Source: Acidobacteriaceae bacterium (lineage in GTDB: Bacteria; Acidobacteriota; Terriglobia; Terriglobales; Acidobacteriaceae). From it: a stretch of 64,000 nt of DNA. Each line of letters starts with the position of its first letter. The first letter of the stretch is position 1. The stretch is from the NCBI GenBank assembly GCA_025462735.1, contig JAOAPC010000022.1:62001-126000 (forward strand), written 5' to 3'. This document shows positions 1-64,000 of the stretch, in pieces. Both the position numbers and the translations under genes were made by a program. The notes below the pieces were generated by a model. The model ran no database searches. It was given only the letters and a program-made list of their open reading frames with translations, and had not been told where the DNA came from.

Positions 1-1353
1 AGTGTTTAGCAATGCCGCAATCCTCGCCGCATCGTATTTCGCACCTACGCCGACCAACTTCGGCGCGGCCGCGGTGCCAACGCCGTTATCTCCGTGGCAG
101 GCATTGCAGCTTTGTGCTTCAAAGATTTCTTTGCCCTTGGCCGCCTCAGGATTAGATAATGCGACGTTTTGCGCGCTCAACGAGCTGCCGGAAAGTTCGG
201 GTTCGAACTTCGCGTTCATGAACTCTTTGGTGGCCTCCTGCTGTGCTCTCAATTGCGCAGCCACGCCGGGATTGCGCATATCCTGGCGATAACTGCTAAC
301 TCCGAGCGCGGCGAGCCCCAGCAGAACAATGGTGAACAGTCCAACGCTAATAGGCCGCTTCCACGGGCGCCTCTCAAGACTGCGATCAAAAAATGGTAGT
401 CCAACCAGCAACAATCCTACGATTCCAGGGATAACTAAAATCCCAAGCAGCGCCGTCGAGCCGTGCCAGTATTTCAAATATTGAAATACAGGAACGTAGT
501 ACCATTCCGGCCGCGGCATGAATTGCGTGTCCGCCGGATCCGCTCTGGGCCCGAGGTCCATCGGCCAGAAGTATGCGACAAGTCCCAACAGCACAATGAT
601 CAGCGTGGCGAAGCCCATGTCCATCACCAGCTGCTTGGGATAAAAAGTTTCCGCCGGAAGTTTGGGGCTGACCGGATCTTCCGTCGCGGGGCCAGCGGCG
701 CCAGCTTTTCGAAACGAATAAACATGGATCGCTACAAACGCAAAAATGCATGCCGGAATCACAAATACATGCAGCACAAAGAACCGCGACACGGTGAGCG
801 TCCCCATCTCAGTCCCGCCCCGGAGCAGCTCTTTCAGTCCATTTCCCACCCATGGAATTTCGCTGAGAATGTTCGTTCCCACCGTGGTCGCGAAGAATGC
901 CTTCTGGTCCCAGGGTAAAAGGTAGCCAGTAAACGCCATCCCCAGCATCAGCGCGAGCAGCACGCATCCCGCAACCCACACCAGCTCGCGGCGTCCTTTA
1001 TATGAGCCGTAAAGGAAGGTTTGGGTCATGTGCAGCAAGAGCACAATAATGATCGCGCTCGACCCATAGGCATGGATACTCCGCAGAAAAGATCCGCCGG
1101 TCACTTCTTTGGTGATGTACGCGACCGTTGTATGCGCGTGGTCCGCTGAAGGTACGTAATACATGGCGAGAAACACGCCGGTCACAATCTGCGAGAGAAA
1201 AAGAAAAAGCAGGCCCGAGCCGAATACATACGCGATCTTTGCTCCACCCGGAATCGGTTCATCGAGTGTGTGGCGGAGAAGGGAATCGAGGCCGGTTCGG
1301 TGGTCCAGCCATGCGCGGAAGCCAGATTTGGACTCTTTGCCGTCCGCGCTCAC
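1..1353 (-). CDS. Cytochrome b fused to a C-terminal cytochrome c domain (partial, 3' end off the window)
   Basis: Membrane quinol-oxidising subunit of a bc-type complex, passing electrons from quinol to the Rieske protein and cytochrome c. I translated the open frame from the GTG at 1353 to base 1 (451 codons, no stop). It shows cytochrome b helices with paired histidines (SIHAYGSS and LLHMTQ; FVLHVFV and AIHVYSF), a GYLLPWDQ segment and the quinol-site PEWY near residues 282-285. About 100 residues later comes a CNACH haem-c motif at residues 416-420, so a cytochrome c domain is fused at the C terminus and is cut by the window edge. The GTG start overlaps the Rieske stop as GTGA, implying translational coupling. 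A b-c fusion is known in some bacterial bc complexes. The missing C terminus is simply outside the window. Confidence 0.93.
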   Translation of the reverse strand, partial: MSADGKESKSGFRAWLDHRTGLDSLLRHTLDEPIPGGAKIAYVFGSGLLFLFLSQIVTGVFLAMYYVPSADHAHTTVAYITKEVTGGSFLRSIHAYGSSAIIIVLLLHMTQTFLYGSYKGRRELVWVAGCVLLALMLGMAFTGYLLPWDQKAFFATTVGTNILSEIPWVGNGLKELLRGGTEMGTLTVSRFFVLHVFVIPACIFAFVAIHVYSFRKAGAAGPATEDPVSPKLPAETFYPKQLVMDMGFATLIIVLLGLVAYFWPMDLGPRADPADTQFMPRPEWYYVPVFQYLKYWHGSTALLGILVIPGIVGLLLVGLPFFDRSLERRPWKRPISVGLFTIVLLGLAALGVSSYRQDMRNPGVAAQLRAQQEATKEFMNAKFEPELSGSSLSAQNVALSNPEAAKGKEIFEAQSCNACHGDNGVGTAAAPKLVGVGAKYDAARIAALLNT

Positions 1354-1895
1354 GCCAACTCCTCCTTAGTATGAGTCAGCTGGCGGAAGAACTGATATTG
1401 CGTCTTCAGGGTTCCATCTTCAATTTTTGTTTCCAGGCGGTCCATGCTGCGCGGAGGCGGCCCGCTCAACAACGTGCCATCCGGAGCAAAATTGCCGAGA
1501 TGGCATGGGCAGATGAACCTCCTTTCTTTCTCGACAAATGGAACCGAACACCCCAGATGAGTGCAAACCGCCGACAGCACGATCAACTGACCTTGTGCGT
1601 CTTTGCTCACATAGACCGGCTTTTCGGTCATGGTTCTGCGCCAGCCGTCGCGCTGCTCGATGGTTACCAGCTTTTTTACCGGCGCATCGAGGTTCTGGAA
1701 TTCGTCCACCTTGCCCACGTCCGACCACGACTTGTCGGTCGTTCGCGCAAGCACGGGATGCAAGGTGAAGCGTACTAACGGAATGGCAAGCAGCGCGCCC
1801 ACAGTCGCGCTTCCGGCAGCCAGCAGGCCGGCGAGAAACGAGCGTCGATTTGGATCGCCCGATTGTTTTTGGGTTACGGGTTCGACTTGCGGCAT
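1350..1895 (-). CDS. Rieske 2Fe-2S protein of the bc complex
   Basis: Iron-sulfur subunit that accepts the first electron from quinol at the cytochrome b site. The N terminus carries a twin-arginine-like NRRSFLAGL followed by a hydrophobic anchor, as usual for Tat-dependent Rieske proteins. Cluster ligands are CTHLGC and CPCHLG. The family usually has CPCHGS or CPCHGG, so the Leu after the ligand His is slightly unusual. The frame is also open to a TTG at 1922, giving nine extra residues. The ATG at 1895 is chosen because it gives a conventional short N-region before the RR motif, although neither start has a strong Shine-Dalgarno. It lies 34 bases after the cytochrome c gene and overlaps the cytochrome b start. 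Confidence 0.93.
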   Translation of the reverse strand: MPQVEPVTQKQSGDPNRRSFLAGLLAAGSATVGALLAIPLVRFTLHPVLARTTDKSWSDVGKVDEFQNLDAPVKKLVTIEQRDGWRRTMTEKPVYVSKDAQGQLIVLSAVCTHLGCSVPFVEKERRFICPCHLGNFAPDGTLLSGPPPRSMDRLETKIEDGTLKTQYQFFRQLTHTKEELA

Positions 1896-1929
1896 TGTTT
1901 TTCGGATGTCGAGCTGGAACAAATCAAAG

Positions 1930-2256
1930 TCACTTTTTTCCTAACTGGCGGACATAAGCAACCAGTTGCTGAATTTGATCAGGCTTCAGCTTCTGGGCGA
2001 ATGCTGGCATCTTGTTTCGCCCTTTGGCGATTACTTCGGCGATTTCGGCGTCCGACTTCTTCTGCGTCTCTTCAGACCTGAGGTCTTTCGCTTTCTGGGC
2101 CTTTCCCGTCGGAGTATTGCCGCTGCCGTCTTCCCCGTGGCATAAGGCGCACTTCGCTTTGAACAAGCTCGCCGCATTAGTCTCCGCGGTTAGCAAGTGA
2201 GGCCATATAGCCGCGCCCAGCAGAATTGGCGCAAAGCCGCGCAAAGTTCGCTTCAT
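1930..2256 (-). CDS. Small exported c-type cytochrome
   Basis: A 108-residue monohaem cytochrome c with a signal peptide (MKRTLRGFAPILLGAAIW...) and a CALCH haem-binding motif shortly after it. A C-terminal NKMPAF segment supplies the likely axial Met, and KLKPDQIQQLVAYVRQL is the class I cytochrome c C-terminal helix. A good Shine-Dalgarno (AAGGAGA) lies just before the ATG. As first gene of a three-gene set with Rieske and cytochrome b, it probably acts as the electron acceptor or a bound subunit of that complex in the periplasm. Confidence 0.9.
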   Translation of the reverse strand: MKRTLRGFAPILLGAAIWPHLLTAETNAASLFKAKCALCHGEDGSGNTPTGKAQKAKDLRSEETQKKSDAEIAEVIAKGRNKMPAFAQKLKPDQIQQLVAYVRQLGKK

Positions 2257-2336
2257 AGTTCTCCTTATTCACGGGCCATATTTGACACACGTAGCCTACA
2301 CGCCATGGGCCGGCGGAACTGTTTAGTAAGGGATAG

Positions 2337-5165
2337 CTAATTTACGGTTTGTGTGATTAATCCCGAGCTGCCAGTGAAATTTGCCGACCCGCCATAAGTC
2401 GCCTTGATCACGTCTGCGCCGTGGGGCAGTGTCGTAGTCGTAAAACTGCCTGTGCCATTCAGCAGCGTCACAGTGCCTATGAGTGTCATGCCTAGGGTCA
2501 GCTTTACTGATCCGGTTGGAACACCCGTAAACTGGGGCGTCACAGTGATAGTGAATGTGACCGATCCGCCCAAGTTTGATGGATTCGGCAACGAACTGAG
2601 CGCTGTCGTGCTCGCCGCTTTTGTAACTGTCTGGGAAATCGCTGGTGACGTGCTCGCGGCGTATATAGTGTCCCCGCTATATGTAACTGTGATGGACTTT
2701 ATTCCAACCGCCAATGTACTGGTCGAGAACGTTGCCATGCCGCCACTCAACGTTCTTTTTCCCAGAGTCGCCGTCCCTGATTTGAACGTGACTGCGCCAG
2801 TCGCGGTGCCGCTGTCCGAGGTGACCACGTTCGCTGTGAAAGTTATCGTTTGCCCATAAACGGATGTACTCAGGCTCGACACCACACTCGATGTCGTCGG
2901 CAAGCCTTTTACCACCTGATTTAACACGAGCGACGAACTGCCGGAAAACACGCTGTCGCCTGCATAGGTCGCTCTGATCTTATGAGTACCCGCGGTCAAT
3001 GCCGAGGTCGTAAGCGAAGCAGTGCCACTGGTAAGCAAACCAGTGCCCAATAGCGTCGTGCCGTCCATGAATTTGACGATCTCGCCGTTCGGAAGCGTTC
3101 CTGACCCCGAGCTTACGGTTGCGGTGAAAGTGACCGAGCCTCCGAAGTTCGATGGATTACTCGACGATGTAATCGTGGTCGTGGTGGGAATCTTGGTAAC
3201 CGTCTGCGTGTGCACGGCCGAGATGCTGGCGACATAATTTCCATCGCCGGAATAGGCGGCCGTGAGCGAACGACTTCCCGGAGTCGAATACGTTGTGTTG
3301 AAGGTGGCAACCCCGCTCACCAGAGAGCCGGTCCCTACCGTGGTCGTGCCTTGGTGAAAAGTTATAGTCCCAGTTGGCGTCCCGCCGTTGGCTCCGGTCA
3401 CGGTGGCGGTGAATTTTACTTGCTGATTAATGATTGACGGATTGGGGGTCGAGGTCAGTGCCGTGCTCGTCGCGGCCTGGTTGACGGTTTGCGACAACGC
3501 ACTTGAAGTGCTGCCGCTGAAGTTTGTGTCCCCGCCGTAGGCTGCCGTAATCGAATGGGTGCCAACTGCCAAGTTGGAAACCATTAGGCTGGCCACTCCA
3601 CCACTCACCGTTCCGGTACCCAGCGTGCTGGTGCCCTCCTTGAAGGTGACCACCCCGGTCGGAGAACCGGATGTCGCCGTCACGACCGCGGTGAGGGTTA
3701 CCTGTTGCTTGAAAGTAGAAGGATTCGTCGATGAGCTGAGGGCTGTGGTCGTACTCGTTTTTGTGCCCGAAGAAACTGTGACCGTGGCCGTGCCTGCAGT
3801 GCTTGGCTGGTGTGCGTCGGCGGCGGTGATCGTCTGACTCCCGCTGGTGTGCAGGATTACTTCACTCGAAAACGTGTGGGTGCCTGCGTCCGCTGTAGTG
3901 AATGTGTAGTCGCTGGGAAGCGTGGCCGCGGAATCGCTGCTGGTGAAATGCACCTTGCCGAGGTATTTGCTGCCATCGCTGTTCGCGACCGTGACCGTGA
4001 CGTCGAAGGCGGTTCCGGTTGAAGCGCTTGGGGGCGCCGCCAGCGTGAACGTCAATGTTCCGGGCGAGACACAGCCCGCGTTGTGATTGGCGGTATAAGA
4101 CTTTTGTGAATATTCCTGCTGGAATGTGTAAGTGATCGAGTCGAACTGTAGTGTGTCAGTATTCTGATTGCAGGGATCGCCAATCTCACCGTTATTAGCG
4201 TCATACCATGCCAGCGGCGGGGCAAAAACTAACGCCAGTCCTACCGCGGCGTCGGTGGTGGCCTCGGCAAACTCGTGACTGCTGGCGCTGCTGACATTCT
4301 GGAATTGGCTCCCGTTCCCGCACCCCACAGCGCAACCGCTGCCCGCGCCGAAATCCGGTATGACTCCGTAGGGCACGTCTAGCGTTTTCGAGTTGAAGGT
4401 GCCGCTGAAAGTCCCGTGGTAGGCGCAAAAGCCGCCCGCCACGCAACTATTCGAATTTCCATCGTTAATAGTCATGCTGTGAGGGAAATACACGAAATAT
4501 AGTGTATTTACGTTCCCGCCGCTGTCGGTGGCTGGCGCTGGCAACTTGTTCGCACTGATCTGGGCCTGGATTTCGGTCTGAATCTGCGCATCGGTGATTG
4601 AGGTACTGGTGATGCTGGGAGTAATCACGAATGGTGAACCCGCGTGGAGCGTACCGCGCCCGATTGTCTGGCTGGTACCAGGAAGTCCCTTTTGGGTTCC
4701 AGCTGTCGCATTGACGCCTGCTGTGTTGTACTCCTGAAGCATGTCAGCAAATGTGCTGCCCGTGAGCGCCCCTAGAAGTTGGCTCACCCCGATGCAGTTG
4801 CCATGTGAGTCCGTGCCCCCGCCGCAATCGACCACGCTGCTGACGTTGCTTCCCCAATACACCACCACCACGTCTGGATTGGAGATTACCGGCCCGCCAT
4901 AATAATCAACTTTGCAAGTCCCCGCACAAGACGGCGTAGTCGAGGCACCATTCACCGGCTGCTGCTTCGCCGTCCCAGTTTTCTTCGCCACAATGTGCAT
5001 CGGGTGCTTGCCGGATTGTCCGCCGGACAGCACCACGGATTGCGCGCCTTGGTCTTGTGCGCTGGCCGCCATGCACAGTGCCGCGACGCAAGCCAGGTGA
5101 ACTAAACCGCAGATGGCATGGGTTGCGGAGAAATTTGTAGAAATTGCAGGGCCCGAGGGGGACAT
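2337..5165 (-). CDS. Large secreted protein: EXORDIUM-like/protease-like N-terminal domain plus five Ig-like (Big_3_5-type) repeats
   Basis: A 942-residue exported protein. After an N-terminal hydrophobic signal (about residues 15-36) comes a globular domain with YYGGPVISNPDVVVVYWG, SSHEFAEATTDA and LAWYDANNGEIGDPC. The order of these motifs resembles the EXORDIUM/phosphate-induced protein family found in many secreted acidobacterial proteins, but a peptidase role is not established. From about residue 470 to the end there are five repeats of about 95 residues, each beginning with a T-x-L/I-T/S-S-S-x-N-P-S pattern, with GxVTFKxGxxxLGxG and LxxGxHxIxAxYxGDxxFxxS cores. Such repeats are typical of adhesins or enzyme display modules. 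Codons are Thr/Ser/Gly rich. It stands alone, 80 bases upstream of the cytochrome genes on the same strand. Confidence 0.8.
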   Translation of the reverse strand: MSPSGPAISTNFSATHAICGLVHLACVAALCMAASAQDQGAQSVVLSGGQSGKHPMHIVAKKTGTAKQQPVNGASTTPSCAGTCKVDYYGGPVISNPDVVVVYWGSNVSSVVDCGGGTDSHGNCIGVSQLLGALTGSTFADMLQEYNTAGVNATAGTQKGLPGTSQTIGRGTLHAGSPFVITPSITSTSITDAQIQTEIQAQISANKLPAPATDSGGNVNTLYFVYFPHSMTINDGNSNSCVAGGFCAYHGTFSGTFNSKTLDVPYGVIPDFGAGSGCAVGCGNGSQFQNVSSASSHEFAEATTDAAVGLALVFAPPLAWYDANNGEIGDPCNQNTDTLQFDSITYTFQQEYSQKSYTANHNAGCVSPGTLTFTLAAPPSASTGTAFDVTVTVANSDGSKYLGKVHFTSSDSAATLPSDYTFTTADAGTHTFSSEVILHTSGSQTITAADAHQPSTAGTATVTVSSGTKTSTTTALSSSTNPSTFKQQVTLTAVVTATSGSPTGVVTFKEGTSTLGTGTVSGGVASLMVSNLAVGTHSITAAYGGDTNFSGSTSSALSQTVNQAATSTALTSTPNPSIINQQVKFTATVTGANGGTPTGTITFHQGTTTVGTGSLVSGVATFNTTYSTPGSRSLTAAYSGDGNYVASISAVHTQTVTKIPTTTTITSSSNPSNFGGSVTFTATVSSGSGTLPNGEIVKFMDGTTLLGTGLLTSGTASLTTSALTAGTHKIRATYAGDSVFSGSSSLVLNQVVKGLPTTSSVVSSLSTSVYGQTITFTANVVTSDSGTATGAVTFKSGTATLGKRTLSGGMATFSTSTLAVGIKSITVTYSGDTIYAASTSPAISQTVTKAASTTALSSLPNPSNLGGSVTFTITVTPQFTGVPTGSVKLTLGMTLIGTVTLLNGTGSFTTTTLPHGADVIKATYGGSANFTGSSGLITQTVN

Positions 5166-5485
5166 CAGGATTCCTCACTGAATGGAATATTTTCCGCGCG
5201 GATCGAGGGCCCCACTCGATCGGAAGAACTTCAGGGCCAGCTTGGGCGAGAGTCTATGTCAGAGAAGCTGGCTCTTGCAATGAAAAAATACAAGGAAGCC
5301 GGAGGAAAATCGAGAATCCTGTTTACCTCGCATTTGTGTGGATATCCCGGCTGTTCGCCCGCTTACGCGAACCATTTGAGCCTCTCCCTTTTTGTTGACG
5401 GAAAGGGTACATTACATCATTCAGGTCTGGCCGGAGGACGTGTTGCGCAAAATAATAACTTTCGAATTCATAAATCAGTATCGGA
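5166..5485. other. 320-base intergenic region between divergent genes
   Basis: Separates the divergently oriented Ig-repeat protein and GH57 gene, so it should hold both promoters. I see no protein that looks real, no strong terminator and no RNA gene. A CCCTTT...AAAGGG inverted pair sits around 5386-5407. Confidence 0.4.
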
Positions 5486-7981
5486 GTGTCGCGAATGGAG
5501 TGTTTTGCCTGCATTCATTGTCATTTTTATCAGCCGCCGCGCGAAAACCCATGGCTGGAAACGGTTGAGTCCCAGGCATCCGCAAGTCCGTATCACGACT
5601 GGAATGAACGCATCGCGAGGGAGTGCTATCTTCCGAACGGCGCTTCGCGCATACTCGACTCCGACCACCGCATCGCGAAGATCGTCAACAATTATTCCAA
5701 GATCAGCTTCAACTTCGGTCCGACTCTGCTCTCGTGGATGGAAGAGCGCGCGCCGGAAGGCTACCAGCGTATTCTTGATGGCGACCGCGAGAGCCAGAAA
5801 CTATTCTCGGGACATGGCGCCGCTCTAGCACAGGCTTACAACCACACAATTCTTCCACTCTCGAACTCACGCGACAAGCGCACGCAGATTCTTTGGGGCA
5901 TCAAGGATTTTCAACACCGTTTTGCGCGTGATCCCGAGGGCATGTGGCTGCCGGAAACGGCCCTGGATATGGGAACGCTGGAGATTCTTTCCGCCGAGGG
6001 CATCAAGTTCACGATCCTGGCTCCTCGTCAGGCGGCACAGCTGCGTGTCGATGAAGATTCGCCTTGGATAAACCTCGAATACGGCGCAGATTCGCGGCAT
6101 CCGTACGCGTGCAACTTGCCCTCAGGACGCACCATCGGCTTGTTTTTTTATGACGGCGCGCTCGCAACCGCCGTGGCGTTTGAGAAATTGTTGTTCAGCG
6201 GAGAGAATTTCGCGCGCCGCCTTCTCAGCCATTTCGATCCCGAGGGCGATTCCGCGCAATTGATGCATGTTGCCACTGATGGCGAAACCTACGGGCATCA
6301 TCATTCGCACGGCGATATGGCCCTCGCCTACGCTCTCCAATACATTCAGGAAAATAAGCTCGCTCGCATAACAAATTATGGCGAATACTTCGCCATGCAT
6401 CCGCCTACTCAGGAAAGCCGTTTAAAAGAGAACACTTCCTGGAGTTGCGCACACGGGGTTGCGCGCTGGGAAGACAACTGCGGGTGCAATGCTGGAAGCG
6501 GCCCCGGCTGGAACCAAGAGTGGCGACGCCCGTTGCGGAAAGCTTTCGATTGGTTGCGGGATGATCTCCTCGCCGATTATGAACTGAATGCAGGAAAGCT
6601 GCTGAAGGATCCCTGGTCAGCAAGAGACGATTACATTTCCGCTGTTCTTGATCGGTCTCCGGCAAGCGTCGAGCGCTTTTTGACGCAGCATTCCACTCAC
6701 CACTTAGCGCCTTGTGAGCAAGTTCGCGCTCTGCGTCTGCTCGAGATGCAGAGACACTTGATGCTCATGTACACAAGCTGCGGCTGGTTCTTTGATGAGC
6801 CAACCGGGCCAGAGACGGTGCAGGTACTGCAGTACGCAGCCCGCGCGGTGCAATTAGGGCAGCAGTTATTTGGCAGAGATTGCGAAGAGCAGTTCCTCAA
6901 AAGACTCGAGCTGGTCCACAGCAACATCCCGGAATTCGGAAATGGCCGCGACATTTACGAGCGCTACGTCCGCCCCGCGATGCTGGATCTTCCCGGGGTT
7001 GCAGCCCACTACGCCGTCAGTTCTTTTTTCGAAGGCTACGACCAGTCGGGTTCCATCTACTCCTATCAGGCACGCTTGCGTGACGTGAGCGTCATCGAGA
7101 ATGACAAACTCAAACTCGCAGCCGGTACGGTCGAGATCAGGTCCCGCATCACTCACGCACAACTGGATTTTAATTTTGCCGTGCTCCACGCCGGAGGTCA
7201 TAACCTGCGAGCTGGCGTTTGCGAAGCTCACGATGAGTTTCGGCAATTCACGAAGGAAGCTCGCGTCTGTTTATCCGACTCGGGTTTTAATGGTTGCGCC
7301 CAGACCTTCGATCATTATTTTGGCGCAGAGACCTACTCGCTAAAATCATTGTTCCGCGATGAGCGGCGGCGCATTGTCACGCAAATTATCGATAGCACAC
7401 TCGCAGAAATCGACAAGCTTTATGGTGACGTGTACGAGCACAATGTGACGCTCATTGGTTTTCTCCGGGAACTGGCAATGCCGTTGCCACCCATTCTGCG
7501 AGTCTCGTCTGAGTTCGTGCTCAATAACGCAATTCGCCGCTGTCTCACTAGCGAACAGATCGAGTTCGAGCGTCTGCGACTTCTGATGAAAATGGCCGCG
7601 CAAACTGGCATTGCTCTCGATGATTCGGTGAAGTCAGCTTTGGGTGAACGGCTGGACCGCTCGATGGCATGTTGGTCCAGGGATCCGTTCGAATTGAAAG
7701 AGTTAAGCGAACTGGAGCGGCTGATCCCACTTTTTCGGGCTGCGCCACTTAAGCCCGGGGGTCTCTGGCAGGCTCAAAACACTTATTACAAGTTGATGAA
7801 GAGGATCATGCATTTGAAGCCGGAGACCCCGAGCGACACCTGGCTTCAACTTTTCCGCAGCCTTGGAGATAGTCTCGGAATTGCTCTGCCGCAGACATTT
7901 CTGTCCACTGTCGAAAAGAAAATGTCTGCTGTTTCTGTGCCGCAGGAGCCGCAATTGCAGCTCAGCGTTTCCTCAGAATAG
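5486..7981 (+). CDS. Glycoside hydrolase family 57 / DUF3536 protein
   Basis: An 831-residue cytoplasmic enzyme. The N terminus has the GH57 hallmark HCHFYQPPRENPWLE, followed by FNFGPTLLSWME, GHGAALAQAYNH, DPEGMWLPETA (the region expected to hold a catalytic Glu) and a DGETYGHHH segment. The C-terminal half matches the DUF3536 architecture, which in known proteins follows the GH57 barrel. Family members act on alpha-glucans such as glycogen, but the exact substrate cannot be told here. The frame begins at GTG 5486, with an ATG three codons later (5495) that could equally be the start. It is convergent with the aldehyde dehydrogenase gene, leaving only about 40 bases between the stops. Confidence 0.85.
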   Translation: MSRMECFACIHCHFYQPPRENPWLETVESQASASPYHDWNERIARECYLPNGASRILDSDHRIAKIVNNYSKISFNFGPTLLSWMEERAPEGYQRILDGDRESQKLFSGHGAALAQAYNHTILPLSNSRDKRTQILWGIKDFQHRFARDPEGMWLPETALDMGTLEILSAEGIKFTILAPRQAAQLRVDEDSPWINLEYGADSRHPYACNLPSGRTIGLFFYDGALATAVAFEKLLFSGENFARRLLSHFDPEGDSAQLMHVATDGETYGHHHSHGDMALAYALQYIQENKLARITNYGEYFAMHPPTQESRLKENTSWSCAHGVARWEDNCGCNAGSGPGWNQEWRRPLRKAFDWLRDDLLADYELNAGKLLKDPWSARDDYISAVLDRSPASVERFLTQHSTHHLAPCEQVRALRLLEMQRHLMLMYTSCGWFFDEPTGPETVQVLQYAARAVQLGQQLFGRDCEEQFLKRLELVHSNIPEFGNGRDIYERYVRPAMLDLPGVAAHYAVSSFFEGYDQSGSIYSYQARLRDVSVIENDKLKLAAGTVEIRSRITHAQLDFNFAVLHAGGHNLRAGVCEAHDEFRQFTKEARVCLSDSGFNGCAQTFDHYFGAETYSLKSLFRDERRRIVTQIIDSTLAEIDKLYGDVYEHNVTLIGFLRELAMPLPPILRVSSEFVLNNAIRRCLTSEQIEFERLRLLMKMAAQTGIALDDSVKSALGERLDRSMACWSRDPFELKELSELERLIPLFRAAPLKPGGLWQAQNTYYKLMKRIMHLKPETPSDTWLQLFRSLGDSLGIALPQTFLSTVEKKMSAVSVPQEPQLQLSVSSE

Positions 7982-8022
7982 CTGGCTAAAACCAGGTCTT
8001 TCGGACAAATTCACCGCCAGCC

Positions 8023-10434
8023 TCACTCACCGTGAGGCACCCAGATGTTCTTCACCTGGGTAGAGTGTTCGAGGAACCAGCGGCCTTCGGCTTGTTTCGA
8101 ATTAAACCAATCGATAGTGCGGCCTTCGTTCGTCCACACTTGCTTCAGATTGCCAACGGAGTAAGCCTTCGCTGCAGAAGCGCTAGCGTCATCCGTAAAT
8201 GACCAGATGGCGTCAACGTCATCGTGCTCCGCCAAAGTCTTCAGCAGTTGTGACGCCGGACCGGTGACGATGTTAACTGCGCCCGCCGGCAAGTCGCTGG
8301 TATCGAAGATCTGGTAAAGGTCACCCGTGATTAACGGGTAGGACTCTGAAGGCACAGCGATGACCGTGTTGCCGCAAGCCAAAGCCGGCATCACTAATGA
8401 TAAAAATCCGAGTAACGGAACTTCGCGCGGGCAGATGATGCCAACGTTTCCGATCGGTTCGTTCATCGCGATGGCGATGGTGCGGAAGGGAGGATTGTGC
8501 ACGCTGCCGTCGAATTTGTCAGCCCATGCGGCGTAAGCAAAGATACGCTCGATGCCTGCCTCCACTTCCGCGACGGCTTGTTTTTCTCCGGCGGCTGCAG
8601 CCAGCCGGCCAGCTACTTCATTCCGGCGCTGCGAGAGATTTTCCGCGACGTAGTAAAGCACCTGCGCGCGATTGTGCGCCGTGGCCTTCGACCATGCCGT
8701 CGCCTTGCGGGCCGCCTCGACGGCGTTACGAATGTCTTTTCGATTTCCAGATGGGACTTCGCCGACTACCCGTCCATCCGCTGCGCGCACTTCCATGCTG
8801 TATCCGGAATCCGGCCTCACCTGCTTGCCGCCGATATAAAGCTTCACCGTCCGATCGATTGATGGATTGGAATCCGACGAAGGCGCACCGGATGGACCCC
8901 GGGCGTTGGACTCCGGCCGTTCCTTGGGCTCCGGATGCTTGACGGCCGCCATTTTTGGAGCATTCTTGAACCAAGTGGGTTCCAGGTACTCGCGCAAACC
9001 TTCGCGACCACCTTCGCGTCCGTAGCCGCTCTCGCGGTAGCCGCCGAATCCGCATGCTGCGTCGAAAAGGTTGGTGCTGTTCACCCAGACCACGCCTGCT
9101 TTAAGTTGAGCCGCCACCTGCAAGGCAACATTCAGGCTCTCGCTCCACACGCTCGCTGCCAGACCGAAAGCCGTATTGTTCGCGAGTTCCACCGCCTCAG
9201 AAGGCGTGCGGAAAGTCATCGCCGCCAGCACCGGGCCAAAAATCTCTTGTTGCGCGACTACAGACGTCGGATGCACATTGCTCAGCAGGGTCGGCGGATA
9301 GTAGAGACCCCGTGTAGGCAGGACCATCTGCGGCTGCCAACAGGTCGAACCTTCGGCTATGCCCTGCTCTACCAAGCGGCGAATGCGATCCAGTTGCACG
9401 GGCGCGACAATGGCGCCCATGTCGATTGCTTTATCGAGCGGTGGACCAGCGCGGAGCGTGCTCATGCGGTCTTTGACTTTTGCGGTTAGGACTTCCGCAA
9501 TGCTCTCCTGCATCAGTAGCCGCGATCCGGCGCAACAGACTTGACCTTGGTTGAGCCAGATTCCATCCACCAAGCCTTCGACCGCACTGTCGAGGTCCGC
9601 ATCTTCGAAAACAATGAACGGAGACTTTCCACCCAGTTCCAGCGACAGTCGGTTATGACTGGAAGCCGTGGCGGCTCGGATCGCGCGTCCCACCTCGGTC
9701 GACCCCGTGAAAGCAATCTTGTCGACGCCCGGGTGCTTCACCAGACTTTCGCCGGCAGAGCCATCTCCTGTAACGATGTTGACGACTCCCGCGGGAAGGC
9801 CAATCTCCGTACAAATTTCCGCGAAGGCCAAAGCAGTGATCGGCGTGAACTCTGCCGGTTTCAACACAACCGTATTTCCGGTCGCTATCGCCGGCGCAAT
9901 CTTCCAAGCCAGTATGAGCAGCGGAAAATTCCACGGAATGATTTGACCTATGACGCCGAGAGCCGTTTGATCGGGAAATTCCGACTCCAGCAACTGCGCC
10001 CATCCCGCGTGGTGGTAGAAGTGGCGAGCGACCAGGGGAATGTCAATGTCACGGCTCTCGCGAATCGGCTTACCGTTGTCGATGGTCTCAAGGACTGCGA
10101 GCCGGCGTGAGTGCCGTTGCACCGCTCGCGCCAGGGCGTATAAATAGCGGGCGCGGTTGTGACAAGTGAGAGCCTGCCATTTTGGAAACGCCTCCCTCGC
10201 GGCCTTCACCGCCGCATCGATATCTGCTGCCAATGCTTGCGCGACCGACGCAATCTTCTCGCCGGTCGACGGATCGAAGGAGTCGAAAAATACGCCACCT
10301 ACCGGTTCTCGCCATTCTCCACCAATAAAGTGGCCGAACCGGCGGCGGTGACGGTCAAGCCAGGCTTGGGCTTCTTTCGGGTCCTCAGGCGCCGGACCGT
10401 AGTCCATGGAGACGAATTTCTCAGCGATGCTCAT
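8023..10434 (-). CDS. ALDH16-like aldehyde dehydrogenase with a second, inactive ALDH domain
   Basis: An 803-residue NAD(P)-dependent aldehyde dehydrogenase. Residues of about 1-480 form a complete ALDH domain: PWNFPLL, FTGSTEVG (Rossmann part), SLELGGKSP (general-base Glu) and NQGQVCCAGSR (catalytic Cys). From about residue 520 a second ALDH-like segment begins (KLYIGGKQVRPDSGYSM...) with IGNVGIICPREVPLL and GAVNIVTG, but it is shorter and has no catalytic Cys motif. One and a half ALDH units is the layout of the ALDH16 family, in which the C-terminal part is structural. It lies 51 bases after deoC on the same strand, so it is well placed to oxidise the acetaldehyde that DeoC releases; that link is an inference. 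Confidence 0.88.
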   Translation of the reverse strand: MSIAEKFVSMDYGPAPEDPKEAQAWLDRHRRRFGHFIGGEWREPVGGVFFDSFDPSTGEKIASVAQALAADIDAAVKAAREAFPKWQALTCHNRARYLYALARAVQRHSRRLAVLETIDNGKPIRESRDIDIPLVARHFYHHAGWAQLLESEFPDQTALGVIGQIIPWNFPLLILAWKIAPAIATGNTVVLKPAEFTPITALAFAEICTEIGLPAGVVNIVTGDGSAGESLVKHPGVDKIAFTGSTEVGRAIRAATASSHNRLSLELGGKSPFIVFEDADLDSAVEGLVDGIWLNQGQVCCAGSRLLMQESIAEVLTAKVKDRMSTLRAGPPLDKAIDMGAIVAPVQLDRIRRLVEQGIAEGSTCWQPQMVLPTRGLYYPPTLLSNVHPTSVVAQQEIFGPVLAAMTFRTPSEAVELANNTAFGLAASVWSESLNVALQVAAQLKAGVVWVNSTNLFDAACGFGGYRESGYGREGGREGLREYLEPTWFKNAPKMAAVKHPEPKERPESNARGPSGAPSSDSNPSIDRTVKLYIGGKQVRPDSGYSMEVRAADGRVVGEVPSGNRKDIRNAVEAARKATAWSKATAHNRAQVLYYVAENLSQRRNEVAGRLAAAAGEKQAVAEVEAGIERIFAYAAWADKFDGSVHNPPFRTIAIAMNEPIGNVGIICPREVPLLGFLSLVMPALACGNTVIAVPSESYPLITGDLYQIFDTSDLPAGAVNIVTGPASQLLKTLAEHDDVDAIWSFTDDASASAAKAYSVGNLKQVWTNEGRTIDWFNSKQAEGRWFLEHSTQVKNIWVPHGE

Positions 10435-10485
10435 GTTCTCAAATGTCGGGCGATCTTAATTTCAGGCCCTATTTCAGGCGCTATT

Positions 10486-11553
10486 TCAGGCAATGGGATG
10501 CCGGTAATCAGCCGAATATCTTCCGCTGGCCTGGTGCTCCAACTGGCGCTCAATATCGTTTAGTAACCCGCTGACCCCGAACCGGAAAAGTTCTGCGGCC
10601 ATCCAGGGCGTGCCCAACTCCTCTTTCATCAGCGATAACCATTCCAGCGACTGCTTCGCGGTACGTATACCTCCCGCCGGTTTGAATCCCACCGCCATCC
10701 CGGTCTCCTGCGCGTATTCGCGTATTGCACGCACCATTACCAGTGAGACAGGAAGAGTCGCATTGGTCGATTCTTTCCCAGTTGAAGTCTTGATAAAATC
10801 CGCGCCCGCCATCATCGCGACCAGGCTCGCACGGGCTACGTTGCGCAATGTGAGCAGATCGCCTGTCCCCAGGATTGCTTTCATGTGCGCGCTGCCGCAA
10901 GCCCGCCGGAACTCCGCAACCTCATCGTAGAGCTCCTGCCATTTTCCGCCGAAGACAAGCGCCCGGGTAATAACAATGTCGATCTCTTGCGCCCCCGCTT
11001 CCACCGAGCGGCGAATTTCGGCAACCCGTTCTTCAAGCGGATTCAGGCCGGCGGGAAATCCCGTAGAAACCGCCGCCACTCGAATTCCGCTGCCCTCGAG
11101 AGCACGCCGCGCAGTTTCCACGAAGCGGTGATACACGCAAACCGCGGCCACTTTGATTTCGAGTTCTTCGATTTCCAGCTGTTTGGCAAGGTCGGGCTGA
11201 ATGGGTTGACGCGCCTTGGCGCAGAGCCTTCGCACGCGATCGTCCGTGTCGTCGCCGGAAAGCGTAGTCAGGTCCATGCAGGTGATTGCCCGTAAAAGCC
11301 ACGCCGCCTGCCACTCGTTTTTAACTGTTCGGCGCGCTGTGTGAGTCTGCGTCCGACGTTCGACTGCGCTGGTGTTGACGCGAACTCTCTCAAGCCAGTC
11401 AAGGTTCAGGGGAATACCGCGATTCGACAATAGTGCTCGGCCCGCCAAAGTCGCTGCGGGCGCCTCCGAGACGGAAGCGGGAGGAAAGTTCTCGACAACC
11501 GGCTCCGTTACGCGGCCGGCACCTCCGAATTGTCTGGATCTCTCGCCCGCCAT
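10486..11553 (-). CDS. deoC: Deoxyribose-phosphate aldolase
   Basis: Cleaves 2-deoxy-D-ribose 5-phosphate to glyceraldehyde 3-phosphate and acetaldehyde (EC 4.1.2.4). The class I aldolase residues are visible: ADFIKTSTGKE (Schiff-base Lys), GFKPAGGIRT (second Lys) and QEIDIVI (Asp). The protein is 355 residues, longer than the roughly 220-260 of compact bacterial DeoC. The first 80-90 residues are an extra N-terminal part (ERVRVNTSAVERRTQTH...) like that of longer DERA proteins. The ATG at 11553 has no strong Shine-Dalgarno, so the start is moderately certain. It sits between the AgaS-like gene (114 bases upstream) and the aldehyde dehydrogenase (51 bases downstream), probably one transcript. 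Confidence 0.93.
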   Translation of the reverse strand: MAGERSRQFGGAGRVTEPVVENFPPASVSEAPAATLAGRALLSNRGIPLNLDWLERVRVNTSAVERRTQTHTARRTVKNEWQAAWLLRAITCMDLTTLSGDDTDDRVRRLCAKARQPIQPDLAKQLEIEELEIKVAAVCVYHRFVETARRALEGSGIRVAAVSTGFPAGLNPLEERVAEIRRSVEAGAQEIDIVITRALVFGGKWQELYDEVAEFRRACGSAHMKAILGTGDLLTLRNVARASLVAMMAGADFIKTSTGKESTNATLPVSLVMVRAIREYAQETGMAVGFKPAGGIRTAKQSLEWLSLMKEELGTPWMAAELFRFGVSGLLNDIERQLEHQASGRYSADYRHPIA

Positions 11554-11667
11554 GGTTGCATTGTACGGCAGGCCAATCGCACTGCCTCATTCCCAGCAGG
11601 GAAACGCTACTATGTTTCGCGGATGTATCGAGCTACGGTTCGTTAGCCATACCCCTCGTTCCGCAAT

Positions 11668-12861
11668 TTACGAGTAAATATTTACATCCTGTACTACCCG
11701 GTTGATCACCCCATCCGGGCTGGGTGAATCCGGCATCAGGTTCCACTGGATTGAACTGAACAGCCCCAACAATTGCCCGAACATCACATCCACTGGCGCG
11801 CGGTACTCGTCCGCGATTCCGCTCACGCTGGCCGGCGAAAGATAATCTTCGGCATAGGAATCTGTCGCAAGATCACTCCCGCCCACCACCACCCGGCGTT
11901 TTGCAATTTTTTTTGCCCCAATCTCTCGCAGCAGGTCTCGCTCGTACCCTTGCACTCGCTTGTCGCTGGAGAGAAAGCACACAAACAGGGTTTGGTCATC
12001 GAGTGCGGCCATTGGCCCGTGACGCAGTCCCAGTGCCGATTCCGTCATGGTCAGCGTCTTTCCCGCGGTCAGCTCCAAAACTTTCAGCGCCGATTCCTTC
12101 GCAACTGCTCGAAGCGGGCCCGAGCCCACAAAAAATGCCTTCTTGTATCCCTGTTTCGCCAGCGCCGCCGCACAATCGGCCGCGCGCGGCAACAAACTCT
12201 TGCCCGCCGCCACCAGTTTCCCCAAGACTGATTCGTAAGTTTCGAGGCTTGCGATATGGGCCATGCACTGGGCAAAAATCACCATGTTTGAAAATGAACT
12301 TGTCATCGCCAACCCGCGGTCATTCGCCTCGTCGATCATGCAAATCCCAAGCGTTTTTGGATTTCCGGAGCCTTCTCTCAACATGCGGCCGTGCGGGTTG
12401 CAGGAAATCACAATGTGGTAAATGTCAGGATACTTTTCGCGCGCTCTCGCCAGAACTGCCACGCCCTCAGAGCTGTCGCCAGACCGCGAGAATGAAATCC
12501 ATAGATATTTCCTACCTGTCAGGATCAACTCGTCCATCTGCGTGAGCAGGTCTGTGCTGGGCACCGCGATTACTTCGCATCGCCAGTGCTTCCGCAGTAA
12601 GTGGCTGACCGCCTGTCCGGTGTAATCCGATGTGCCCGCGCCAACCAGAAACACAATTACGTGGGAGGCCCCAGGGCCTGTCAATTCCCCAGCCGAGAGA
12701 AAATTCCGAATCTCTTCTCTCTTACTGCGAAATAATTCAACAGTCGCACCCCATGTATCAGGCTGCTGGGCAATTTCCGCCGGAGTATGGACCAAGCCTC
12801 GTTTGACCTTCTCCGCCTCGGGTAAATCCATCAATTGGGAAAGGGCGCTCAATTTTCTCAA
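11668..12861 (-). CDS. agaS: SIS-domain sugar-phosphate isomerase/deaminase, AgaS-like
   Basis: A 397-residue protein with two SIS (sugar isomerase) domains, as in AgaS and GlmS-type isomerases. Visible motifs are VFLVGAGTSDYTGQAV, WISFSRSGDSSEGV (SIS phosphosugar-binding Ser/Thr loop), KKAFFVGSGPLRAVAKE and LTMTESALGLRHGPMAAL. AgaS-family enzymes act on galactosamine/tagatose 6-phosphate or related amino-sugar phosphates. The sequence fits that group better than GlmS, because no glutaminase domain is present. First gene of a likely agaS-deoC-aldehyde dehydrogenase operon for amino-sugar or deoxysugar use. Confidence 0.82.
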   Translation of the reverse strand: MRKLSALSQLMDLPEAEKVKRGLVHTPAEIAQQPDTWGATVELFRSKREEIRNFLSAGELTGPGASHVIVFLVGAGTSDYTGQAVSHLLRKHWRCEVIAVPSTDLLTQMDELILTGRKYLWISFSRSGDSSEGVAVLARAREKYPDIYHIVISCNPHGRMLREGSGNPKTLGICMIDEANDRGLAMTSSFSNMVIFAQCMAHIASLETYESVLGKLVAAGKSLLPRAADCAAALAKQGYKKAFFVGSGPLRAVAKESALKVLELTAGKTLTMTESALGLRHGPMAALDDQTLFVCFLSSDKRVQGYERDLLREIGAKKIAKRRVVVGGSDLATDSYAEDYLSPASVSGIADEYRAPVDVMFGQLLGLFSSIQWNLMPDSPSPDGVINRVVQDVNIYS

Positions 12862-13068
12862 CTCCTTTATCTTGGGCCTTAGTGATTTTCAGCGTGTGCC
12901 GAGTCACGGCTGTGGGCTGCGATTCCAGCAAGTTCGGAAAACGCAGCCTGTGCTCGATCGGTTCTGGTTTCAGAAATGCAACATCTCATCTGTCAGTACG
13001 GAATCTCCAAGCACGACTGAGCCGTGCTGAAAATAGCCAGCTGCCAAGCCAGGCTGATTTAGTCGCAG

Positions 13069-14256
13069 TCATTTGCTCGCCTGTATCGCTCCAGCCCCGT
13101 GAAACTGTCCGAACATGCGCTCCGCATTCTTGTGATAAATCTTTTCCAGCACCGAGTCCGGCAGCTCCATGCCAGAAATTTTCCAGCGTCCTTGTCCCGG
13201 TGCTCCCCAGTAATCGAAATATTCGTCGGCAGTTTCCAGCCAGCGGAAATGATTGCGGTACATCGCTTCTCCCATGCCGTTGTCCGTGCCGAACATAATG
13301 CGGTCCTGGTACTTGATGAAGAATTCATGTGCTCGCCGCGGCTGACGCCCGAGTTCCGCTTCCCGTGCGCCGAATTCGACCATTACATTCGGTAGGGTAT
13401 CCAGCAGGTGGGACACGTAGTCCAGATTTTCCGGCCAGTTCGCCATGTGCAACGCGACAAATGTTGTATGGGGATGTTTCGCAAACATACGGTCACGCGC
13501 CGCCAGCAACGACTCTTTGCTGGGAAACTGCGGGCCATAGAAACTCCAGTCCGGATGGTCAGTTAACTCCTCATAGCGCTCATTCGTATTATCGATGGGG
13601 TGGAAGAACGCCTCTGGGTCGCTGGTGTGAATCGACACTGGAATTCCCATGCGCCCCGCTTCCTCCCATATGGGATCAAGCCGCGGATCATCAATTGCGA
13701 TCAGCTTCCCCGATTTGTCCCGGTCCGTCAGCCCCAGGTCTTTTAATTGCTTTAGACCGCGCGCTCCGCGCCGGACCGCATCATCAAGTTGCGCAACCAT
13801 CTTCTGGCTGAAGTTGGGATCGTCGATTTTGCTGAAATCAATTTGCGAAAACACCGTGAAACGTCCCGGATACGGCTTCACCATTTCATCGATCACATGC
13901 TGCAGCTTCTCACCCCACATGCCGGTGAGGATCACGACCGTCTTCACGTTGGTGTTGTCCATAATCTGTACCACCCGTTCCGGCGGCATGTGCTCGTCAA
14001 TTCCCATCGCGTCATTGATGTGATTGTGAACATCGATTACGTAATATTTCGCCTTGTCCACCTTGTGCACCGGTGCATGCATCATGGAAACCGGATGAAA
14101 ATCTTTCAGCAGAAGCGTCTTCTTCTGATCGGAATCCGCCGCCGCATGATAGCCGATTTCAGCTTGTGCCTGATTTTGCTGGCCACGTGCGACGCGCATC
14201 GCCAGCCAAAGCGCCATCGCGCAGAGCAACAACGCAATAATTGGTTTCGTCGTCAT
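13069..14256 (-). CDS. Exported amidohydrolase family 2 (metal-dependent TIM-barrel) protein
   Basis: A 395-residue protein with signal peptide MTTKPIIALLLCAMALWLAM and an amidohydrolase_2 barrel: YVIDVHNHIND (metal-binding HxH-type), GIPVSIHTSDPEAF, FVALHMANW and MFGTDNGM (conserved Asp). The family includes decarboxylases and lactonases, so the substrate is open. The frame extends to 14346, but the ATG at 14256 is chosen because it has an AAGGAGA Shine-Dalgarno about 8 bases before it and begins a clean signal peptide. It lies downstream of the ABC exporter on the same strand, with 109 bases between the two genes. Confidence 0.82.
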   Translation of the reverse strand: MTTKPIIALLLCAMALWLAMRVARGQQNQAQAEIGYHAAADSDQKKTLLLKDFHPVSMMHAPVHKVDKAKYYVIDVHNHINDAMGIDEHMPPERVVQIMDNTNVKTVVILTGMWGEKLQHVIDEMVKPYPGRFTVFSQIDFSKIDDPNFSQKMVAQLDDAVRRGARGLKQLKDLGLTDRDKSGKLIAIDDPRLDPIWEEAGRMGIPVSIHTSDPEAFFHPIDNTNERYEELTDHPDWSFYGPQFPSKESLLAARDRMFAKHPHTTFVALHMANWPENLDYVSHLLDTLPNVMVEFGAREAELGRQPRRAHEFFIKYQDRIMFGTDNGMGEAMYRNHFRWLETADEYFDYWGAPGQGRWKISGMELPDSVLEKIYHKNAERMFGQFHGAGAIQASK

Positions 14257-14365
14257 GGCAAGCTTCTCCTTTTTCCAACATCCGGTTGACACGGCTGAGA
14301 AACAAAAGTAAAAGCAATCATTCGCAAATTGTCCGCGCACGACCAAATGATCGGCGAGAGTATGC

Positions 14366-16384
14366 CTAGTCGTCGGCGTTGGCGGTGATCTCCGGCGCGG
14401 CCGCCGGTACCCCCACTTCCTGATCTTTATATTGCAACTGATAAAGCTTGTAGTAGATGCCGCGCTGCACGAGCAATTGTTGATGCGTGCCCATCTCGCG
14501 CAACTGCGCTTTGTGCATCACGATGATCTTGTCCGCGCGCTGCACCGTGGAAAGCCGGTGCGCAATGATGATCGACGTTCGGCCCTCCACCATTTTGTTC
14601 AGCGCGTCCCGGACTTTGAATTCCGTCTCCGTGTCCACGCTTGAAGTCGCTTCGTCCAGGATCAGAATCTTTGGCGAATGTGCCAGCGCACGCGCAAATG
14701 AAATCAACTGCTTCTGCCCGGTTGAAAGCGTCGTGCCCCGCTCCCGCACCTCTTCTTTATAAGTATTTGGCAGTTGATGAATGAAGTCCGCAAGGTTCAC
14801 ATCTTCCGCCGCCTGGCGTACTTGGTCGTCACTGATTGATTCCGTTCCCAGCCGGATGTTGCCCTCAACCGTTCCCGTAAATAGAAACGGGTCCTGCAGC
14901 ACCACGCCAAACCTGCGCCGCAAATCCGTCAGGGGCATCTCTTTCACATCCACACCATCAATCCGGATCGAGCCTCGCTGGACGTCATAGAAACGCAGCA
15001 GCAGGGAAATGATCGTAGTTTTCCCAGCTCCGGTATGCCCGACAATAGCGGCCGTCTCGCCGGGTTCAATTGTGAAGCTCACATCCCTTAGCACCCAATC
15101 CGGCTCTCCGGTATCAATTTCGGCATGTGTGGCGCGGGCGCCCTCGCCCGCGATTGCCTGGGATTTAGTTCGCTCGCCATCAACAGCCGGCACATTCCTG
15201 TACGCAAACCACACCCGGTCAAACTCGATCCGGCCCAGTCCTTGCGGAATCTTGGTGACTGCCGCTTCATTGATCTCCGCCGGAGTATCCAGTAGTTTGA
15301 ACACCCGCTCCGCCGCAGCCATCGCTGATTGCAGAATGTTGTACTTCTCGCTCAAATCCTGGATCGGCCGGAAGAACCGTTGCGCATATTGCATGAACGC
15401 CACCAGGACTCCCAGCGTGGTCACGTTACGCACCAGGTGGAACGTCAGCAGCGTCTTCGAGCTAAAGCTCACGGCCACACCGGTGATCGTCCAACCGCGA
15501 ATCACATCTCTGCCGCCAAACCAAATAACAAGCGCAATCGCAATCGACGAAAGAATTTCGACCACCGGGTAATAAACCGCGTGCGCCATGATCGCGTCTT
15601 TGTACGCATCCATGTGCTGCGCGTTCACGTCGGAAAACGTCTTAAACGCCTTCTTTTCGCGATTGAAGAGTTGCAGCACCACCATGCCGCTCACGTGCTC
15701 CTGCAGGTGCGCATTGATTCTGGCAATCGCCACGCGAATTCGCCGGTAAGAGTCGCGTACTCGATCTCGAAAAAACTTGGTCGCCACCGCAATAAACGGA
15801 AGAACCGCAAACGTGATGAGCGCCAGCTTCCAGTTCACCGACAGCATGATGGCGAGAATTCCAGCCAGCACAAAGATGTCTTCGAAGATAGAGACCACGC
15901 CCGAGGTGAACATTTCATTCAGAGCGTCCACATCGGTCGTCACCCGCGTGACCAACCGTCCTACCGGATTCTTGTCGTAGAACCCAATGTGCATGCGTTG
16001 CAGGTGCCGAAAGATTTCGCTACGCAGGTCGAACATCACCATCTGCCCGGCCCATTGCATGAAATAGGTTTGCAAGTATTCGAGGAGAAAGCTGAAGATC
16101 GTCAGCCCAACGTAAATTCCCGCAATTTCAGCGATACCGGTGAGTGGTCGCGGACTAAGCCAACTGGTAAGCCATGCTGGCTTCGCATGCGTGGGCGCCA
16201 GGTAGCGGTCAATCGCCACCATGGTCAGGAACGGCCCCAGGACATCGGCCCCCGCTTTCAGCACAATCGAAACCAAGGCCACTGTGACTTGCCAGCGGTA
16301 CGGGCGCAAATACCCCAGGATCCGCCTCATCAGCCGGCTGTCGTACGCTTTACCTAGGACTTCTTCCTCGTGGTGAGACGCCAT
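14366..16384 (-). CDS. ABC exporter half-transporter (permease-ATPase fusion)
   Basis: A 672-residue type IV ABC exporter of the MsbA/YheH kind, in the inner membrane, probably exporting a lipid or drug. The N-terminal half holds six hydrophobic helices and an FDLRSEIFRHLQRMHIGFYD coupling region. The C-terminal nucleotide-binding domain has Walker A GHTGAGKTT, signature LSTGQKQL, Walker B ILILDEATSSVD and H-loop IIIAHRLSTV. Between the membrane part and the ATPase there is an extra charged loop of about 30 residues (ERTKSQAIAGEGARATHAE). Its DNA (about 15115-15180) contains a GC-rich palindrome that also occurs in the gene at 49310, so it looks like a repeat captured in frame. Confidence 0.9.
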   Translation of the reverse strand: MASHHEEEVLGKAYDSRLMRRILGYLRPYRWQVTVALVSIVLKAGADVLGPFLTMVAIDRYLAPTHAKPAWLTSWLSPRPLTGIAEIAGIYVGLTIFSFLLEYLQTYFMQWAGQMVMFDLRSEIFRHLQRMHIGFYDKNPVGRLVTRVTTDVDALNEMFTSGVVSIFEDIFVLAGILAIMLSVNWKLALITFAVLPFIAVATKFFRDRVRDSYRRIRVAIARINAHLQEHVSGMVVLQLFNREKKAFKTFSDVNAQHMDAYKDAIMAHAVYYPVVEILSSIAIALVIWFGGRDVIRGWTITGVAVSFSSKTLLTFHLVRNVTTLGVLVAFMQYAQRFFRPIQDLSEKYNILQSAMAAAERVFKLLDTPAEINEAAVTKIPQGLGRIEFDRVWFAYRNVPAVDGERTKSQAIAGEGARATHAEIDTGEPDWVLRDVSFTIEPGETAAIVGHTGAGKTTIISLLLRFYDVQRGSIRIDGVDVKEMPLTDLRRRFGVVLQDPFLFTGTVEGNIRLGTESISDDQVRQAAEDVNLADFIHQLPNTYKEEVRERGTTLSTGQKQLISFARALAHSPKILILDEATSSVDTETEFKVRDALNKMVEGRTSIIIAHRLSTVQRADKIIVMHKAQLREMGTHQQLLVQRGIYYKLYQLQYKDQEVGVPAAAPEITANADD
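15115..15180. repeat. GC-rich palindromic repeat inside the ABC exporter gene
   Basis: On the minus strand this reads CGCGGGCGAGGGCGCCCGCG followed by CCACACATG. The same core, GCGGGCGAGGCGCCCGCGCC followed by ACACC, lies at 49843-49870 in the deacetylase gene. Both are in frame and both encode a loop that family members normally lack. Confidence 0.6.
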
Positions 16385-16507
16385 TGATACCTATTCTAAA
16401 TTGTTCACTGCGGAAAGAAACTTGGGAGCATTTTGCGGGGAGTTTCGGCAGAAGATTGTTGTGCGGGGGTTTCGTGGGCTTACAAAAGTAAGGTTCAGGA
16501 GCGCCCG

Positions 16508-17713
16508 CTACGGCTTTTTCGGAACAGTGCCCGTCGCGAACAAGTCAGAAAGATCGATAGCATTGGCAGCATCGCCCAGAAGCGGTCCCACGTGGAAAAT
16601 TTCCTGCATGGTGCGCAAATCGGAGGAATGCGTGTAGTTGAGCGGGCTCGCATATGGAGTGCCCTTTATATTGGCGTGGGCCAGTGGGGAGATCACAATC
16701 TCCGGGATCGTGTGGTTAAAGTCGTCCGCGTTGTCATCCGCGAGACCGTTTGGCTCAGATTCGTCAAACCAAATGATGATCGCGCCATGATTCTTGTAGG
16801 CGTCAGATGCCATGATCACCGGAATGATCCGGCTCAGAAAGTCGTCGCCTTGCCTGATCTCCGCCGCGTCGCCGGTCAGGCCCTTGTAGCCCTCTCGGAG
16901 CGGCGTGTGCATATCGTTGTATTGGTCGGGTGTGATCCAGTTGTAGTCAGCCACCGTGTTATTTGCCAGATTGGTCGTCAACTGCTGCAGCGGCGCGTAA
17001 TGTGAAGACAACGGGTTCGCTGGAGTCGAATTGTTTCCCCCATTCGTATCGGTAAAGAAGACCATTGGGTTATGTTTAGCGGCGTAAAAATATTGTTTGG
17101 AGCCGTTGTATTCATTAACTCCGCTGCCAAACACTCCAAAAAAGCTGGTCAGCGGGACCGTCCACTGGTTCTGCGGTAAAGGTAGGTTGATGATCTGCCC
17201 GTCCTTCGAGGTAAGGTCAATGTCTTCCTGGTACGACCTCCAGGTTTTTCCCGCCTTGGTTAAGAAGGTACTCAAGTGCAGCGAAGTATTCTGGTTCGTA
17301 GGCCCCCTAGCAGAGTAAGGATCGTTGTCATTGAGCACGCCAAAGTAGTCGCCGGCTTCCGCCCAGATGTAGCTGGGCTCGGAAGGATGAATGTGGGGGT
17401 TGTTTCCGCTGGGTGTAGCCAGGACGTTATGGTACGCGGTGGCGTAAGCGACCTGCTGACTTATGTTGACCGTCGAACCATTCACATTAGCGGATGCGGT
17501 TCCTTTCACCAAACTGTTAATGAACGGTGCATTCGGATTGTTATAAATCTGCTGGACTCCGGGGCCGAACTGATTGGCGGGTTGAGTCCAATTGTGATTT
17601 TCCATCGCGATCACAAAAATCTTTTTGACTTCCTGCGCGCTGGCGTTCAAGTTTCCCAAAGTAGTAAAGAGTGCGAATACGCTCAACACATGGAAACATT
17701 TAAAGTGCGACAT
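16508..17713 (-). CDS. Secreted phosphoesterase (phospholipase C / acid phosphatase AcpA-type, PF04185-like)
   Basis: A 401-residue exported hydrolase. It begins with a signal peptide (MSHFKCFHVLSVFALFTTLG...SAQ), followed directly by KKIFVIAMENHNW, the opening strand and metal-binding motif of the alkaline-phosphatase-like phosphoesterase family. Later YNWITPDQYNDMH, AIIIWFDESEPN and NHTIPEIVISP fit the metal and phosphate site. The substrate (phospholipid or phosphomonoester) cannot be decided. The frame is open to 17752, but the ATG at 17713 has GGAG about 8 bases before it and starts the signal peptide. Single gene, well spaced from its neighbours. Confidence 0.82.
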   Translation of the reverse strand: MSHFKCFHVLSVFALFTTLGNLNASAQEVKKIFVIAMENHNWTQPANQFGPGVQQIYNNPNAPFINSLVKGTASANVNGSTVNISQQVAYATAYHNVLATPSGNNPHIHPSEPSYIWAEAGDYFGVLNDNDPYSARGPTNQNTSLHLSTFLTKAGKTWRSYQEDIDLTSKDGQIINLPLPQNQWTVPLTSFFGVFGSGVNEYNGSKQYFYAAKHNPMVFFTDTNGGNNSTPANPLSSHYAPLQQLTTNLANNTVADYNWITPDQYNDMHTPLREGYKGLTGDAAEIRQGDDFLSRIIPVIMASDAYKNHGAIIIWFDESEPNGLADDNADDFNHTIPEIVISPLAHANIKGTPYASPLNYTHSSDLRTMQEIFHVGPLLGDAANAIDLSDLFATGTVPKKP

Positions 17714-17815
17714 TTTTTTTCTCCGAATATAAGAATTGGCGTTGTCGAGCACGTCTCTCGATTTTACGCATGTGAGCTACTGAAAAGTTGGCGAAAAAAC
17801 CGGTAGCGCTTGTTC

Positions 17816-18283
17816 TTACTCATGGCTTTTAAGCAGGTGGGCCTTATATGCGTACAGCACTGCCAGCAGCGGCGCCGCCGCCAGTACGCCCCAAAACGGC
17901 CACACAATTCCCAGCACAATCGGTGCAAGGATCGATGCCCAGACCGGCACCTTTGCAGTCCTCCTCATAATGTATGGCTGCAGCAAAAATCCATCGACCA
18001 CCACAATGATCGCGTACAGGGCCAGAACACTCGCGGGATGCCGCCAATCTCTAAATGTCACGACCGCGGTAAACACCGGCCCCAGCAAACTCAGCACGGG
18101 GCCAAGATGTGGCACGATCTGCAGCAATGCTGCTAATACTGCCCACAATGGATAAAACGGAATGTGCAGAAAATAAAGTCCAGCCAGCCACAGCGCTCCT
18201 ACAGCGAGTGAATCCTGGATCTGCGCGATGGCCCAGCTCTTAAGTGCGCTGCCGGTGATCCGCAGATGATCGTCGAAGGCCAT
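17816..18283 (-). CDS. Truncated AI-2E family permease (C-terminal half only)
   Basis: A 155-residue integral membrane protein matching only the C-terminal half of AI-2E transporters (usually 330-370 residues). It has the hydrophobic helices, PFYPLWAVLAALLQIVPHLGP and VVDGFLLQPYIMRR, which are the conserved family features. The N-terminal four or so helices are absent. The frame upstream stays open for 25 codons (no ATG/GTG/TTG) up to the fabH stop, which is in the same frame, and the ATG has no clear Shine-Dalgarno. It may be a decayed remnant or a minimal permease, and the family's substrate is unsettled in any case. Confidence 0.6.
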   Translation of the reverse strand: MAFDDHLRITGSALKSWAIAQIQDSLAVGALWLAGLYFLHIPFYPLWAVLAALLQIVPHLGPVLSLLGPVFTAVVTFRDWRHPASVLALYAIIVVVDGFLLQPYIMRRTAKVPVWASILAPIVLGIVWPFWGVLAAAPLLAVLYAYKAHLLKSHE

Positions 18284-18358
18284 TGGCGGTCTTTTATCTT
18301 TTGCCGGTTGAGCCGATGCCGGTTGAACCGAAATGCGGGGGGAACTGGGAGATGAAAT

Positions 18359-19354
18359 CTAAATCGTCCAGCACAGTAAAGTCGCGCCAACTGTGAATCC
18401 GGCGCCCACCGAAGCCAGCAGCACCAGGTTGCCCTTCTTCAGTCTCCCGTCCTCACGTGCCGTGTGCATGGCCAGCGGAATCGTCCCCGCCGTCGTATTT
18501 CCGTAGCGGTCAATATTGATGACCACGCTTTCCGGTTTCAGTCCCAGCCGTTCCGCAGTTGCATTAATGATGCGTTGGTTCGCCTGATGCGGAATAAAGC
18601 AGTCGATGTCGCTAGCCTTCACGCCATTTCTCTGAAGCAGCGTTTCGCAAACGTCTGCCATCTTTCGTACCGCAAACTTGAACACCGCCTGCCCATCCTG
18701 ATGCACATAGTGCATCTTCTTTTCTACCGTCTCATGCGTCGCAGGATGCAGGCTGCCTCCGCCGGGCATATATAAGGAGCACGCTCCGGAGCCATCCACC
18801 TCATGCACAAAGTCGATCAGTCCCAAACCGTCTTCCGAGCGCTCCAAAATCACGGCTCCGGCGCCATCGCCAAAAAGAATGCAGGTCGCCCGGTCGGTGT
18901 AGTCCAGAATCGACGACATCACGTCGGCGCCGATCACCAACACCTTCTTATGCGCGCCGGTCTGGATAAACTGAGCGCCCGTCTGCAACGCGTAAAGAAA
19001 TGCCGAGCACGCCGCCGACAAATCGAATCCCCACGCCCCCTTCGCCCCTAACTTGTGCTGCACTAAACACGCCGTAGAAGGGAACAGCATGTCGGGAGTG
19101 ACCGTGGCCACCACAATAGCTTCAATTTCACTGGCATCCATGCCGCGTTCGGCCAAGGCGGTCTTTGCCGCCTCCGTCGCCAGGTCGCTGGTGGCCACGC
19201 CTTTGCCTACGACGTGACGCTCGCGAATTCCAGTGCGGCTGGTGATCCATTCGTCCGAAGTCTCGACTATCTTCTCGAAGTCCCGGTTGGTCATGACCCG
19301 GGGAGGCACATAAGTCCCCAGGGCCGTAATTTTCGCGCGCGCAACGTTATTCAA
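18359..19354 (-). CDS. fabH: 3-oxoacyl-[acyl-carrier-protein] synthase III
   Basis: Starts type II fatty-acid synthesis by condensing acetyl-CoA (or a branched primer) with malonyl-ACP. The 331-residue thiolase-fold protein shows the Cys-His-Asn triad: [25 protein letters not shown] and [12 protein letters not shown]. The start is a TTG at 19354 with an AGGAG Shine-Dalgarno about 10 bases upstream; length agrees with the family. The isolated position, away from a fab cluster, is unremarkable. Confidence 0.95.
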
Positions 19355-19464
19355 TCGAAGCGATCTCCTGCTGAATAATGAACGTTTATTGTACGCAGCG
19401 GTTCTGGAAACTCCAACCGGAGCGCATATTCAAGGTTAATTGTCGGGGAAAGAAGAAAGCATTT

Positions 19465-19572
19465 AGCCAGGCACCGGCGACCCACTGCACACGCAAGAGC
19501 CCGTTACCGTTGCTTCCTTCCGGACCTGGCGGGGTTGGCGGGAAGGCGTCGCGCGGGACCGATGCCTGACTA
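19465..19572 (-). ncRNA. ffs: Signal recognition particle RNA, small bacterial (4.5S) type
   Basis: The minus strand carries the domain IV signature CAGGTCCGGAAGGAAGCAAC, with the GGAAG tetraloop and asymmetric loop characteristic of SRP RNA. The ends pair: CAGGCATCGG near 19570 with CCGGTGCCTG near 19467. This gives a single hairpin of about 105 nucleotides, the compact form without an Alu domain. The RNA binds Ffh and targets nascent membrane proteins. Exact ends are estimated from the terminal pairing. Confidence 0.9.
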
Positions 19573-19679
19573 ACTAATTCTAGCAAAGGCTTTGTCTCCG
19601 CCCGGCCAGCACGTCCAACACTCTTCCGTACCCTTTACCTTCTTCGTGAATTCCGCAACAATTAAGCGGATACACTCGA

Positions 19680-21857
19680 ATGGCCCTGCACACCACGGCT
19701 CCGCACGGGAAAGACATCACCCTCGCAGCCGCCATCCGCCGCTACTTCGACGTGGTGCTCTATCTTTTGATCTTCACCGGATTCGGGACCCTGGCCTCGA
19801 CCGGCCGTCTCGATCTCGCAACCGTTCTGGTCGTGACCTCGGCGCTGCTTTATCGCGGATATATCCTCGCCCACCGCCGCCAAGTAATCCTTTCTGAGCG
19901 CTGGACCAATCTTCTGACTATTGCCTGCGTGGGTTTTTTCATCGCCGACGATTTTCTGATCTCGCGCGCATTCCTGGGCGCAACCGTCCACTTAGTGCTG
20001 TTCGTCATGCTGGTACGCTTGTTTTCCGCTCAACGCGATCGCGATCATTATTTCCTGGCTGTGCTTTCGTTTCTGATGGTGCTCGCGGCAGCTGTACTGA
20101 CGGTCGATAGCACCTTTCTTTTTGCCCTTGCCGGATTCATTCTGCTCGCCGTTGCGGCGTTCATCTTGATGGAGATGATGCACTCGCTGAAAAAGTCAGC
20201 GGTCCTGGCCCGGGATCCTCGCGTGCAGAGTGCCCACCGGAAACTTTCTTTCGCAATCGTCGCGATTGCGCCTGTGCTGCTTCTTCTCATCCTGATAGGA
20301 GCCTCCGGCATCTTCTTTCTTCTGCCGCGCGTTTCCGCCAGATTCATGAGCGCCGAAACCGGCGCCAATGACATCACCATGGGCTTCTCAGCCCGGGTCG
20401 AACTCGGGCGTATAGGACAAATCCAGCAGTCCAAAACCGTGGTCATGCATGTAGCCATTGATGGGGACTCATTCGGCGCCTTTGCCCCCAAGTTGCGCGG
20501 TGTTGCCTTGAATCGTTTCGATGGTCGCACTTGGTCGAATACCAGCGGAAAGAGAACTGTTTTCCGCGGCTCCGATGGCCGCTTCGATCTTGCTTTACGC
20601 AATTCGCAAGTCGCTCCCGCACGTGGTCGCAGCATCCACTATCGCGTTACCATGGAACCGTTTGTGACTGAAGTGTTTTTTCTTCTTGCCGAACCCCAGT
20701 CTCTCGAAGGCACCTACCGCGCCGTCTCCGAAGACTCTGACGGCGACGTCTTCGATCTCGACAACGAGCATCCCGTCACGCGATACGAAGCGAACTCTGA
20801 GATCAGGACTCCCAGTCGAAAATCCATCCAGTTAACTGGTGATTCCTACCCGGCTCAGATTCAGCAGGATTACCTGCAATTGCCGACGCTGGATCCCCGT
20901 ATTAAGCCTTTGACCGAGAAAGTCGTATCTGCCGCCACAACGCCTTACACCCGTGCCACGGCGATCGAAAATTACCTGCGGACCCATTACGGATACACCT
21001 TGCAGCTCGCTAGCTCCACCCCTGCCGATCCTGTCGCTGATTTCCTCTTTGTACGACGCCATGGGCACTGCGAGTATTTTTCCTCAGCCATGGCCGTTAT
21101 GCTTCGCGTAGTCGGAATTCCTGCGCGCGTGGTCAATGGATTTGCCGGCGGCGAGTTTAACGACATCAATTCGCAATACGTCATCCGCGCCAGTGACGCC
21201 CATTCCTGGGTCGAGGCCTACATCCCCGGCGAAGGATGGCTCGCCTTCGATCCCACCCCAGGCGGCGGAAATGGGCAGCCTCATTCGCAATGGGACCGCC
21301 TGATGCTTTACGTGGACGCCATGTCTTCGTTCTGGCGCGAGTGGGTAGTGAATTACGATCTCGCCCACCAGCTTCGCCTCACTCAGGATGCAACTCACGG
21401 CAGCCGCGCCATCGTTGGTCAGGCGCAATCATGGGGCCGCATTCACTATGACAGGATGTTGGCATGGGCGCGCTACGCTGAAGCCCGGCTTGGCGCTTCC
21501 ACTGTTAAGTGGGGCGTGCGTACCGTTGTAGCCGTCGCTCTATGTCTGCTGATCATCAGCATTCCGCGCCTGCTCTTGCTGTTTCAGAAAATCCGTGTTG
21601 CGCGGCGTCCACGCCAGGCTCCGCGACTGGCCGCCAGCATCTGGTACGAACGCATGCTGCGCCAGACTGCAAAACGCGGCTGGACAAAATCTCCTGCGCA
21701 AACTCCAGAGGAATTTGCCTCGCTCATCACTGATAACACAATCAAGTGCCACGTCTCAGACTTCACTGAGCATTACGAGCGCGCCCGCTTCGGCAACTCC
21801 GCCGAAGATGTCTCCCGCCTCCCCGAGCTCTACGAAGAAATCAAAACTGCACGCTAG
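19680..21857 (+). CDS. Membrane transglutaminase-like protein (DUF3488 / TgpA-like)
   Basis: A 725-residue inner-membrane protein. The first 220 residues hold several hydrophobic helices (DUF3488-type). A periplasmic transglutaminase-like core follows near residues 460-530, with a Cys-His-Asp triad visible in HGHCEYFSSAMAVMLR, DAHSWVEAYIPG and LAFDPTPGG. A single helix near residue 615 leads to a cytoplasmic tail. TgpA-like proteins usually sit next to DUF58 and MoxR genes, but here those are absent. The ATG at 19680 has a weak GCGGA upstream. Function of the family in cells is poorly known. Confidence 0.85.
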   Translation: MALHTTAPHGKDITLAAAIRRYFDVVLYLLIFTGFGTLASTGRLDLATVLVVTSALLYRGYILAHRRQVILSERWTNLLTIACVGFFIADDFLISRAFLGATVHLVLFVMLVRLFSAQRDRDHYFLAVLSFLMVLAAAVLTVDSTFLFALAGFILLAVAAFILMEMMHSLKKSAVLARDPRVQSAHRKLSFAIVAIAPVLLLLILIGASGIFFLLPRVSARFMSAETGANDITMGFSARVELGRIGQIQQSKTVVMHVAIDGDSFGAFAPKLRGVALNRFDGRTWSNTSGKRTVFRGSDGRFDLALRNSQVAPARGRSIHYRVTMEPFVTEVFFLLAEPQSLEGTYRAVSEDSDGDVFDLDNEHPVTRYEANSEIRTPSRKSIQLTGDSYPAQIQQDYLQLPTLDPRIKPLTEKVVSAATTPYTRATAIENYLRTHYGYTLQLASSTPADPVADFLFVRRHGHCEYFSSAMAVMLRVVGIPARVVNGFAGGEFNDINSQYVIRASDAHSWVEAYIPGEGWLAFDPTPGGGNGQPHSQWDRLMLYVDAMSSFWREWVVNYDLAHQLRLTQDATHGSRAIVGQAQSWGRIHYDRMLAWARYAEARLGASTVKWGVRTVVAVALCLLIISIPRLLLLFQKIRVARRPRQAPRLAASIWYERMLRQTAKRGWTKSPAQTPEEFASLITDNTIKCHVSDFTEHYERARFGNSAEDVSRLPELYEEIKTAR

Positions 21858-22516
21858 CGACAGCTATCCCTGGCCAAGTCCATTCGACACTCCGTCAAGA
21901 TCAGCGATGCCCGTGTGGGTCGGACATTCTTGTCCGACAAGGTCTTTGGCAACACAGGGGGATGCGCACAAGTTCACTCGCGCCGACTCCTTCGGTACAA
22001 CGTCTAGAACGCGACCGGCGGGAGCGGCTAGCGGAGGTTGTATCAGGGCACGGCTTCAGCCGTGCCGATATCCCACAACGAGTTGTCATCCCGAACCCCG
22101 CCCTCTCAGGGCGGGAGAGGGACCCGACGATGCCTGTGCATCCGCAGAGCCGACTGCCCAGAGCGCCACTGCAGCGAGAGCAAGTACGCTCCCTCGTCGA
22201 ACGCACTCGCGAAAGGAAGGTTTGTATCAGGGCACGGCTTCAGCCGTGCCGATCGGCGTGCGCTTCCAACAAAACGCGACCGAAGGGAGCGGCCAAAATG
22301 CTTCCTGATTCTCCACCGGACTGCTCTAACATCTGTCCCAGAATCAGCGATGTCCGTGTGGGTCGGACATTCTTGTCCGACAACCCTGATTTGATAAATC
22401 AGGAGGGCACGGCTTCAGCTGTGCCAATATCATTCGCCTTTCACATAAAACGCGACCGAAGGGAGCGAACTCCTACGAATTACAATGAGACCTGATGGCT
22501 GAAAGCTGATTTCCAT
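21858..22516. repeat. 659-base intergenic region made of interspersed short repeats
   Basis: No gene is credible here. The region holds two copies of a repeat containing GTGTGGGTCGGACATTCTTG (21913-21940 and 22356-22383), each preceded by ATCAGCGATG. It also holds three copies of the palindrome GGCACGGCTTCAGCCGTGCC (22047-22066, 22231-22250, and 22406-22425 with one change). An ACGCGACCG..GGGAGCG motif appears at about 22009, 22273 and 22449. These look like REP-type elements. Several recur elsewhere in the window. Confidence 0.75.
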
Positions 22517-23086
22517 ATGAAAATCGGAGTTCTAGCCCTCCAGGGCGATTTCGACGCGCACCGCAAACGGCTCGAAGAGCTGGGCGCCGAAGTTGTGCTC
22601 GTCAAAAAGCCCAGCCAGTTGGATGAAATTGACGGCCTCATTATCCCCGGCGGCGAATCAAGCACATTCCTGAAACTCCTTGGCAAGACCGGGTTCGCCG
22701 AGCTGAAAGAATTCGTTCGCCTGAAACCGACCTTTGGCACCTGCGCGGGCGCGATCCTTCTTGCCAAAGAGGTCGAAAATCCTGCACAAACCGGACTCGG
22801 CGCACTCGACATTGGCATCCGCCGCAACGCATACGGCCGGCAACTCGAGAGCTCCATTCGCGAAGGCATATTCCGCGGCACGCCTATCGAGATGGTATTC
22901 ATCCGGGCGCCAAAAATTGAGCGTCTGGGACCGGAAGTTGAAGTGCTCGCTACAGAAGGGAAGGACCCAGTCGTCGTCCGCCAGGGCAAGACCATGGCCG
23001 CCACCTTCCATCCCGAGTTGACCGACGATACCCGGGTACACCAGTCATTCCTGGATCTCGTGCAGAACGGCAAAAGGCATAAGTAA
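22517..23086 (+). CDS. pdxT: Pyridoxal 5'-phosphate synthase glutaminase subunit
   Basis: Hydrolyses glutamine and feeds ammonia to PdxS in the ribose 5-phosphate-dependent vitamin B6 pathway. The 189-residue class I glutamine amidotransferase shows IGVLALQGDFDAH, IIPGGESSTFLKL, the nucleophile in FGTCAGAILLA and the His/Glu pair in TFHPELTDD. Its partner pdxS is not in the window. In many bacteria the two are adjacent, so this copy is separated from it. No strong Shine-Dalgarno precedes the ATG at 22517. Confidence 0.95.
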   Translation: MKIGVLALQGDFDAHRKRLEELGAEVVLVKKPSQLDEIDGLIIPGGESSTFLKLLGKTGFAELKEFVRLKPTFGTCAGAILLAKEVENPAQTGLGALDIGIRRNAYGRQLESSIREGIFRGTPIEMVFIRAPKIERLGPEVEVLATEGKDPVVVRQGKTMAATFHPELTDDTRVHQSFLDLVQNGKRHK

Positions 23087-23215
23087 CGTCTGTGCAGTAT
23101 TAACCAAACGTCAACCGCATTTTCCCGTGAAAACTAATTTCTAAGTTCGGCATTCCCTTTAGTTACTTGTGACACTCCCTTGAATCACGGCACAATGCCC
23201 AAAACGGGAGGATCT

Positions 23216-23617
23216 ATGAGCAAAGCAATCCGGACTATTCTGACCGTTATCGTCACCCTGGCGCTGTGCAGCGTATTGACCATGGCCCAGGCTACCGGTA
23301 ACGATAAGAAAACCACGACCAAAACAACCACTAAAGCAACCAATCAGGAACACCACAGCCGTCTTTCAAAAGCGGCGTTCTGGAAACACAAAGACAGTGA
23401 CCAGAACGGGAAATCAGTCAAGGCAAAGAAGGCGCCGTCCAAAAAGGCTCCTGCGAAGACCTCGCAAAAGTCAGCTAAGACAGCGCAGCTGAAGCCGGCC
23501 AAGATGACTACTGGCAAGAAAGATCAGAAGCACGCTAGCAAGACCACCAAAGCCTCGACTAAGAAGGCGACAGCCAAGGCAACAGCGAACAAGACGAAGC
23601 CGCAACCGAAGGCGTAA
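23216..23617 (+). CDS. Small secreted Lys/Thr/Ala-rich basic protein
   Basis: A 133-residue protein with a signal peptide (MSKAIRTILTVIVTLALCSV...MAQA). It then has a low-complexity, strongly basic tail of Lys, Ala, Thr and Ser with repeated KKAP and KATAK patterns, resembling histone-H1-like tails. The ATG at 23216 is preceded by GGGAGG at a good distance; a longer frame from 23180 is not needed. No family was recognised. A cell-envelope or polyanion-binding role is only a guess from composition. Confidence 0.65.
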   Translation: MSKAIRTILTVIVTLALCSVLTMAQATGNDKKTTTKTTTKATNQEHHSRLSKAAFWKHKDSDQNGKSVKAKKAPSKKAPAKTSQKSAKTAQLKPAKMTTGKKDQKHASKTTKASTKKATAKATANKTKPQPKA

Positions 23618-23766
23618 AAGTCCGCTGCCAGCTCGCTGAAGCAATAGCTTCAAAGACCTCGCGTGCAGCTCTAACTTCAAGCGTTTCGCAGGTTCATATG
23701 CGGAGCGCTTTGAAGCAGAGCTACAGCGATTCGTCTCTCAAACTCTAGCAACCAGGAAATCGCTCA

Positions 23767-24285
23767 TTAGTCTTCATGCGACTCGGGCTGTTTGACGGTC
23801 CTAACTACACCGTTTACGGGTTGGGGTCCGAAATGTGCAACCGCATCGCCGCCGAAGGTCAACTTAATGTTCGAGTAGGCGACGGTGTTTCCACCTGTGA
23901 TATCTATCTGCACGGTAGACGATCCTCCAAAAGGCGGCGGGTAGCTTCCGTTCCCGGTAATCGTGGCCGTGCCGGTCACCCTAAAGCCATTCGTTAGGGA
24001 TGTTACTACTCCATCCACAAGCGTGATGTGGTGGGTATGCGCGTTGCGTGCTGTAGGAGTACTCAAGCCCATGGTCAGAGCGGCCGAAAAATCGGCGGTC
24101 CCAGAGTCACCCTTCACTCTCAGTGACCACTCGCCGCGAACCTCCCACGCGCCACTTGTTGCGGGGGTGTAGTCATTAAACAGTCCGCTAAGCTTCGCTT
24201 GTGTCGGAGCTTGCGCCAGCGCTCCCATACTTATTACCAACAGGACCCCAATCTGTGCCACCAACCAAAAACCTTTGCTCCTCAT
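23767..24285 (-). CDS. Hypothetical exported protein
   Basis: A 172-residue protein beginning with a clear signal peptide (MRSKGFWLVAQIGVLLVISMG...AQA). The mature part is beta-rich and has HTHHITLVDG, FRVTGTATITGNGSYPPPFG and DITGGNTVAYSNIKLTFGG. No enzyme motif or known domain was recognised. It is convergent with the basic secreted protein and divergent from the wHTH-TPR regulator. Confidence 0.6.
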   Translation of the reverse strand: MRSKGFWLVAQIGVLLVISMGALAQAPTQAKLSGLFNDYTPATSGAWEVRGEWSLRVKGDSGTADFSAALTMGLSTPTARNAHTHHITLVDGVVTSLTNGFRVTGTATITGNGSYPPPFGGSSTVQIDITGGNTVAYSNIKLTFGGDAVAHFGPQPVNGVVRTVKQPESHED

Positions 24286-24564
24286 GAACAGACCTCCAAG
24301 TCTGAGTTACCGCCTGCACTTATCGTTCATCGCGCCTGGCGTTGCAATGCAGGTTCTATGAAGGACAGATAAATCTCAGGTAACCCGCTAAGTTGCTGCT
24401 GGAGTTGCTTCTTATGGGATACTGGGGCATCATTTCAGCAACGCACGTCCTCCTCGTGCAGGGGATTTACGGCCCAAGAATTCCATTTCGGCGATTTCAC
24501 ACTCGACCAGTCCCGTTATCAGCTCCAACGCGGCGACCGCGTCCTGCGCCTGGAAAAAATCCCG

Positions 24565-26394
24565 ATGGAGCTACTTATCTTGCTGGTCCAACGGCGCGGG
24601 GAGTTAGTGTCCCGCGAAGAGATTGCTGGCTTCCTCTGGGGCAAGGACGTCTTCCTTGATGTCGACCACAGCATTAATACCGCTATCCGCAAAATCCGCG
24701 TCGTGCTGCGGGACGACCCTGAGAAGCCTCAATTCGTAGAGACTGTGATAGGGAAGGGATACCGCTTTGCTGCCCCGGTCGTCTCCAACAATGGCGATTC
24801 CAACCCGCAACTGCAGCCACTCCCATCGCCAACTGAAGTAGCTCAGTCGCCTGAAGTGCTACCCGCGCCTTCGGCATTGCCGAGCAGTGCGCGAATCATT
24901 CCCCTCAGCCTGAAGTTGATACTCGGTGGAGTCGCGGTCCTCGTATTGTTCGCCCTCGGTTTAGTCCTCAACCGCGTCCGTAGTTTGAAGGGGACGACGC
25001 AGCCCGCTATCTCGTCCCTGGCCGTATTGCCTCTTAAAAACCTTTCCGGCGACCCAACCCAGGATTACCTTGCAGACGGCATTACCGAGGCCCTGATTGG
25101 ACGCCTCTCCAGGATTCACGATCTCCGCGTCATTTCCCGCACGTCGGTGATGACTTTCAAAGACTCACATGTCTCCGCGCCAGAGATCGCTAGAACCCTG
25201 CACGTCGATGCCATTGTCGAAGGCTCTGTAATACGCGAAGGCAGCCAGGTTCGCGTTACTGTTCAACTGATTCGCGGAGACACCGACGCGCACATTTGGG
25301 CAGAAGAGTACCAGCAAGAATATCGAAGCATTCTTGCCTTAACCGAAGAGGTGGCGCGGACCATCGCCCAGCAAATCAAGATCAGGATCACACCTCAGGA
25401 GCAAGTGGATCTCGCAGGGGCGCGCGCGGTCGATCCCCAAGTGCACGAGAGCTACCTGAAGGGTCGCTACTACTTCAATCAGCGGACCGAGGACTCGCTG
25501 AATAAAAGCATTGAGTACTTTCAACAGGCAATCGCCAAGGATCCGACCTACGCCTCGGCTTATTGCGGATTAGCTGATGCGTACGCGGTGCTCGGATTTC
25601 GTGGTGGTGTTCCGTCGAAAGACGCCCTGTCGCGAGCGAAAACAGCAGCGCAGAAAGCCATCGAACTAGATGACACTTTAGGCGAAGCGCACGCGTCTCT
25701 CGCATTCATCGCCGAAACTCATGAGTGGGATTGGGCGACAGCCGAGCGGGAATACAAGCGCGCCCTCGAACTCAACCCGGGTGATGCCCGCGCGCACCAC
25801 TGGTACGCGGGCTATCTGATGTACGTGGGCCGATTCGACGAGGGGATCGCCGAGGCCAAGCGTGCCCGCGACCTTGATCCGCTGTCCTTGCCGGTCAACA
25901 ATGCCCTGGCTGGCAGGCTACTCGTAGCGGGTCGTGTCGACGAGGCCCTGCAGCAATTGCGAGAAACCTTGGAGATGAATCCCCATTTTGCGCCAGCCCA
26001 CCAGACCCTTGGCTGGGCGTACCTGAACAAGGGAAAGCACGAGGAGGCCATTCAGGAATTTCAACAGGCGCTACAACTCTCCGGAACCGACGATAAGGAC
26101 ATCATGCTGGATCTCGGCTTTGCCTACGCAGCAGCCGGCAACCGAGAGCAGGCGCGCAAGATACTAGCAAATCTGAAGGAACTACACCAGCGAGGACTTG
26201 TGCCATCCGGTTCAATTGCAATTCTCTATGGCGCCTTGGGTGAGTTGAACCAGGCTTTCGCCTGGTTGGATAAGGCTTACGATGAGCGTGACCCCGAACT
26301 TACCTATCTCAAAGTGCCCGGCCGCAGGTTCGAACCCCTCCGCCACGACGCGCGGTATCAGCAGCTAGTGCATCGCATCGGCTTCCCGGGATAA
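24565..26394 (+). CDS. Winged-helix / TolB-like / TPR transmembrane regulator with a damaged 5' end
   Basis: A membrane-spanning regulator. The N-terminal CadC/ToxR-type winged helix (SREEIAGFLWGKDVFLDVDH, RKIRVVLRDD, VIGKGYRFAAPV) is followed by one membrane helix (about residues 110-132). Then comes a TolB/FlgO-like domain (SSLAVLPLKNLSGDPTQDYL...) and at least four TPR units (CGLADAYAVLG, AHHWYAGYLMYVG, APAHQTLGWAYLNKGK). The first strands of the winged helix (EFHFGDFTLDQSRYQLQRGD) are encoded upstream at 24478-24537 in the same frame. Between the preceding stop (24370-24372) and the ATG at 24565 that frame has no ATG, GTG or TTG. A frame change, sequence error or rare start is therefore likely and the annotated start is a minimum. 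Confidence 0.75.
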   Translation: MELLILLVQRRGELVSREEIAGFLWGKDVFLDVDHSINTAIRKIRVVLRDDPEKPQFVETVIGKGYRFAAPVVSNNGDSNPQLQPLPSPTEVAQSPEVLPAPSALPSSARIIPLSLKLILGGVAVLVLFALGLVLNRVRSLKGTTQPAISSLAVLPLKNLSGDPTQDYLADGITEALIGRLSRIHDLRVISRTSVMTFKDSHVSAPEIARTLHVDAIVEGSVIREGSQVRVTVQLIRGDTDAHIWAEEYQQEYRSILALTEEVARTIAQQIKIRITPQEQVDLAGARAVDPQVHESYLKGRYYFNQRTEDSLNKSIEYFQQAIAKDPTYASAYCGLADAYAVLGFRGGVPSKDALSRAKTAAQKAIELDDTLGEAHASLAFIAETHEWDWATAEREYKRALELNPGDARAHHWYAGYLMYVGRFDEGIAEAKRARDLDPLSLPVNNALAGRLLVAGRVDEALQQLRETLEMNPHFAPAHQTLGWAYLNKGKHEEAIQEFQQALQLSGTDDKDIMLDLGFAYAAAGNREQARKILANLKELHQRGLVPSGSIAILYGALGELNQAFAWLDKAYDERDPELTYLKVPGRRFEPLRHDARYQQLVHRIGFPG

Positions 26395-26515
26395 ACGAAA
26401 GTTGTGGCAGCCGCGGCGAATGCGTGTGATGTCCGGTTTTAGGCGCAGAACGAATGGTGAATCCGATCCCCCGATTTGTTTCCTGCTCGGATTCGTAATT
26501 GCAACAACTGATATT

Positions 26516-26635
26516 TTACGACCGAAAAACTGCCAACCAGAGCGTAGACACCAGAACCATGAATATCGCTGTGCCCGCTACAAATAGCACCGCTTCGCTA
26601 AACAGGTCCGGTTTCGTCAACTCGTCTCTTCGCAT
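26516..26635 (-). CDS. Candidate 39-residue single-helix membrane protein
   Basis: Too short for standard calling but has good features. An ATG at 26635 follows a G-rich GGGGGTGCA. The peptide starts MRRDELTKPDLFSEAVLFVA, has an uninterrupted hydrophobic helix, and ends in a positively charged FRS before TAA. It lies alone in the 618-base gap between the wHTH-TPR gene and the DUF4097-like gene. Nothing else credible was seen in that gap. Similar tiny membrane peptides are common, but homology was not testable. Confidence 0.4.
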   Translation of the reverse strand: MRRDELTKPDLFSEAVLFVAGTAIFMVLVSTLWLAVFRS

Positions 26636-27012
26636 TGCACCCCCAGCTCGTTGATCCAAGCACTTTTCAATGACATCATCTCGCGTAGTGCCTCAGCATG
26701 GCGATCAGGTAGATTTCTGACTTGCGGGCTCGAAACCTAGTAGTTGGATCTGGGGCGAAAATAGTACAAAGCAAACAATGCCAGGGTAGAAGGCGCGCGC
26801 AGGGAGTCAGCTGTTTGTGATCTTCTTCGGCGCGTCCAAAAAGACCATGCTTACCGCTGCGCCCTGGTGGGCAAATCTGTTGGGCGTCAGTAAGTGATAA
26901 CGCCTGGTTACGTCAACCATGGACGGGCATGGCGGTGCTTCATCTGGTCTCAACTTAATTTTTCCAGAACTTTCATTCGCCAACCCGCGTATAGAGCTCC
27001 AGAGGATGTGAA

Positions 27013-27591
27013 ATGAAACATCTCGGTTTCTGGCTTGTCTTGCTAGTTCCTGGCTTGCTCCATGCTCAGCGTGCGACTTTGGCACAGCAGAAGTTCATTT
27101 CTGGAGGCACGATTCGCTTGCACCTGGAGGCCGGCGGCTACTCAATCACTCCCAGCGATTCTGAGAATATCGTTGTGACCTGCCGCGCTCATACGGAGGA
27201 ACAACTCAAGCGTATAAAGGTAGAGATCAAACCGAGAGCCGCAAGCGCCGACGTTTACGTTTCAGAAACCCCGCACAATAACTTCCAGGCCACCATCGAG
27301 GTTCCCCGTCATTCCAATCTTTGGGCCAGACTGTCGGCTGGAGAACTGGACGTTGAAGATGTAGAAGGCGACAAGAATCTCGAAGTTCGTGCTGGACGCC
27401 TTCAGATCGACATTCCCCACCCTGAGCAGTACGGTCATCGCGATGCTTCGGTCACGACCGGCAGCATCGAGTCCTCTGCGTTCGCTGTCTCCAAAGGGGG
27501 TCTATTCCGGTCATTCGAGCAGCAAGGTTCGGGGACGTACCGGCTGCATGCACACGTGATAACGGGAGAGATCGATCTGCGGAAAGACTAA
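27013..27591 (+). CDS. Exported DUF4097-like beta-strand-repeat protein
   Basis: A 192-residue protein with a signal peptide (MKHLGFWLVLLVPGLLHAQ). It then has regularly spaced beta strands such as GGTIRLHLEAGGYSIT, IEVPRHSNLWARLSAGELDV and HVITGEIDLRKD. This pattern resembles the DUF4097 family of putative adhesin-like beta-solenoids, which are often regulated with anti-sigma factors. No catalytic motif is visible. The role is unknown. Confidence 0.6.
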   Translation: MKHLGFWLVLLVPGLLHAQRATLAQQKFISGGTIRLHLEAGGYSITPSDSENIVVTCRAHTEEQLKRIKVEIKPRAASADVYVSETPHNNFQATIEVPRHSNLWARLSAGELDVEDVEGDKNLEVRAGRLQIDIPHPEQYGHRDASVTTGSIESSAFAVSKGGLFRSFEQQGSGTYRLHAHVITGEIDLRKD

Positions 27592-27715
27592 ACTCCGGGC
27601 ACAGGACGACAGAAACCAAGAAAACCAGGTAAAGCACACCAAAATAGGTGGACAAATAAGATTGGTGTCGAAATCGCCTTTGTGCTCATTGACCGGATCG
27701 TGAGCGCTATCGCCT

Positions 27716-28180
27716 GTGATCGACAGGATTAGTTCCCGTGCCTATACTGGCGACGTGGATGAGCTACTTGGGGCCATACTGGGCGCGATTGCTGAGTTTC
27801 TTCTTGAAGCATTTCTGGAATTGATCGCGGCGGTTATTCTGGACCTCGCGTCTAGAGTATTGCTAGGCCTGTTCACGAGCCTTACCGAAGCCGTCAAGGA
27901 CAACCGAGCCCTCACCGGTTTCGTATATGCGTTGCTCGGAGTGTTGGCAGGGGCGTTGAGCCTTCTCGTTCTGCCACATCCTCTCATCCACCGCGAACAG
28001 CCCATCAGATTTCACGGTATCAGCTTGTTAATCAGTCCAATCATCGCAGGGCTTGTTTTGTCATCAGTGGGAGCTGTTATGCGGCGATGGGGCAAGAAGG
28101 TGACTCCCGTTGAAACCTTCGGGTACGGCTTCGCCTTCGCGCTCGGGATGGCGCTCATCAGATTCTTCTTTGCAAAGTAA
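27716..28180 (+). CDS. Hypothetical integral membrane protein
   Basis: A 154-residue protein with about four hydrophobic segments (LGAILGAIAEFLLEAFLELI, GFVYALLGVLAGALSLLVL, GISLLISPIIAGLVLSSVG and FGYGFAFALGMALIRFFF). The start is uncertain: GTG at 27716 or an in-frame GTG at 27755, neither with a clear Shine-Dalgarno. No family was recognised. It ends convergently with the RDD protein. Confidence 0.55.
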   Translation: MIDRISSRAYTGDVDELLGAILGAIAEFLLEAFLELIAAVILDLASRVLLGLFTSLTEAVKDNRALTGFVYALLGVLAGALSLLVLPHPLIHREQPIRFHGISLLISPIIAGLVLSSVGAVMRRWGKKVTPVETFGYGFAFALGMALIRFFFAK

Positions 28181-28261
28181 TCGTTCAGACTGCGCCAAAC
28201 GCGGCTTCAGTCCAGACTGACGTAATATCGCTATTACACTCACAATGTTTTGGGTCGTGAT

Positions 28262-29071
28262 CTACGGCGCAGTTGAAGCCTGCACGTCCACGCTGTAACG
28301 AGCGACCCGGAAATAAGCAGAGTTCCCGGTCTTCCCAACGCGGACCACAACTTGATTGAGATGTCGGCTGTGTACCGACCTATCGACTGAGCAAATTCGA
28401 GGCACAGCGTACCCGGCGCCAGCCAAGGTCGCCAGCAGCACAATAACCGCGCTCACCCTGATGCCTACTCCGTAGCTTTCTTCGACCACCGCCGTCTGCG
28501 CAAACATATCGCCGATCCGTTGCCGGACACCCGAACAAGCGGCCACCAGGGCTCCCAGGAGATAAAATCCGATTCCATCGACCACGCGTAGAACATTTCG
28601 CACCGCACAGGACGACAACATGCCTCGCCCGTCGCTTCCCACGACCCGGATTCCGACCAGAGCTTTGCCCAAAGTGGCGCCGCACGCCGCTTCCAGCAGC
28701 CAGCCATAAAGAAAAAGTATGGTGGTGTTCAGCGTGATCGCCATCAGCAACGCCGCGGTGGTGAGTTGCAGTTCCGCTCCCTCGACCGACCCCCACCGCA
28801 TAAATGCCCATGCGTCCACAATTGCGAACAGGCCGAAGAGCAGGGCGGTGTCGACTGCAAACGCCATAAACCGGTCGCCTAAACTGGCGAAACGGTATTC
28901 ACCGTTGTTGGCGGCTCGACCGGAAGCCGCAGATTTAGGCCCTGCCACAGGCGCCGGCTCAACCACGCCGGATTCCTCCAACAGATGCTGGCCCGCCGGA
29001 ATGTCCTCGCCACAGCGGTCGCACTGTTTAGCGTACGGGCTGAGTTGGCTCTCGCAATTTGGGCACCGCAT
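28262..29071 (-). CDS. RDD-family membrane protein with N-terminal zinc ribbon
   Basis: A 269-residue membrane protein. It opens with a zinc ribbon (MRCPNCESQLSPYAKQCDRC), then a linker. The RDD domain follows: SLGDRFMAFAVDTALLFGLF with the characteristic Arg-Asp pair, and a GATLGKALVGIRVVGSDG turn with several membrane helices. RDD proteins have been linked to ion or small-solute transport, but this one's substrate is not known. The C-terminal 50 residues are not hydrophobic and are unassigned. Confidence 0.8.
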   Translation of the reverse strand: MRCPNCESQLSPYAKQCDRCGEDIPAGQHLLEESGVVEPAPVAGPKSAASGRAANNGEYRFASLGDRFMAFAVDTALLFGLFAIVDAWAFMRWGSVEGAELQLTTAALLMAITLNTTILFLYGWLLEAACGATLGKALVGIRVVGSDGRGMLSSCAVRNVLRVVDGIGFYLLGALVAACSGVRQRIGDMFAQTAVVEESYGVGIRVSAVIVLLATLAGAGYAVPRICSVDRSVHSRHLNQVVVRVGKTGNSAYFRVARYSVDVQASTAP

Positions 29072-29541
29072 AGTTATTAAGGCCGCCGTGAAGGACGCAA
29101 ATACTTAGTCTGTCAAGCATATCCCGGTGCGGCTTACAACTTTAATGACGGAAGGTCAGCATCTGGTAGCCACTGGCCAACCGGGGTGTCCTAAACAACA
29201 CGAGTGTCTCAACTATGAATCGATGAATATCCGGCTTAGCATCCTTAGGCTATGTCGAACGAATGTAGCGACGTGCGTCCCCGTCCGTCCTTGCTTGAAT
29301 GCACATATTCTGCGAACCACAGACCGTGTGGGTCGGCCTGCCCTGAGCCAAGTCGAAGGGACATTCTTGTCCGACGATTTTGATCCTGTCGGACGCAACC
29401 GTGGTAGAGCGGCCATTCATGGCCGCGCTCGATCGACAACTCGAAGAAGCGAGCTTGCTCGAAAAGGGAAGTCGGGCCGAGTTATACTCCACGCGAAAAG
29501 ATAGGCCGCCCGCCTGATGTATTTTGAAGGGGAGAGTCTCC
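29072..29541. repeat. 470-base intergenic region with a nested repeat
   Basis: No gene is credible. At 29326-29375 the GTGTGGGTCGG...ACATTCTTGTCCGAC repeat is interrupted by a 24-base insert that begins CCTGCCCTGAGCCAAGTCGA. The uninterrupted repeat occurs at 21913 and 22356. The rest shows nothing recognisable apart from the Shine-Dalgarno of the antiporter gene. Confidence 0.65.
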
Positions 29542-31043
29542 ATGCAGGCAAATATTCATGCGCTCGAGATCGTCTTCCTGCTTCTGCTGCTGTTCGTCGT
29601 GATATTCGGTGTCCTGGCAAAAAAGTTGAAGACTCCGTATCCGATTGTTCTGGTCATTGGCGGATTGCTGCTCAGCTTTGTCCCAGGGATCCCCAGGATC
29701 AATCTGAATCCGGATGTGGTCTTTTTTGTGATCTTGCCGCCACTGCTTTACAGCGCGGCTTGGCTCACCTCTTGGCGTGAATTTTCCTACAATCTGGTCA
29801 GCATTTTGTTTCTGGCATTTGGTCTGGTTACGTTCACCGTACTTGGCGTGACCGCCGCCGGCCACTGGTTTCTCGCTGGTTTCGACTGGCGGGTTGGGTT
29901 GGTGCTCGGGGCCGTGGTGGCGCCGACCGATGCCATTGCCGCCACCTCCATCGCCAAGCGCATCGGATTGCCCAAACGGATTGTGGACATTCTGGAAGGC
30001 GAAAGCTTGATCAACGATGCTACCGCCTTGCTTGCGCTCGAATTCGGGATCGCGTTGCTGGTTGGCCGCGAGACCCCGACTTTCACATTCGGGCTATTGC
30101 GTCTGTCTTACCTGGTCGCGGTGGGCATTCTGGTCGGACTGGTGATCGGCGAGATCGTACACTTTGTCGAACATCGGGTCGACGACGGTCCAATCGAGAT
30201 TGCGCTTAGTATTCTCACGCCCTACGTTGCCTATCTGACCGCCGAGGGCATTCATGCTTCGGGCGTGCTGGCGGTAGTCGCATGTGGACTGTATCTCAGT
30301 CGCAAGAGCTCGCATTTCTTTTCGCCCGGTGTGCGCCTGCAAGTCTGGGCGGTGTGGGAATCGCTGACCTTTATTCTCAATGGCCTGGTATTTGTACTAA
30401 TCGGACTGCAGCTTCCCTACGTGCTTGGGGCCATTCGCGACCATAATCTTGGAAGATTAGTCGTGTATGGCGCGGTGTTCAGTGCATTTCTTATCCTCCT
30501 GCGCTTGACTGGATGTATCCCGGCGCGTACGTCGCATACCTCATCCGCAGGCGTATTCTTCATCAGAACGAGCCCCTGCCTGGGTCGAAGCGGCTATTCG
30601 TTTTGGGTTGGACAGGCATGCGGGGCGTCATCTCGTTGGCTGCCGCCATCGCTTTGCCACAAACCTTTGCGGACGGTACTCCGTTTGTGCAACGGAATAT
30701 GATTGTTTTTCTCGCCTTCACCGTCATACTGGTTACGCTTGTGCTTCAGGGTCTTACCTTGCCGCCACTCATTCGCGGGCTGGGCCTTGCCGGTGGCACT
30801 CTGCAACATCCTGAGGAGAGAGATGCGAGGCGCGCCATTCTGGAAGCAGCGCTCAACTATCTCAACCAAGTTCGCGAGCAGGCGAAGCCTGAACTCGTCG
30901 GAGTGTACGACGACCTTTCGCACCACTATCGCTCCCGCTTGGCGACTTTGCAGGAAGAACAGGGTCAAACTAAAGCCGCATCTGGCGAATTGGGCAGTTC
31001 TCGAAAACAAATAGCGGTAGATAAGGGCGTCCATCGCCCTTGA
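29542..31043 (+). pseudogene. CPA1-type Na+/H+ antiporter gene split by a one-base deletion
   Basis: The first part (29542 to about 30510) encodes about ten membrane helices of a NhaP-type cation/proton antiporter, with VAPTDAIAATSIAKRIGLP and LEGESLINDATALL, the family's ion-site motifs. At CGCTTGACTGGATGTATCCC (30505-30524) the frame is lost. One extra base there would continue into WMYPGAYVAYLIRRR, GWTGMRGVISLAAAIALP and the C-terminal helices in the next frame, ending at 31043. As written the first frame runs on with a scrambled tail to 30702. The start ATG 29542 has GGGGAG upstream. Either a real inactivating deletion or an assembly error. Confidence 0.75.
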
Positions 31044-31164
31044 GACGATTCCTTAACAATCATATCTGGGCTGCGGGCGAACCGCGCTCCTCCCACAGCT
31101 TTTCCAATTCCAGACCGGTACACTCCCTCGTTCGGCAACCCCAACAATTATTTTCCCCAGCCTC

Positions 31165-31193
31165 TTGACATCCCATTCGCGTAACTGTAAGGT
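31165..31193 (+). promoter_or_regulatory. Predicted sigma-70-type promoter of the SRPBCC/ArsR island
   Basis: TTGACA at 31165-31170, a 17-base spacer, then TAAGGT at 31188-31193 as a -10 box. It points at the first SRPBCC gene (31261), and its -10 box overlaps the palindrome at 31191. The perfect -35 box and ideal spacing make this the best promoter seen in the window. Confidence 0.6.
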
Positions 31194-31211
31194 TACACAT
31201 TATGCGTCACC
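31191..31211. promoter_or_regulatory. Candidate ArsR operator, copy 1
   Basis: A 21-base imperfect palindrome with the pattern GGTnACnCATnATGnGTnACC, 15 of whose positions are symmetric around a central T. It overlaps the -10 box of the promoter at 31165. It contains an ATG opening a 14-codon frame whose first five residues (MRHRS) equal those of the ArsR protein. Confidence 0.55.
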
Positions 31212-31260
31212 GATCAGTTACATATTTCGTTTCGAACAGCTACTAAGGAGAAATCGCATT

Positions 31261-31701
31261 ATGGCGGATATTCTGCATAGAGTCGGAATCAAGTCCTCCC
31301 CGGAGGAAGTTTATAAGGCATTGACCACGCGCGAAGGCCTTGCCGCCTGGTGGACGAACAACACCCAAGGCGAAAGCAAAGTCGGCGGAGTGCTCCAATT
31401 CCGCTTTGGCGCCGGCGGTTTCGACATGAAGGTTCTTGAGCTTGATCCCGCCAAGCGCGTGCTATGGCAAGTGGTCGATGGGCCCAAAGAATGGATCGGA
31501 ACCAAGGTAAGTTGGGATCTCAGACAAGAAAACGATTATGCCATCGTCCTCTTTAAACACGAAGATTGGAAGGAGCCCGTGGAATTTATGCACCATTGCA
31601 GCACCAAGTGGGGGCTGTTTCTGATGAGTTTAAAGTCGCTTGTAGAAACCGGGAAAGGTGCACCCGACCCTAACGACGTCAAGATCGACAACTGGAACTA
31701 A
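31261..31701 (+). CDS. SRPBCC (AHSA1-like) domain protein 1
   Basis: A 146-residue START/Bet v1-fold protein of the AHSA1 type: an initial strand HRVGIKSSPEEVYKALTTRE, GLAAWWTNNTQG, KVLELDPAKRVLWQVVDG and a long C-terminal helix (GLFLMSLKSLVETGKG). The fold binds hydrophobic small molecules, and no catalytic residues are evident. The ATG at 31261 is preceded by AAGGAG (spacing about 11), so the frame's extension to 31165 is not needed. First gene of the island and probably controlled by the adjacent ArsR. Confidence 0.8.
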   Translation: MADILHRVGIKSSPEEVYKALTTREGLAAWWTNNTQGESKVGGVLQFRFGAGGFDMKVLELDPAKRVLWQVVDGPKEWIGTKVSWDLRQENDYAIVLFKHEDWKEPVEFMHHCSTKWGLFLMSLKSLVETGKGAPDPNDVKIDNWN

Positions 31702-31774
31702 GCACCACCGACGACGGTCTTGAGCTTTGCGGGTGGCCCACATCTCGGTTTGAAGTAAATTTGAAGTCTAAAAA

Positions 31775-31795
31775 GGTTACACATTATGCGTCACC
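31775..31795. promoter_or_regulatory. Candidate ArsR operator, copy 2, overlapping the arsR start codon
   Basis: The same 21 bases as copy 1 (GGTTACACATTATGCGTCAC plus C). The similarity continues with a few mismatches for about 14 bases downstream. TTGAAG at 31750-31755 and AAAGGT at 31772-31777 (16-base spacer) form a plausible promoter. That places the transcription start about one or two bases before the ATG at 31786, suggesting a leaderless message. Confidence 0.55.
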
Positions 31796-32214
31796 GTTCA
31801 CTTGCACATTCCGGCTCCGGTCCACGAGGGGCGCCAGCGCGAGACGCCGCCTTTAACGCTCTGGCCGATCCCACACGCCGCGCCGTGCTCGATCTGCTGC
31901 GCGCGGGAACTCGTCCGGCCGGAGAAATTGCGCGCGCGTTTCCGATTTCGCGGCCCGCGATTTCGAAGCACCTCAAAATCCTGCGCCGCGCACATTTAGT
32001 GGACGAGCACAGGGAAGGACGGCACCGTTTTTATCAGCTCAATCCCGAGCCCCTGAAGTCGGTCGATTCGTGGCTGGAAGAGTATCGCCGCTTCTGGACC
32101 GCGAGTCTGGAAAATCTGAAATCGTTTGTCGAGTCCGAATACGAAAAAGAAATTAGTGCCAAAGACTTGTCTGAAAATAAAACTCATATTCACCCAAGGA
32201 GAAAAGACTCATGA
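31786..32214 (+). CDS. ArsR-family transcriptional regulator
   Basis: A 142-residue winged-helix repressor. The helix-turn-helix core is clear: ALADPTRRAVLDLLRAG, PAGEIARAFPISRPAISKHL (recognition helix) and REGRHRFYQLNP (wing). No metal-binding Cys motif of the ArsR/SmtB sensors is present, as in the non-metal ArsR group often found next to SRPBCC genes. The ATG sits inside a palindrome, so autoregulation is expected. Its stop overlaps the next gene (ATGA). Confidence 0.88.
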   Translation: MRHRSLAHSGSGPRGAPARDAAFNALADPTRRAVLDLLRAGTRPAGEIARAFPISRPAISKHLKILRRAHLVDEHREGRHRFYQLNPEPLKSVDSWLEEYRRFWTASLENLKSFVESEYEKEISAKDLSENKTHIHPRRKDS

Positions 32215-32714
32215 AACGCACAAACCTGGCCGTTCCCACATTTGTATTTCTTTACGCGCTGTCCGCAGCCGCTCAATCTGCCGGACAGAAATCCTTCGAC
32301 ACCATGAAAGCGCTGGCCGGTAACTGGGAAGGGAAGAGCAGCATGGGAGACACTGCCCAGGTGTCGTTTCGCCTTACTGCCAACGGATCAGTACTTATGA
32401 GTGAGATTCAAAATCCCGCGCAGGGGCACGCCGAGGACATGGTGAGCATGATCCACATGGATGGCAGTCGCCTGCTGCTCACCCATTACTGCCCGACCGG
32501 CAATCAGCCGCGCATGCAGGCTTCAGCATCACCCGACGGCAAGAGCGTCACCTTTGATTTTGTCGATGCCACCAACCTCGGCAGCCCTGATGCCGGTCAC
32601 ATGCAGAGTGTGGTGTTCACGTTCCTCGATGCCAATCATCACTTGGAAGAATGGCATTACGTCGATCACGGCAAAACGCAGGTCATGCGCTTCGATCTGC
32701 AAAAGAAGAGCTAA
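32211..32714 (+). CDS. Small exported protein coupled to arsR
   Basis: A 167-residue protein with signal peptide MKRTNLAVPTFVFLYALSAAAQ. It then has a beta-rich domain (MKALAGNWEGKSSMGDTAQV, SMIHMDGSRLLLTHYCPTGN, FTFLDANHHLEEWHYVDHGK) reminiscent of DUF1579/lipocalin-like small-ligand proteins, but the family is not certain. It overlaps the arsR stop by 4 bases (ATGA) and has AAGGAG upstream, so the two are translationally coupled. A periplasmic ligand-binding role would fit the island but is speculative. Confidence 0.65.
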   Translation: MKRTNLAVPTFVFLYALSAAAQSAGQKSFDTMKALAGNWEGKSSMGDTAQVSFRLTANGSVLMSEIQNPAQGHAEDMVSMIHMDGSRLLLTHYCPTGNQPRMQASASPDGKSVTFDFVDATNLGSPDAGHMQSVVFTFLDANHHLEEWHYVDHGKTQVMRFDLQKKS

Positions 32715-32768
32715 GCCACCTGGTTGAGAACCAATGGTTGAGAAAGACTGGTTAAGGAAAAAAACGAC

Positions 32769-33272
32769 ATGACGCAGACAATGCCTACAACTCCTAGCAC
32801 TCAAGAGCAAAAGAAAGACAACGACAGCGTCGTTACGGAAATATTCATCTCCGCCCCGCGCGAGCGCGTGTTCAAAGCTCTGGTCGATCGCGAACAGGCG
32901 CTCAAGTGGGGTGACGGTCCAGCATTCAAACTGACCGAATGGGAGATGGATGCACGTGTCGGCGGGAAATGGTCGTTCGTTTCAAAACCGCGCGGCCCCG
33001 GCAAGGAGAACGCCAGAGAAATTGGGCATCACGGCGAGGTTCTGAAATTGGAACCGCCTCGGCTGCTCGAGTACACGTGGTACGCCGAGTGGCATTCAAA
33101 TCAGTTGCAAGAGACCGTCGTTCGCTGGGATCTTTCCGTTGTTCCTGGCGGCACGCAAGTTAAAGTCACCCACAGCGGTCTGGCTCAAATGCCAGCCGAG
33201 CGCAAAGGATACGCCGGTGGCTGGCCCGGATTGCTGGCCGCCATTAAGCAAGCTGTTGAAAGCGGCAAGTAA
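32769..33272 (+). CDS. SRPBCC (AHSA1-like) domain protein 2
   Basis: A 167-residue SRPBCC-fold protein: VVTEIFISAPRERVFKALVD, WEMDARVGGKWSFVSKPRG, EVLKLEPPRLLEYTWYAEWH and LLAAIKQAVESGK. It is a paralogue of the genes at 33813 and 34309 (shared EIFI.APRERVF and VGGKW patterns) and more distant from the one at 31261. Located 54 bases after the exported protein. Function unknown beyond small-ligand binding. Confidence 0.78.
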   Translation: MTQTMPTTPSTQEQKKDNDSVVTEIFISAPRERVFKALVDREQALKWGDGPAFKLTEWEMDARVGGKWSFVSKPRGPGKENAREIGHHGEVLKLEPPRLLEYTWYAEWHSNQLQETVVRWDLSVVPGGTQVKVTHSGLAQMPAERKGYAGGWPGLLAAIKQAVESGK

Positions 33273-33371
33273 TGTGCCGTTGGTTATTGCAAAGGGGATG
33301 AGAGATTTATGTTGACGACTTACCACGACGCGACGTTTGAAGAAATAATTTCAATTCTTAAGGAGAGCCGT

Positions 33372-33734
33372 ATGTCTAATCCGTTTTGTCATGTCGAACT
33401 CAACACTAACGATGTCAAGAAAGCCAAAGATTTTTACGGAAAACTCTTTGACTGGAAACTCGAAGACATACCTTCACCCGGCGGCGGTTACACCATGATC
33501 GGCGTGGGAGAGGGAACTGGCGGCGGCCTGATGAAGAATCCCATTCCTGGCGCGCCTTCGTTCTGGCTCTCGTATGTCGCGGTTGACGACATCGAGGCCG
33601 CCACAAAAAAAGCCAAGTCGCTCGGGGCACAGGTCATGAAAGATGTCACGCCCGTCATGGATTACGGCTGGCTCAGCATCATCACTGATCCAACCGGCGC
33701 GTGTCTGGGCCTTTGGAAACCCAAGAAAGCTTAA
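33372..33734 (+). CDS. VOC-family (glyoxalase/bleomycin-resistance-like) protein
   Basis: A 120-residue single-domain VOC protein with two beta-alpha-beta-beta-beta units: FCHVELNTNDVKKAKDFYGK and SYVAVDDIEAATKKAKSLGA, ending DPTGACLGLWKP. VOC proteins bind a metal and act as glyoxalases, dioxygenases or drug-binding proteins. Which one this is cannot be read from sequence. The ATG at 33372 has AAGGAG upstream, which rules in favour of it over the frame's start at 33309. Confidence 0.83.
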   Translation: MSNPFCHVELNTNDVKKAKDFYGKLFDWKLEDIPSPGGGYTMIGVGEGTGGGLMKNPIPGAPSFWLSYVAVDDIEAATKKAKSLGAQVMKDVTPVMDYGWLSIITDPTGACLGLWKPKKA

Positions 33735-33812
33735 CTGCAATCTGGAGACAGCCGTGTAGGGGCGGTCGTCCACGCCCCACCAACTGAACTTATATTGAGA
33801 GGTCAAAATACA

Positions 33813-34307
33813 ATGGCAACAATGACTATCACTCCCACATCGCACATCACTCCCGACAACGATATTGTCACTTTAGAAATTTTCATCGCCGCTCCCCGCG
33901 AGCGCATCTTCCAAGCCATTACCGATCCCGAGCAAGCCGCTCAATGGTGGGGCCGCAAAGACCAGTACTACTTCAACCACTTCAACATGGACGTACGCGT
34001 CGGCGGAAAATGGTCCACAACCGGTATGTCGCCAAAAAATGGCGCTCTCGCGGTCCACGGCGAATTTCTCGAAGTCGATCCTCCGCGCCGCCTTGCCTAC
34101 AGCTGGAGCTCGAGCTGGATGCCCGCGGTCACCAAAGTGCTCTGGGAGCTCGACTCTCAAAGCAACGGCACGCTGGTTCGACTCACGCACAGCGGATTCG
34201 CTGGCGACGCCAACCAAGTCCAGGGTCACAGCCATGGCTGGTCACTGCTCTTCACCTGGTTGCAAGCCTTCGCAGAAAAAGGCGAGCTCGGTGATTTCAG
34301 GAGCTGA
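33813..34307 (+). CDS. SRPBCC (AHSA1-like) domain protein 3
   Basis: A 164-residue SRPBCC protein: IVTLEIFIAAPRERIFQAIT, QAAQWWGRKDQYYFNHFNMD, VRVGGKWSTTG, EFLEVDPPRRLAYSWSSSW. The next gene is its close tandem paralogue, so a recent duplication is likely. ATG 33813 is chosen over the TTG six codons upstream because GAGAGG precedes it. Confidence 0.78.
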   Translation: MATMTITPTSHITPDNDIVTLEIFIAAPRERIFQAITDPEQAAQWWGRKDQYYFNHFNMDVRVGGKWSTTGMSPKNGALAVHGEFLEVDPPRRLAYSWSSSWMPAVTKVLWELDSQSNGTLVRLTHSGFAGDANQVQGHSHGWSLLFTWLQAFAEKGELGDFRS

Positions 34308-34308
34308 A

Positions 34309-34827
34309 TTGGCTACCGCAACTCTCACTACCGACAACGACGTGGTCCTGGCGGAGATCTTCATCGCAGCTCCGCCAGCCCGCGTGTTCGAAGCCATCAC
34401 TGACCCCAAGCAAGCTTCACAACGGTGGGGACAGAAAGGGATGTATCGGCTAACTTCGACGCAAGCCGATTTTCGCGTGGGCGGCAAGTACCGGAACGAA
34501 GGCGTGAGCCAAGATGGCAAGACTTTTAGCGTGGAAGGCGAGTATCTTGAAATCGATCCCCCACGTCTGCTCGTCCACACCTGGCTGTCGAGCTATTCCG
34601 GCTTTCAGAAAACTATCGTACGTTGGGAACTTGAGCCGCGCGACGTTCACGGTCTGCAACATCGAGGTCCTCATCGCGTTGGCACTGGCACCGTAGTGAA
34701 GATTCGCCACTCCGGATTCGCCGGCAATCTCGCCCAGGCCAAAGCTCACGGCGAGGGCTGGAAGCGTGTTTTGGGGTGGATGCAAGCCTTCGTGGAAAAG
34801 GCCGAGACTGTGGAGACTCGCGCGTAG
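34309..34827 (+). CDS. SRPBCC (AHSA1-like) domain protein 4
   Basis: A 172-residue SRPBCC protein, paralogue of the preceding gene (VLAEIFIAAPPARVFEAITD, ADFRVGGKYRNEG, EYLEIDPPRLLVHTWLSSY). The likely start is a TTG at 34309, one base after the previous stop, with AGGAG five bases before it inside the previous gene. A GTG at 34291 is the alternative. It carries a short insert (HGLQHRGPHRVG) not seen in its paralogue. Confidence 0.75.
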   Translation: MATATLTTDNDVVLAEIFIAAPPARVFEAITDPKQASQRWGQKGMYRLTSTQADFRVGGKYRNEGVSQDGKTFSVEGEYLEIDPPRLLVHTWLSSYSGFQKTIVRWELEPRDVHGLQHRGPHRVGTGTVVKIRHSGFAGNLAQAKAHGEGWKRVLGWMQAFVEKAETVETRA

Positions 34828-35078
34828 CGCCAGGGGCGACTTGTGACTGCGTGGCTCGGACATTCCCTTCTGCTGCGCTCATGGCAAGCTCTGTCCGACG
34901 ATTCTGGTTTTGCCTGATCTACCACAGACGAGGGTGCCCCACTTCTCGGTGGTTTTGCGAGAAAGCCTGCCCTGAGCGAAGTCGAAGGGTGGGAACCACA
35001 ATCAGAAGAACATTTATGATGCGGACGCTCTCGTCCGCCAAACCATTCTGTCGGACAGGAGCCGACCCACACGGCGAT
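34828..35078. repeat. Intergenic repeat block
   Basis: Holds a GTGCCCCACTTCTCG...GCGAGAA...GGTGGGAACC palindrome (34932-34994) interrupted by the microelement CCTGCCCTGAGCGAAGTCGA (34968-34987). It also has a reversed TCGGACA...CCGACCCACAC repeat (35043-35073). The uninterrupted palindrome is at 35570-35610. Confidence 0.65.
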
Positions 35079-35459
35079 TTACGCCACGCTCGAATTCGGC
35101 CGCCACATCCTATTTGCTGGCCGAGTTACATATGAGACGAACAGCAGCACCAACGCCACCACTGCAAACATCGCTTTCGGTTTCTCGTTCGCCAGATAAT
35201 GCGCGACAATCGCACAGATCCAGGCGAAGGTGAATCCCGCATAGGCCCATTCTTTGAGTTTGGGATAGCCGGGAACGAGCAGCGCGATCGCGCCCAACGG
35301 TTTCATGATCCCCAGAATGATGCGTAGTTGCTGCGGATATCCATCGCGAGCAAATCCTTCGACCGCCTGCGGGTTTCCCGATAGATAAGTGAACGCCGCA
35401 AAGCACATCAGCGCCGCGATCACTCCGGTGCTTATCCAATAAATTATCTTGCGTGCCAT
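35079..35459 (-). CDS. DoxX-like small membrane protein
   Basis: A 126-residue membrane protein with four helices: KIIYWISTGVIAALMCFAAF, a conserved GIMKPLGAIALLVPGYPKLKEWAY core, FTFAWICAIVAHYLA and MFAVVALVLLFVSY. This fits the DoxX/DoxX-like family, which often accompanies SRPBCC and ArsR genes and is linked to redox or stress functions. The ATG at 35459 has GAGGAG upstream. The last codons run into the repeat block at 35040-35100, so the C-terminal tail may be repeat-derived. Confidence 0.75.
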   Translation of the reverse strand: MARKIIYWISTGVIAALMCFAAFTYLSGNPQAVEGFARDGYPQQLRIILGIMKPLGAIALLVPGYPKLKEWAYAGFTFAWICAIVAHYLANEKPKAMFAVVALVLLFVSYVTRPANRMWRPNSSVA

Positions 35460-35713
35460 GTGTTCTCCTCGGTGAACAGAGTAGCAGGAGCTGTCCGTCT
35501 TTGGCGCGCATTTAATTCTCGAGGTCGATAGTTCGTGATCTTCGGTCGCAATGTGACTGACCACAGACGAGGTGCCCCATCTTTCGCGTTCTTGGCGAAA
35601 GGTGGGAACCTTTTTTCGGCACGGCTAAAAGCCGTGCCCTTCCCAATTACGTGCGTCCGAAAAAGCATGGGCTTCCGACACTTGAACCAACGACCGTCGT
35701 GCCATCCGAAGCG
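35460..35713. repeat. Intergenic palindromic repeats
   Basis: Contains an intact GTGCCCCATCTTTCGC...GCGAAAGGTGGGAACC palindrome (35570-35610) and the GGCACGGCTAAAAGCCGTGCC palindrome (35618-35638, a variant of the repeats at 22047). No gene seen. Confidence 0.6.
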
Positions 35714-36208
35714 CTACTTCGCCGCGGCGTGATGGTCGTAGCTGATCACGCGTGTGATCTTCCATGCGCCATCTTTGTATTGCCACAGATGAATGAACTT
35801 GCCTTCGCCCACTCCGATGGTGTCTTCGTGTCCGGGATGGTGAAAGCGGTGAACCCCGACTTCGAGCGCGCCGTATCCCTTCATGTAATAGACCTGCAGC
35901 GTCCCGGGAACGAGTTCGCGCGTGGTTTGACCGCAAATGTTTTTCTTTACGCTTTCGGTAAGGGCCGCGTTGCCAAGAGTGACTCCGCCCTGATCGTGGT
36001 AAAACTCCACGCCGTCGGCGATGAAGGAAGAAAACTTCGGCAGGTCGCAGCGGTTGTAAGCGTCGAATAAAGCCGCATCGAGCGCGGTGATGGTCTTATC
36101 GAGTTCCGCCTGATTGGTGATTTGGGCGAGCGGCAAAATTTCCTGAGCGTTAGCTGAAACTGACAGGGTGAGAAGGAAGAGAGACAGCAGCATTCTGGTT
36201 AGTTTCAT
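35714..36208 (-). CDS. Exported SnoaL/NTF2-like (DUF4440-type) protein
   Basis: A 164-residue protein with signal peptide MKLTRMLLSLFLLTLSVSANA. It then has a cone-shaped NTF2-like domain: ELDKTITALDAALFDAYNRC, FIADGVEFYHDQGG, and the C-terminal strand KFIHLWQYKDGAWKITRVISYDHH. Family members are ketosteroid-isomerase-like small-molecule enzymes or binding proteins. No catalytic assignment is possible. The ATG at 36208 starts the signal peptide; the frame continues upstream without need. Confidence 0.72.
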   Translation of the reverse strand: MKLTRMLLSLFLLTLSVSANAQEILPLAQITNQAELDKTITALDAALFDAYNRCDLPKFSSFIADGVEFYHDQGGVTLGNAALTESVKKNICGQTTRELVPGTLQVYYMKGYGALEVGVHRFHHPGHEDTIGVGEGKFIHLWQYKDGAWKITRVISYDHHAAAK

Positions 36209-36620
36209 TTGACCGGCTTTCGGGAGATTTGAAGTCACGGAGTGATACGGAGGAAGGGAAGGGAATGTTCCGGGGGGATAAGTCAAAGCAGTTCCGGGAA
36301 GGGCACGAGTTTCACTCGTGCCACATCAGCGCAACAAAGAGTGGGGCTTTAGCCGCTGAGGCGAGGTCTTCGCACTCAGGTTTCCCAAAAGCAGGTTCCT
36401 CGACTGTGAAGATCATTCGCTTTTCGAATGATCTTCTTCGCTCGGAATGACAGAGTAAGGGATTAAGAATGTCGGGCGCTCAGGGCAGGCCGACCCACAC
36501 GGACACAGGTCATGCCGGCACCCGCGCCCGTCCCCGCATGGTTCGTGGTTTGGCCAACGACCAACGACGGTCCGCCGATCCTGTCCACTGACAACTGAAT
36601 CCCGCGCTATACTTGGCTTA
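36209..36620. repeat. 412-base intergenic region with palindromes and a nested repeat
   Basis: GGCACGAGTTTCACTCGTGCC (36302-36322) is a strong hairpin. GAATGATCTTCTTCG follows TTCGCTTTTCGAATGATC in a local direct repeat (about 36416-36440). At 36468-36501 the reversed GTGTGGGTCGG...CCGAC repeat is interrupted by CGGGCGCTCAGGGCAGG. It should also hold the miaB promoter. No gene seen. Confidence 0.6.
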
Positions 36621-37991
36621 ATGTCCGCGGCAGAGCAGCAAGACAAGACTTTTTACCTCGAAACTTTCGGCTGCCAGATGAATGCTCACGACTCGGAAAA
36701 GGTCGTCGGCACGCTGGTCTCGCAGGGATACCGCCAGGTCCCGACCGTCGAGGAAGCCGGACTGGTGCTCTACAACACCTGCTCCATTCGAGATAAAGCC
36801 GAACAGAAAGTCTTCCATCGCCTGGCTGACTTCAAGAAGCTCGAAAAACAAGGAAAAAGGTTCGGCGTGCTCGGCTGCGTGGCCCAGCAGGAAGGCGAAA
36901 AGATTTTCGAAAAAGCGCCGCATGTTTCGCTGGTATGCGGATCGGCTTCGTACCGCAAGTTGCCTGAGATGCTGCTGCAGATCGAACGCGCGCCGGTGCT
37001 GACAGGGAAGTTCGACATACAGAAGCGGCTGCGTGTTACCGGGCTCGACGATCGCGAAACCGACGAGTGCTTTGAGACCGAGTTCACCGCCCGCACCAAT
37101 CCGCACCGCGGCTACATCACCATTATTGAAGGATGTGACAAATTCTGCTCCTACTGCGTGGTCCCGTTTACGCGCGGCAAGGAGCGCAGCCGGACATCGG
37201 ATTCAGTCTTGGCGGAGGCCCGGCAAATGGCCGAGCTGGGCTATACCGAAATTCAGTTGCTCGGGCAGAACGTGAATTCGTACAAAGACGCAGCAGGGAA
37301 GCGAACTTTCGCGGAATTGCTGGCGGCGGTGGGCGAAGTTCGCGGAATTCGTCGCGTGCGTTTTACCACGTCGCATCCGCGGGATTTTGGCAAAGACATT
37401 ATTGATGCCATCGACTCGGTTCCCGCGCTTTGTGATCACGTGCATTTGCCGGTACAAAGTGGATCGACGCGCGTGCTCGACGCGATGCAGCGGCTCTATA
37501 CCCGCGAGCAATATTTGGAGCGAATTTCGTGGATGAAGTCGGCGCGGCGGGATATCAGCATCACCAGCGATGTGATTGTTGGCTTCCCGGGAGAGACCGA
37601 AGATGATTTCCAGCTGACGCTTTCGTTGCTCGATGAAGTGGAATACGACGCGGTGTTTGCCTTCAAATATTCGCCGCGGCCGAACACTCCGTCGATCAAG
37701 ATGGAAGACGCGATTCCGGACGAGGAGAAGTCGCGACGGCTGGCAGCTTTGCTGGAAAAGCAACGCGAGATCCAGAAGCGGCGAAATCAAAAGCATCTCA
37801 GCGAGATAGTTGAAGTGATGGTTGAAGGGAAGAACGATGCCCGCGGCCAGTGGATGGGCCGGACGTCCCAGAATAAGACGCTGAACTTCGTGGCGCCGGA
37901 GGGGTGTAGTTTCGAATCGGGCAGCTACGTCCCAGTGCGCGTGACGACCGCCTTGCCGAACAGTCTGGTGGGTGAGATGGTGGATGGTTAA
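36621..37991 (+). CDS. miaB: tRNA-2-methylthio-N6-dimethylallyladenosine synthase
   Basis: Radical-SAM methylthiotransferase that adds the 2-methylthio group to i6A37 of tRNAs. The 456-residue protein has the UPF0004 domain with three cluster cysteines (FGCQMN, NTCSIRDKA, GCVAQQEG), the radical SAM CxxxCxxC in GCDKFCSYCVV, and a C-terminal TRAM domain ending in VPVRVTTALPNSLVGEMV. Length is typical. The bifunctional nuclease gene follows after 19 bases and is probably cotranscribed. Confidence 0.96.
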   Translation: MSAAEQQDKTFYLETFGCQMNAHDSEKVVGTLVSQGYRQVPTVEEAGLVLYNTCSIRDKAEQKVFHRLADFKKLEKQGKRFGVLGCVAQQEGEKIFEKAPHVSLVCGSASYRKLPEMLLQIERAPVLTGKFDIQKRLRVTGLDDRETDECFETEFTARTNPHRGYITIIEGCDKFCSYCVVPFTRGKERSRTSDSVLAEARQMAELGYTEIQLLGQNVNSYKDAAGKRTFAELLAAVGEVRGIRRVRFTTSHPRDFGKDIIDAIDSVPALCDHVHLPVQSGSTRVLDAMQRLYTREQYLERISWMKSARRDISITSDVIVGFPGETEDDFQLTLSLLDEVEYDAVFAFKYSPRPNTPSIKMEDAIPDEEKSRRLAALLEKQREIQKRRNQKHLSEIVEVMVEGKNDARGQWMGRTSQNKTLNFVAPEGCSFESGSYVPVRVTTALPNSLVGEMVDG

Positions 37992-38010
37992 TCCTCTTTG
38001 AGGAGTCACA

Positions 38011-38493
38011 ATGGAAGTCGAGATGAAAATTCGCGGTTTGCTGATGGACCCGGTAACTAACACTCCAATTGTGATTCTCCGCGACTCCGGCAACGAGACA
38101 GTTTTGCCAATCTGGGTCGGCGTTTACGAGGCCAATGCCATCGCCCTGGAAATCGAGAAGGTCAGCACTCCGCGTCCCATGACCCACGATCTGATCAAGA
38201 ACGTGCTGGCCGGGCTCGACGCGCGCGTCCACAAGGTAGTCGTCACCGAACTGAAAGAAGACACGTTTTACGCGGTCATCTGGATGGAGCGCGACGGCAA
38301 AATCATTAGCGTCGACTCGCGTCCTTCGGACGCGCTGGCGCTCGCGCTGCGCGTGGATTGTCCCATCTTCGTGGAAGAAGAAGTCCTGAAGACCTCCAAG
38401 AAGGCGGCTAATGCCTCCGAAACCACAAGCGAAGAGCTTCGCAAATGGCTGGAAGGCCTGAACGACGAGGACCTCGGCCATTACAAAATGTAA
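38011..38493 (+). CDS. Bifunctional nuclease (BFN/DUF151) family protein
   Basis: A 160-residue DUF151 protein: MKIRGLLMDPVTNTPIVIL, WVGVYEANAIALEIE and DSRPSDALALALRVDCPIFV, the family's signatures. Members have been described as having both DNase and RNase activity, but this is known from few examples. A charged, probably flexible C-terminal tail follows. Its position 19 bases after miaB indicates a shared transcript. Confidence 0.88.
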   Translation: MEVEMKIRGLLMDPVTNTPIVILRDSGNETVLPIWVGVYEANAIALEIEKVSTPRPMTHDLIKNVLAGLDARVHKVVVTELKEDTFYAVIWMERDGKIISVDSRPSDALALALRVDCPIFVEEEVLKTSKKAANASETTSEELRKWLEGLNDEDLGHYKM

Positions 38494-38551
38494 GGAGTTG
38501 CGGAACGCGCGGTATTCGGGCCGTTTCGCCAACTTTACATAATACTTGTTA

Positions 38552-38578
38552 TCGGACATTGCACGGACGATAACGATA
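38552..38578. promoter_or_regulatory. Inverted repeat between convergent genes
   Basis: GTTATCG and CGATAAC (7-base arms, 13-base loop) lie between the ends of the miaB-nuclease pair and the minus-strand gene. No T-run follows, so it is a weak terminator candidate or an unassigned site. Confidence 0.3.
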
Positions 38579-38617
38579 TCGCGGCTTTCCAATGGCTTCA
38601 GGCGTAGTGGACCTTGA

Positions 38618-39220
38618 TCAATCTGCCAGATTCTTCAGCAATTCCCCTGTTGAGACGGGCTTTGAGGACCGTATGCTTGCGCTCAAAAGGCGGCGCGGAT
38701 CAAGGTTGTAGGTCAATTCTGCGTGTCCAAACAGTTTGTTGGCGAGCCGTTGAAAGTCCGGCGCAGCGGCTTGGCGGGTTTTCTCGTCGTTTGGGGATAG
38801 AAGCCTGTCGTTGATGATCAATTGCACATCCTGACCGTTAAAGCGGAACCTTCCATTTAGCCGCGTATCTGACTCTAATCGTTGGCACGCGAGAAGAGCG
38901 GAACGCGTAGCTTGGCTCGAACGATCCAGGTTAGTGCCGGCCAGCGAGGCCTTGCGGTTGTAACGGAGGCCGAGAAGACCGTCGGTATTATCCAAGCTGT
39001 AGTCGGCTTCGTGGCCGATAAGCATTAGTCCCGGACCCTGCTTCACGTGGCGGTAGTCGGCGACGTCCAGCAGTAGCTCATCGAAGATCTGATCTTGAAT
39101 CCAGCTGTGGAACACCGGGATCACGGCGTCGAGAGCGATGCTCGCGGATTCCTTCAGGAGAAGCTTTACATTGATATGCTGCAGCTCGACCGTGACTTCC
39201 TCCTCTAAGATGGATCGCAA
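38618..39220 (-). CDS. Conserved hypothetical protein
   Basis: A 200-residue soluble protein. Visible features are an acidic start, HSWIQDQIFDELLLDVADYR, GPGLMLIGHEADYSLDN and a C-terminal KLFGHAELTYNLDPR. No known domain was recognised. The start is a TTG at 39220 with GGAG seven bases before it, and no better in-frame start is visible nearby. It lies between repeat DNA (GGCACGGCTGAAGCTGTGCC at 39270-39289) and the nuclease gene. Confidence 0.6.
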   Translation of the reverse strand: MRSILEEEVTVELQHINVKLLLKESASIALDAVIPVFHSWIQDQIFDELLLDVADYRHVKQGPGLMLIGHEADYSLDNTDGLLGLRYNRKASLAGTNLDRSSQATRSALLACQRLESDTRLNGRFRFNGQDVQLIINDRLLSPNDEKTRQAAAPDFQRLANKLFGHAELTYNLDPRRLLSASIRSSKPVSTGELLKNLAD

Positions 39221-39315
39221 GCTTTTCTCCGTTAGCGGCTAAAGCCGCCATTCATTATGTCCGCTCGTCGGCACGGCTGAAGCTGTGCCCTGATACAAAA
39301 CTCAACTCCTCCACA

Positions 39316-41610
39316 TCACACCGCGACTGGCTTTCCGAGCCGGTTGCTGCAACTGTGGGCGGCGTCGATGAAGAGTTGCGCTTCATCAATCAAATACCGG
39401 CTCGACTCCTCGCTATAAGGCTGGCCCGCTTTTTCATGCGCGGCAAACAGGTAACCAGCAAATTTGCCACCGGCAAATGGATCAAAAAATAGTCGCGTGT
39501 CGTAGTAGCGTTGACGAAATTCCGCGACAATCTGGTCTGGATCATCGCCGATATCCTGATTTTCTGCGCGAACCAGCGCCCGGGCGGCAGTCAGCATCGA
39601 GTGATAGGCGGACTTGCCGGCCTGGTCGACTTCGCCTTTCTCGAACAACAACTGGGCTTCGAACAATTCCCTTTCGGCTGCCGCCAGACCGAAATCCACC
39701 GCTGACACGACTTCTCCGGCGCATTCGCCTTCGCCCATATCTCCGAGCGTGTACTCTCGCGGGTCTCCCCAATCGCTGAAGATGGAACTGTCTCCGGCGG
39801 CCGGGCGCGTAAGATCTTCGAGCATGTTTTTCAGTTCAGCTTTGCCGGTGCGCTTAACAAAGTCCTTGAACGCTTCGCCGTTCTCGCGTTCGGCCACATA
39901 CCGATTCGTAAGACGGGTCACGACCTGGGGAATGTTCTTGGACGGAACCGCCGCCACCGGCAATCCATAGGAGGCGGCGTTGTGCTCCCACTGGCCTCCC
40001 AACACAACCTGAAAATGCGGAACCGCATGACCAGCGATCTTGCGGCTGACGCCGTAGAATCCCAGGTCGGCCACGTGATGCTGGCCGCAACTGTTGAAAC
40101 AACCACTGATCTTGATATGAAGGTTCTGGACGGCTTCATCGGACTGAAAGCTTTTCTCACTGACCTGCCTGCGAAGTTCGGCCGCGAGTCCGCGCGACGA
40201 AGATATGCCGAGCTTGCAGGTGTCGGTTCCCGGGCAGGAGGTAACGTCAACCAGCGCACCCGCGCCAACATCAGCCAATCCCGCAGCATCGAGGGCCTTG
40301 TAGAGGTCCGGCAGATCGCCCTTGCTGACCCAACGAATCACGAAATTCTGTTCCACGGTTGTGCGTATAGTTTCTTTGGTAAAGCGACGAACGATGTCTG
40401 CCAACGAGCGCAATTGGTTGGCGGTGATATCGCCCAGCGGGAGGGCGATGGTCACAGTCACGTAGCCGGGTTGGCGTTGTGGCCGATTATTAAACTTCAT
40501 CCAACGCTTGAAGTTTTCTGAAGCGCCATTTAGATCGCCGATTGTAACCAGCGAAGACTCCGCAGTCTCGTTTTGTGGAGCTTCTTTCAGCGGCGTTTCT
40601 CGAAATTCTGACCGAGCCTGCTCAATGTATTCGGTCCACCGCGGATCAAATGGAAGCGTCTTTCTTTCTTCGAAGACCAGCTCACGAAATTTTTCAATTC
40701 CTAAATCCTGGATCAGGAACTTGATCCGAGCGCGGTTGCGGTTCTTCTTTTCACCGAGCCGCGCAAACACTCTGGCGATGGATTGCGTGAGCGGCAAGAG
40801 TTCTTCCGGCGGGACAAAGGAATCGAGCAGCTTGGCATGGTAGGGCACGGCGCCAAGGCCTCCGCCGACGTACATTTCGAAACCCAGCTCTTCCCTTCCA
40901 GTCGCTTCGTTAATCCGCGTTTTTGCAATCAAGCCCAGGTCGTGCAAACTGGTCAGCCCGCAGGCGTGTTGGGCGCACCCGCTGAAGGCCGGTTTAAATT
41001 TGCGGCCGAAATTCTGGCAATCTGGATGGCCGAGCAAGAAACGCGACAATGCGCGTGCATAGGGCGTCACGTCAAAACTTTCATCGGTGCACACGCCGGC
41101 ATACGGACAAGCGGTTACGTTGCGCACGGAATTCCCGCAAGCTTCGCGAGTGGTGATATTTGCGGCGGCCAGGCGGCGCATCAGGGCCGGGGTGTCGTCA
41201 ATGTGGATGTAGTGAAGCTGAAAATCCTGGCGGGTGGTGACGTGAGCAATACCGTCTGAATACTCCTCAGCCAGCTCTGCCATGGTTTCGAGCTGCGACG
41301 CGTTGAGGCCGCCGGCAGGAACCTTGATACGCTGCATGCCGGGCGCGTCCCACATGGTATTTGGCCCTTTGGTGAAATCACCGGAGGGAAAATTGAGCTT
41401 CTGGACTTTTTGTCCATCGTTGCGCTGGCCGTTGTCATAACGCTGGCCGTAGGCTCCGCGACGCAGACGGGTCTCCGCAAACAGGCGCTCCTCGAGTTTG
41501 CCCTGTTTGCGCAGCGCGATTTCGGTTTCAAAAATGTCGATTTCACGGGCAAGCTCTTCCGGCATCTTTCCGTCGAGTTTTTGTTTCCAAAGCGAGTTGG
41601 AGGATTTCAT
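39316..41610 (-). CDS. Ferredoxin-type siroheme nitrite/sulfite reductase with C-terminal helical (HEPN-like) domain
   Basis: A 764-residue assimilatory reductase converting sulfite to sulfide or nitrite to ammonia by six-electron transfer through siroheme and a 4Fe-4S cluster. The C-terminal catalytic half has the cluster ligands CPGTDTCKLG and GCFNSCGQ. The N-terminal half also carries related motifs (CPYAGVC and GCAQHACG), where homologues' first half is often degenerate. After the reductase core, about 120 residues (EVDQAGKSAYHSMLTAARAL...YLIDEAQLFIDAAHSC) form a helical, HEPN-like extension not needed for catalysis. Sulfite versus nitrite cannot be decided from sequence alone. Confidence 0.85.
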   Translation of the reverse strand: MKSSNSLWKQKLDGKMPEELAREIDIFETEIALRKQGKLEERLFAETRLRRGAYGQRYDNGQRNDGQKVQKLNFPSGDFTKGPNTMWDAPGMQRIKVPAGGLNASQLETMAELAEEYSDGIAHVTTRQDFQLHYIHIDDTPALMRRLAAANITTREACGNSVRNVTACPYAGVCTDESFDVTPYARALSRFLLGHPDCQNFGRKFKPAFSGCAQHACGLTSLHDLGLIAKTRINEATGREELGFEMYVGGGLGAVPYHAKLLDSFVPPEELLPLTQSIARVFARLGEKKNRNRARIKFLIQDLGIEKFRELVFEERKTLPFDPRWTEYIEQARSEFRETPLKEAPQNETAESSLVTIGDLNGASENFKRWMKFNNRPQRQPGYVTVTIALPLGDITANQLRSLADIVRRFTKETIRTTVEQNFVIRWVSKGDLPDLYKALDAAGLADVGAGALVDVTSCPGTDTCKLGISSSRGLAAELRRQVSEKSFQSDEAVQNLHIKISGCFNSCGQHHVADLGFYGVSRKIAGHAVPHFQVVLGGQWEHNAASYGLPVAAVPSKNIPQVVTRLTNRYVAERENGEAFKDFVKRTGKAELKNMLEDLTRPAAGDSSIFSDWGDPREYTLGDMGEGECAGEVVSAVDFGLAAAERELFEAQLLFEKGEVDQAGKSAYHSMLTAARALVRAENQDIGDDPDQIVAEFRQRYYDTRLFFDPFAGGKFAGYLFAAHEKAGQPYSEESSRYLIDEAQLFIDAAHSCSNRLGKPVAV

Positions 41611-41724
41611 AGTTTGGTAGTCCCGGGCACCGTGAACTCACGTTTCAAGGTTTCTCAGGTTTCAAAGTTTCGCGCATTGACCGTGAAACCTGCGAAACCT
41701 TGATACCTTGAAACTTGCTCCTAA

Positions 41725-41819
41725 AACACGAAACCCACCAGCCAGCTCTTCTGGCGGTGGGTGTGAGCTTAAAAAATATTAGTGCTGCTTAGCTCGATTG
41801 CACCCTGTCCCCAGAAGAG
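41725..41819 (-). promoter_or_regulatory. Candidate transcription attenuator in the reductase leader
   Basis: On the minus strand CCCACCGCCAGAAGAGCTGG then CTGGTGGG forms a long hairpin (41734-41761) followed by TTTCGTGTTTT, like an intrinsic terminator upstream of the reductase. About 60 bases earlier the leader has CTCTTCTGG (41811-41819), a perfect 9-base complement of CCAGAAGAG in the hairpin's left arm and loop. It could therefore act as an antiterminator. A mutually exclusive fold of this kind is inferred. Confidence 0.4.
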
Positions 41820-42043
41820 ACACGACAGCTACAACAACAGCACATGGCCATCTTCTGGACCCAGGTATAGGACATTTACTTAAGTATTATCGCCGTTTTG
41901 GAAGGGTTAGCGCAATTGGAATATTCGATTGGGGAGTTTGGAAAAACAGATGCGGGGCGCTTCCTCTGCCCTTTAAATTGGCCATTAGTGGGAGCCAATG
42001 CAGAGCCAAAGCCACCGATGAGATGCTGCACGCCAGATCCCTC

Positions 42044-42242
42044 GTCCCGCTGGTAAAAGCGCGGGACTTCGGGATGACGCCATATTCAACTTTTCAAATC
42101 TGACTGACATCTGGTTTTTGATGGATAACCTAATCGCACTTTTCCACTGATTCAAGGGAGCCGCTCTCCACACCCCTACTTCCCGGACGAGCGGCTTCCT
42201 TTTTGAATAACTCTCGGCCAGCTTATCCCAGCACAATTCTTG
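42044..42242. repeat. Tandem duplication, unit A
   Basis: A 199-base unit starting GTCCCGCTGGTAAAAGCGCG and ending CCAGCACAATTCTTGG. It contains a plus-strand terminator-like hairpin (GGGAGCCGCTC...GAGCGGCTTCC then TTTTT at 42156-42204). The end matches the final codons of truB. Confidence 0.8.
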
Positions 42243-42450
42243 GTCCCGCTGGTAAAAGCGCGGGACTTCGGGATGACGCCATACTCAACCTGTCAAATAC
42301 CTGACTGACATAAAGGTTTTGGTCGAATAGGCTGTTTGCACCTTTCAACTGATTCGAGGGAGCCGCTCCTCCACACCCCTTCCCCGGACGAGCGGCTTCC
42401 TTTTTTGGATGACAATGGCCGCCAGTTTTATACCAGCACAATTCTCGGGT
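42243..42450. repeat. Tandem duplication, unit B
   Basis: A 208-base near-copy of unit A directly adjoining it, with its hairpin and T-run at 42358-42406. It ends in CCAGCACAATTCTCGG, which encodes the last residues (RIVLV) of TruB on the minus strand, so unit B overlaps the 3' end of truB. Confidence 0.8.
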
Positions 42451-43321
42451 GAAACAGGGTTCCGGCGATGCGGGTCGAGATGGCGATCAGGTCACGCTGG
42501 CCATAGAACACCTTTACTTCGCGGGCGCGGGAGAGCTCAGGAAGATTCACTGATCGACCATGGCGGATGTGGGCGATGATCTCGTCGGTAGCGGTGACCG
42601 AGGGGATGGAAGGCAGAAGCTTACGGGGATGGATTAGCAGGTCAGCGATGGCTTCGTCGCCTGTCGTTGTCCTTGCCTGGGCGGCCGCTTCAAGCTCGTG
42701 GAGCGTGTGCGCGTCTCCGAGCTGGAATTCGGCAACGGCGGTGCGCCGCAGCGATTGCAAGTGGGCACCGCAGCCGGCGAGCTGCCCCATTTCGTGAGCG
42801 ATACTTCGCATATACGTCCCCGAAGCGACACGGGCCTGAAATCGGGCACAGGTGTCTTCGATCCCCAGAATTTCGAACTGCTTGATCTCCACTGTAACCG
42901 GCGTGAGGACAACTTCCTTCTTTTTGCGGGCCAATTTGTAGGCTGGAACGCCTTTGATCTTTTTTGCCGAAAATGGCGGCGGCATCTGCTCAATGCTGCC
43001 GACGAAATTCGCCGCGAGTTCGCGAACTTGAGTGAGGGTCAGCGATGGCTGTTGCGGTTCGCTGACGGGCTCGCCTTCCGCATCATAAGTATCGGTCGCA
43101 AAGCCGAATCGGATCACGCCTTCGTAGCTCTTTTCTGACGACAGATAAAACTGCGCGAGTCGGGTCATGTTTCCGAGAACAAGCGGCAAAACGCCTGTGG
43201 CCAACGGATCGAGAGTGCCCAAATGTCCGACGGCCTTTTGTTGCAAAATGCGGCGGACGCGGGCGACGACATCGTGAGAGGTCAGCCCGGAAGGCTTATC
43301 GATGATGAGGACGCCATTCAT
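42428..43321 (-). CDS. truB: tRNA pseudouridine(55) synthase
   Basis: Makes pseudouridine 55 in the T-loop of tRNAs. The 297-residue protein has IIDKPSGLTSHDVVARVRR and the catalytic-Asp motif GHLGTLDPLATGVLPL, then KSYEGVIRFGFATDTYDAEG and a PUA-like C-terminal part. The stop lies within repeat unit B, and the unit A copy keeps the last codons almost unchanged. This shows the duplication included the gene's end. Probably monocistronic, with divergent rhomboid upstream. Confidence 0.95.
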   Translation of the reverse strand: MNGVLIIDKPSGLTSHDVVARVRRILQQKAVGHLGTLDPLATGVLPLVLGNMTRLAQFYLSSEKSYEGVIRFGFATDTYDAEGEPVSEPQQPSLTLTQVRELAANFVGSIEQMPPPFSAKKIKGVPAYKLARKKKEVVLTPVTVEIKQFEILGIEDTCARFQARVASGTYMRSIAHEMGQLAGCGAHLQSLRRTAVAEFQLGDAHTLHELEAAAQARTTTGDEAIADLLIHPRKLLPSIPSVTATDEIIAHIRHGRSVNLPELSRAREVKVFYGQRDLIAISTRIAGTLFHPRIVLV

Positions 43322-43329
43322 GGCAAGAA

Positions 43330-43438
43330 TTTAGTAATTTGGTAATCGGATAATTTGGTAATTTGAATACGCCACGCGATGAGAAGCTGATCGATTTCTC
43401 AATTTTCGAATATCGCAATTACCAAGTTACCAAATAGT
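43330..43438. repeat. Imperfect inverted repeat between truB and the rhomboid gene
   Basis: ATTTGGTAAT occurs twice (43337-43363) and faces AATTACCAAGTTACCAAAT (43417-43435), allowing a long AT-rich stem across the divergent promoter region. A different element of the same style lies at 41642-41714. Confidence 0.5.
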
Positions 43439-43440
43439 CT

Positions 43441-44145
43441 ATGTTTCCCATTCGCGACGACCAGCCTCGATACAGCACGCCTGTGGTGAATTACTTCATT
43501 ATTGGGCTGAACACGCTCGTGTTTTTGTTTGAGCTTTCGGTGCAGGTGCAGGGGCCGCGTGCGTTCGAGGCGTTGGTATTTCAGTTCGGAGTCGTGCCAG
43601 AGCATTTCGCGCGGGCGCTTGCTGGCTCAACGTACTATCCGATTCCGGCAACGTTGTTGACGGTCCTGACCTCGATGTTTCTGCACGGCGGCTGGCTGCA
43701 CATCATTTCCAATATGTGGTTTTTGTGGATCTTTGGGGACAACATAGAAGATTACCTGGGGCATTTTGCTTATCTGATTTTTTATTTGATTTGCGGAGTG
43801 GCGGCCGCGGTCACACAGATTGCGTTAAATCCGGGGTCGACGATTCCGACGGTCGGGGCGAGCGGGGCAATTGCGGGAGTGATGGGCGCCTATATTTTGC
43901 TGTATCCGAGGGCGCGAGTGCTGACCCTCGTTGTACTCATCGTGTTCTTCACCTTTTGGTGGATACCGGCGTGGGTTTTTCTTGGCTATTGGTTCCTGAT
44001 CCAATTTGCCGAGGCCAGCTTGACCGCGCATCAGGCCACGGCGGGAATCGCCTTTGGGGCGCATGTGGGCGGATTCGTGACGGGCATGATTTTGATCAAA
44101 CTTTTTCCCAAGAGGACGCGAAGCCCGCGCTACGGTAGCTGGTGA
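43441..44145 (+). CDS. Rhomboid-family intramembrane serine protease
   Basis: A 234-residue membrane protease with six or so helices. The catalytic Ser is in GASGAIAGVMGAY and the His in AHVGGFVTGM. LHGGWLHIISNMWFLWIFGD supplies the conserved region around the oxyanion site. It cleaves substrates within their membrane segments; targets cannot be inferred. The ATG follows directly on the inverted repeat. Confidence 0.92.
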   Translation: MFPIRDDQPRYSTPVVNYFIIGLNTLVFLFELSVQVQGPRAFEALVFQFGVVPEHFARALAGSTYYPIPATLLTVLTSMFLHGGWLHIISNMWFLWIFGDNIEDYLGHFAYLIFYLICGVAAAVTQIALNPGSTIPTVGASGAIAGVMGAYILLYPRARVLTLVVLIVFFTFWWIPAWVFLGYWFLIQFAEASLTAHQATAGIAFGAHVGGFVTGMILIKLFPKRTRSPRYGSW

Positions 44146-44248
44146 GAAAAGCTGTGGTTAGTGGTCAGTGCGGCCAGGGCCGTGGCTCAACCAACACTAC
44201 CAGGGGTCTCTAAATCCCGATGTGGAAGGGTCGAAATCACTGTGGCCT

Positions 44249-44626
44249 TTATCGAAGGCCACCGGTTGTACGGGGTAGGTAGAAGAAAACCCCCCACACA
44301 AACAGGCCGGCAAGAGCGAGTATGAGCGCGCACGCACAGATGCAGAGGAGCGAAAATAGCGCACGCATCTGATGTCCTGCAGAGAAAGACCTGACAAGCA
44401 GGACAATTGCTCCCACGGGCAGCACGAGCGAGAGTAGGAGGCCGAGTGTCACATAGGCCTCGGCCAAACCACCCGCCATCGCGGCGAGGCCGGTGGCCTT
44501 TTCCGCGGATATTCCCTTGAAGGCGTTGAAAAACACAATAACGAATGGAATGGAGAGAGTGCCGGTGAGGACTGTCCCCCAAAAGAAAGACTTTCTCTTG
44601 CGGTCGTGGCTAAAGCTATCGTCCAT
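44249..44626 (-). CDS. Hypothetical membrane protein
   Basis: A 125-residue protein with about three membrane helices (FFWGTVLTGTLSIPFVIVFF, EAYVTLGLLLSLVLPVGAIV and ALFSLLCICACALILALAGL). The start is either ATG 44626 or GTG 44647; neither has a clear Shine-Dalgarno. The stop lies inside GTGGCCTTtatcgAAGGCCAC, a perfect hairpin at 44241-44261. No family recognised. Confidence 0.5.
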   Translation of the reverse strand: MDDSFSHDRKRKSFFWGTVLTGTLSIPFVIVFFNAFKGISAEKATGLAAMAGGLAEAYVTLGLLLSLVLPVGAIVLLVRSFSAGHQMRALFSLLCICACALILALAGLFVWGVFFYLPRTTGGLR

Positions 44627-44789
44627 CTCGGGCCTAGAGATTGTCACAGGGTCGGACAGAAATCAAGCGTCTAGCTTCGTCTATTCACGAGGTCGGTTGG
44701 CGCGCTTGTCTGCCGAGTCTTCCACTTCTAGCCGTCGATCACTGAGCATTATCCTCTGATCACTTCTTTGCCCCTTCTATAATAAAAGT

Positions 44790-45404
44790 GTGAGCGCAAC
44801 GGCGAAACAACTAGCGTCGGCTGACTTCCCTACCCGCTGGGGACAGTTTCGGATCTACGGGTTTCGGCTTAATCCGGTGGGGAATGGAAAGCCTGAAGAG
44901 GCAGTGGCGCTGGTAATGGGCGATGTGCACACTTCACCGCCGCTGGTCCGGATTCATTCGCAGTGCCTTACGGGCGATGTCTTCGGATCATTACGATGTG
45001 ACTGCCGGCAGCAACTAGAGATGGCGCTCACCATGATCGCGGGCGAAGGCGCAGGCATTTTGATTTACGAGCAGCAGGAAGGGCGAGGCATTGGCTTAAT
45101 GCCTAAGCTGCAAGCGTACGAGCTGCAGGACTCGGGGCTGGACACAGTAGAGGCAAATGAAAAGCTGGGGTTCAAGGCCGATCACCGCGAGTTCGCCTTG
45201 CCGGCCGAGATGCTGAAGGTGTTGGGCGTAAAAAAAGTGCGGCTGCTTTCGAATAACCCGGACAAAGTTGCTGCCCTGGAGCGGGCTGGGATTCAGGTCA
45301 CGGAGCGGATACCGTGCGAAGTCGTGCCCAGTGAGCATGCGGCGGATTATCTGCGTACGAAGAAAGAAAAACTGGGGCATCTGTTTACTGAACAGGGCTC
45401 GTAG
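44790..45404 (+). CDS. ribA: GTP cyclohydrolase II
   Basis: First step of riboflavin synthesis: GTP to 2,5-diamino-6-ribosylamino-4(3H)-pyrimidinone 5'-phosphate, formate and pyrophosphate. The 204-residue stand-alone form has the zinc cysteines in HSQCLTGDVFGSLRCDC and EQQEGRGIGLMPKLQAYELQ. A RibB domain is absent. GTG start at 44790. PolX follows 57 bases downstream on the same strand. Confidence 0.94.
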   Translation: MSATAKQLASADFPTRWGQFRIYGFRLNPVGNGKPEEAVALVMGDVHTSPPLVRIHSQCLTGDVFGSLRCDCRQQLEMALTMIAGEGAGILIYEQQEGRGIGLMPKLQAYELQDSGLDTVEANEKLGFKADHREFALPAEMLKVLGVKKVRLLSNNPDKVAALERAGIQVTERIPCEVVPSEHAADYLRTKKEKLGHLFTEQGS

Positions 45405-45461
45405 TTGCCATCGGGACGCTCTGCTCTGCACAATCAACTTGGGTTGATTTAGTCTTTTCTG

Positions 45462-47210
45462 GTGGATAACAAATCCATCGCCGGGATCCTTTACGAAACC
45501 GCCGACCTGCTGGAAGTGGATGGTCAGGATTCGTTTCGTATCCGCTCTTATCGCAATGCGGCGGAAGCCATAGAAGCGCTCCCACAACAGATTACCGACC
45601 TGATCGAAGATCCCAAGCAGGTGCTGGCCATTCCGGGCATCGGCAAAGGCATGCTCCACAACTTAAACGAAATGTTGCACGAGGGACGGCTGTCGCTGCA
45701 TGCGGAGATGCTGAAAAAATACCGGCCGTCGATGCTCGATCTGCTTAAGGTGCAGGGACTTGGGCCGAAGACGGTTGCATTGATCTGGAGCGCGTACCAG
45801 GTTTGCGATCTGGAGGGAGTGGAGCAATTAGCGCGGGAGGGCAAAATTCGCGAACTGCCGCGCATGGGAGAGAAGCATGAGCAGAAGCTGCTGAAGGCGA
45901 TTGAAGATTATCGCAGGATTGCCGGGCGGTTTTTGCTCAGTGTGGCAGAGATACAAGCGGAGAAAATCGCTGAACATTTGAAGGATTATCCAGGTGTTGA
46001 AAGGGCAATTCCGGCCGGGTCGCTTCGGCGAGGACGAGAGACGGTTAGCGATCTCGACATTCTGGTCACGGGGCCGGCATGCGGTGATGATGGGGAACGC
46101 GAAAAGCTGATTGAGCACATCATCAAGCTTCCGGGACTGATGGAGATCATTGCGCGGGGCGAAAACAAAGTGAGTTTCCGTTTGCGCGGGGGAATGCAGG
46201 TTGACGTGCGATTTCTTCCGCCCGAGTCATTCGGTGCGGCGATGCAGTATTTCACCGGATCGAAGGGGCACAATGTTGCGCTGCGGCAACGGGCGCTGAA
46301 GCTGGGCTATACGCTGAACGAATACAGCCTAGCCAAGCTGGATGATCAGCAAGTAGTGGCTGGAAAATCGGAAGAAGAAATTTATGCGGCGCTCAAGTTG
46401 GACTACATTCCTCCGGAGATGCGGGAGAATTGTGGCGAGATCGATGCCGCGGAGAAACATGCGTTGCCGCGGTTAGTCACGGAAAAAGACCTGCAGGGCG
46501 ACGTGCATATGCACACCATCGAGACCGACGGGCGAAACACGATCGTGGAGATGGCGGAAGCGGCCCGCGAACGCGGGTACAAGTACATGGCCATCACTGA
46601 CCATTCGAAGAACCTGGCTTTCGCGAACGGCCTGGACGATGTTCGCGCGGTTGAACACATTCGGCGAATTCGGACGACTGGAGAAAAGATCGAAGGCATC
46701 CGGATTTTTGCCGGGATTGAAGTGGATATTCTGGCCGATGGCTCGCTGGATCTTTCCGACTCAGTGCTGGAACAGATGGATCTGGTGATCGCCAGCGTGC
46801 ACTCCCACTTCAATCAAACAGCGGAAGAAATGACGACACGATTGCTGAAGACGATTGAGAACCCTAATGTTTCGATTATTGGGCATCCGACCGGCCGAAT
46901 TCTGTTGCGACGCGATGCTTATGCATATGACATGGATGCGGTGCTGCAGGCTGCCGCTCGAAATAAGGTCGCAATGGAGTTGAATGCTTATCCGGACCGG
47001 CTTGATCTTTGCGACCGGCACCTCAGAATGGCGAAGCAGCACGGAGTGAAGATCGTGATCAACACCGACTCCCACCACACCTCGCACATGGAGAAGATCC
47101 GCTATGGAGTGCTGCAAGCGAGGCGGGCGTGGCTTACGGCGGAGGATGTGCTGAATACATTGCCGGTGGATCGATTCGCTAAGGCGATGAAACACGACTG
47201 GCCAGAGTGA
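45462..47210 (+). CDS. polX: DNA polymerase X with PHP domain
   Basis: A 582-residue family X DNA polymerase with a C-terminal PHP phosphoesterase, acting in base-excision-type repair. The N-terminal HhH region (LAIPGIGKGMLHNLNEML, GLGPKTVALIW) binds DNA. The nucleotidyltransferase motif GSLRRGRETVSDLDILV and a later DVRF supply catalytic Asp residues. The PHP part shows DVHMHTIETDGRNT, ITDHSKN, HPTGRILLRRD and NTDSHHTSHM metal ligands. GTG start; length agrees with bacterial PolX. Confidence 0.95.
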   Translation: MDNKSIAGILYETADLLEVDGQDSFRIRSYRNAAEAIEALPQQITDLIEDPKQVLAIPGIGKGMLHNLNEMLHEGRLSLHAEMLKKYRPSMLDLLKVQGLGPKTVALIWSAYQVCDLEGVEQLAREGKIRELPRMGEKHEQKLLKAIEDYRRIAGRFLLSVAEIQAEKIAEHLKDYPGVERAIPAGSLRRGRETVSDLDILVTGPACGDDGEREKLIEHIIKLPGLMEIIARGENKVSFRLRGGMQVDVRFLPPESFGAAMQYFTGSKGHNVALRQRALKLGYTLNEYSLAKLDDQQVVAGKSEEEIYAALKLDYIPPEMRENCGEIDAAEKHALPRLVTEKDLQGDVHMHTIETDGRNTIVEMAEAARERGYKYMAITDHSKNLAFANGLDDVRAVEHIRRIRTTGEKIEGIRIFAGIEVDILADGSLDLSDSVLEQMDLVIASVHSHFNQTAEEMTTRLLKTIENPNVSIIGHPTGRILLRRDAYAYDMDAVLQAAARNKVAMELNAYPDRLDLCDRHLRMAKQHGVKIVINTDSHHTSHMEKIRYGVLQARRAWLTAEDVLNTLPVDRFAKAMKHDWPE

Positions 47211-47422
47211 TGGCGGACGTGGACGCCGCTATACTCGACTTCATTCTTTTTGTCTTCCCACCGTTCGACCTCGCTCAGGGCAGGCTTTCTCGCACAGAAC
47301 CCGAGAAATGGGGCACCCTCGTTGTGGCGACTCATAGAAACGTCAAGAGCGTCGGAGAAGAATGTCCGACCCACACGGACTACTGGATTCAGCGAGTACA
47401 ATTCCCTGAGCAGGAGGACACC
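47211..47422. repeat. Intergenic repeat block downstream of polX
   Basis: Contains the palindrome CCCACC...TTTCTCGC...GAGAAATGGGGCACC interrupted by the microelement GTTCGACCTCGCTCAGGGCA (47264-47286). A reversed AGAATGTCCGACCCACACGG repeat follows (47358-47379). Confidence 0.65.
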
Positions 47423-48055
47423 ATGTCGAGTCCAACCCCTACGCCTCCACCGGGTCCGGAATCATCAGTCGCAAATCAGCAGACCCAAACCCAGCAGCAA
47501 GCCCAAGCTCAGCAGACCGGTCCGAATCAGCAAACCGATTTCGACATTGGTGAGGAATACGGAACCGCACGCAAGAATCTTCCTCCGGCCGGAATCGTGG
47601 CTATCTGCATTGCGGTCGTGTTGGTGATCGCGGCTGCTTATTCTCTGACGCACCGGGCACACGCGCTCTCGTCAGGATCGATCGACGAGGTGGTGCCACT
47701 GGCCATGCCGGGACAAGATATGGTGATGGTCGCGATTAATGTCACCGTGCAGAATAATTCCGACAAGCCTTCCTGGATACACACTATTCAGGCCTCGCTG
47801 GATACTGGGAGCAATAAATTGACCGACGAAGCGGCCCCGGCTGTGGACGCGCAGCGATATTTTCAGGCATTCCCCGATCTCAAGCAGCACGCTCTTCCCA
47901 TCCTGACGACGGAAACAAGATTGAATCCCGGAGACAAGACCTCGGGCACGGTTGTTGTCAGTTTTCCGGTGACGGCCGAGGCCTTTGCCGCGCGCAAATC
48001 TCTGAGCGTGACTGTTGCGCCGTACAACGAGCTGCCGGTGGTCATCACGAAGTAG
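47423..48055 (+). CDS. Hypothetical membrane-anchored protein with Gln/Pro-rich N terminus
   Basis: A 210-residue protein. The cytoplasmic N terminus is low complexity (Pro-rich then NQQTQTQQQAQAQQTGPNQQ). One membrane helix follows (GIVAICIAVVLVIAAAYSL), then an external beta-rich domain with MVMVAINVTVQNNSDKPSWI, similar in style to FxLYD-type domains. ATG 47423 has AGGAGG upstream. The frame's earlier region (from 47207) is repeat DNA and is not taken as coding. Confidence 0.65.
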   Translation: MSSPTPTPPPGPESSVANQQTQTQQQAQAQQTGPNQQTDFDIGEEYGTARKNLPPAGIVAICIAVVLVIAAAYSLTHRAHALSSGSIDEVVPLAMPGQDMVMVAINVTVQNNSDKPSWIHTIQASLDTGSNKLTDEAAPAVDAQRYFQAFPDLKQHALPILTTETRLNPGDKTSGTVVVSFPVTAEAFAARKSLSVTVAPYNELPVVITK

Positions 48056-48114
48056 TGATAGTGACTAGCGGTCACTGTGAGCCGCTGACTTCTACCCACT
48101 GACCACCTATCTGA

Positions 48115-48642
48115 TTACTCGTGTTTCGGAATATGCTTCCGGCGCGCGAGATGATTGTGCGCGGTGGGGTTCAGGTCGTCGTACTTAAGAAGGCTGATCG
48201 AGCCGTCCACTTCGAGTACTCCCAGCGCGACATCGTGGTAGGCAGTAATGCCGTGCTCGCGCAGGGCCCTTTCCAGTTCATCCATGCTGACGTGCTCCTT
48301 CGCCATGTGCGCAAGGATCACTTCGCCGTCGTGAATCAGCAGGCTAGGTTGGCCTTGAACGAACTTGCGAAAACGGCGGTTGGCACCGGAGTACTCGGCA
48401 ATGAGGTAGTTCATCAGCAGCAGAGTGAGCGCTGCGACAATTCCCCCCGCGAGCGAAGTGTCTGGGCCGGTCATGGCGTTCTGCACGGAATTGCTGAGAA
48501 GAAGTAACAAGGTCAGATCGAAGGGAGTCATCTGGCCAACCTCGCGTTTGCCGCTGAGGCGTACTCCGATCAGGACGACTAGATAAATTACGAAGGTGCG
48601 GAGAAAAATTTCGCCGAGGGCGTGCAGCTGTGGCGGAAGCAT
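48115..48642 (-). CDS. DUF421 (YetF-like) membrane protein
   Basis: A 175-residue protein with three membrane helices and the DUF421 signature: LIGVRLSGKREVGQMTPFDL, VQGQPSLLIHDGEVI and a soluble C-terminal domain with MDELERALREHGI and VDGSISLLKYDDL. The function of the family is unknown. The ATG is at 48642 with no strong ribosome site. Convergent with the preceding plus-strand gene. Confidence 0.85.
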   Translation of the reverse strand: MLPPQLHALGEIFLRTFVIYLVVLIGVRLSGKREVGQMTPFDLTLLLLLSNSVQNAMTGPDTSLAGGIVAALTLLLMNYLIAEYSGANRRFRKFVQGQPSLLIHDGEVILAHMAKEHVSMDELERALREHGITAYHDVALGVLEVDGSISLLKYDDLNPTAHNHLARRKHIPKHE

Positions 48643-48701
48643 TCAGTAATTAAACGATGGCGCCTAGAATACAAAAGTACCATTAGTGGCACGCGCCTAA
48701 A

Positions 48702-48740
48702 AGTAAATAAAAGCGCGAGAGGTTTGCACCTCCCGCGCTA
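48702..48740 (-). terminator. Intrinsic terminator of the PEGA-domain gene
   Basis: On the minus strand AGCGCGGGAGGTGCAAACCT then CTCGCGCT forms a stem of about 11 pairs (48712-48739) followed by TTTTATTTACTTTT. It lies 22 bases after the stop of the PEGA protein. Confidence 0.75.
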
Positions 48741-48761
48741 TGCCCTCAAAACGACCAGCAA

Positions 48762-49169
48762 TTATGGTTGCGCTTGCGGCTGGGCGATGACCCGCAGGTC
48801 GGGGTTCAAATGCAAGGTCTTGCCTGCGGCGACGTAGACTTTCTTGTCAAACTGCGTTCGTCCGGGCGCGCGAACCTCAATGTCGTAGCTACCTGGCCGG
48901 AGATTCATGGTTTTAAGTTTTCCTACCGTGCCAGCATAAGCGCCATTGATGTACACCTCTGCATCTTTAACACTGGTGTCGAACTTCACCTCGCCAGTAG
49001 CTGGAGCACCGTACCCATAACCGTAATAACCGTACGGATATGGTTCCCAGTAAGGCGAGTACCAGCCCCATCCAAAGCGTGGTCCGACGAAGACACCAAC
49101 ACGTGCTGAAGCCGCAAGAGGCGCCATCAGCAGCAGAGCCGTCATACCTATCATTACTAACTTTTTCAT
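48762..49169 (-). CDS. Exported PEGA-domain protein
   Basis: A 135-residue protein with signal peptide MKKLVMIGMTALLLMAPLAA, a Gly/Tyr/Pro-rich linker (WEPYPYGYYGYGYG), and a PEGA domain (EVKFDTSVKDAEVYINGAYA, MNLRPGSYDIEVRAPG). PEGA domains occur on bacterial surface proteins, but their binding partners are largely unknown. A strong intrinsic terminator follows. Confidence 0.82.
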   Translation of the reverse strand: MKKLVMIGMTALLLMAPLAASARVGVFVGPRFGWGWYSPYWEPYPYGYYGYGYGAPATGEVKFDTSVKDAEVYINGAYAGTVGKLKTMNLRPGSYDIEVRAPGRTQFDKKVYVAAGKTLHLNPDLRVIAQPQAQP

Positions 49170-49309
49170 AGCACCCCTCCTAGAAAATTAGATGCCCTAG
49201 CATCCCGTTTCCATCGTAAAGAAGAGTAAAACCGATGGACGTCGCTGGTTGTCCGAAAGCAAACATCGGTTGCCACGTCTCACATTCTGCCGCTATGCTC
49301 TTGTGACCG

Positions 49310-50170
49310 ATGCTCTCTTCAACGCTCGACATACTTGCTATCGCCGCGCACCGCGATGATGTTGAACAGACCTGCGGCGGCACGCTGCTGAAAATGGCTG
49401 GGCTTGGACATCGGACCGGTATTCTTGATCTGACGCGCGGCGAGATGGGCACAAGAGGAACTGCCGAGGATCGCGCGCGTGAGGCGGCGGAGGCCGCGAG
49501 AATCCTGCAAGTTTCCTGGCGCGAGGCGCTGAATATTCCTGACGGTCGTGTTGAGAACACGTGGGAGAATCGTCTGAAGGTGGCGCGGGCGATTCGCCTA
49601 ACTCGGCCGCGGGTGGTGATACTTCCCTACTGGGAGGGACGGCATCCGGACCATTACACGGCGTCGAAGCTTGGGTACGAGGCGTGTTTTCTGGCGGGCC
49701 TGGCGAAATTAGCCATCAGCCCCTTCGACTCCACTCAGGGCAGGCGTGAGCCATCAGCCGTCAGCTCAGAAGAGTCGGATTTCAGGAAAGTGGCGTCGGC
49801 GGTGGCGAGCGTTGTGGCTGGAGAAAAACAACACGATCGCGAGTCACACGCGGGCGAGGCGCCCGCGCCACACCGACCTTTCAAAATTATTTATGCGACT
49901 GTGTATTACGACATTCGTCCGACATTCGTAGTTGATATCAGCGAGCAGTTTGAAGCGCGCTTCGAATCGCTGATGGCTTATAAGTCGCAATTCAGCGATC
50001 AGGAAGCCGGCAAAGATCTCTTCCCTGCCCGCGTCGAAATCCGAGCCCGCATCGAAGCCATGGCTCGTTACTACGGAATGCTGGCAGGCGTGACTTACGC
50101 AGAGCCGTTTCTGCAGAAGGAAGTCGGACTGGCGGAGGATGTGACGGCAATTCCGGTGAAGTCGATTTGA
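49310..50170 (+). CDS. bshB1: BshB1-like N-acetylglucosaminyl-malate deacetylase with repeat-derived insertion
   Basis: LmbE/PIG-L-family zinc deacetylase for bacillithiol synthesis. The motif AHRDDVE (usually AHPDDxE) lies near residues 13-19, and LPYWEGRHPDHY and YATVYYDIRPTFVVDISEQF match the BshB1 subgroup. Between LAGLAKL and PHRPFKIIYATVYYD there is an insert of about 50 residues (ISPFDSTQGRREPSAVSSEE...). Its DNA contains the microelement CCTTCGACTCCACTCAGGGC (49722-49741) and the palindrome shared with the ABC exporter, so it is a repeat captured in frame. The insert sits in a loop region and the flanking core is intact. Confidence 0.82.
   Translation: MLSSTLDILAIAAHRDDVEQTCGGTLLKMAGLGHRTGILDLTRGEMGTRGTAEDRAREAAEAARILQVSWREALNIPDGRVENTWENRLKVARAIRLTRPRVVILPYWEGRHPDHYTASKLGYEACFLAGLAKLAISPFDSTQGRREPSAVSSEESDFRKVASAVASVVAGEKQHDRESHAGEAPAPHRPFKIIYATVYYDIRPTFVVDISEQFEARFESLMAYKSQFSDQEAGKDLFPARVEIRARIEAMARYYGMLAGVTYAEPFLQKEVGLAEDVTAIPVKSI
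49720..49870. repeat. Repeat DNA inserted in frame within bshB1
   Basis: AGCCATCAGC occurs at both sides of the microelement (about 49712 and 49750). A GCGGGCGAGGCGCCCGCG palindrome lies at 49845-49862. The stretch codes through without a stop. Confidence 0.65.
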
Positions 50171-50217
50171 CGGTTTCCTGCTCGGGCTTCGCCCTCGCGT
50201 TTGCCTAGGCGCCTCGT

Positions 50218-50268
50218 TCACCCAGGGCTCACGCCCTGGGCTATTTAAATGTCGCCCCTTCGGGGCTC
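50218..50268. repeat. Double-hairpin intergenic repeat
   Basis: CCCAGGGCTCACGCCCTGGG followed 12 bases later by GCCCCTTCGGGGC, two perfect hairpins in series between the deacetylase gene and the next gene. A REP-like element. Confidence 0.6.
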
Positions 50269-50365
50269 TGGTATGGCCACATCTTTTCGTGAATAACGCA
50301 ACGCGGAGCAATCAGCCGTCAAAAGCTATGCGGCCTGAGGAAATCCCCAATAGAACGGAGAATCC

Positions 50366-50830
50366 ATGAGCGACAAGGTATTGATAGATCACCTCAAGGA
50401 GTTTCATGCGAAGGCGGACACGAGCAATTTCAACGTGCTGGATTTTGTCGGGGCGTTCGGAAATCCATTGGAGGCGCTAGCCTATTCGTATCTCTTCTGG
50501 CTAGACTTCATAGAATTCGAAGGTATGATTTTTCTCAATGACTTAGTGGAGGACGAAGAAGATCGTTCGCAAATTCGTCGCGCTCTCGCTAAGTTTCCGA
50601 CACGCAAAGAGGTCGAACAGTCTTTCAATCAATTTGAGATTCCGAGTTCCTTCTTCTCGGCTGGGCTTTCCACCGCGACCGATGAGGAACATGCATGTCT
50701 AGCGCAGCGAATAGCGGAAATGTGGGAAGCACGGTTGGCGCGACTGTTTCCAAGTAAGAAATGCGTCGTTGAGGTTCAGTCACCTGAGGAGACCAACGAA
50801 GGGCTGACCATAGTCGTGTATCAGGCATAG
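50366..50830 (+). CDS. Hypothetical protein
   Basis: A 154-residue acidic soluble protein (LEALAYSYLFWLDFIEFEGM, LVEDEEDRSQIRRALAKFPT, MWEARLARLFPSKKCVVEVQ). No domain recognised. ATG 50366 has GGAG upstream. A strong hairpin at 50932-50966 follows and may end its transcript as well as that of the convergent gene. Confidence 0.6.
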   Translation: MSDKVLIDHLKEFHAKADTSNFNVLDFVGAFGNPLEALAYSYLFWLDFIEFEGMIFLNDLVEDEEDRSQIRRALAKFPTRKEVEQSFNQFEIPSSFFSAGLSTATDEEHACLAQRIAEMWEARLARLFPSKKCVVEVQSPEETNEGLTIVVYQA

Positions 50831-50921
50831 AGGCACGTATTCCATCCCCATGTTCCAGGTGTCCCGAATTCCGCTTTAAATGCGGCCATTTATATGCGAT
50901 TTGAAGACGCGGCTTGACCTA

Positions 50922-50975
50922 ATAGATCAAAAACCCCATCCTGTCGCAAAGAACCCGACAAGGATGGGGCACCCA
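50922..50975. terminator. Bidirectional intrinsic terminator
   Basis: CCCCATCCTGTCG and CGACAAGGATGGGG form a stem of 13 or so pairs, with AAAAA before it and a TTTTT run after it. It can stop transcription on both strands, mainly the minus-strand DUF1326 gene at 50999 (GGGGTTTTTTGATC). Confidence 0.8.
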
Positions 50976-50998
50976 TTTTTAGTTATTTGGTGTAATTC

Positions 50999-51781
50999 TT
51001 ACTCCGGTTTCATACCCATGTCTTGAATCATCTTCTTCTGTTCTGCCGTCCAGGTGCCGGACATGTCGCCGTGCTGCATCAGGAGTTTCTTCTGGTCGTA
51101 CATTGCTTTGGTGGTGTGGAACTCTTTTACATTGGCTTGATGACCCGAGAGGTCCCATTCGCCGACGCCTTTGTCGTGGTACTTAAACACGACATTGTCG
51201 ACGTAGGTGATCTTGTTGCCCCAAAGGTCCATTGCGGGGACCACATGCTCGGGCTTGCCAGCCGCGTCCCGCTTCATCACGCCCTTTTCTTCCAGAATGT
51301 CGGGAACGGTTAGCGTGTACGTGTTCTTATCGGGCGAGACTTTGAAGTCAATGTCTACCATCTTCACGCCGACGACATGCGGAGGGTTCCAGCCGAACAT
51401 GAAACTCAGCATTTCATTGAATGCCTTCTGCTGTTCCGCAGTGGAGCTCTTGTCAAAGTACGCGGTGCCGTGAACTTTGCTGGCATCGGGATCGATGAGA
51501 TCTCCGATGAGTACCGCTTTGAAGCCACTCATATCAACTTTTCCGTAGTGGCCATGTTTGATGTACGTGAAATCGGCAGCGTCACAACTGCCGTGATCTG
51601 GATGCCCATTCGACCGGCACGGGCAGCCGTAAGCGGTGCACTGGCATTCCGTCATGCTGATACCTTGCACGTCAAAATCTGGGATCTGCTTGGGGACGCT
51701 CTTGGCTTCATCCGCGGCGATCGCCAGGCCGGAAAATGCCAACGCAAACGTAAGCAGACTTGCGATCCGTAGCACCTTCAT
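50999..51781 (-). CDS. Exported DUF1326-domain protein
   Basis: A 260-residue protein with signal peptide MKVLRIASLLTFALAFSGLA and a DUF1326 domain: MTECQCTAYGCPCRSN, HGSCDAADFTYIKHGHYGKV and VKMVDIDFKVSPDKN. The Cys-rich first motif may bind metal. Function unknown. The C-terminal MQHGDMSGTWTAEQKKMIQD is extra to the domain. Confidence 0.78.
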   Translation of the reverse strand: MKVLRIASLLTFALAFSGLAIAADEAKSVPKQIPDFDVQGISMTECQCTAYGCPCRSNGHPDHGSCDAADFTYIKHGHYGKVDMSGFKAVLIGDLIDPDASKVHGTAYFDKSSTAEQQKAFNEMLSFMFGWNPPHVVGVKMVDIDFKVSPDKNTYTLTVPDILEEKGVMKRDAAGKPEHVVPAMDLWGNKITYVDNVVFKYHDKGVGEWDLSGHQANVKEFHTTKAMYDQKKLLMQHGDMSGTWTAEQKKMIQDMGMKPE

Positions 51782-52084
51782 AGGTCCTCCTGTTTAGGTG
51801 GCTTTCTGAGAGCGTAGAAACTCTACGTCTGTTGAGGGGGACCGTCAAGCAATTACTTGTCAGTTCCAGTGAACCCTTGACGCTTGCAATCAGCCGGACA
51901 GCCCCTTCGCCTTCCCCCTCGACTTCGCTCGGGGCTTCGGCTAATTCAGGGCAGGCTTTGGGCGGCTGTCCCCACATGGCCGGTGCAGCCCCGTGCTTTT
52001 TGTCGGACAAGAGTGTCCGACCCACACCGGCTGTGCGGCCCCACGGGATTGTGCCTAAACTCAACAGTTGATGAGTCTTATTTT
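51782..52084. repeat. 303-base intergenic repeat block
   Basis: Contains the microelement split by 16 bases (CTCGACTTCGCTC...CAGGGCAGGCT, 51919-51958), a TCGGACAAGAGTGTCCGACC repeat continuing CACAC (52002-52027), and CGGTGCAGCC/GGCTGTGCGG inverted arms around it. It should also contain the promoter of the DUF1326 gene. No gene seen. Confidence 0.6.
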
Positions 52085-52750
52085 CTAGAGCTTCACTGAA
52101 ACTGACACCCCGTCGCGGATGGGGAGGATTGTAGTGAACAGTTCAGGACTGGCGTACAGCAGACGATTAAACTCGAGGATTGCTTTGGTGGAGGCTTCGG
52201 CAGGCGTTTTCTCTGCGACTTTGCCGCTCCACAAGACGTTATCAGCCACGAACAAGCCGCCTTTGCGCAAACGTGGGAGCGCGACGCGGAATGCGCGAGG
52301 ATAATCTTCCTTATCCACGTCGCAAAAAATTATGTCGAACTGCGCAGTCTGTTCGGAGAGAAGCTCGAGGGCGTCTCCAACTTTTATGGTGATGCGGTTC
52401 GCGACTCCGGCGCGCTCGAAGTATCCACGGGCTTCGGTCGCGTTCTTGCGATCACCGTCGGTGTAAATCACGCGGCCGCCATCGCTGATGGCGCGCGCCC
52501 ACCAAATAGTTGAGTACCCAATTGCCGAGCCCATCTCAAAAATATTCTTTGCACCGGAGATCAGAGCCAACTGGTGGAGAATGCGTCCAACGGCAGGTCC
52601 AACAATCGGAATGTTGCGCTCAGTCGCCTGGGCTTCCATTTCGCTGAGGACCTCATCGCGGGCAGGAAGTATGGAGTAGAGATAATTCTCAACCGACTCA
52701 GAGGTGATTCCGTGCATCAGCCAGCGCGGCTTATCGGGAGTTTGCGGCAT
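52085..52750 (-). CDS. SAM-dependent O-methyltransferase (class I, COMT-like)
   Basis: A 221-residue methyltransferase: NIFEMGSAIGYSTIWWARAI (SAM-binding glycine loop), RVIYTDGDRKNATEARGYFE, FDIIFCDVDKEDYP and GGLFVADNVLWSGKVAE. This is the catechol-O-methyltransferase-like family, which is often metal dependent. The substrate is unknown. The UPF0173 hydrolase ends 32 bases upstream on the same strand, so the two may share a transcript. Confidence 0.86.
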   Translation of the reverse strand: MPQTPDKPRWLMHGITSESVENYLYSILPARDEVLSEMEAQATERNIPIVGPAVGRILHQLALISGAKNIFEMGSAIGYSTIWWARAISDGGRVIYTDGDRKNATEARGYFERAGVANRITIKVGDALELLSEQTAQFDIIFCDVDKEDYPRAFRVALPRLRKGGLFVADNVLWSGKVAEKTPAEASTKAILEFNRLLYASPELFTTILPIRDGVSVSVKL

Positions 52751-52782
52751 GTTGCCTTTCGTCTTCCTCTTTGTCTTGCGTG

Positions 52783-53484
52783 TTACGAAATGGTCTCGCC
52801 AGGCTTCATTTCCACAACTTTGACGCCGTGCACAAGTCTGCTGAGATCGCTTGGCCGGCCAGTCAGCGCAGGAAACGTCGCGAAATGCATGGGAATGACC
52901 GAGTTCGGCTTGAGCAAATTGCAGGCGTAAGCAGCCTCGCGCGGGCCCATGGTGTAATGATCGCCGATCGGCAGCATGGCGATTTCCGGCGAGTATAGCT
53001 CGCGGATGATGGCCATGTCTCCGAACACATTTGTGTCGCCCGCGTGGTAAATCTTGACGCCGTTATCGAACTCGATCACATAGCCGCAGGCTTCGCCACC
53101 ATAAACGTACTGGTCGCCATCTTGAATTCCGCACGAATGATCGGCGTGGACCATGGTGACCTTAATGTCCTCGACCTTTTGCGTGCCTCCCTTGTTCATC
53201 TCGGCGAGTTGCTTCACTCCTTTTTTGCCGAGCCATCCGCAGAGCTCGGGAATGCCCACAACTTTTGGATTGTGCTTCTTTCCAATTTCGACGGCGTCGC
53301 CGATGTGGTCGCCGTGACCATGTGTGCAAAGCATGACGTCAACGGCTTTTACTTCTTTTTCGTTGGGCGGACACGCCGGATTTCCCATTACCCAGGGATC
53401 AATCAGAATTATTTTGCCTTTTGGAGTTTGAATGCTGAAGGTTGCGTGTCCGAGCCAGGTGATCTTGATGCCGTTCAGTTTCAT
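52783..53484 (-). CDS. UPF0173 metal-dependent hydrolase (metallo-beta-lactamase fold)
   Basis: A 233-residue metallo-beta-lactamase-fold hydrolase: ITWLGHATFSIQTPKGKIIL, the zinc motif CTHGHGDHIGDA, VHADHSCGIQDGD, IYHAGDTNVFGDM and a late PMHFATFP. This is the UPF0173 family (YtkL-like). Substrate unknown. Adjacent to the methyltransferase on the same strand. Confidence 0.9.
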   Translation of the reverse strand: MKLNGIKITWLGHATFSIQTPKGKIILIDPWVMGNPACPPNEKEVKAVDVMLCTHGHGDHIGDAVEIGKKHNPKVVGIPELCGWLGKKGVKQLAEMNKGGTQKVEDIKVTMVHADHSCGIQDGDQYVYGGEACGYVIEFDNGVKIYHAGDTNVFGDMAIIRELYSPEIAMLPIGDHYTMGPREAAYACNLLKPNSVIPMHFATFPALTGRPSDLSRLVHGVKVVEMKPGETIS

Positions 53485-53609
53485 ACGGTCGTTCTCTTTC
53501 TAAGAAGTATGGATAAACATTCTAGACGCGCAGAAGAGTCGCTTCAACGCAGCTGCTGCTGGTGACAGTTTTGAGCTGATGGTGAGTGTCAGGGTAAGAT
53601 GTTGCTTCC

Positions 53610-54179
53610 ATGAGCGAGCTCAAGGTCCTGCTTTCGCGACAGCAAATCGCCGAACGAGTGACAGAGATGGCCAAGCAGATCACTGCCGATGCAAAGGGAG
53701 AGCCGCTGCTCTTTGTGGGCGTGCTGAAGGGCGCGGCTATTTTTCTAAGTGATCTGGTGCGGCAGGTAGAAGTGGATGCGACATTTGAATTCATCGCGGT
53801 TTCGACTTATGGCAACCGGCCCACTCCAACTCAGGAGCTGAGACATGCGTGGGACTCGACCGGCGAAGTAAAGCTGACAAAAGATGTAGACCAGTCGCTG
53901 CGCGGAAAGAATGTCATCCTGGTCGAAGATATTCTCGACACCGGGCTAACACTGACATTCCTGAAGCGGCTACTGCAGGGTCATCAACCGAAAAGTTTTC
54001 GCGTGGCGGTGCTGCTTGATAAGCCGTCGCGACGAAAAATGCCGGTGGAAGCAGACTACACGGGCTTCCAGATTCCTGACGAATTTGTTGTCGGATACGG
54101 CCTCGATTATGCGGAGCGATATCGCAATCTCGCGGATATTTGTGTGCTACGAAACGGTACATCCACGAATGAAAATTGA
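53610..54179 (+). CDS. hpt: Hypoxanthine phosphoribosyltransferase
   Basis: Purine salvage enzyme making IMP/GMP from hypoxanthine/guanine and PRPP. The 189-residue protein shows LLFVGVLKGAAIFLSDLVRQ, the PRPP motif NVILVEDILDTGLTLTFL and DFEFVVGYGLDYAERYRNL-like C-terminal residues (PDEFVVGYGLDYAERYRNLA). Monocistronic in appearance, 59 bases before the phosphatase gene. Confidence 0.95.
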   Translation: MSELKVLLSRQQIAERVTEMAKQITADAKGEPLLFVGVLKGAAIFLSDLVRQVEVDATFEFIAVSTYGNRPTPTQELRHAWDSTGEVKLTKDVDQSLRGKNVILVEDILDTGLTLTFLKRLLQGHQPKSFRVAVLLDKPSRRKMPVEADYTGFQIPDEFVVGYGLDYAERYRNLADICVLRNGTSTNEN

Positions 54180-54238
54180 CACCACAATTCCACAGATTTC
54201 TCCGCTGTAATTAGGCGGTCAGACCAGCTCTGACTGCT

Positions 54239-56017
54239 ATGATTAAGGCAGTGGAAATGGCCGCCGTTCAAGTTGAAGCACAATCGCGTATCGAGCCTCT
54301 GCTGCTGGAAGTGGCGGATGTAGTCAACACTACGCTTGACCTCGATACCACGCTGCGCCGAGTGGCGGAGTTAGTCCGCAAGGTCATCGATTATGAGATT
54401 TTCGGCATTCTGCTGCTGAACGAGAAGACGCAAGAGCTGTATTTCCGCTTCAGCGTTGGGCATTCGAGCGAAGTGGCGGAACGCATTCGAGTGAAAGTCG
54501 GCGAGGGAGTAACCGGGGTCGCGGCGCAGCGCGCCGAAGCGGTGCTAGTCGCTGACGTTGCCAAAGATCCGCGGTATATCTCGGCTGTCCCCAATGTGCG
54601 CTCGGAACTGGCGGTTCCTCTGATCGTTAAGAACCGCGTGATCGGCGTGATCGACATTGAGTCCCCGCAGCCTGACCACTTCACAGAAGAACATAAACGG
54701 CTGCTGACGCTGATCGCGTCTCGCATGGCAGTGGGGATTGAGAACGCGCGCCTGTACACACGCATGACGCGGCAGACGAAGACGCTGCAGCTGCTGAATG
54801 AAATTGCGCGTGAGCTCACGTCGATTTTGAACCTGGACGAGCTGCTGAAGAGAGTCGGTGAGTTACTCAGTCAATTGATCGATTTCCAGATGTTCAGCAT
54901 TCTGCTGCTGGATCCGGCGGGAGAAAAATTGCAGCACCGGTTCTCGTTGCGGTTTCAGGAGAACATTCAGTTAAAGCACGACATCCCGACTGGAAACGGA
55001 ATTGTAGGCGCGGCGGTCGAAGAAAGACGCGCGATCCTGATTAGGGACGTGAAAAAAGACCCGCGTTATATTGAGACTAATCCCGAGACGCGCTCGGAGC
55101 TGGCGGTGCCGCTGATCTATAAAGACAAAGTGATTGGCGTGCTGGACCTGGAACACACGAAGAAGGGATTTTTCACTGAGGACCACCACCGGACGATCAC
55201 AACTTTGGCCGCGCAAATTGCAATTGCGATTGAGAATGCGCGATTGTACGAGCAGATTGCACGCCAAGAAGGACGGCTGGAGCGCGACTTGGCGATGGCG
55301 CGCGAGCTGCAGGTCCGGTTGTTGCCGCAATCGCTTCCCCAGCTGGGGCACCTGGAGATTGCGGCGAAGTTTACTCCGGCGCGGACCATTGGCGGCGATC
55401 TATATGACTTTTTGAGTTACTCGCAATCGCGGGTCGGATTGGTGATCGGCGATGTGAGCGGCAAGGGAGCCCCGGCGGCAATCTATGCGGCGCTGGTCGC
55501 CGGAATTTTGCGATCGCATGCTCCCATGGAGCCTGCGCCTGCGGAGATGCTGGCGGCGGTGAACTATTCTCTGGTCGAGCGCCGGATCGATGCGCAGTTC
55601 GTTTCCCTGATCTATTGCATCTGGGATGACGCCAGCCTGACCCTGCAGGTGGCGAACTCGGGACTTCCCCGCCCGGTTTATTGTCACCAAGGCAAGACGC
55701 AGATGATCGAGGCCACCGGGCTTCCGCTCGGACTGTTTGAAGACGCCGAATATGACGAGTTTGTTTTTCAGGCGGAGGCGGATGACATTTTCGTTTTCTT
55801 CAGTGACGGAATTCTCGACGCGACCAACCGGGCTGGTGAACTGTTTGGACGCACTCGCCTGGAGAAGATCATTGCGGAATGCTCAACTCAACCGGCCGAG
55901 TCGATTGTGAAGTCTATCTTCAAAGCCGCGGCGGACCACGCATCTGGCGTGGAAACTTTTGACGATCAGACGGTGGTTGCGATTAAAGTCAAGGGGAGTA
56001 CGCCGAAGCACACGTGA
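54239..56017 (+). CDS. GAF-GAF-PP2C (SpoIIE-type) phosphatase
   Basis: A 592-residue soluble signalling protein with two GAF sensor domains (about residues 20-185 and 190-350, each with a DVAKDPRYI/DVKKDPRYI and RSELAVPLI signature). A coiled linker (RLERDLAMARELQVRLLPQS) and a SpoIIE/RsbU-type phosphatase follow (ARTIGGDLYDF, GLVIGDVSGKGAPAAIYAAL, FFSDGILDATN, DDQTVVAIKV). Such proteins reset anti-sigma partner-switching systems in response to small ligands. No anti-sigma gene is adjacent. Its stop overlaps lysA (GTGA). Confidence 0.92.
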   Translation: MIKAVEMAAVQVEAQSRIEPLLLEVADVVNTTLDLDTTLRRVAELVRKVIDYEIFGILLLNEKTQELYFRFSVGHSSEVAERIRVKVGEGVTGVAAQRAEAVLVADVAKDPRYISAVPNVRSELAVPLIVKNRVIGVIDIESPQPDHFTEEHKRLLTLIASRMAVGIENARLYTRMTRQTKTLQLLNEIARELTSILNLDELLKRVGELLSQLIDFQMFSILLLDPAGEKLQHRFSLRFQENIQLKHDIPTGNGIVGAAVEERRAILIRDVKKDPRYIETNPETRSELAVPLIYKDKVIGVLDLEHTKKGFFTEDHHRTITTLAAQIAIAIENARLYEQIARQEGRLERDLAMARELQVRLLPQSLPQLGHLEIAAKFTPARTIGGDLYDFLSYSQSRVGLVIGDVSGKGAPAAIYAALVAGILRSHAPMEPAPAEMLAAVNYSLVERRIDAQFVSLIYCIWDDASLTLQVANSGLPRPVYCHQGKTQMIEATGLPLGLFEDAEYDEFVFQAEADDIFVFFSDGILDATNRAGELFGRTRLEKIIAECSTQPAESIVKSIFKAAADHASGVETFDDQTVVAIKVKGSTPKHT

Positions 56018-57354
56018 ACCATCCCTCTGAGCGCCCCCCTGGCTTCGTTTACAGCTCGCATGAAGGACCCCTGCGCGAATCTTCGCGAACAGCAACTGAC
56101 AAACGGCGCACAGACACAAGACATCTAAGTTGTGAGCAGGTTCCGTTGACAGGGCTTGCTGAGCGCTTTGGTACGCCGCTTTACGTTTACTCCGCAAAGG
56201 CGATTCGCGAACGCGTTCGGGCCTTCGATGAGGCTTTCGGTGGAGTCCCACATTCGATCTGTTATTCGGTCAAGGCCAATTCAAATCTGAGCATTCTGCG
56301 ACTGCTGGACAAGCTGGGCTGCGGATTTGATGTGGTTTCAGGCGGCGAACTGGAACGAGTGCTGCGCGCGAACAGGCGGGCAGCGAAGAAGGTGGTTTTC
56401 TCCGGAGTGGGGAAGACTGTCGCTGAAATTGATGCGGCGCTCAAGGCTGGCATTCTGCTGTTTAACCTGGAGGGCGCTTCCGAGATGGAAGCGGTCGCGG
56501 CGTGCGCTGCGAAGCGTAAACAGACGGCGCGGATTGCATGGCGCGTGAATCCCGATGTTCCGGCGGATACGCATCCATATATTTCGACTGGGTTGCAGAA
56601 GCACAAGTTCGGCGTGCCGATTGGTGAAGCGCGCGAATTGTATGCCAGAGCTGCGCGATCTAAGCATCTGCAAGTTTCCGGGGTAAGCGTTCACATCGGA
56701 TCGCAGATTACGCAGGTTGCGCCCTTTTCGGCGGCGATGTGGCGGGTTGCGGAACTGGTCAGGCAGTTACAAAGCGATGGTCATAAGATCGAATACGTGG
56801 ATGCCGGTGGCGGGCTGGGCATCGACTACAGCGGGTCACAAGATTTCGCGGCTACAGTCGCGGAGTACGCGCATGCGGTCACGCGACCGCTCCACGATCT
56901 CAACGTTAAAGTATTACTTGAACCTGGGCGGTCGATCGTCGGTGCGGCCGGTGTGCTGCTGACGCGAGTGCTCTACCGCAAGAAAAATGGCGAGAAGAAA
57001 TTTGTGGTGGTGGATGCGGGGATGAATGACTTGATCCGGCCGGCACTCTACCAGGCCGAACATCAGATTGTTCCAGTAGAGGACCGCAAGTCCGGGCCGG
57101 AGATCGTGGATGTTGTTGGTCCGGTTTGCGAGTCAGGTGACTTTTTTGCGCGCGAACGCACGCTGCCGACAGTCAACGAAGGCGAACTACTCGCCATTCT
57201 AGACGTCGGCGCGTACGGAATGGCGCTGGCTTCGAATTACAACACGCGAGCGCGGGCAGCCGAGGTCCTCGTTGATGGAAAGTCGGCTCAGCTGATCCGG
57301 CGGCGTGAAACTATTGCCGATCAGATCCGGCCAGAACTTTTCAAGCGGGCCTGA
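56014..57354 (+). CDS. lysA: Diaminopimelate decarboxylase
   Basis: PLP enzyme for the last step of lysine synthesis (meso-diaminopimelate to lysine). Motifs include YSVKANSNLSIL (PLP Lys), GVSVHIGSQI, DAGGGLGIDY, EPGRSIVGAAG and GPVCESGDFF. The 446-residue protein starts at GTG 56014 overlapping the phosphatase stop. The first 45 residues (RPPGFVYSSHEGPLRESS) are atypical, so a shorter start inside is possible. Overlap with the phosphatase suggests translational coupling, an unusual pairing. Confidence 0.93.
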   Translation: MNHPSERPPGFVYSSHEGPLRESSRTATDKRRTDTRHLSCEQVPLTGLAERFGTPLYVYSAKAIRERVRAFDEAFGGVPHSICYSVKANSNLSILRLLDKLGCGFDVVSGGELERVLRANRRAAKKVVFSGVGKTVAEIDAALKAGILLFNLEGASEMEAVAACAAKRKQTARIAWRVNPDVPADTHPYISTGLQKHKFGVPIGEARELYARAARSKHLQVSGVSVHIGSQITQVAPFSAAMWRVAELVRQLQSDGHKIEYVDAGGGLGIDYSGSQDFAATVAEYAHAVTRPLHDLNVKVLLEPGRSIVGAAGVLLTRVLYRKKNGEKKFVVVDAGMNDLIRPALYQAEHQIVPVEDRKSGPEIVDVVGPVCESGDFFARERTLPTVNEGELLAILDVGAYGMALASNYNTRARAAEVLVDGKSAQLIRRRETIADQIRPELFKRA

Positions 57355-57592
57355 AACCGGCCAGCAACGCCAGCCCACGCAATCTCCAGTGGCAGTCCAC
57401 GTCAAATCCGATTGCACCCAGCTACGCCAATAGAGTTACGTTGTGAGTGAAATGGCGATACTTCACAAAACCTTACTTCCCGACATAACCTCTGACGTTC
57501 CATCACTGAGGGCTGGACACATGGCTGCTTGCGACGTGAGCTGAACAAGAGCAGAATTACTCTCTCCATAAATCTCTTGAGGAGGTTGTGGG

Positions 57593-59264
57593 ATGTTGTC
57601 CACTCTCGTTTTGCACACGGCGGCACTTATCCTGCTCGTACAAAGCTCTGCTGCACCCACTTCGAGGGCAAGTGAGAAGGTCGCTCCTAAATGCATCGTT
57701 TCTGGACGCGTCGTAACTGCTGCTGACGGGACTCCGCTTAAGTCGTCGCGCGTGGCGCTCATGTTGGAGCACCAAGGGCGAGAGCCGCAGGCCTACGCCG
57801 CCATGTCCGGCACCGACGGTCGATTCACGATCAAAGACGTACCTGCCGGCCGTTATCGGTTTATTGCTAGTCACACTGGCTACGTCGACCAGGAATATCA
57901 ATCAACAGGCGGAAACGTGGGCGCGGTTCTTGCGTTACAAGCCGACAGGAAGTAGAGGACATAGTTTTTCGCATGACATTAGCCTCGGTCGTTACGGGCA
58001 GAGTAAATGACGAAGATGGTGATCCCATGTCCTTGATACAAGTTGTTGCTTTACGCAAGCCAGGTAGCGAGGAATTGGAGGAGGAGGAGGAAGGCGGGTT
58101 CCATTCCCGACACGCAGAACTGGTTTCCACGGGAGTGGCGCAGACCGACGATCGCGGACAGTATCGCGTCTTTGGACTCAAGGCAGGAGAGTACTACATC
58201 AAGGCGATAGATGAATATCAACCAATGGGGGGCAAGTCAATGAGAATAATTGGACCTTGCGTCAGGCTCTTGGCAGCCAATACGCTCCCGTCTTCTACCC
58301 AGGCGTGACGCAACTCGGCCAGGCGCAAGTAGTGGCGGTTTCACCAGGAGAAGAGACCCAAGTCGACTTGATTATGCGTCATATCAAGACGGCGCAGATC
58401 TCCGGCCATCTCATTGGTCCGGACGGAGAACCTGCTACCGATGCGTACCTCTATTTGCAAGAGGTACCGGCGGCCAATTTCGGCGGCGTTATTGGTGTGG
58501 GGACTGATGCCAAGGGTGAATTTAAGTTGAACGGCGTGGCTCCGGGTAGCTATGTTTTGCATGCCATGCAAAACTCATCGCTGGACAACACAAACTATCA
58601 CGCAAGCCAAAAGATCGAGGTTGGGAGCGACAATGTCGATTCGATCGTGCTCGCATTGGGCCGGGGTGTTACTTTCGCTGGACGAGTCGAGGTGGCTGGC
58701 CCCGGCACAATGCCCCTCGAGCGCATTTTCATTAACTTGAGCTCGCACGATGACGAAAGCGCAAACGCGTGGACACAAATTAAGAAAGATGGCACCTTTG
58801 TAATACGCGATGTTCCTGACGGTAGCTTCGCGTTTTTAATTAATGGATTGGAGGAAGGCTGGTATGTGAAGTCGGTGCGTCTGGGGGCTGAGGACATCCT
58901 AACTAACGGATTGGAAGTCGAAAAAGGGGAAAGTGCAGGAACAATTCAAGTTATCGTGAGTAACGACGCCGCGCAATTAGACGGATTGGTGACACAAGAT
59001 GACAAGCCTCTGATCGGAGCGCGTGTTCGTGTTGCTCCCGACCCCGAGACTCCCTTCAACCATTTACGGTTGCGAAGTGGTAGCACCGATCAGGGCGGCC
59101 GGTTCTCTTTTTTGGGCATTGCTCCTGGTCACTACCGCATCATCGCAAGAGCTTCGACCTCAGACGGTGAAAAACCTGCCGCTTCCGACCCTGAAACTGT
59201 CACGCTCTCCGGACGCGATCATAAGACGATCCCACTAAAAGTTGTACCGACACAAGCACCGTGA
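57593..59264 (+). pseudogene. Exported carboxypeptidase-regulatory-like protein, broken by two one-base losses
   Basis: Three adjacent frames read as one protein of about 555 residues. It has a signal peptide (MLSTLVLHTAALILLVQSSA) and repeated CarboxypepD-reg-like units (VSGRVVTAADGTPLKSSRVA, VVTGRVNDEDGDPMSLIQVV, ISGHLIGPDGEPATDAYLYL, LDGLVTQDDKPLIGARVRVA). The first break is at GACAGGAAGTAGAGGACATA (57945-57964), where one added G gives DRKVEDIVFRM. The second is in the run of six G at 58227-58232, where a seventh G gives MGGQVNENNW. The third part ends at 59264. Losses at a G run suggest sequencing error or phase-variable slippage. Confidence 0.75.
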
Positions 59265-59327
59265 TCCCCACTGTTCGTTTGAAGTCTCAGAAGGCAAATA
59301 GACCAGAGAGTTCAGTCGTTCAACTTG

Positions 59328-59786
59328 CTAGGTACTGGCTCGTTCAAGCAGCGAGGCGATGAACTCCGCAATAGCGTCCAAACGCTCTCCAGCCATTACA
59401 GGAAAATACGCAAAACGCTTATCGTAGTTCGGGGAGGTACCGACATTTTCGTCGCGGCTCATTCGTGTACAAAACCTGGCATCGGTGGAGTGCGGATCTC
59501 CCCAAATGATTTCGCCGAACTCGCCGTTCGTGCGTACGAGCACGTACACGCCATCGCTGTGCCATGGCAGCTCGCCTTGCATCTCGACACCGAACAGACG
59601 CTGGTAAATAAGAATCTTCACGACGGTTTCGCGCGAATGGCTGGCAGGACGAAACGAATAGCTGCCCTTTTCTGGCACACCCACTCCCCGCCGGAGCCGG
59701 TTTTCTGCAAGACGGAACAGCCGTTCGGCAATTTCCTGAAAGGAAAGTTCGTAATCAACTAAGGGTGCGGTTTTGTACGTTCCCAA
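59328..59786 (-). CDS. Hypothetical protein
   Basis: A 152-residue protein (SFQEIAERLFRLAENRLRRG, RPASHSRETVVKILIYQRLF, GELPWHSDGVYVLVRTNGEF, ERLDAIAEFIASLLERAS). No family recognised. A TTG at 59786 is favoured because AGGAG lies eight bases before it. A GTG at 59795 is in the same frame but too close to the ribosome site. Confidence 0.5.
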   Translation of the reverse strand: MGTYKTAPLVDYELSFQEIAERLFRLAENRLRRGVGVPEKGSYSFRPASHSRETVVKILIYQRLFGVEMQGELPWHSDGVYVLVRTNGEFGEIIWGDPHSTDARFCTRMSRDENVGTSPNYDKRFAYFPVMAGERLDAIAEFIASLLERAST

Positions 59787-59930
59787 TACATTCACTCCTG
59801 ATAGCGCGCTCTCAGTTCAACAAGGTCGTGAAGAAAATATTTGCAGTGCAAAGGCGTAGAAAACGTAGCATCTACTTACATCGTTGAGCGGTTAAGCACC
59901 AAGCTGCTGGGCCGGCACCGACTACTTCAA

Positions 59931-59967
59931 GAAAAAATAAACCGGGCAGGCACCAGGACCCGCCCGG
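59931..59967 (-). terminator. Intrinsic terminator of the candidate small RNA
   Basis: CCGGGC and GCCCGG arms on the minus strand (with GGG inside pairing partly with CC), followed by TTTATTTTTTC. No minus-strand protein ends immediately before it. Confidence 0.65.
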
Positions 59968-60112
59968 ACGTACAACCGCTTGCCAACAGAGAGCGGCGTC
60001 CATGCTCTCGTGGCCGCGGTTTTTCAGCCTTCCCAACACTTCCCATGGGGGCTTGCTGGCTGAAACTGTTATTGGGGGTAGATGTTACCGACTGGTAGGC
60101 GGTTACAATCCT
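59931..60112 (-). ncRNA. Candidate structured small RNA with its own terminator
   Basis: No protein frame. On the minus strand, starting near 60110, the sequence folds into AACCGC/GCGGTT closing arms (60099-60104 with 59974-59979) and a TTTCAGCC...GGCTGAAA hairpin (60065-60058 with 60029-60022). A GAGAGC...GCTCTC hairpin (60009-60004 with 59994-59989) follows. Last is CCGGGC...GCCCGG and TTTATTTTTT (59967-59931), an intrinsic terminator. The total is about 180 bases, 87 bases after the helix-hairpin-helix gene on the same strand. It is not SRP, tmRNA or RNase P by their hallmark sequences. Other identities were not testable. Confidence 0.45.
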
Positions 60113-60198
60113 CGATAAAAAAATAATGCGCAGGCATGGGAAACAACGGGCGGTGTCAGCGTACAGTCAGCATGTCGCGACGTCAGCGAACGATGCGA

Positions 60199-60562
60199 TC
60201 ATTTCTTGACCGTGACCAAGTCTGCAATTTTGTCATACTCAGCCTTGGGTATGATTCGCCGAGTCACTAACTCACTCGCTTGGTTGTAGGGACGGGCCGC
60301 AATCACGCGGTCTGCCTCGGCCGAAGTGACACCCGGAAGGCTCAGCAACTGCTCTTTTGTGGCAGCATTCAAATCCAGTGGCTTATCGCGGCTCCATCCT
60401 TCACGTATGCCCGATGCGACAGCTCTGGCGTCTCTCTTAACTTCCTCCGTTGCTCGCGCGGTTTTCTCTTTAATGTCCTAACGGGTTTTGTTGTTGTGTG
60501 CAGCCCGCGAGCGCGACCAGCAGCAAAATTGAGGGAACATGGCAATGTCTGAAGAAGTCCAT
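60199..60562 (-). pseudogene. Lipoprotein with helix-hairpin-helix (ComEA-like) domain, split by a one-base insertion
   Basis: Read on the minus strand from ATG 60562. MDFFRHCHVPSILLLVALAG then C is a lipoprotein signal with an LAGC lipobox, followed by TQQQNP. The frame then ends at TAA, but the next frame continues DIKEKTARATEEVKRDARAV and the ComEA-like HhH core KPLDLNAATKEQLLSLPGVT, SAEADRVIAARPYNQASELV to a TGA at 60199. Removing one base in CCGTTAGGACATT (about 60474-60486) joins the two. In other bacteria such short HhH lipoproteins are DNA- or peptide-binding and exported. Confidence 0.6.
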
Positions 60563-60960
60563 TTGATTGCCGGTTAAGATGCTGCACACTTTCCGAGTAG
60601 TTGTTCGATTCGGAAATAAGTGTCCCCACTCTCGCCGATTTTGCGAGAACCGGGACCACGAAAGATGTGGCGGGCCAATGAGCTAGGTTCTGAAGAACGA
60701 GACTCTGGTCGCGGAAAGGACATTATTGACCAGAATCCCACTTTTCCCAAAACCAGGGAGAAGTGGGGGCACCCTCAGTTTTATTCACAACGAAAAGTGG
60801 GCCACCCGCCGCTTACACTGACAACTTCGTCAATAAATGAATGGCGATATTTCACCAACTATACAAACTGCGCTACCATGTTCGCCTGCTCGTAACATTA
60901 TGAATCTACTTCCCACCGTAAGCTAAAGGCTTTGCGATCAAATTTGACGGAGGCGCCCTT
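60563..60960. repeat. 398-base intergenic region containing long repeat copy 1
   Basis: 60621-60811 is copy 1 of a roughly 190-base repeat, with copy 2 at 62951-63140. It starts with a TCTCGCCGATTTTGCGAGAA hairpin and ends GAAAAGTGGGCCACCCGCC. At 60833-60857 the ATGGCGATATTTCAC element follows. The region also holds the promoter side of the enolase-family gene. Confidence 0.75.
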
Positions 60961-62340
60961 ATGAATCGTCGTGACGCGATAAGCTCTTTCGCTCTCGCTG
61001 CCGGAGCTTCACTGCTTACGTCCACGCCGTCACCGGCCCACGTTCTCGCGCCGACAGTTGACGCCGGTTATGCTCGAGCGGTGATAGGCACGCCGCCGGT
61101 GAAGATCCGCGACATCAAAACGATCCTGACGGCGCCGAATGGTATCCGCCTGGTTGTCGTAAAAGTCGAAACCACCGAGCCGGGCCTCGTAGGCTGGGGC
61201 TGCGCAACCTTCACGCAGCGCGCGTTGGTGGTGCAGACCGCTCTCGAACAGTATCTGAAGCCGTTTTTGGTCGGCCGTAACGTCGACGAAATTGAGGACA
61301 TCTGGCAGTCGAGTTATGTGAGCTCTTATTGGCGCAACGGCCCGGTGCTGTTCAATGCGATGAGCGGAGTAGACATTGCCCTCTGGGACATCAAAGCCAA
61401 ACGTGCCCAAATGCCGCTCTATCAATTACTCGGCGGCAAGGTGCGGCGCGGCGCGGATTGTTACTTTCACGCCAGCGGCAACAGTTTTTCCGAAGTCGAA
61501 GAGAGCGCCCGTCAAGCGATGGAGCAGGGCTTCCGCCACGTGCGCGTGCAGGTCGCGACGCCGGGCTACGCCGGCTACGGGGCGCGGGGCAATGCACCCA
61601 CAGCCGAGGGACAGCGGAACGAAGTGGTAGGCCCGACCAGCCCGCGAGACATCTGGGAGCCGGCGCCATACGTGCGAATGGTGCCGAAATTATTTGAACA
61701 CCTGCGTAATAAACTCGGCGACGACGTCGAACTCATCCATGACGTGCATGAGCGCGTGACCTTGAATCAGGCTATCAACCTGGCCAAGTCGCTCGAGCCC
61801 TATCGCTTGTTTTTTCTGGAAGACCCACTGCCGCCGGAAGACAATGATCACTTCCGCTTGCTGCGCCAGCAGACGAGCACTCCGCTGGCCATGGGCGAAC
61901 TGTTCAATTCACAACACGAATACGTGCCGCTTATCAAAGAGCGGCTGATTGATTTCATCCGTATTCACATTTCCCAGATCGGCGGTTTGAGTCCGGCGCG
62001 CAAGGTCGCCGCACTCTGCGAGTTCTTCGGCGTCCGCACTGCCTGGCACGGGCCGGGGGACGCCTCGCCACTGGCGCACGCCGCACAGTTGGCGCTCGAG
62101 TTGGTGAGCTACAACTTCGGCGTCCACGAAGGTAGCGGCTTCCCGCAAGAAACGCAGGAGGTATTTGTGGGCTGCCCCGAAGTCAAGAACGGCTACATGC
62201 TGGCGCAGGAGAAGCCCGGCCTCGGCATTGAAGTTGACGAGAAGCTCGCGGCGAAGTTCCCGATCCCGAACGGTCCGCCGAATTTCGATTATTCCTGGGG
62301 GACCACCCGGCGACGTGATGGCACCGTCATCAGGCCCTGA
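60961..62340 (+). CDS. Tat-exported enolase-superfamily protein (mannonate-dehydratase/RspA-like subgroup)
   Basis: A 459-residue mandelate-racemase/muconate-lactonising family protein. The N-terminal capping domain opens at VKIRDIKTILTAP. Barrel metal ligands are visible in LIHDVHERV (Asp), FFLEDPLPPED (Glu) and MGELFN (Glu), a pattern of the D-mannonate dehydratase/RspA-like group. WHGPGDASPLAHAAQLALEL matches that group as well. The start MNRRDAISSFALAAGASLL is a twin-arginine signal, unusual for this normally cytoplasmic family. It has no sugar-transport or sugar-catabolism neighbours. The exact substrate is not known. Confidence 0.83.
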   Translation: MNRRDAISSFALAAGASLLTSTPSPAHVLAPTVDAGYARAVIGTPPVKIRDIKTILTAPNGIRLVVVKVETTEPGLVGWGCATFTQRALVVQTALEQYLKPFLVGRNVDEIEDIWQSSYVSSYWRNGPVLFNAMSGVDIALWDIKAKRAQMPLYQLLGGKVRRGADCYFHASGNSFSEVEESARQAMEQGFRHVRVQVATPGYAGYGARGNAPTAEGQRNEVVGPTSPRDIWEPAPYVRMVPKLFEHLRNKLGDDVELIHDVHERVTLNQAINLAKSLEPYRLFFLEDPLPPEDNDHFRLLRQQTSTPLAMGELFNSQHEYVPLIKERLIDFIRIHISQIGGLSPARKVAALCEFFGVRTAWHGPGDASPLAHAAQLALELVSYNFGVHEGSGFPQETQEVFVGCPEVKNGYMLAQEKPGLGIEVDEKLAAKFPIPNGPPNFDYSWGTTRRRDGTVIRP

Positions 62341-62379
62341 CCCGTTTACCGCTAGCCGACTATTGTTGCCGGGAAGATT

Positions 62380-62433
62380 ACTGTCGATAACAGGCGATTT
62401 CACTCAGAACTCGGGTGTGAGTGAAAGGTGAGG
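62380..62433. repeat. Short repeat, copy 1 (ACTGTCGATAACAGGCGATT type)
   Basis: ACTGTCGATAACAGGCGATT followed by TCACTCAGAACTCGGGTGTG and AGTGAAAGGTG. Copy 2 lies at 63869-63922. Related GTGAAATGGCGATA-TTCAC pieces occur at 57442-57467 and 60833-60857. Confidence 0.65.
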
Positions 62434-62483
62434 CCAGCCTGCGCCCTCTCGCTTCCCGGGTGAGCCGAAAGTCAAGCGATCCG

Positions 62484-62864
62484 CTAGGCCGCTTCCAGCA
62501 CCGACAAGATATTCCCCGCTGGATCCTTGAACCACGCGATCGTCGGCCCATTTCCGCGAGAAATCCCGCGCGTGTCCGTCTTCAAGTTGGGTTCGTTATA
62601 GACTTCAAATCGCACGCCGCGTTGGCTCAGTTCATCCACAGCTTTTTCTACGCTGTCTACGGGAAAATTCAGGACCGTGAAAGTTGCGGGCTGGTGATTG
62701 GGTTTAGGGTACATCAGAGCTTTGGTGCCGCCGGAAAGGGGCACAACAAGGGTGCCTTCCGGACCGCTGGAAAGTTCGAGCCCCAGCGTCTTGCCATAAA
62801 ATTCCCTGGCCTTCTGGATATCGTTAACCGAAAAACTGCTGAATGCCTTGCTTATGTTGAGCAT
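62484..62864 (-). CDS. VOC-family (glyoxalase-like) protein
   Basis: A 126-residue VOC protein: [57 protein letters not shown] and [13 protein letters not shown]. The metal-binding or catalytic role is unclear. The ATG is at 62864. It is distinct from the VOC protein at 33372 and lies between repeat blocks. Confidence 0.8.
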
Positions 62865-62950
62865 GATGCACTCCTATTAGTTTTAGCGTTGTAACTTCGA
62901 TGCGGAATCAGCTCTCGCGGTTTTGAATGCGGAACCCAGCTCAGAATGAG

Positions 62951-63140
62951 GGTGCCCCACTTCTCGCCGATTTTGCGAGAAGTGAGACCACGAAAGATGT
63001 GGCGGGCAATGAGCTAGGTTCTGAAGATCAAGACTGGTCACGGAAAGGACATCGTTAACTCGAATTCCACTTCTTCCAAAACCAGGGAGAACTGGGGCAC
63101 GCTCAGTTTTTTGCACCAACGACAAGTGGGCCACCCGCCA
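62951..63140. repeat. Long repeat copy 2
   Basis: A roughly 190-base stretch similar across its whole length to 60621-60811. Shared parts include ACCACGAAAGATGTGGCGGG, AATGAGCTAGGTTCTGAAGA, CAAAACCAGGGAGAA and GTGGGCCACCCGCC. It lies between the VOC gene and the last gene. Confidence 0.8.
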
Positions 63141-63151
63141 GTGATGGCATC

Positions 63152-63787
63152 TCAGAAAAGCTTAGGAATGATGCCCGATTGTCGGAGCGTCGCCGCGTAC
63201 TCATCAACGCTGTTGTTATGTGTTTTCACTGCGTTATTTAGAGTTGTCTCGAAACGATCCTTCGACAACGCTTCTTGTAAATATCCCAGCCGACTCCGGA
63301 GGATAGGTTCAAAAGTTTCCAGCGAGTAATGACGGTCTCCGGGTTTTGACGTGTCCCACTTACCTAAGCCGTCAGCTACCAACCGAAAGCCTTCCCAGTC
63401 GTTCGGGGCAAAAGCAGAAGTAACTCCAACTGAGAAATCGCCGCGACCGCGCACAAATCTTAAGCGCAAATCTCCGACTGCCACGGTGACGTAAGCACCA
63501 TCAAAGCTGGGCGGAAAAGGAACTCCTTCGTTGGGAATGACCTGTGCCCCATGTTCCGAGAACAAGAACGCCAGATGTATACGAATCTCTTCCGCAAAAC
63601 GTTGCTCCTCGCGTCTCGCCATCCGTTTGTCGAGCCAGCCGAAACAAAGCTTATAGAGATTGCCGATAATAAAACCAAGTACCAGTAGCGGCGGTCGCAC
63701 AGTGGCGATGACGATTCGAACCCACAGGGCCGGCCGCCGCGGGTTATTTAGTGGAATTAGAAGATTCCTTTTTTTCTCGATAGACAT
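63152..63787 (-). CDS. Hypothetical protein with one membrane segment
   Basis: A 211-residue protein with an N-terminal helix (VRIVIATVRPPLLVLGFIIG). A soluble domain follows (EEIRIHLAFLFSEHGAQVIP, AYVTVAVGDLRLRFVRGRGD, NDWEGFRLVADGLGK). No family recognised. The ATG is at 63787. Confidence 0.6.
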   Translation of the reverse strand: MSIEKKRNLLIPLNNPRRPALWVRIVIATVRPPLLVLGFIIGNLYKLCFGWLDKRMARREEQRFAEEIRIHLAFLFSEHGAQVIPNEGVPFPPSFDGAYVTVAVGDLRLRFVRGRGDFSVGVTSAFAPNDWEGFRLVADGLGKWDTSKPGDRHYSLETFEPILRSRLGYLQEALSKDRFETTLNNAVKTHNNSVDEYAATLRQSGIIPKLF

Positions 63788-63868
63788 GCGAAGGTTTCCC
63801 TAGATGGAGTTCGTCAGCGGCGCTTGTCTCGCGCTGCAGCGCGTGCAATGATCCCACCAAACGAGAAT

Positions 63869-63922
63869 AACTGTCGAGAACAGGCAATTTTCACTCAGAA
63901 CCCGACAATAAGTGAAATGGTG
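63869..63922. repeat. Short repeat, copy 2
   Basis: ACTGTCGAGAACAGGCAATT, TCACTCAGAACCCGACAATA and AGTGAAATGGTGATTTTTCG: the second copy of the element at 62380-62433. The last 78 bases of the window show nothing else. Confidence 0.65.
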
Positions 63923-64000
63923 ATTTTTCGCCAGAAACTAACGGGGTGCGACTACCCGCATGGGCCGCTGCCCCGAAACGTCCTATTCATCCTGTTTTTC

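Follow-up and report, generated by a model that had tools for sequence, protein, structure and literature searches.

A probable leaderless arsR promoter with a putative double operator, probably duplicated in part around an inserted SRPBCC gene in an Acidobacteriaceae bacterium

Introduction

In Mycobacterium tuberculosis, the ArsR-type autorepressor Rv2034 is co-expressed with the downstream gene Rv2035 (polyketide_cyc2), and its footprint, CCGTAAGT-N4-ACTTACGG, covers −30 to +3 of the Rv2034 gene itself, with GTAAGT-N4-ACTTAC over the start (PMC3338718). The locus described here resembles this system in combining a probable autorepressor with an SRPBCC-type partner gene, in its GTAA half-sites and in the size of the dyad (GTAACC-N4-GGTTAC); half-sites 4 nt apart across the regulator start were found in the orthologs and in one of the two copies present here (copy 1). 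However, a single dyad was reported for Rv2034, whereas the present promoter has two, of which the second falls within the coding sequence. Furthermore, the regulator is the first gene in M. tuberculosis, and leaderlessness is absent from that report (PMC3338718).

A mapped leaderless transcript is described for the autorepressed operon of the Mesorhizobium regulator NreA (CsoR/RcnR family), which has a dyad operator in its promoter (PMC12724321). NreA belongs to another protein family, responds to nickel and has its operator between −35 and −10, rather than across the start codon as here. E. coli 5′-uAUG messages begin with an AUG from which a short upstream ORF is read, ahead of a gene led by a Shine-Dalgarno sequence (PMC4965119). 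They resemble the layout proposed below for copy 1, but are linked neither to an ArsR operator nor to a displaced gene start. For Acidobacteria, a TANNNT motif situated about 12 bp ahead of the start was taken as leaderless, with an average of 13.3% in three genomes (PMC3160421); this is a genome-wide prediction, and the arsR promoter is not discussed in the accessible sections. Taken singly, ArsR genes under autorepression, leaderless operons with an autorepressor (NreA, PMC12724321) and 5′-AUG upstream ORFs are all known. Our literature search found nothing direct on ArsR together with SRPBCC. New, as far as these searches go, would be the combination of these elements, with an operator written into the first codons and a module taken over by an inserted gene.

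The window analyzed here comprises 64,000 nt of contig JAOAPC010000022.1 (GCA_025462735.1). A preliminary description had proposed twin ArsR operators, each overlapping a promoter, with a leaderless arsR message and control of an SRPBCC gene.

Results

An exact repeat on both sides of the SRPBCC gene

The 21-mer GGTTACACATTATGCGTCACC is found as exact copies at 31191 (copy 1) and 31775 (copy 2), just as first described, and the ATG of arsR indeed forms the center of the palindrome in copy 2. The exact repeat comprises 24 bp (31189-31212 and 31773-31796), followed by approximately 13 bp more of looser similarity. The degenerate palindrome with up to three mismatches has two sites in the window, i.e., both copies of the 21-mer, compared to 0.19 expected. 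The 4.36-Mb genome sequence, scanned with ≤3 mismatches, holds the two copies and two unrelated sites with three mismatches, and no third copy was found in the whole genome at ≤2 mismatches. Features of the region are listed in Table 1.

Table 1. Predicted features of the arsR region (coordinates within the window).
Feature	Position	Strand	Remarks
−35 box TTGACA of copy 1	31165..31170	+	6/6 match; TTGACA in 46/50 ortholog arrays
Left operator dyad GTAACTGTAAGGTTAC	31181..31196	.	arms 1 and 2, overlaps −10; GTAAC-N6-GTTAC spacing
−10 box TAAGGT of copy 1	31188..31193	+	17-nt spacer; 8 nt before upstream ATG
21-mer, copy 1	31191..31211	.	arms 2 and 3 of the array
14-codon upstream ORF MRHRSVTYFVSNSY*	31202..31246	+	apparent relic of ancestral arsR start; stop overlaps next ribosome-binding site
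Right operator dyad GTCACCGATCAGTTAC	31206..31221	.	arms 3 and 4, within upstream ORF; synonymous-site conservation in orthologs
Shine-Dalgarno AAGGAG of SRPBCC gene	31245..31250	+	duplex −8.2 kcal/mol, anti-SD assumed
SRPBCC / AHSA1 gene, 146 aa	31261..31701	+	Pfam AHSA1 3.5e-12
Intergenic tail	31702..31733	+	like DNA behind donor-like gene in L065; blastn 75% over 31261-31733
Degenerate −10 position AAAGGT of copy 2	31772..31777	+	AAAGG may be weak Shine-Dalgarno (−4.0 kcal/mol)
21-mer, copy 2	31775..31795	.	arms 2 and 3 kept, outer arms 1 and 4 degenerate; PWM 1.7 bits
arsR, repressor, 142 aa	31786..32214	+	Pfam HTH_5, HTH_20; ~50 orthologs
Next gene of conserved operon, 167 aa	32211..32714	+	no Pfam match; after arsR in several relatives
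Rest of cluster	32769..34827	+	AHSA1 32769, VOC/glyoxalase 33309, AHSA1 33795, AHSA1 ending 34827

Promoter geometry of arsR orthologs

Orthologs of the ArsR protein were looked for in relatives and among 300 family genomes, and the DNA was read at the start of each ortholog. About 50 orthologs from the same bacterial family were obtained; one genome is included twice (L036 and L052, identical arrays), a displaced array of genome G004 is taken in for L015, and all conservation counts represent non-independent events due to common ancestry. The orthologs share TTGACA, a spacer of 17 or 18 nt, TAnnGT and, 8-9 nt further, an ATG at a fixed position, which is followed by the codons for MR[HN]RSVTYS. 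The end of the −10 box is separated from the ATG by 8 nt in 42 orthologs and by 9 nt in eight. In the 42 orthologs with standard spacing, conservation is near 2 bits in the −35 box, the arms described below and the ATG; beyond 10 bp upstream of the −35 box, it drops to approximately 0.03-0.13 bits per position. No Shine-Dalgarno sequence of note was detected in the orthologs (−3.4 to +1.0 kcal/mol, compared to −8.2 kcal/mol for the SRPBCC gene); the anti-SD sequence was assumed for these values, since a search of the assembly did not reveal the 16S 3′ end. With a distance of 6-9 nt between −10 element and start codon taken as leaderless, the orthologs, at 8 or 9 nt, have the promoter geometry expected of leaderless genes (see also PMC3160421). 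Many strong leaderless TTGACA promoters were not seen in this genome, as only three strict matches were obtained versus one in the control.

The operator unit

Each ortholog promoter contains four arms, i.e., GTAAC-N6-GTTAC, a gap and G..AC-N6-GTTAC, which form two dyads of 16 bp. The N6 spacing is invariant for both dyads in 50/50 arrays, keeping in mind that array selection preferred N6 where a locus allowed more than one reading; under a stricter pattern, no locus had more than one candidate. The gap between the dyads, however, is variable (9 in 40 of the 50 arrays, 10 in eight, 12 and 17 in one each). Since the dyad spacing is invariant and the spacing inside the 21-mer varies among orthologs, the 21-mer was set aside as the operator unit proposed initially, and it probably represents the inner arms (2 and 3, with the gap) of two operators, not an operator itself. 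The invariant unit is the 16-bp dyad, which occurs twice per promoter. The sequences support the broader idea of ArsR-type operators overlapping a promoter.

In the orthologs, the two dyads flank the ATG, so that the right one falls within codons 2-7 of arsR. Coding arm 4 is read with the same codons throughout: Val6 is GTT in 49/49 and Tyr8 is TAT in 42/42 orthologs. Codon uniformity is 0.80 in the first codons versus 0.55 in the rest (p = 0.005), a comparison based on six early codons.

Full arrays were detected 64 times in 63 of 398 genomes of the family, compared to zero for the reversed-pattern control. Those with a listed ortholog are located at arsR, essentially one per genome. A wider regulon was also considered and rejected, given this family-wide distribution and the four exact GTAAC-N6-GTTAC sites in the genome, the same number as in the reversed control. 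In distant ArsR homologs (L017-L034), inspection by eye revealed −10-like boxes close to the start, only a few bases upstream of it. The dyads upstream of these genes are different, again by eye (e.g., TATTCC-N5-GGAATA, AACC-N4-GGTT), and a common operator was discarded for them.

Comparison of the two copies

In copy 1, all four arms and the −35 box are intact, and its score of 63.3 bits with the ortholog matrix comes close to the ortholog mean of 65.0 bits. The −10 box TAAGGT is weaker than most ortholog −10 boxes (mostly TATAGT, TATGGT, TACAGT). A strict sigma-70 scan returned no promoter anywhere in the region, and copy 1 is missed because TAAGGT matches only 3/6. The distance of 8 nt between −10 and ATG is again within the leaderless range of 6-9 nt. 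The in-frame ORF MRHRSVTYFVSNSY* from 31202 starts with MRHRSVTYF and corresponds to the ortholog starts, bearing out the suggestion that MRHRS in copy 1 derives from the arsR start.

In copy 2, the aligned −10 and −35 positions read AAAGGT and TTTGAA (best alternative −35: TTGAAG, spacer 16 nt). This copy lacks TTGACA as well as the first T of the −10 box, arm 1 and an intact arm 4, whereas the inner 24 bp are kept. The PWM score is 1.7 bits, with a full match in arms 2 and 3 and the gap, and failure in arms 1 and 4. The protein begins with MRHRSLAH, and the changes affect the three codons formerly occupied by arm 4. The ortholog-like upstream ORF at copy 1, together with the altered codons at copy 2, argues for copy 1 as the old start and copy 2 as a partial duplicate.

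The promoter boxes first predicted for both copies hold for copy 1 (TTGACA, 17-nt spacer, TAAGGT) but not for copy 2, and the two cannot be regarded as equivalent twin promoters. Judged by its sequence, copy 1 is the apparently complete ancestral promoter, operator and start of arsR, and copy 2 an apparent partial duplicate at arsR itself. Copy 1 also seems to be the strongest leaderless-type promoter of the region, with a predicted 5′ AUG which now opens the upstream ORF of 14 codons. The idea of a leaderless arsR message agrees with the geometry conserved in about 50 orthologs; for the present arsR at copy 2 it is doubtful, as the leaderless-type distance to the −10 position exists but AAAGGT is not TANNNT and the promoter is degraded.

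Alternatively, the 21-mer could be the operator after all, and both copies could be active promoters under ArsR control, with a leaderless arsR message from the second. The 21-mer is a palindrome and identical in both copies although the flanks of copy 2 have changed, the ATG is ideally placed for a leaderless start, and Rv2034 is able to bind a single half-site (PMC3338718). Nevertheless, we regard this model as quite unlikely in view of the variable gap between arms 2 and 3, as opposed to constant 16-bp dyads, and of the elements lost from copy 2. The identity of the inner 24 bp, despite changed neighboring bases in copy 2, may indicate a recent duplication or continued binding of ArsR to copy 2.

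Very unlikely, in our view, is that copy 1 is a mere relic, with the SRPBCC gene at this place by chance and no longer under ArsR. Copy 1 does keep a dead arsR start, and the SRPBCC gene is recent in the lineage; however, the four arms and the −35 box of copy 1 remained intact while copy 2 decayed, and the SRPBCC start is found 59 nt downstream, with a good Shine-Dalgarno sequence. Control of the SRPBCC gene by the intact copy 1 upstream, as suggested earlier, is likely.

Origin of the SRPBCC gene

No match to the SRPBCC gene was found in 36 sampled relatives. Its best relative in 399 genomes of the class (75% identity) belongs to another family of the class and is situated beside a different ArsR gene; the similarity runs 32 bp past the stop codon. 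A 178-aa ORF from TTG 31165 was rejected as a spurious upstream extension, as the AHSA1 match begins behind ATG 31261. A crude scan detected no terminator before arsR. Further upstream in the window (29524-31043), a Na+/H+ exchanger gene is seemingly split over two frames (ORFs 29524-30702 and 30513-31043), which suggests a frameshift or an assembly error near 30510.

The twins appear to have arisen by duplication around the inserted gene, and the simplest account would be insertion of the SRPBCC gene just inside arsR. The same end product would result if the arsR promoter had been duplicated to the front of a pre-existing SRPBCC gene (as copy 1), with no insertion into arsR, and two full arrays near one arsR in genome G004 are compatible with promoter duplication. 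On the other hand, arsR orthologs are located directly behind their promoter, the SRPBCC gene is missing in the sampled relatives, and donor-like DNA continues past its stop. Although the order of the DNA does not settle the mechanism, we consider such recruitment rather unlikely compared to insertion.

The G004 arrays, from the same genus, are 729 bp apart (L103 6244-7030, G004:C442), the second at arsR, and a DUF3224 gene (1.4e-35) is located between them. A run of N (L103 6322-6343) separates the first array from this gene, and a scaffolding artefact is possible.

The ArsR protein and its downstream cluster

The arsR product contains an ArsR-type winged-helix domain (HTH_5, 44.1 bits, cut-off 22; HTH_20, 51.5 bits, cut-off 27) and shows winged-helix sequence similarity to the ArsR/SmtB structures 3f6o, SrnR 7p6f and SmtB 1r1t (best 3e-17). 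SmtB and NmtR sense metals. In contrast to these sensors, the translation of 142 aa contains 0 Cys and, hence, no cysteine-based metal site. Membership in the ArsR family stands nevertheless, because non-metal ArsR proteins exist. In relatives without the SRPBCC gene, arsR and several downstream genes recur together. The VOC/glyoxalase ORF of this cluster more likely starts at 33372, behind AAGGAG, than at 33309.

Discussion

We consider it probable that the ancestral unit was an autorepressed leaderless arsR, that the SRPBCC gene was inserted, and that transcription now starts from copy 1 as an ArsR-repressed operon, whereas copy 2 has little activity as a promoter. The conserved arrays, the constant dyad spacing, the intact state of copy 1 as opposed to copy 2 and the lack of the SRPBCC gene in the sampled relatives are seen in the sequences themselves; binding of ArsR, the transcription start, how and in which direction the insertion took place, and transcription as an operon are inferred from them. 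In the ancestral state, arsR would have had a leaderless message from the arrangement TTGACA, 17-18 nt, TAnnGT, 8-9 nt, ATG, and two ArsR dimers on the two 16-bp dyads, one over the −10 box and one in codons 2-7, would have blocked RNA polymerase. A foreign SRPBCC gene with its own Shine-Dalgarno sequence and a short tail would then have entered immediately behind the arsR start, of which about 24-37 bp would have been duplicated. Copy 1 would be the original promoter with its double operator and would drive the SRPBCC gene, arsR and the downstream genes as one ArsR-repressed operon. Upon release of ArsR from copy 1, the message would start at or within two bases of AUG 31202; ribosomes could read the 14 codons of the upstream ORF and stop on the ribosome-binding site of the SRPBCC gene. 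arsR would be translated from the same message, and the Shine-Dalgarno sequence at its AUG is weak at best (−4.0 kcal/mol, anti-SD assumed). Copy 2 would supply this ATG, perhaps together with a weak ribosome-binding site and a weak ArsR contact.

More speculatively, and with considerable doubt on our side, the autorepressed leaderless module might serve as a landing place: an incoming gene takes the intact module, the 5′ AUG turns into an upstream ORF, and the regulator switches to Shine-Dalgarno-type initiation on the decayed copy. If true, the twin array of G004 would make such a takeover recurrent.

In many genera, repressor promoter, double operator and start codon share the same approximately 60 bp, and the first codons of the protein would thus be constrained by the operator; this makes the locus a testable and well-bounded case. 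Moreover, it offers a natural experiment, with one module intact before a new gene and one partly decayed at the regulator. A comparison of copy 1 with copy 2 would reveal the requirements of a leaderless gene that has become second in an operon.

Follow-up and report, generated by a model that had tools for sequence, protein, structure and literature searches.

The window analysed here is a stretch of 64,000 nucleotides from the draft genome of an Acidobacteriaceae bacterium (GCA_025462735.1, contig JAOAPC010000022.1). It contains bshB1 (49310..50170, + strand), which encodes a predicted bacillithiol biosynthesis deacetylase of 286 amino acids with an expanded linker. The product was matched by PF02585 and by TIGR04001, the NCBIfam equivalog model for BshB1 (6.1e-68; 228.9 bits against a cut-off of 182.5), and the best fold matches of its model were Thermus TT1542 and BshB of Bacillus subtilis. 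Because the same genome also encodes BshA (TIGR03999, 562.3 bits) and BshC (TIGR03998, 473.1 bits), both over their cut-offs, the bacillithiol pathway name is reasonable for this open reading frame. Based on these sequence matches, it was assigned as a BshB1-type bacillithiol deacetylase, the enzyme activity being predicted. The zinc motif of BshB1 is AxHPDD. The first metal motif of the acidobacterial proteins (window positions 49310-49360) was AAHRDD in 132 of 132 unique sequences, and the second motif, RHPDH, was also found. At the place of the first motif, the solved structures have HPDD (APHPDD) in the Thermus homologue and HSDD (AHSDD) or HADD (AHADD) in the Bacillus ones; since accepted BshB1 structures also differ there, the proline is not a strict requirement.

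The N-core and C-core of the enzyme are bounded by AGLAKL and HRPFKI, between which lies a hypervariable linker of 53 codons (49712..49870, + strand). A first-pass annotation made from the letters alone had placed an insert at 49712-49875; its start was retained and its end was corrected to 49870. All features of the linker are given on the + strand. A TCAGC-type repeat array (AGCCATCAGCC ... AGCCATCAGCCGTCAGC, 49711..49766) is split by a 24-bp microelement, CCCTTCGACTCCACTCAGGGCAGG (49721..49744), translated as PFDSTQGR, with direct copies of AGCCATCAGCC on both sides of it at 49711-49721 and 49749-49759. These are followed by a segment conserved in the clade, SDFRKVASAVASVVAGEKQ (49775..49831), for which a helix is predicted with low confidence, and by a GC palindrome repeat, GCGGGCGAGGCGCCCGCGCCACAC with its edges (49845..49878, core at 49851-49865), translated as AGEAPAPH. 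RNA folding gave -4.4 kcal/mol for the microelement and -14.5 kcal/mol over 24 nt for the palindrome unit.

Pattern searches of the genome to which the window belongs returned 40 matches for the microelement (TTCGACNNNNCTCAGGNCAGG, up to 1 mismatch) and 17 exact core copies of the palindrome (CGGGCGAGNCGCCCG), compared with 1 and 0, respectively, for the backwards controls. The microelement, repeat pair and palindrome named in the first-pass annotation are confirmed as components of the insert. The letters of the microelement were not mentioned in the published literature that was searched. When the linker was compared with its own genome by blastn (181-base query, E<=10), 47 other matches were obtained, all of them on query positions 17-70 or 146-179, which correspond to the microelement, the TCAGC-type array and the GC palindrome; positions 71-145 had no second copy in that genome at this threshold. 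About half of the 53-residue linker is dispersed repeat DNA, and the proposal that the whole insert, or all of its roughly 50 extra residues, is repeat-encoded was rejected, the middle of the linker having no other copy.

The segment SDFRKVASAVASVVAGEKQ recurs in slightly altered form in the nearest relatives (L032, L033, L016 and L003). Its variable columns over 19 codons in five sequences were distributed 4/4/18 among codon positions 1/2/3, and pairwise dN/dS was 0.084-0.11 where computable. Because it is single-copy, is found in close relatives and changes chiefly at third positions, it is not repeat junk; the 19-residue segment is conserved and constrained in the clade, and the linker is thus not wholly free. 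In an AlphaFold2 model (mean pLDDT 84.8), the linker runs between helix 113-128 and strand 192-196, with mean pLDDT values of 47-61 for the blocks between residues 141 and 180 and about 57-61 for a predicted helix at 155-169. The model supports the position of the insert on a loop, for which structure prediction had been proposed as a check; the loop is of low confidence and the helix at 155-169 is uncertain. These results bear on the possibility that the linker is functional and built from repeats as raw material, with one part now serving in this genus as a domesticated, selected helix, for instance in assembly or with a partner protein. The conservation of SDFRKVASAVASVVAGEKQ in five genomes, its excess of third-position changes and low dN/dS, and the modelled helix all point in that direction, but the pLDDT of the helix is low, 19 codons are a short stretch, many family members manage with loops of 6 residues, and no constraint like that on SDFRKVASAVASVVAGEKQ was seen for the microelement or palindrome parts. 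Domestication of this kind is considered rather unlikely.

Among 298 genomes sampled from the order, 245 had a match at 1e-30. A scan of named genomes gave 507 loci, of which the best 80 were retained; with 60 further regions, one of them included in error, 171 loci were examined in total, of which 168 had both cores and three did not (L002 and L161 gave no match, and L194 ends at a contig end). The two-core loci comprised 132 unique sequences; the sample leans to close relatives, since the named loci (80) and the initial 30 loci of the G series were best matches. Linker length in the 132 unique relatives ranged from 6 to 85 residues (median 22.5), with about 6 in early branches and 53 in the gene of the window. 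No stop codons were found in these linkers and all were in frame, allowing for L027, the sole out-of-frame case, in which the break is an assembly gap of N and the real loop has 6 residues. In an alignment of 61 of these sequences, almost every indel of the protein fell in the linker: 117 of 119 columns there were gapped versus 1 of 222 elsewhere. Turnover was evident between close relatives: the sisters L087 and L109 differ in their linkers with core DNA that is 94-96% identical, and the bshB1 gene of the sister L032 lacks the microelement and shares the palindrome. Comparison of relatives, as the first-pass annotation had suggested, thus revealed different inserts at the same place, and homologues from diverse phyla carrying the same insert were not seen among those compared: in the Thermus and Bacillus structures, the two BshB1 cores are nearly adjacent, with no insert. 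The interpretation of the insert as a conserved enzyme domain was ruled out by this absence, by the 6-residue loops of early branches, and by short gaps at this place in another family within the order.

Selection on the core was estimated from pairwise dN/dS, which was 0.019-0.059 against L032, L033, L016 and L003 where computable (one C-core pair was saturated) and 0.055-0.106 against the more distant L079 and L021; core dS was near or past saturation in most pairs, so these ratios are rough and their direction is clear. The BshB1 core is under strong purifying selection. Together with the model score, this upholds the earlier reading of an open frame with an intact enzyme core. A frameshifted or dead bshB1 gene was ruled out by the low core dN/dS and the in-frame linker. 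Misassembly or a pseudogene was also considered, given that the genome is a draft in 24 contigs and that many of the relatives are metagenome bins; against this, comparable independent inserts occur in frame in many separate assemblies, the core dN/dS is low and the sole frame break is the run of N in L027, and such an origin is very improbable.

The linkers of at least 40 nt were compared with 746 kb of DNA, within which 33 of 106 matched non-bshB1 DNA (18 at three or more loci) and the other 73 had no match to dispersed DNA. Size-matched controls gave matches for 7 of 106 N-core pieces and 0 of 106 C-core pieces, none at three or more loci. A named repeat family was recognized by consensus in 32 of 132 linkers, at least one of which (family Y in L063) is probably a chance match. 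The microelement was present in 25 of 28 genomes, element G in 28 of 28, and element D (AGRPQDSRQDAGAT) in 15 of 28 with up to 84 copies per genome, all controls being zero; the pattern search for element D gave no match in the genome of the window. Within bshB1, the microelement was found in 3 of 132 sequences and in three frames, as PFDSTQGR (the window), PSTTLRAS (L067) and, in reverse, PALSLSKG (L016). Element D has one frame and one orientation in all 11 linkers that carry it, a uniformity for which vertical descent with losses, or selection on the peptide, would account as readily as repeated capture. By eye, a reverse-oriented palindrome was seen in L033 close to the microelement site of the window; it was absent from the output of the consensus scan. 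A quick tree of 131 rows had many weak forks, and parsimony cannot separate gain from loss on it; the fewest changes were 3, 2, 11, 3 and 14 for families M, P, D, G and T, present in 3, 3, 11, 4 and 16 rows, respectively.

Copies elsewhere in the genome were represented by 45 loci: of the 39 remaining microelement matches 29 were examined, together with all 16 remaining palindrome matches. Fifteen of the 45 are embedded by 40 residues or more in open stretches that are 180 residues or longer; these stretches run from stop to stop, so that in L126, L155 and L156 the element may fall outside the protein proper or its domain. Ten of the 15 open stretches were compared with Pfam and 8 gave a match; in five, domains flank or surround the element, namely those of UvrD, ATP-dependent DNA ligase, DegT aminotransferase, E2 acyltransferase and an S9 peptidase. 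In DegT, the insert falls where the solved perosamine synthetase 3bn1 has an 18-residue gap, and the UvrD element is within some 110 residues that have no counterpart in PcrA. In-frame capture of dispersed repeats, proposed in the first-pass annotation for one gene, is supported and recurs both in this loop across the family and in other genes of this genome. Three of the in-gene microelements (L122, L126 and L140) are in DNA repair or recombination genes, encoding UvrD, a RecA-like protein and an ATP-dependent DNA ligase. Further microelement copies in the window were located at 29337-29360 (-), 34966-34989 (-) and 47261-47284 (+), the last within the first portion of ORF 47207-48055, for which the true start may be downstream. 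In this genome, microelement copies (L120, L124, L135, L140 and L141, near position 1501) often lie centrally within other palindromic repeats, GGACATTC/TTGTCC and the GC palindrome among them, as would be expected if hairpins were targeted.

Empty sites were sought by removing 21-28 bp around each microelement (24-25 bp fits best), joining the flanks and searching with the result. At a loose threshold, some match was obtained for 29 of 30 copies, in many cases a weak one or a self-match; plausible empty versions were accepted by eye, with no control set, for 9 of 30 (L112, L113, L115, L120, L129, L130, L134, L136 and L139). L115 is the gene of the window, and its emptied site matches bshB1 of L096, which has a similar TCAGC-type array without the microelement, at 88% over 49 bp. 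Local slippage or recombination in repeat-rich DNA (TCAGC arrays and palindromes), as opposed to insertion of mobile units, would account for the tandem-like array, for the direct copies flanking the microelement, and for the deletions and length changes that are common between sisters. It is nonetheless an unlikely source of the linker repeats, the same 24-bp unit being found in unrelated surroundings with matching empty sites and, within bshB1, in three frames and both orientations.

A possible mover was sought among the Y1 transposases, of which 12 genes (Y1_Tnp) scored over the cut-off in the genome of the window. The microelement lies within 1 kb of 3 of the 12 (naive binomial tail 0.0022, with uniform placement assumed), and the palindrome and element G are each near 1 of 12, neither of which is notable. 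The three genes, with microelements 206-680 bp away, are L222 (G000:C17:41527-41859), G000:C23:65016-65306 and G000:C7:159416-159592. That the elements are REP-like units moved by these RAYT/TIRYT-type transposases would supply the mover behind insertion and is not an alternative to it. Besides the proximity, which is a lead for movement and not proof, the mid-palindrome position of several copies and the tyrosine transposases reported for Koribacter and other Acidobacteria (PMC3733652) speak for this. Weighed against them, 9 of the 12 genes have no microelement within 1 kb, the expectation assumes uniform placement only, and no end structures or GTAG tag were identified; GTAG is not present in the microelement, and palindrome copies often read ACGGGCGAGACGCCCGTC. 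The proposal is a tentative one.

The explanation that we favor, with good confidence, is that a tolerant loop of BshB1 has captured short mobile repeats again and again, with selection filtering the outcome. The loop, which lies beyond the helix following the RHPDH motif, would tolerate changes in length and, in this acidobacterial family, would have grown from about 6 residues into a longer linker that took repeated hits from short dispersed repeats. In the gene of the window, the TCAGC-type array and the conserved helix-like segment would be old, the palindrome being common to the sister lineage, and the 24-bp microelement would have arrived last, into the TCAGC array. Selection on the enzyme would remove insertions that shift the frame or create stops, so that only open in-frame products survive; a 24-bp unit would be easily tolerated, as the microelement is open in five of six frames. 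On this explanation, the elements presumably move as units and the added peptide is presumably neutral for the enzyme. Several observations weigh against it: the constraint on the 19-residue segment, the uniform frame and orientation of element D, the 73 of 106 linkers with no match in the 746 kb compared, the failure of parsimony to separate gain from loss, and the reliance on empty sites accepted by eye with no control set.

Rickettsia palindromic elements (RPE) were reportedly described by Ogata et al. in 2000. RPE are in-frame repeats in Rickettsia protein genes, and a rickettsial guanylate kinase with an RPE insert is reported to stay active (PMC2229807, PMC10969869 and PMC3767692 for the former; PMC2229807 for the latter). 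As with RPE, dispersed repeats are found here in frame inside unrelated conserved genes (BshB1, UvrD, DNA ligase, DegT, E2 and S9 peptidase). Unlike RPE, which by definition are palindromes of 100-150 bp with terminal inverted repeats and which measure about 105-150 bp in their intracellular hosts, the units here are 24 bp and about 20-50 bp, belong to several families, and occur in a soil acidobacterium in which one loop is hit by different families in different lineages. GTAG/CGTC REPs are likewise reported in coding regions of several bacteria, many in replication and repair genes (PMC3733652), and Y1-type transposases in Acidobacteria (PMC3733652, PMC6006769). The short coding-region repeats in UvrD, DNA ligase and the RecA-like gene are similar, but the microelement shows weak palindromic character at most and lacks GTAG. 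At the extended RPE-4 loci of Rickettsia japonica, one solvent-exposed gene site carries different repeat groups by species, as it does here by lineage; one ancestral insertion is the origin preferred by the authors there (PMC3767692), whereas the frames and orientations of the microelement differ between lineages. No description of inserts in acidobacterial BshB1 was found in the titles and abstracts retrieved from the open-access PMC literature.

On the favored explanation, the phenomenon is a known one, that of Rickettsia RPE or intragenic REPs, in a soil acidobacterium, and what is unusual is the single-loop hotspot and possibly a domesticated segment. It is an improbable but further-reaching proposal that this single loop permanently serves to trap short mobile repeats of several unrelated families and that in one genus the partly repeat-derived linker is now a selected helix; if true, a new protein segment would have been born from nested repeats, with several stages visible among living relatives. 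The best-known cases of in-frame repeat capture come from Rickettsia and Wolbachia, where an intracellular life in small populations makes cause and effect hard to separate. Here the phylum is free-living and represented by hundreds of genomes, and a single replaceable loop, several repeat families and empty alleles among relatives would make the insertion rate, survival and any use of such repeats measurable.
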